11,410 bases of DNA, from NCBI GenBank assembly GCA_003175865.1, contig PSRF01000031.1:1-11410 (forward strand), read 5' to 3'. Shown here one piece after another: positions 1 to 11,410 of the stretch. The DNA is from Blastocatellia bacterium. GTDB taxonomy: Bacteria > Acidobacteriota > Blastocatellia > Pyrinomonadales > Pyrinomonadaceae. Each line of letters begins with the position of its first letter. Position 1 is the stretch's first letter. The translations under genes were made by a program, and so were the position numbers. The notes below the pieces were generated by a model, which saw only the letters and a list, made by a program, of their open reading frames with translations, made no database searches and was not told where the DNA came from.

Positions 1-2087
1 TCGGCCTTCGCTAAGAGATCCTTAATCTTCTTGCCCCACTCCTCGAGTTGCTTATCGAGCTTCTCTTTGAACTCTTTAATTTTCTTGGTGACGGAGTCGA
101 AGATTCCCTTGACGATGGCCAGGAAGGTGAGTATTCCCAGCGCATCCAGGATCTGCATAAACACGTCATAGACTTTTTGCAGGCCACCGATGACCTTGTC
201 CTTAACGTCATCAACTTTGGTGCGAAATTCTTTGAGCTTATTTTGTGCGGTTGGTAACCCGTCGTTGACCCACCACTCGCGAATTGGCTTGGTGAAGGGT
301 TTACCGTATTTTTCCCACAGATACTTAACGCCTAAATACAGCCCGTAGATGACCAATCCCAGTACTACGAATGGACCGGCGGGAGACAGCAACACGACGA
401 TTGCGCCTGCAACCTTCGCCCCTGTTTTGACATAACCCATGTAGGGTTTGAGCTTGGCTTTGATTTCTTCCCACTTGTCTAAAGCGTCATTAACAAAACT
501 CTGCATCCATGAGTCATAGGTGCGCTTTCCTTCCGCCAGGAAGTCAGTAACTGCGTTCCAGATTTCTGCTATCTCGTCGCGAAGTGGCTTTAAGGCTTTC
601 CAAATTGCTGAAGCTGTTTCTTCAACGTCCTTCCAGATTCCTTTAAGCTTCTTCTTCACCCAATCAAGGGCCGGAGCTCCATACTCGTTCCACAACTCTT
701 CAAGTTTCGTCGCAATGGTATTGAAACCTTTCTTGATTGAGTCGAGAACACCACTACCGAATTTCGTTACGACGTCAATGAGGTATTCCGCCAGTTGGCC
801 GATCGCTGCACACTTCCCGGCGATAAACCCTCCAATGGCGTGAATGGCACCGGATGCAAACGAGCCGACCATTTCGGCGAGCGTCGCCGCCAATCCTTTT
901 TCGCGAATGCTTGAGAGAATGCCACCAAAGAAGTTGTCGATACCGTTGCTTATGGCGTTCTTAAAGTAGTCTTTGATGTTCTTGAAGAAAGCGATCGCGC
1001 CTGGAGCGAGTTTTTCGATTTGGCCGATGGCCCACTGCGCACCTTTCTTAACGCCTGCAACGACGAGGTCTTTACCCTTCTTCACTCCTCCAACAACGAA
1101 ATCGGCGCCTTGGCCCAGGCCGGAAGTAACTTTATTTACGATCGGGTTGTCTAGTACTCCGTCGCGCTGAATGACACCGGAGGAGTCAGGCGCGACTGAG
1201 CTGGTGGTTCCCGAAGAGTCGGCAGTGATAGAGGTGGTTGCCTGCTGACCTTGTGTGACATTGTCTGCCTGGGCCTCTGCTTGTTTTTCGAGGTGGTCGT
1301 CGGCTGCACCAATCAGCACTTCGCCATTTGCAGTTGACTCTGATTGGGTTGGTGCCTGACCCGCTCTTTGTTGCTCGACGTGAGTTAACTCATGTGCGAG
1401 CAGGTGCTGACCTTCTTGCGACTCGGGCGCGTAGTTGCCAGCCGCGAAGTAGATGTCGCGACCGGTGGTGTAAGCATTGGCTCCTAGCGCCGCAGCTGAA
1501 GCAGCGGCGGCGGCATCGTTATGGATTCGAACATCTCTGAAGTCAGCGCCAAAGCGTTGCTCCATGTCCCGCCTGGTTGTTTCATCGAGTGGTTCCCCGC
1601 CACCTGTGGGAATTAGGTCGTGATCACCTGGTCCAGACGGTGCTATGGCAGCGGATGCTGATTGTTGCGCCTGAACTAGACGAAGTGATTCGGAGAGAGA
1701 GGTGAGGACCGATGTGCTTTCGCTAGAAGTACTGCACTTGGCGCATGTGCCCCCACAGGCACATTCGCGTTGGATTGTGTGGCCGCGATTTGAACTTAAC
1801 TGAATCTGGCTGACGAGTCGTTGCGTGTAGCGATTGCCATGCGTGTGTTGTGCGCGACTAAGGGCGATGACTCGAATACCGCTGTTTGGACTAACTGATA
1901 GCGCAGGGCTCCGAAATAATTTTCTGGGGCCGTGGTTCGCAAAATCTGCAGACGCACTGTCGAGTGCTCGCTGAAGTATGGCAGGCACGTGCTCCTCGCC
2001 TGCATCCTTCGCAGCACCTGACGCACTCGCGTCGTGAGTTGTCGTAACCTCCTCAGGTTCAAGTTGTACTTCCCTGGTGAAATACAT
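1..2087 (-). CDS. DUF4157 (eCIS core domain) protein with hydrophobic/amphipathic helical C-terminus, 3' end outside window
   Basis: The reading frame is open from an ATG at 2087 to the window edge, giving 695 codons without a stop, so the C-terminus is missing. Residues 57-96 carry a conserved lead-in (PALSVSPNS, then HGN). Residues 107-118 hold a four-Cys knuckle, C109-C111-C115-C118, preceded by IQR. The DUF4157 core spans about 175-275, with LGANAYTTGRDIYF and the zinc-peptidase motif HELTH at 232-236; E267 is the candidate third ligand. A second IQR at 306-308 ends the module. From 310 on the protein is Lys/Trp-rich amphipathic helix, with a hydrophobic stretch at 557-587 that could be a membrane hairpin. 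C425 is the only other cysteine. The ATG lies 3 nt after the stop of the upstream gene, which suggests coupled translation. Family knowledge places DUF4157 in eCIS loci. A pore-forming or tape-measure-like C-terminus is inference. Confidence 0.92.
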   Translation of the reverse strand, partial: MYFTREVQLEPEEVTTTHDASASGAAKDAGEEHVPAILQRALDSASADFANHGPRKLFRSPALSVSPNSGIRVIALSRAQHTHGNRYTQRLVSQIQLSSNRGHTIQRECACGGTCAKCSTSSESTSVLTSLSESLRLVQAQQSASAAIAPSGPGDHDLIPTGGGEPLDETTRRDMEQRFGADFRDVRIHNDAAAAASAAALGANAYTTGRDIYFAAGNYAPESQEGQHLLAHELTHVEQQRAGQAPTQSESTANGEVLIGAADDHLEKQAEAQADNVTQGQQATTSITADSSGTTSSVAPDSSGVIQRDGVLDNPIVNKVTSGLGQGADFVVGGVKKGKDLVVAGVKKGAQWAIGQIEKLAPGAIAFFKNIKDYFKNAISNGIDNFFGGILSSIREKGLAATLAEMVGSFASGAIHAIGGFIAGKCAAIGQLAEYLIDVVTKFGSGVLDSIKKGFNTIATKLEELWNEYGAPALDWVKKKLKGIWKDVEETASAIWKALKPLRDEIAEIWNAVTDFLAEGKRTYDSWMQSFVNDALDKWEEIKAKLKPYMGYVKTGAKVAGAIVVLLSPAGPFVVLGLVIYGLYLGVKYLWEKYGKPFTKPIREWWVNDGLPTAQNKLKEFRTKVDDVKDKVIGGLQKVYDVFMQILDALGILTFLAIVKGIFDSVTKKIKEFKEKLDKQLEEWGKKIKDLLAKA

Positions 2088-2090
2088 CGC

Positions 2091-2975
2091 TCAGTTTTCT
2101 GCATCTGCTGCGAGTACAAAAGTCTGACCACACTTTTCACATCGGACACTAACCTTAATTTCATCTGTGATAGCGACGTTATGCGCGAGGTAATGAAGGT
2201 TATCGAGAAAGTAAAAGTCGATGGCTGGCATTTGCAGAACCGCCTCAGGTGTTATTTCACCAGATACGCCATCCAAATATTGGAGCGCGACAGACAGTCG
2301 CAAAGCCGCATGAAATCCAGAAACGTCTTCGCGCCATTGCTCACGACCAGATACTTCAGATGGTGTCCACCGCTGCCACGCGGCACGCTCCATTGCCCCG
2401 TGTTGCGCATCTGCATAACCAAGGACTCCTGATCTACTCGCTGCAGGGATTCCAACAACAGTCGACGGAAGTTGGAACCTGATGCGAGAGCTATAAGGGA
2501 ATTGTCGCGTACGCAAGAACTTTGGAAAATGTTGAGCCAGCGAAGGAACTGCGAGAAACAATCGCTGATCAATTATTGGCCATGGTCCTGCTTGAAGAGC
2601 TGTGGTAAGCGCAGTGACACTGACCTCCGCTTCCCAACTGAGGCAGTGCGGACATTGCATGTAGATCAGACCTTGTTCAGCGAGCGTTTCGAAGAGTCTG
2701 TTTCGTGAGGCGACTAGTTGACCGGCAGCTTGCGAGTCGGCGTAAATAGCTCTCGCGTGTTCTATGTCGATGCTGCTTCCTTCCATCGACTTTATTAATC
2801 TTTTGAATTCAGCCGGAAACATGACCGACATTCTTTCGGGACTGCGATGCTCTGGTGGAAGTATGAGTGCAAAGACTTCTTCGTATTCCGGCACACGGAG
2901 CTCGATGTCCCTGTCTCTTCCTTGAAAGAGAATGCGAACGTGAAATAGAGATTCAAAACTGTTGGCTACAGTCAT
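2091..2975 (-). CDS. Hypothetical protein with two CxxC motifs (probable zinc ribbon)
   Basis: This encodes 294 residues. The ATG overlaps the stop of the 1819-residue gene by 4 nt (ATGA), and the TGA is followed after 3 nt by the next ATG, so it sits inside the operon and is probably translationally coupled on both sides. Two CxxC pairs are visible: C108/C111 (CPHC) and C279/C282 (CEKC, followed by GQTF). They are 167 residues apart and could bind one zinc together if the fold brings them close, or two separate metals. The 20 or so residues before the second pair (LDNLHYLAHN region, 257-266) look helical. There is no signal peptide or membrane segment. The C-terminal helix plus CxxCG arrangement is loosely like phage baseplate or tail assembly chaperones, which would suit an injection-particle locus, but I cannot confirm homology. 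Function unknown. Confidence 0.9.
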   Translation of the reverse strand: MTVANSFESLFHVRILFQGRDRDIELRVPEYEEVFALILPPEHRSPERMSVMFPAEFKRLIKSMEGSSIDIEHARAIYADSQAAGQLVASRNRLFETLAEQGLIYMQCPHCLSWEAEVSVTALTTALQAGPWPIIDQRLFLAVPSLAQHFPKFLRTRQFPYSSRIRFQLPSTVVGIPAASRSGVLGYADAQHGAMERAAWQRWTPSEVSGREQWREDVSGFHAALRLSVALQYLDGVSGEITPEAVLQMPAIDFYFLDNLHYLAHNVAITDEIKVSVRCEKCGQTFVLAADAEN

Positions 2976-5900
2976 TTCGGCAACATTGCCTCCAGATCTT
3001 TCATTGTGAGAGGTTCAAGGTTAGAGCGAGGTAGATCCATGTAGTCGAATTTTTCAAAAATCTTGACAGCATTGTCATTAAGCGGAATCACACGCAGAGT
3101 CTTGGTTCCAGGAGTATCGAGAGAGGGTTGAATATCTTCTCCCGGACCGATGGCACCTACGACCGCATTATCCTTGTTTTCGACGAACTTGGATTTAACC
3201 GTCTCAATCCACTTGCCGCCCGAAAAGACATTGATTTGTCCGTACAGTTGATAAATATTGACCAGACCAGTGGGATCGTTGCGTCTAAGCTCGGGAATCA
3301 AGCGCAGGCGGTTTGAGATTGGGGGAACTAAACCTTTCTTGATTGCCTCCATCTCATCAGCCTGTAGAGCCGCAACTTCCTCCTGCTTTAGCTGCTCTGT
3401 ATTCGGCTTTTCACCAAGCAACCTGGCAAGCTCACTAATCTCAGCTTCCTTGACCTGGGCTTTTAGTCCCACCAACTCAGATGGGAAAATGATCCCGCGT
3501 TTGTGGAAGCGTATGTCCTCAGCTTGTTTCTTTAGTGCGACCGCCGTCTTCAATCGTTTGATCTCATCTGTCTCTTCCTGCTTGCCGCCAGGCTCCGCCT
3601 TTGCGATGCCCCAAGCCTGGTCAATTAAACCGTTGATCGCGGCATTAGCATTTTCCACTCGCTGCAGTTCTGTCTTGTAGAAATCATGCTTGTCTATGAA
3701 CTCCTGATACGTCTTTACATCTGCGCTGTTTGTAAACATCAGCACAACTAACTCCTCAGGTGGTCCATACATCGTTTCAACAGTTATCTTGTATCGCTGG
3801 ACAGCTACCTCGACCATCTTAACGAGGGCGTTTGCCGTTAACTCCTCTCTCAAAAATCGCATTTCGGCGTGGAACTGCGACTCATCTGTTCCTTTAGGCA
3901 GAAGGGCCGGTCCACAGATGCTCATAGCTCGCTCGATGTAATGCTGGTGGATAACGGCAAGCAGGTGCTCGTACTTGTTTAATTCCTCGACATAAACTGC
4001 GCGGGCGGGAGAGTTCGGACCAAATAAACCTTTAGAACGAAAAGCCGCCTGACTTCTTGGATCAAGACGATACCGTGCATTTTCGATCATCAATCTGGCT
4101 TCTTTATCTTTCTTCTTTATGTCGTCATGATCGAGTCCCGAAGTACTGTAGACTTCCTCTGTCAGTGACTCTAATGCCTTTTTCAGTTTCTCCCATTGAG
4201 GCATGTCCCGAATGTCCTGCGCGCTCATGTTGTCGAGTGACATACTCGCTTCGATTGTGTCGAATGTTTTCTTAATCAGGTCTTTGGTAGGCTCTGGCTC
4301 AGGATTCCTGATCTCAGTCAGCGTTAGAGGGTACGACGGTGGTGTGCCCGGGCCACTGGGCGTTTTGTCCCACTGCTTCTGTTGCTCGGCCATCTTTTGA
4401 CGGAGACGCCTGCGTTCTTCGCCATAGACTTCTTGCCACGCAGCTACCTCCTCATTATTCGGATTCGCTTCGCGTTGAAGAGTGATGAACTGTTCGCGGT
4501 ATTCATCGAGTTCCTTGAGGCCAGCGTAGTTACCTTTGGCATCGTCGTAGGCAGTCTTGAATTCGCCGAGAATTTGTCGCTCCAGCTTAATTGCGTTGAT
4601 GCGATGATCGCGCGCGGTTATTCGAGCTTGCTCGCGCAGCGCGGTCGGATCAGGAACGGAAAGGTCTTCAAGCCCCTTCGCAGTACGGTCTGCGAGCATG
4701 ATTGATCCAACGATGACGCTGTATTCATTTACGAGTTTTCGAAGCGTCTGATAGACCCGAATAACATCAGAAGGATTGAAGCCGTATCGACGCTCAAGCC
4801 ATTCACGTACGCCTAGACCCTCCATGATCAATGGGCCGGCAAACGTAATGAGGAATCCGGCAATCATTACGACCGGGTGCCCTGATCTCATCATAACGTT
4901 GCCTAGGGCCATCAACCCGAGATTTAGGGCGTTGGCAATTATCGCGTAAGTAACCTCGATGTCTCGTTGTTCGGGTGTTTCGTAGTCGCGCGCGAGCACC
5001 GCACCAACATCAAGTAATGACAGGACTACGAAGACACCATTGCGGACTGGAATGCCGCGGACCATCTTGACGGCTGTGGCAGCTGCGCCAAGATTGTGCG
5101 CGGTGCCCAGCAACATCTCAGCGCCAGTCGCTCGACCTGCCTCGAAACGCTTCATGAGTTCACCTTGGCCTGTTACCGTTTGAACAAGCATCACAGCGCC
5201 AAGTCCTTTGCCGGCGAGATCCAAGCCGGCTCGCGTAGTACGTGTGGCTGCCGATTCCTGAGCTGGCTTTTGAATCGTGACTACGTGGGTCTCAATGATT
5301 TCTCCACTACCGACCGCTCGCTCGAGGGAACCTGCCTTCTTTTCGCCTTCGAGGGCCGTAATCTTTGCTTCGACACTCTTCAGATCGTCTGCCAGCAGAG
5401 TGCGCGTGACGCCCTCAGGCAAGGGCTTTTGATTCGGATCGGTTGGATTCAATTCGTTGGTGAGGATCGCTTTGTATCTTTGCAGTTCGATAAAGAGCTC
5501 GCCCGTAACTGAGTCGGGCGCACCGCCGCGCGCAATCTGAGCCCCAAGTTCGTTGATTCGCGATCTGACGGTCTTCAGTTCGAGCGCTCTTGCAGCGGGT
5601 GAACCTGGTGCTGGATTGGTTAGGTTTACTTCTTGTCGCAAAACAACCATTGCCATTTCAGTCAGGTGAAGATCGGTTGTGAGAGGCTTATCGAAATTCC
5701 ATTTTTCAAGTAACGCGTCAAGTTTCTGCCGTTCGGCGATAGCAGGTTCCTTAACGTCGCTTATGCTCTGAGTCGTTCGAGTTTTGGCCTTTGTCTGTAA
5801 AGCTTCCTGACCTGCCTTCAAGTACTCATTTAAGGCCGTATCGATCTGGCTGATCTTGCTGTCGATTTCCGAGAGTGTTTCCTGAATCGCTTTTTGCTTG

Positions 5901-8431
5901 CCTGGGTCTTTTTCGTCAGCAAGTTCGACTTGCTTTGTTTGCTTGTCGGCTTTCAGTTGATCGAGGGCCATCTTGGCTCTCTTAATCGACACTTCGCCCA
6001 TCGATGGTCCGGGAGCCTTAGCCGACGGAGTGCCTGCCAGTTTCGTTCCTTGGGTTGTAGTAATTTCAAAGAAGTTGACATCGCGGCCAGAAGTAGCAAG
6101 GTAGACCTCGAAACCAAGACTTCGCAGTAGCCAGATGTTTACTGGGTCTACGAGAGTCCCTGCTCCCGGCCGAGAGAGATCGGCTTGGGCGGAAACCACA
6201 ACGGCGTCAGCACCGTCTTTCATTTGGAAAGTTGAAAGGAAGTCGACTATCTTTCGTAGTTGTGTGGCAGGAAGACCCTCACCTTTCCAGCCTGACTGCA
6301 TGTGGTGAGTGGCGTCCCAAATCTGCACCTTTACTTCTCCAGCCGGCTGAAGTTTTTTCACTTGATCAGCAAAGCGTTTAGTAAGAGCATCCATGTCGTT
6401 GGCTCTGATGTCCGGCAGGACCATGAAGCGCAATCCGCTCGGCAATTGAATCAGGTAAGCTGATGCATATGGATCGACATCCTTTTTTTCGGTGCTGCGT
6501 CTGCGGTCTATTGTTTTTGGATCAGTTGGCTCCTTCATTGTCTCTCTGATTTCCAGAGGATCTTCCGCTTTGAACTCATCCGCTGCGCTTTCGTCGCCTG
6601 TCCGGATATCAACATTTACGACGTCGAGTTTGCCTCCCTTTGAAGGAATGAGAGTCCGCTCCTTAAGCTTTGGCTCCTCATTCATGCGTCGTTTCAGTTC
6701 ATCCGTAGCATGTTTCTCCCACCGTTCCTGCAAGATACCCTTGTCAGGGTGGTCATTTTCTAATTCCCACTGGGCTCGAGTCTTAGCGATCTCATCTTTG
6801 ATTGCGGCCTCAGTTTGTTTGAGTCGCTCTTTTTGCAGTTTGACGATCTCCTTGCGGAGTGCTTTGTAACCTGGCCAACGCTTCATCACGTCGTTGATGC
6901 GAATCGTGTCTACTCGGAAACGCTTCATGATTTCCGGAATCAAGGAGACATGGTCCTTATGAGCATGCGATATCAAAATCTCGCGGATCGGATCGGTCTT
7001 GATGAAGTCCGCCAACTTTTTCATGGTCGCATCAACCAGCGCGTCGTAGGTGGTAGCTAGTCCTCGATTGTTAACGCCGGCATCGATGATCACGACAGTA
7101 CCGTCCATCAGTCGCAGAGCTGATGTACTGGCCGCTCCAACAGCGAACTTCGTGTACTTCGTCGTGATGATGTGTTCAGGAGTAGCAGCAATGACATCAA
7201 GCTTGACGCCATCGTACGCCGTCACTACAGAACCGGGACTGACGGGTGGAGCGGAGGTCACCTTCGTCGTAGTTGTGACTGTCGTGGTGACAGTCGTGGG
7301 CGGCGGTTGAGCAGGTTTGGGAATCTGGACGGAAGTGATGGGAACCGCGTAGAGAGTTATGTCGTCTCTCTTAAAAATATCTGTGTGTACGACAACTCGA
7401 ATTTGCTCTTGATCGGATACACGCGTTGGATCAACCAGGAATGGCGCGTTGACCACGACATCGTGATCCGCCTTGCCTGGGTCAACGAGCGTAGCGCTGT
7501 CGACGAATGGCGGCGCGTCTGACACGGGCTTGTCGTCACGAAATCCGCCACCACCAAGTGGCTGGCGCTGGATAGATGGAGTACCTGGACCGCTTCCAGA
7601 TCCGTGAGGACCCAGTGGTGCCGTCGTCCCACTTCCTTGAACGATCGAGTCAGCAACGAGATCTGCTTCACGTTCTAAAGGATCTTCAGGACTTCCGATT
7701 TGAAGGCCATCGCGGTTGGGAAGAACTGATGTTGGTTGTTTGCCCTGCTGTTGTTGAATGGTGTGCGTTAATTCATGCGCCAGGAGCCGCTGACCATCGG
7801 TACTGTTTGGTGAATATTGACCACCACCAAAGTAGATGTCGCGACCGCTGGTGAAAGCATTGGCGCCTAACGACTCCGCGAGGTTTGCTGATTGTGAATC
7901 GGCGTGTACCCGAACCCCCTCGAGGGATGCACCAAAACGAGATTCCATCAGCTGTAGCGGACCGTTCGGGAGTCGGTCACCTCCGCCGTTTTGAGGAATG
8001 ACGGAATCAGATCCGAAAACATTGCCAGCCTCGCTACGCAGAATATTTTGTAATCCAATCTGTCCGGCCTCATTGGCTCGAGACGATTGACACGCCTGAC
8101 AGGTTCCCCCGCAAGCACATTCACGCTGAACTGTTCCAGTTGTGCTTGGTGTTCGTTGTATTGATCGCAACAAAGCCTGCTGCACAAACTGGTTGCCGTG
8201 ACTTTGTTGAACGCGCCGTAGAGCTGTATTGCGGAAATTGCTGTTGGGTGAGAGAAGAAGAGCCGGATGATTGAAGACTCGAGTAGCTGGAGGTTCTCCG
8301 AATGCGCCCGTCAAACCAGTACCCAGCGCGCCGCCGACTTGTTCATCAGACAATTCCGATGACGAAACCGGATCCGGCTCTCGCGTCGAGTCGAGCTCTT
8401 GCGCGCCACTGGTTTCTGTAGCGTGGGCCAT
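2972..8431 (-). CDS. Giant DUF4157 (eCIS core domain) protein with ComEC-like metallo-beta-lactamase domain and long helical tail
   Basis: This encodes 1819 residues from an ATG at 8431, with a weak AGGG 10 nt upstream. Domains in order: conserved lead-in (PALLLSPNS at 56-64, HGN at 78-80); IQR at 91-93; four-Cys knuckle C105-C107-C111-C114; DUF4157 core about 160-260 with HELTH at 219-223 and gluzincin-type E253xxxD257; IQR at 287-289; Pro/Thr-rich linker 371-400; metallo-beta-lactamase domain about 400-798; coiled-coil region 810-1060; hydrophobic helices 1065-1206; long charged helical tail to the end. The lactamase fold shows IIDAG (448-452), HAHKDH (489-494), D674 and the HH pair 709-710. 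Its closing strand order (VVVS...LRSLGFEVYLATSG) resembles the ComEC/Rec2 extracellular nuclease branch. Only one cysteine lies outside the knuckle (C1506). No signal peptide is seen. It is probably an eCIS cargo or cargo-like enzyme; the substrate is unknown, with hydrolysis of phosphodiesters the best guess from the lactamase branch. Confidence 0.95.
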   Translation of the reverse strand: MAHATETSGAQELDSTREPDPVSSSELSDEQVGGALGTGLTGAFGEPPATRVFNHPALLLSPNSNFRNTALRRVQQSHGNQFVQQALLRSIQRTPSTTGTVQRECACGGTCQACQSSRANEAGQIGLQNILRSEAGNVFGSDSVIPQNGGGDRLPNGPLQLMESRFGASLEGVRVHADSQSANLAESLGANAFTSGRDIYFGGGQYSPNSTDGQRLLAHELTHTIQQQQGKQPTSVLPNRDGLQIGSPEDPLEREADLVADSIVQGSGTTAPLGPHGSGSGPGTPSIQRQPLGGGGFRDDKPVSDAPPFVDSATLVDPGKADHDVVVNAPFLVDPTRVSDQEQIRVVVHTDIFKRDDITLYAVPITSVQIPKPAQPPPTTVTTTVTTTTKVTSAPPVSPGSVVTAYDGVKLDVIAATPEHIITTKYTKFAVGAASTSALRLMDGTVVIIDAGVNNRGLATTYDALVDATMKKLADFIKTDPIREILISHAHKDHVSLIPEIMKRFRVDTIRINDVMKRWPGYKALRKEIVKLQKERLKQTEAAIKDEIAKTRAQWELENDHPDKGILQERWEKHATDELKRRMNEEPKLKERTLIPSKGGKLDVVNVDIRTGDESAADEFKAEDPLEIRETMKEPTDPKTIDRRRSTEKKDVDPYASAYLIQLPSGLRFMVLPDIRANDMDALTKRFADQVKKLQPAGEVKVQIWDATHHMQSGWKGEGLPATQLRKIVDFLSTFQMKDGADAVVVSAQADLSRPGAGTLVDPVNIWLLRSLGFEVYLATSGRDVNFFEITTTQGTKLAGTPSAKAPGPSMGEVSIKRAKMALDQLKADKQTKQVELADEKDPGKQKAIQETLSEIDSKISQIDTALNEYLKAGQEALQTKAKTRTTQSISDVKEPAIAERQKLDALLEKWNFDKPLTTDLHLTEMAMVVLRQEVNLTNPAPGSPAARALELKTVRSRINELGAQIARGGAPDSVTGELFIELQRYKAILTNELNPTDPNQKPLPEGVTRTLLADDLKSVEAKITALEGEKKAGSLERAVGSGEIIETHVVTIQKPAQESAATRTTRAGLDLAGKGLGAVMLVQTVTGQGELMKRFEAGRATGAEMLLGTAHNLGAAATAVKMVRGIPVRNGVFVVLSLLDVGAVLARDYETPEQRDIEVTYAIIANALNLGLMALGNVMMRSGHPVVMIAGFLITFAGPLIMEGLGVREWLERRYGFNPSDVIRVYQTLRKLVNEYSVIVGSIMLADRTAKGLEDLSVPDPTALREQARITARDHRINAIKLERQILGEFKTAYDDAKGNYAGLKELDEYREQFITLQREANPNNEEVAAWQEVYGEERRRLRQKMAEQQKQWDKTPSGPGTPPSYPLTLTEIRNPEPEPTKDLIKKTFDTIEASMSLDNMSAQDIRDMPQWEKLKKALESLTEEVYSTSGLDHDDIKKKDKEARLMIENARYRLDPRSQAAFRSKGLFGPNSPARAVYVEELNKYEHLLAVIHQHYIERAMSICGPALLPKGTDESQFHAEMRFLREELTANALVKMVEVAVQRYKITVETMYGPPEELVVLMFTNSADVKTYQEFIDKHDFYKTELQRVENANAAINGLIDQAWGIAKAEPGGKQEETDEIKRLKTAVALKKQAEDIRFHKRGIIFPSELVGLKAQVKEAEISELARLLGEKPNTEQLKQEEVAALQADEMEAIKKGLVPPISNRLRLIPELRRNDPTGLVNIYQLYGQINVFSGGKWIETVKSKFVENKDNAVVGAIGPGEDIQPSLDTPGTKTLRVIPLNDNAVKIFEKFDYMDLPRSNLEPLTMKDLEAMLPK

Positions 8432-8504
8432 ATTAACGAAGCCCTGTTTCTACCATTCAATGGTTTAGCGGAACCTGTTTTCCGATGTACTCCACAATCC
8501 ATCA
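8432..8504 (-). other. 73-nt gap, longest non-coding interval, with a short inverted repeat and weak RBS
   Basis: This is the only gap of note between the genes. It carries a perfect inverted repeat (separate entry) and an AGGG at 8442-8445 placed 10 nt before the ATG of the giant gene. No terminator-like GC stem with a T run is visible. A TTGAAT / GTTAAT pair with 17 nt spacing can be found, but it would start transcription at or inside the coding region, so I do not call a promoter. Confidence 0.5.
8452..8464. repeat. Short inverted repeat ACCATT-C-AATGGT
   Basis: Six-base arms are perfectly complementary around a single C. It lies 21-33 nt upstream of the giant gene's ATG. With a one-base centre it is better suited to a dimeric protein site than to a hairpin, but a match of this size can occur by chance. 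Confidence 0.3.
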
Positions 8505-9164
8505 CTAAGCTTCAGTCACAAGGGGGGCAATCGTGATGTCGACAGTCCTGTCGTGGTCGACATTTAAAACAAAACTCGCGTATGACGTTGTCAGTTGCTT
8601 CGGATCTTCGCCGCCAGGCCAGATCGAGGTCATTGCGTAGTTTTCTGCTGTTTCACGCGTTGAAGATTTGCTGTGATAACCAACGGCGAGACTGTACGAA
8701 CCCTCCAGCACACTCAATTCAAAACTATCGCTGTCCAGGCGTTGTTGATAGAACCACGACTCGATAACGTTCTCGTCGACAATGTTGAAGAATTTCTCCA
8801 AACCCTCAGGAATTCCGTGCACGTGGAGAGGATCGATTCGAAGAAGCAAATAAGGTGGCCACCCTTCGGCTGACTTGATATGTCCACGGATTGAGTGAAG
8901 CTCATCGTTTTTTATATCTACGCGTATTGCTTCGCGTTCGCGCAGAGTGATCGTTCGCTGGACGATTGCGAGGACCGGGCCTTGGACCTTGGCCATTACA
9001 ATGGCGCTACTGGGCAGTTGGTTTTCAGGTAAATTGAATTGGAAGACACCGAACGTGTCACTTGTCGCACTTCCCAACAACTGGTTCATGTCGGTAGAGA
9101 TCAGTAACACTCGGCCTTCTGCGAGTGGTCTGCCATCAAAGTTGAGAGTGCCGTTTATCATCAC
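8505..9164 (-). CDS. Small two-domain beta-sandwich protein (carboxypeptidase-regulatory-like)
   Basis: This encodes 219 residues. The start could be GTG at 9164 or the adjoining ATG at 9161; both lie about 20 nt after the stop of the upstream DUF4157 gene. Residues 3-43 read INGTLNFDGRPLAEG, then a beta stretch, then TSDTFGVFQFNLP. This is the pattern of carboxypeptidase-regulatory/transthyretin-like beta-sandwich domains (G-x-dG-x-PL-x-G ... T-d-x-G-x-F-x-F). A second half, 88-219, again looks beta-rich and starts HSIRGHIKSAEG. There is no signal peptide, lipobox or membrane segment, unlike most secreted proteins with this domain, so it probably acts in the cytoplasm or as part of the particle or cargo. 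It contains no cysteine. Its role is unknown; a structural or binding accessory to the flanking DUF4157 proteins is inferred from position only. Confidence 0.88.
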   Translation of the reverse strand: MMINGTLNFDGRPLAEGRVLLISTDMNQLLGSATSDTFGVFQFNLPENQLPSSAIVMAKVQGPVLAIVQRTITLREREAIRVDIKNDELHSIRGHIKSAEGWPPYLLLRIDPLHVHGIPEGLEKFFNIVDENVIESWFYQQRLDSDSFELSVLEGSYSLAVGYHSKSSTRETAENYAMTSIWPGGEDPKQLTTSYASFVLNVDHDRTVDITIAPLVTEA

Positions 9165-9182
9165 TTTCTTACTCGCGGTGAC

Positions 9183-10661
9183 TCACTGAATGTAGTCAAA
9201 TCTTGGATACTCTTTGACGAGTTCCCTCTTGAAATCAGAAGGCATGCCTGTCGCCGCTGAGCCCGATTGAAAAGTAGTAGTTCTCGTTACGCTGGTCTTT
9301 GATGTGTATTCCCACGTTACAACGAGAGAAACACGGTAGATGGTCTTGTATTCGCGAACTAAGAAATCATCGAAGTGATCTTTCTCTATTACTTTGGTTG
9401 CTCCTGCATCAAACTGCTTTGCAATGATGTCTGAGAATTCTCCGGGACGGTCGTAGATCGTGGTTCCAGTAGTGGTCCGGATGTTTATGCCGCCCACCTC
9501 ATAAAGAGGAGTGTCCGTCTTCGCCGAATCAACGTGATACTTCGGCGAGGTGGGATCAGTTGTCAGGTCCACCGTTCGGCCGCCTTGGACTGGAAGACCG
9601 GTTGCAGCGACATGTTTCACCGAACCATCAGTCTGCGTCGACAGAATCTCTGACCAAAGAAATTGAATCCAACGAGACTCTTCCGACTTTCCCCCTGAAT
9701 AACCGATCGAAAATCCTCCTGTACGCGTCGCCTCGCCCACCTTGTATTCAACTTCAGTGTGGACCGAGACTTCGCCGTCGCCGACCTTCTCTTTGAGCTT
9801 TTCAGTACCAGCTTTGACCGGTGTGAGAGACGTCTCAGGTTTTGCGGGAGGCGGGGCGTTCAAGTGAAAGAGAGCTTGAGCCTGTGCATCGCCGCTGAGT
9901 GAGAGTCGTATCTCCGCTTCAAGGTCACTTCTGAACCTGGCAGCATACGCGTCTTTAACCTTCTTAATTTTTGTGGCATCGCGATTCAACGATTTCAAAA
10001 GATCGATAATTGCTGGCTCATCTACTCCAACTCCTGCAATTGCATCGTGCAACTTCTGCGCAACTTCGGCTTCCGTTAACGGTGCGCGATGAATCGAACC
10101 CGGCGTTGGCAACGACATCCGCTCCACGTGGCGCCACCTTGCCGAACTCGGGTATCTTCCTATCGAATCTGCTTCTCGTTCGCTGGGATCGTCGTTAGAA
10201 ACAATGTCCGTTTGAGAGAGTAATCGCGTTGATTGCTCGGATGGTTCATTGAGCAGTGCATGTGTGAGTTCGTGGGCTAGCAGCTCCCTGCCTTCGGAAG
10301 CAAAAGGGGCATATTTGCCTCGGCCAAAATAGATATCGCGTCCTTGTGTGTAAGCGGCTGCGCCAAGTGAGTCAGCTGACTTTGCCGCGCTGTTGTCAGT
10401 ATGAAGATGGATGCCGGCGCGGTCTCGCTCTTCTGATGAGTCAATCAGCGTATCAATACGATTAGCATCTGATTCCTTGTCGCGACTACTGCGGTTTGCA
10501 TCTTTACCTCCGACAAGATGCTGTACAGATTGATTACCGGCAGCTCGTTGTAGGTCCAGGAGTGACGCCGCAGCAGGGTGTACACTATCGGCGGCCGAAT
10601 CTTCTTCTGCTTTGTCAGCTTCGGATACACGGGTTTTGTTTTTGAAAAACCACCACGACAT
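9183..10661 (-). CDS. DUF4157 (eCIS core domain) protein with an annexin-like repeat and beta-rich C-terminus
   Basis: This encodes 492 residues. The ATG overlaps the stop of the upstream gene by one base (TGATG), which indicates reinitiation. Residues 34-50 hold the family lead-in (LLDLQRAAGNQSVQHLV). The DUF4157 core is at 80-167: LGAAAYTQGRDIYF, HELTH at 130-134 and E161xxxD165, so the candidate zinc ligands H130, H134 and E161 are all present. A SIHR at 189-192 ends the module where the sister proteins have IQR. Residues 197-268 match an annexin repeat (GVGVDE loop at 210-215, then a helix pattern ending LSLSG). The classical acidic calcium-cap residue appears to be Ser254 in a hand alignment. 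Residues 285-492 are rich in Thr/Val beta strands and unrecognised. Unlike its two paralogues it has no four-Cys knuckle, and I see no cysteine at all. Likely an eCIS cargo or accessory protein. Confidence 0.94.
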   Translation of the reverse strand: MSWWFFKNKTRVSEADKAEEDSAADSVHPAAASLLDLQRAAGNQSVQHLVGGKDANRSSRDKESDANRIDTLIDSSEERDRAGIHLHTDNSAAKSADSLGAAAYTQGRDIYFGRGKYAPFASEGRELLAHELTHALLNEPSEQSTRLLSQTDIVSNDDPSEREADSIGRYPSSARWRHVERMSLPTPGSIHRAPLTEAEVAQKLHDAIAGVGVDEPAIIDLLKSLNRDATKIKKVKDAYAARFRSDLEAEIRLSLSGDAQAQALFHLNAPPPAKPETSLTPVKAGTEKLKEKVGDGEVSVHTEVEYKVGEATRTGGFSIGYSGGKSEESRWIQFLWSEILSTQTDGSVKHVAATGLPVQGGRTVDLTTDPTSPKYHVDSAKTDTPLYEVGGINIRTTTGTTIYDRPGEFSDIIAKQFDAGATKVIEKDHFDDFLVREYKTIYRVSLVVTWEYTSKTSVTRTTTFQSGSAATGMPSDFKRELVKEYPRFDYIQ

Positions 10662-11392
10662 CAGCTTGCATTCGCATCTCGAGATTCGACGTCTGACTTA
10701 AAGAGCTGTTCAAGCTCGGGATTGATAATCTTGTTTTCAAAATCCACCCACACTCGTTTGTCCTTACTACAGTCGTAACCGCGACATGGTAGTGGTCGTT
10801 TGTCACGCACCGTACAGCTACTAGTCTGGCGATCGAGATGGCGGCAATAGCCATCAGCATCTTGAGCAATCAGATATGGTCTGCCGAGATCCCACTTGAT
10901 CACTCCCTCTTCCACATCCTGTTGCGAGAGAGCAAAACTCATCCGACAGCACGCCGCTTTGCAGAGATGAACTCGGTTCTCACAATCAATCTCGACTGTT
11001 TCCGAAAAGTTGTACTTATCACGTTCATCCTCCTGCATTGCTACGCCCATTCCGCCATCTAGAAACTTGTCGAGGAGTCGAGCGGCAACTTCGCGTTTCT
11101 TGACTTCGAGTTGATCAATTTCCACCAAGCCTTTTTCCGTTAACACTTCAATCAGCGCATAGAGAAAGGAAGCACTCTCCAATAGCTTGCTCGTATTTGA
11201 ATTCAATCGGCTGTGGCAGTAGAGCAAACCACCAGCGACTTCATTGCGCCGCAGTGATTGAATATTGACCAGTTGTGTCATTTGACGATCCTCAATGTCA
11301 TCAATTTCCAATGCGGCAGACTGTCCAGTCTGCCGTGCGGAGCCGCGCGAAGAGTGTCGTTCCGGAACTAACGTCTCCTCGGGCGATGCCAC
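10661..11392 (-). CDS. YkgJ-type CxxxCC cysteine-cluster protein, first gene of the visible operon
   Basis: The frame is open from the stop at 10661 up to the window edge. A GTG at 11392 gives 243 residues, but translation could begin outside the window, or at ATG 11281 (206 residues), which has a GAGG 8 nt upstream. I find 11281 attractive because the first 37 residues are low-complexity and overlap a perfect palindrome. Eight cysteines are clustered: C137, C144, C148, C149, C183, C193, C203 and C208. The CKAACC block and the later RPLPCRGYDC are the signature of the zinc/iron-chelating CxxCxxCC (YkgJ, PF03692-type) family. The N-terminal part (38-115) is helical. Members of this family are thought to bind metal and may act in oxidative modification; the target here is unknown. 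It is coupled by a one-base overlap to the annexin-like DUF4157 gene. Confidence 0.88.
   Translation of the reverse strand: MASPEETLVPERHSSRGSARQTGQSAALEIDDIEDRQMTQLVNIQSLRRNEVAGGLLYCHSRLNSNTSKLLESASFLYALIEVLTEKGLVEIDQLEVKKREVAARLLDKFLDGGMGVAMQEDERDKYNFSETVEIDCENRVHLCKAACCRMSFALSQQDVEEGVIKWDLGRPYLIAQDADGYCRHLDRQTSSCTVRDKRPLPCRGYDCSKDKRVWVDFENKIINPELEQLFKSDVESRDANAS
11290..11293 (-). promoter_or_regulatory. Candidate ribosome binding site GAGG for an internal start at 11281
   Basis: On the minus strand GAGG is followed by an 8-nt spacer and ATG (11279-11281). This is the best ribosome-binding match near the 5' end of the cysteine-cluster gene. It argues for a 206-residue protein rather than the longer GTG-started form. 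Confidence 0.45.
11314..11335. repeat. Perfect 10-bp-arm palindrome (CGGCAGACTG-TC-CAGTCTGCCG)
   Basis: Two perfectly complementary 10-base arms flank a two-base centre. The element lies just upstream of the possible start at 11281 and inside the longer open frame. As RNA it could fold with a four-base loop and a nine-pair stem. No T run follows on either side, so it is not a typical intrinsic terminator. A REP-like intergenic repeat or an operator are the main options. Confidence 0.6.
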
Positions 11393-11393
11393 C

Positions 11394-11404
11394 GCAGACT
11401 GGAC
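11394..11404. repeat. Second copy of the palindrome half-site (GCAGACTGGAC)
   Basis: These eleven bases are the exact reverse complement of 11323-11333 inside the palindrome, 60 nt away. The two could pair as an 11-bp stem with a large loop, competing with the local hairpin, or they could be parts of clustered REP-like repeats continuing past the window edge. Confidence 0.5.
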
Positions 11405-11410
11405 GGCTTG

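Follow-up and report, generated by a model that had tools for sequence, protein, structure and literature searches.

A metallo-beta-lactamase domain inside a DUF4157 protein of a Pyrinomonadaceae genome: a candidate eCIS cargo

Introduction

Could a metallo-beta-lactamase (MBL) domain buried in a long DUF4157 protein be the payload of an extracellular contractile injection system (eCIS), a phage-tail-like machine, and if so, which bond would it cut? DUF4157, a name now given in Pfam as eCIS_core (PF13699), has been described as a marker of eCIS cargo, with toxins often fused behind it (PMC8213781, PMC11297309, PMC8894135, PMC11126660, PMC13277306). In such proteins the toxin domain is described as sitting at the C-terminus, after a long linker (PMC8213781), and 983 of 1130 predicted DUF4157 effectors are reported to have no other annotated domain (PMC11297309). 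Examples are Cgo1 and Cgo2 of AlgoCIS, placed in the tube lumen, and Tme of Streptomyces davawensis, a DUF4157 nuclease effector (PMC8894135, PMC11126660, PMC8213781). Among titles and abstract beginnings of the open literature, we find no published example of an MBL-domain cargo of an eCIS.

The window (the whole stretch of DNA analysed here) is one entire contig of 11,410 bases from a Blastocatellia bacterium, whose genome assembly is 62% complete. A sequence-only reading of this window had suggested a ComEC-like MBL domain, and a candidate hydrolase or nuclease effector, in a giant DUF4157 protein.

Results

Gene layout and synteny with an eCIS operon

According to the ORF list, the main genes of the window are all located on the minus strand. 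From high coordinates to low, they encode a CxxCxxCC protein (10661–11392; PF03692, 23.1 bits against a cut-off of 23), a DUF4157 protein with an annexin repeat (9183–10661; PF13699 and PF00191, both over cut-off), a 219-aa protein with a weak, below cut-off MG3-like match (8505–9164), the 1819-aa protein studied here (2972–8431), comprised of a leader, DUF4157, the MBL domain and a long C-terminal part as judged from the ORF list and Pfam, a 294-aa orphan (2091–2975), its start codon overlapping the MBL stop as ATGA, and a DUF4157 protein with a tape-measure-like part (3–2087; PF13699; PHROG 1272, E 7.9e-11), cut by the contig end. Rfam and tRNA searches of the window yield nothing, and PADLOC applied to three proteins gives no match. 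The cut protein resembles the published Tme type; a combination of DUF4157 with annexin was noted earlier in Haliangium (PMC3894181).

A syntenic locus is found in a genome of the same genus, G015 (contig C7, about 73–113 kb), with the order Pvc16_N, two sheath proteins, CIS_tube, Baseplate_J, Tail_P2_I, winged-helix AAA ATPase and CxxCxxCC protein, followed by a DUF4157–annexin protein, a 233-aa protein and three DUF4157 proteins of 1451, 1710 and 1695 aa. The window matches it in order: identity is 80% for the CxxCxxCC protein, 62% for the DUF4157–annexin protein and 43% for the 219-aa protein, and the cut tape-measure-like gene shares 60% identity with the front part of the 1695-aa protein. 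The 1819-aa protein is 44% identical to the 1451-aa one over aa 3–294 only (48% over aa 4–301 in the search of the class); in this cargo slot the two proteins thus have their front in common, while the rear has been exchanged.

Given this synteny with an eCIS operon, with another DUF4157 protein in the slot, the 1819-aa protein is most likely an eCIS cargo. Thus, the effector idea of the sequence-only reading gains backing from the complete eCIS operon of G015. The contig of the studied genome ends before any structural gene, the eCIS operon being carried by the syntenic G015 locus, and no sheath gene is found in the 62% complete assembly, which counts against the cargo reading.

Several features of the neighbors may be added. 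The CxxCxxCC protein lies in G015 between the AAA ATPase, which it adjoins, and the cargo genes, and a similar protein (39%) is present at locus L057; the DUF4157–annexin fusion is conserved in G015 as well. The 1710- and 1695-aa proteins of G015 (L039:3029–8158 and L039:8134–13218) end in PT-HINT, over cut-off, with GIY-YIG below cut-off, and read as self-cleaving, polymorphic-toxin-style eCIS cargo. For the cut gene of the window, the part corresponding to this PT-HINT and weak GIY-YIG end would lie beyond the contig.

The DUF4157 front end

The DUF4157 domain occupies aa 154–230 (7742–7972, minus strand; PF13699, E 2.1e-29, 101.9 against 22 bits), on the N-terminal side, as in eCIS effectors with DUF4157, and the alignment shows the HELTH motif (aa 219–223) inside it. 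As Pfam Lactamase_B (PF00753) follows at aa 443–526, the MBL domain is indeed fused behind DUF4157. The first 60 residues contain no hydrophobic stretch (best 19-residue mean hydropathy 0.46), in line with the proposed absence of a signal peptide.

DUF4157 itself is matched in 48 of the 396 sampled genomes of the phylum. The full-length protein finds matches in 51 of 162 genomes of the class, with at most two candidates scored per genome, and these matches, apart from the protein itself, cover approximately aa 4–315. Plasmid records matching aa 1–830 number 87, and among the matches listed (25 of the 87) none covers 80% of this region.

The MBL domain: motif and fold

The MBL domain spans about aa 421–798 (6038–7171, minus strand), as delimited by PF00753 and by the alignment of a second structure model (model residues 23–399) with ComEC (9ic4). 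The Lactamase_B match is over cut-off (24.9 against 22.7 bits), and a shorter piece of the protein scores 27.4 bits. The sequence-only reading had assigned the domain to 6038–7234, which correctly translates to aa 400–798 of the 1819-aa ORF, and the residues it named are all in place: IIDAG from aa 448, HAHKDH at aa 489–494 (6950–6967), D674 (6410–6412) and H709–H710 (6302–6307).

HAHKDH, the presumed metal-binding motif, aligns with HxHxDH or HxDxDH in all 40 ComEC rows, and, as in the MBL superfamily, it follows a D-x-G strand. When the entire protein is shuffled 20,000 times, H.[HD].DH arises in 45 of the shuffles and the ordered set D.G...H.H.DH...D...HH in none. The second model, for which ComEC relatives were included, shows the MBL fold (pTM 0.69); the alpha-beta-beta-alpha arrangement, whose absence had been set beforehand as refuting the idea, is present in this moderate model. 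A helical insertion is predicted at about aa 514–585 (6677–6892), and the distance from HAHKDH to D674 is 180 residues, compared to the median of 92.5 in the 40 ComEC rows. The only histidines between H494 and H709 are 561 and 574, in or near the insertion. The identity of the domain as an MBL hydrolase is solid.

How ComEC-like is the domain?

A profile built from the MBL domains of five ComECs of the phylum matches aa 427–566 with an hhalign probability of 95.1%, compared to 0.2% for a control region of the same protein (aa 845–1644); an RNase J pair yields 92.7%. In this HMM-HMM comparison the N-terminal half is about equally close to ComEC and RNase J. On a 60-row profile of ComEC domains from viral contigs, the 1819-aa protein scores 29.1 bits and an RNase J 27.9 bits, two ComECs of the phylum scoring 218.2 and 146.6 bits, and the match is confined to aa 430–548, so that only one half of the nuclease domain is matched. 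These scores therefore place the domain in the superfamily only, at about the distance from ComEC that RNase J has.

The C-terminal half (aa 601–800) scores –1.8 bits on a ComEC C-half profile, no better than chance. Of 2000 shuffles, 1199 obtain a reported score, and 1052 of these equal or exceed the real piece; the same holds for 686 of the 926 reported among 1650 natural tiles and for 14 of the 15 reported tiles of the protein itself. This counts against a ComEC-like nuclease. Still, in MAFFT alignments with 60 ComEC C-halves, D674, H709 and H710 fall on the ComEC Asp and HH in every one of the 60 rows, whichever of four trims is used. With 30 rows, both are aligned in none of 200 full shuffles, and in 53 of 200 shuffles with D and HH kept in place. 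As the register depends on the alignment chosen, D674 as the presumed bridging metal ligand and H709–H710 as the presumed ligand or substrate histidines are consistent with, not proof of, a ComEC-type arrangement.

In the ComEC domain of Moorella glycerini, metal is described as bound by H598, D600, D602, H603 and D700, and DNA by H725 and S728, the serine of HHGS aiding the nuclease (PMC12455585). In our alignment H598, D600, D602, H603, D700 and H725 correspond to H489, H491, D493, H494, D674 and H709, respectively. Histidine in place of D600 is common, being present in 41 of 60 ComEC domains, while S728 has no evident partner, HHMQ standing where ComEC has HHGS. Moreover, the ComEC signatures VGQGD, N..S, HHGS and GHP are altered, with A433 for Q, Y655 for N, A658 for S and R754 for H (the replaced residue being present in 39 of 40 ComEC rows in each case), which also counts against the nuclease reading. 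Compared to ComEC/Rec2 (9ic4), the protein has the helical insertion and lacks competence membrane and OB families (Pfam, E ≤ 1).

The top solved matches of the second model are tied between ComEC, Cas14, Pce and RNase J. In the Foldseek ranking Pce is first (E 2.3e-06) and ComEC fifth; the majority of listed solved matches are nucleases. The single-sequence model has Pce at ranks 1 and 2, not significantly (E 0.38 and 0.48). The strand order of the second model does resemble ComEC, as proposed earlier, but this model was built from ComEC relatives, namely 40 rows chosen for aligning D674 and HH, and this choice, too, weighs against our preferred reading. In contrast to RNase J and other beta-CASP nucleases, and to Cas14 of type VII CRISPR, the 1819-aa protein has no beta-CASP family (Pfam, E ≤ 1). 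With Pce/CbpE, the teichoic acid phosphorylcholine esterase (1wra, 2bib), it shares HxHxDH (PMC5031224), but identity in the structural alignment is 11%, and choline-binding repeats are absent (Pfam, E ≤ 1).

In view of the tied matches, the chance-level C-terminal half and the altered signatures, the MBL part of the sequence-only reading and its order of ligands stand, the ComEC-like assignment is plausible, and nuclease activity is a hypothesis.

The C-terminal part and the overlapping orphan

The MBL domain is internal, being followed by approximately 990 residues (aa 830–1819; 2975–5944, minus strand) without a Pfam family over cut-off (best E 0.056). Hydropathy indicates two hydrophobic stretches, aa 1127–1147 and aa 1184–1208, and phmmer finds no match better than E 0.035 to this region in 1284 fetched ORFs. 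The part acting on a target could reside here. The 294-aa orphan carries two CxxC pairs and has no relative in the 161 other genomes of the class (its own being the only one among 162); an immunity or loading partner is a possible role.

Recurrence of MBL domains in DUF4157 proteins

The MBL domain of the window is matched in one of 59 genomes of relatives (itself), four of 162 genomes of the class and five of 396 phylum genomes, counts that include its own genome. Scans of genome contigs and viral contigs with exact peptide patterns, sensitive to close relatives only, and tblastn searches of plasmids and phages yield no relative. The six other loci matching the domain (L002–L007) we take, by eye, to be RNase J-like or ComEC-like.

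Among 214 DUF4157 ORFs from the window and 110 fetched loci, a set of best matches and hand-picked larger ORFs that is not an even sample and includes duplicates (L086 repeats G015, L131 repeats G021), H.[HD].DH is present in two: the window protein and one from G017, a genome of the same family. G017 has an eCIS operon, recognised by its genes for sheath, Baseplate_J and AAA, which holds a 1227-aa DUF4157 protein (L049:9406–13086), in which, as in the window protein, DUF4157 is followed by an MBL-type motif set (HTDADH and PHHGG), with the MBL part internal (aa 407 of 1227). However, the two MBL parts are not significantly similar (15 of 52 residues identical, E 0.19), and Pfam does not detect the domain in G017. 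Within the phylum the G017 region is closest, though weakly, to ComECs (hhalign 79.7%), with only 1.9 bits on the 60-row ComEC profile; it matches G017 and four other genomes of 396, where L082, L083 and L085 read as ComEC, and has no match in plasmids.

Downstream of its eCIS operon, G017 also has (L080:184–3299) a gene that by eye is subtilisin-like, and in addition an MBL gene of its own that is ComEC-like; the latter (L080:2130–3299) scores 49.5 bits on the 60-row ComEC profile and has no viral relative. Two sets of further candidates were rejected: L120:11840–13603 (HVDADH) reads like an antisense frame, and ORFs near DUF4157 loci matching the ComEC profile (L101, L138, L150) fall into flavodiiron, rhodanese-MBL or plain MBL families, with no DUF4157 fusion.

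Discussion

Similar to the DUF4157 effectors Cgo1/Cgo2, Tme and EATs, the 1819-aa protein is long, has an N-terminal DUF4157 and would belong, judged by synteny, to an eCIS operon; the difference is in the payload, here an internal MBL domain, while the nuclease of Tme is EndA-like and C-terminal. DUF4157 cargo of eCISs is known, and what sequence comparison would add is the MBL domain as its payload.

We favor, tentatively and at slightly less than an even chance, the following reading as a whole. The leader and DUF4157 would mark the protein for the eCIS particle, and the MBL domain would be an active two-metal hydrolase, with metals held by H489, H491, D493, H494, D674 and H709 and a metal-bound water attacking the phosphate; the bond cut would most likely be a nucleic-acid phosphodiester in the target cell. 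Membrane crossing or seating may be aided by the two hydrophobic stretches within the C-terminal 990 residues, and a possible role of the orphan is to shield the producing cell or to assist in loading. The internal position of the MBL domain, given the C-terminal toxin domains described for DUF4157 proteins (PMC8213781), counts against this reading.

The same position is what makes us consider another cargo reading, in which the toxic part is within aa 830–1819 and the MBL domain is accessory, e.g., in loading, processing or crossing. It agrees with the internal MBL in the G017 protein, with the C-terminal toxins on long linkers (PMC8213781) and with the PT-HINT and weak GIY-YIG ends of two G015 cargo proteins; on the other hand, aa 830–1819 contain no recognised toxin family, which is weak evidence against it, and we regard this reading as rather unlikely. 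We think it equally improbable that the cargo cleaves a substrate other than nucleic acid, e.g., phosphocholine or an envelope or lipid phosphoester, as Pce does. By analogy, Pce illustrates that another phosphoester is possible for the MBL domain, and its leading Foldseek ranks in both models (not significant in the single-sequence one), the common HxHxDH (PMC5031224) and the loss of the nuclease-aiding HHGS serine of ComEC all point this way, whereas nucleases prevail among the solved matches. Finally, the protein might be undelivered, or might have lost its activity; it would then be a DUF4157 protein that has been retained while its MBL domain is structural or decayed. The lack of a sheath gene in the assembly and the altered ComEC signatures would fit, but the intact reading frame, the complete set of ligands and neighbors conserved with an operon having the machine make this very improbable.

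An extension of our preferred nuclease reading, speculative and with the chances well against it, is that eCISs of this family took up MBL two-metal phosphodiesterases as DUF4157 payloads at least twice, in the window and in G017. The window protein would then be an injected nuclease that, in the manner of ComEC but within a single delivered chain, joins an MBL nuclease and a hydrophobic part acting at the target membrane, with the overlapping orphan encoding its cognate partner.

An enzyme fold with intact ligands in a DUF4157 protein offers an activity that can be assayed, and it suggests a role of MBL hydrolases as injected payloads. As the MBL domain is internal in both proteins, the question arises which of their parts is the one at work inside the target. 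Should the domain prove nucleolytic, an MBL enzyme would join the nucleases that earlier work reported as payloads of these systems.
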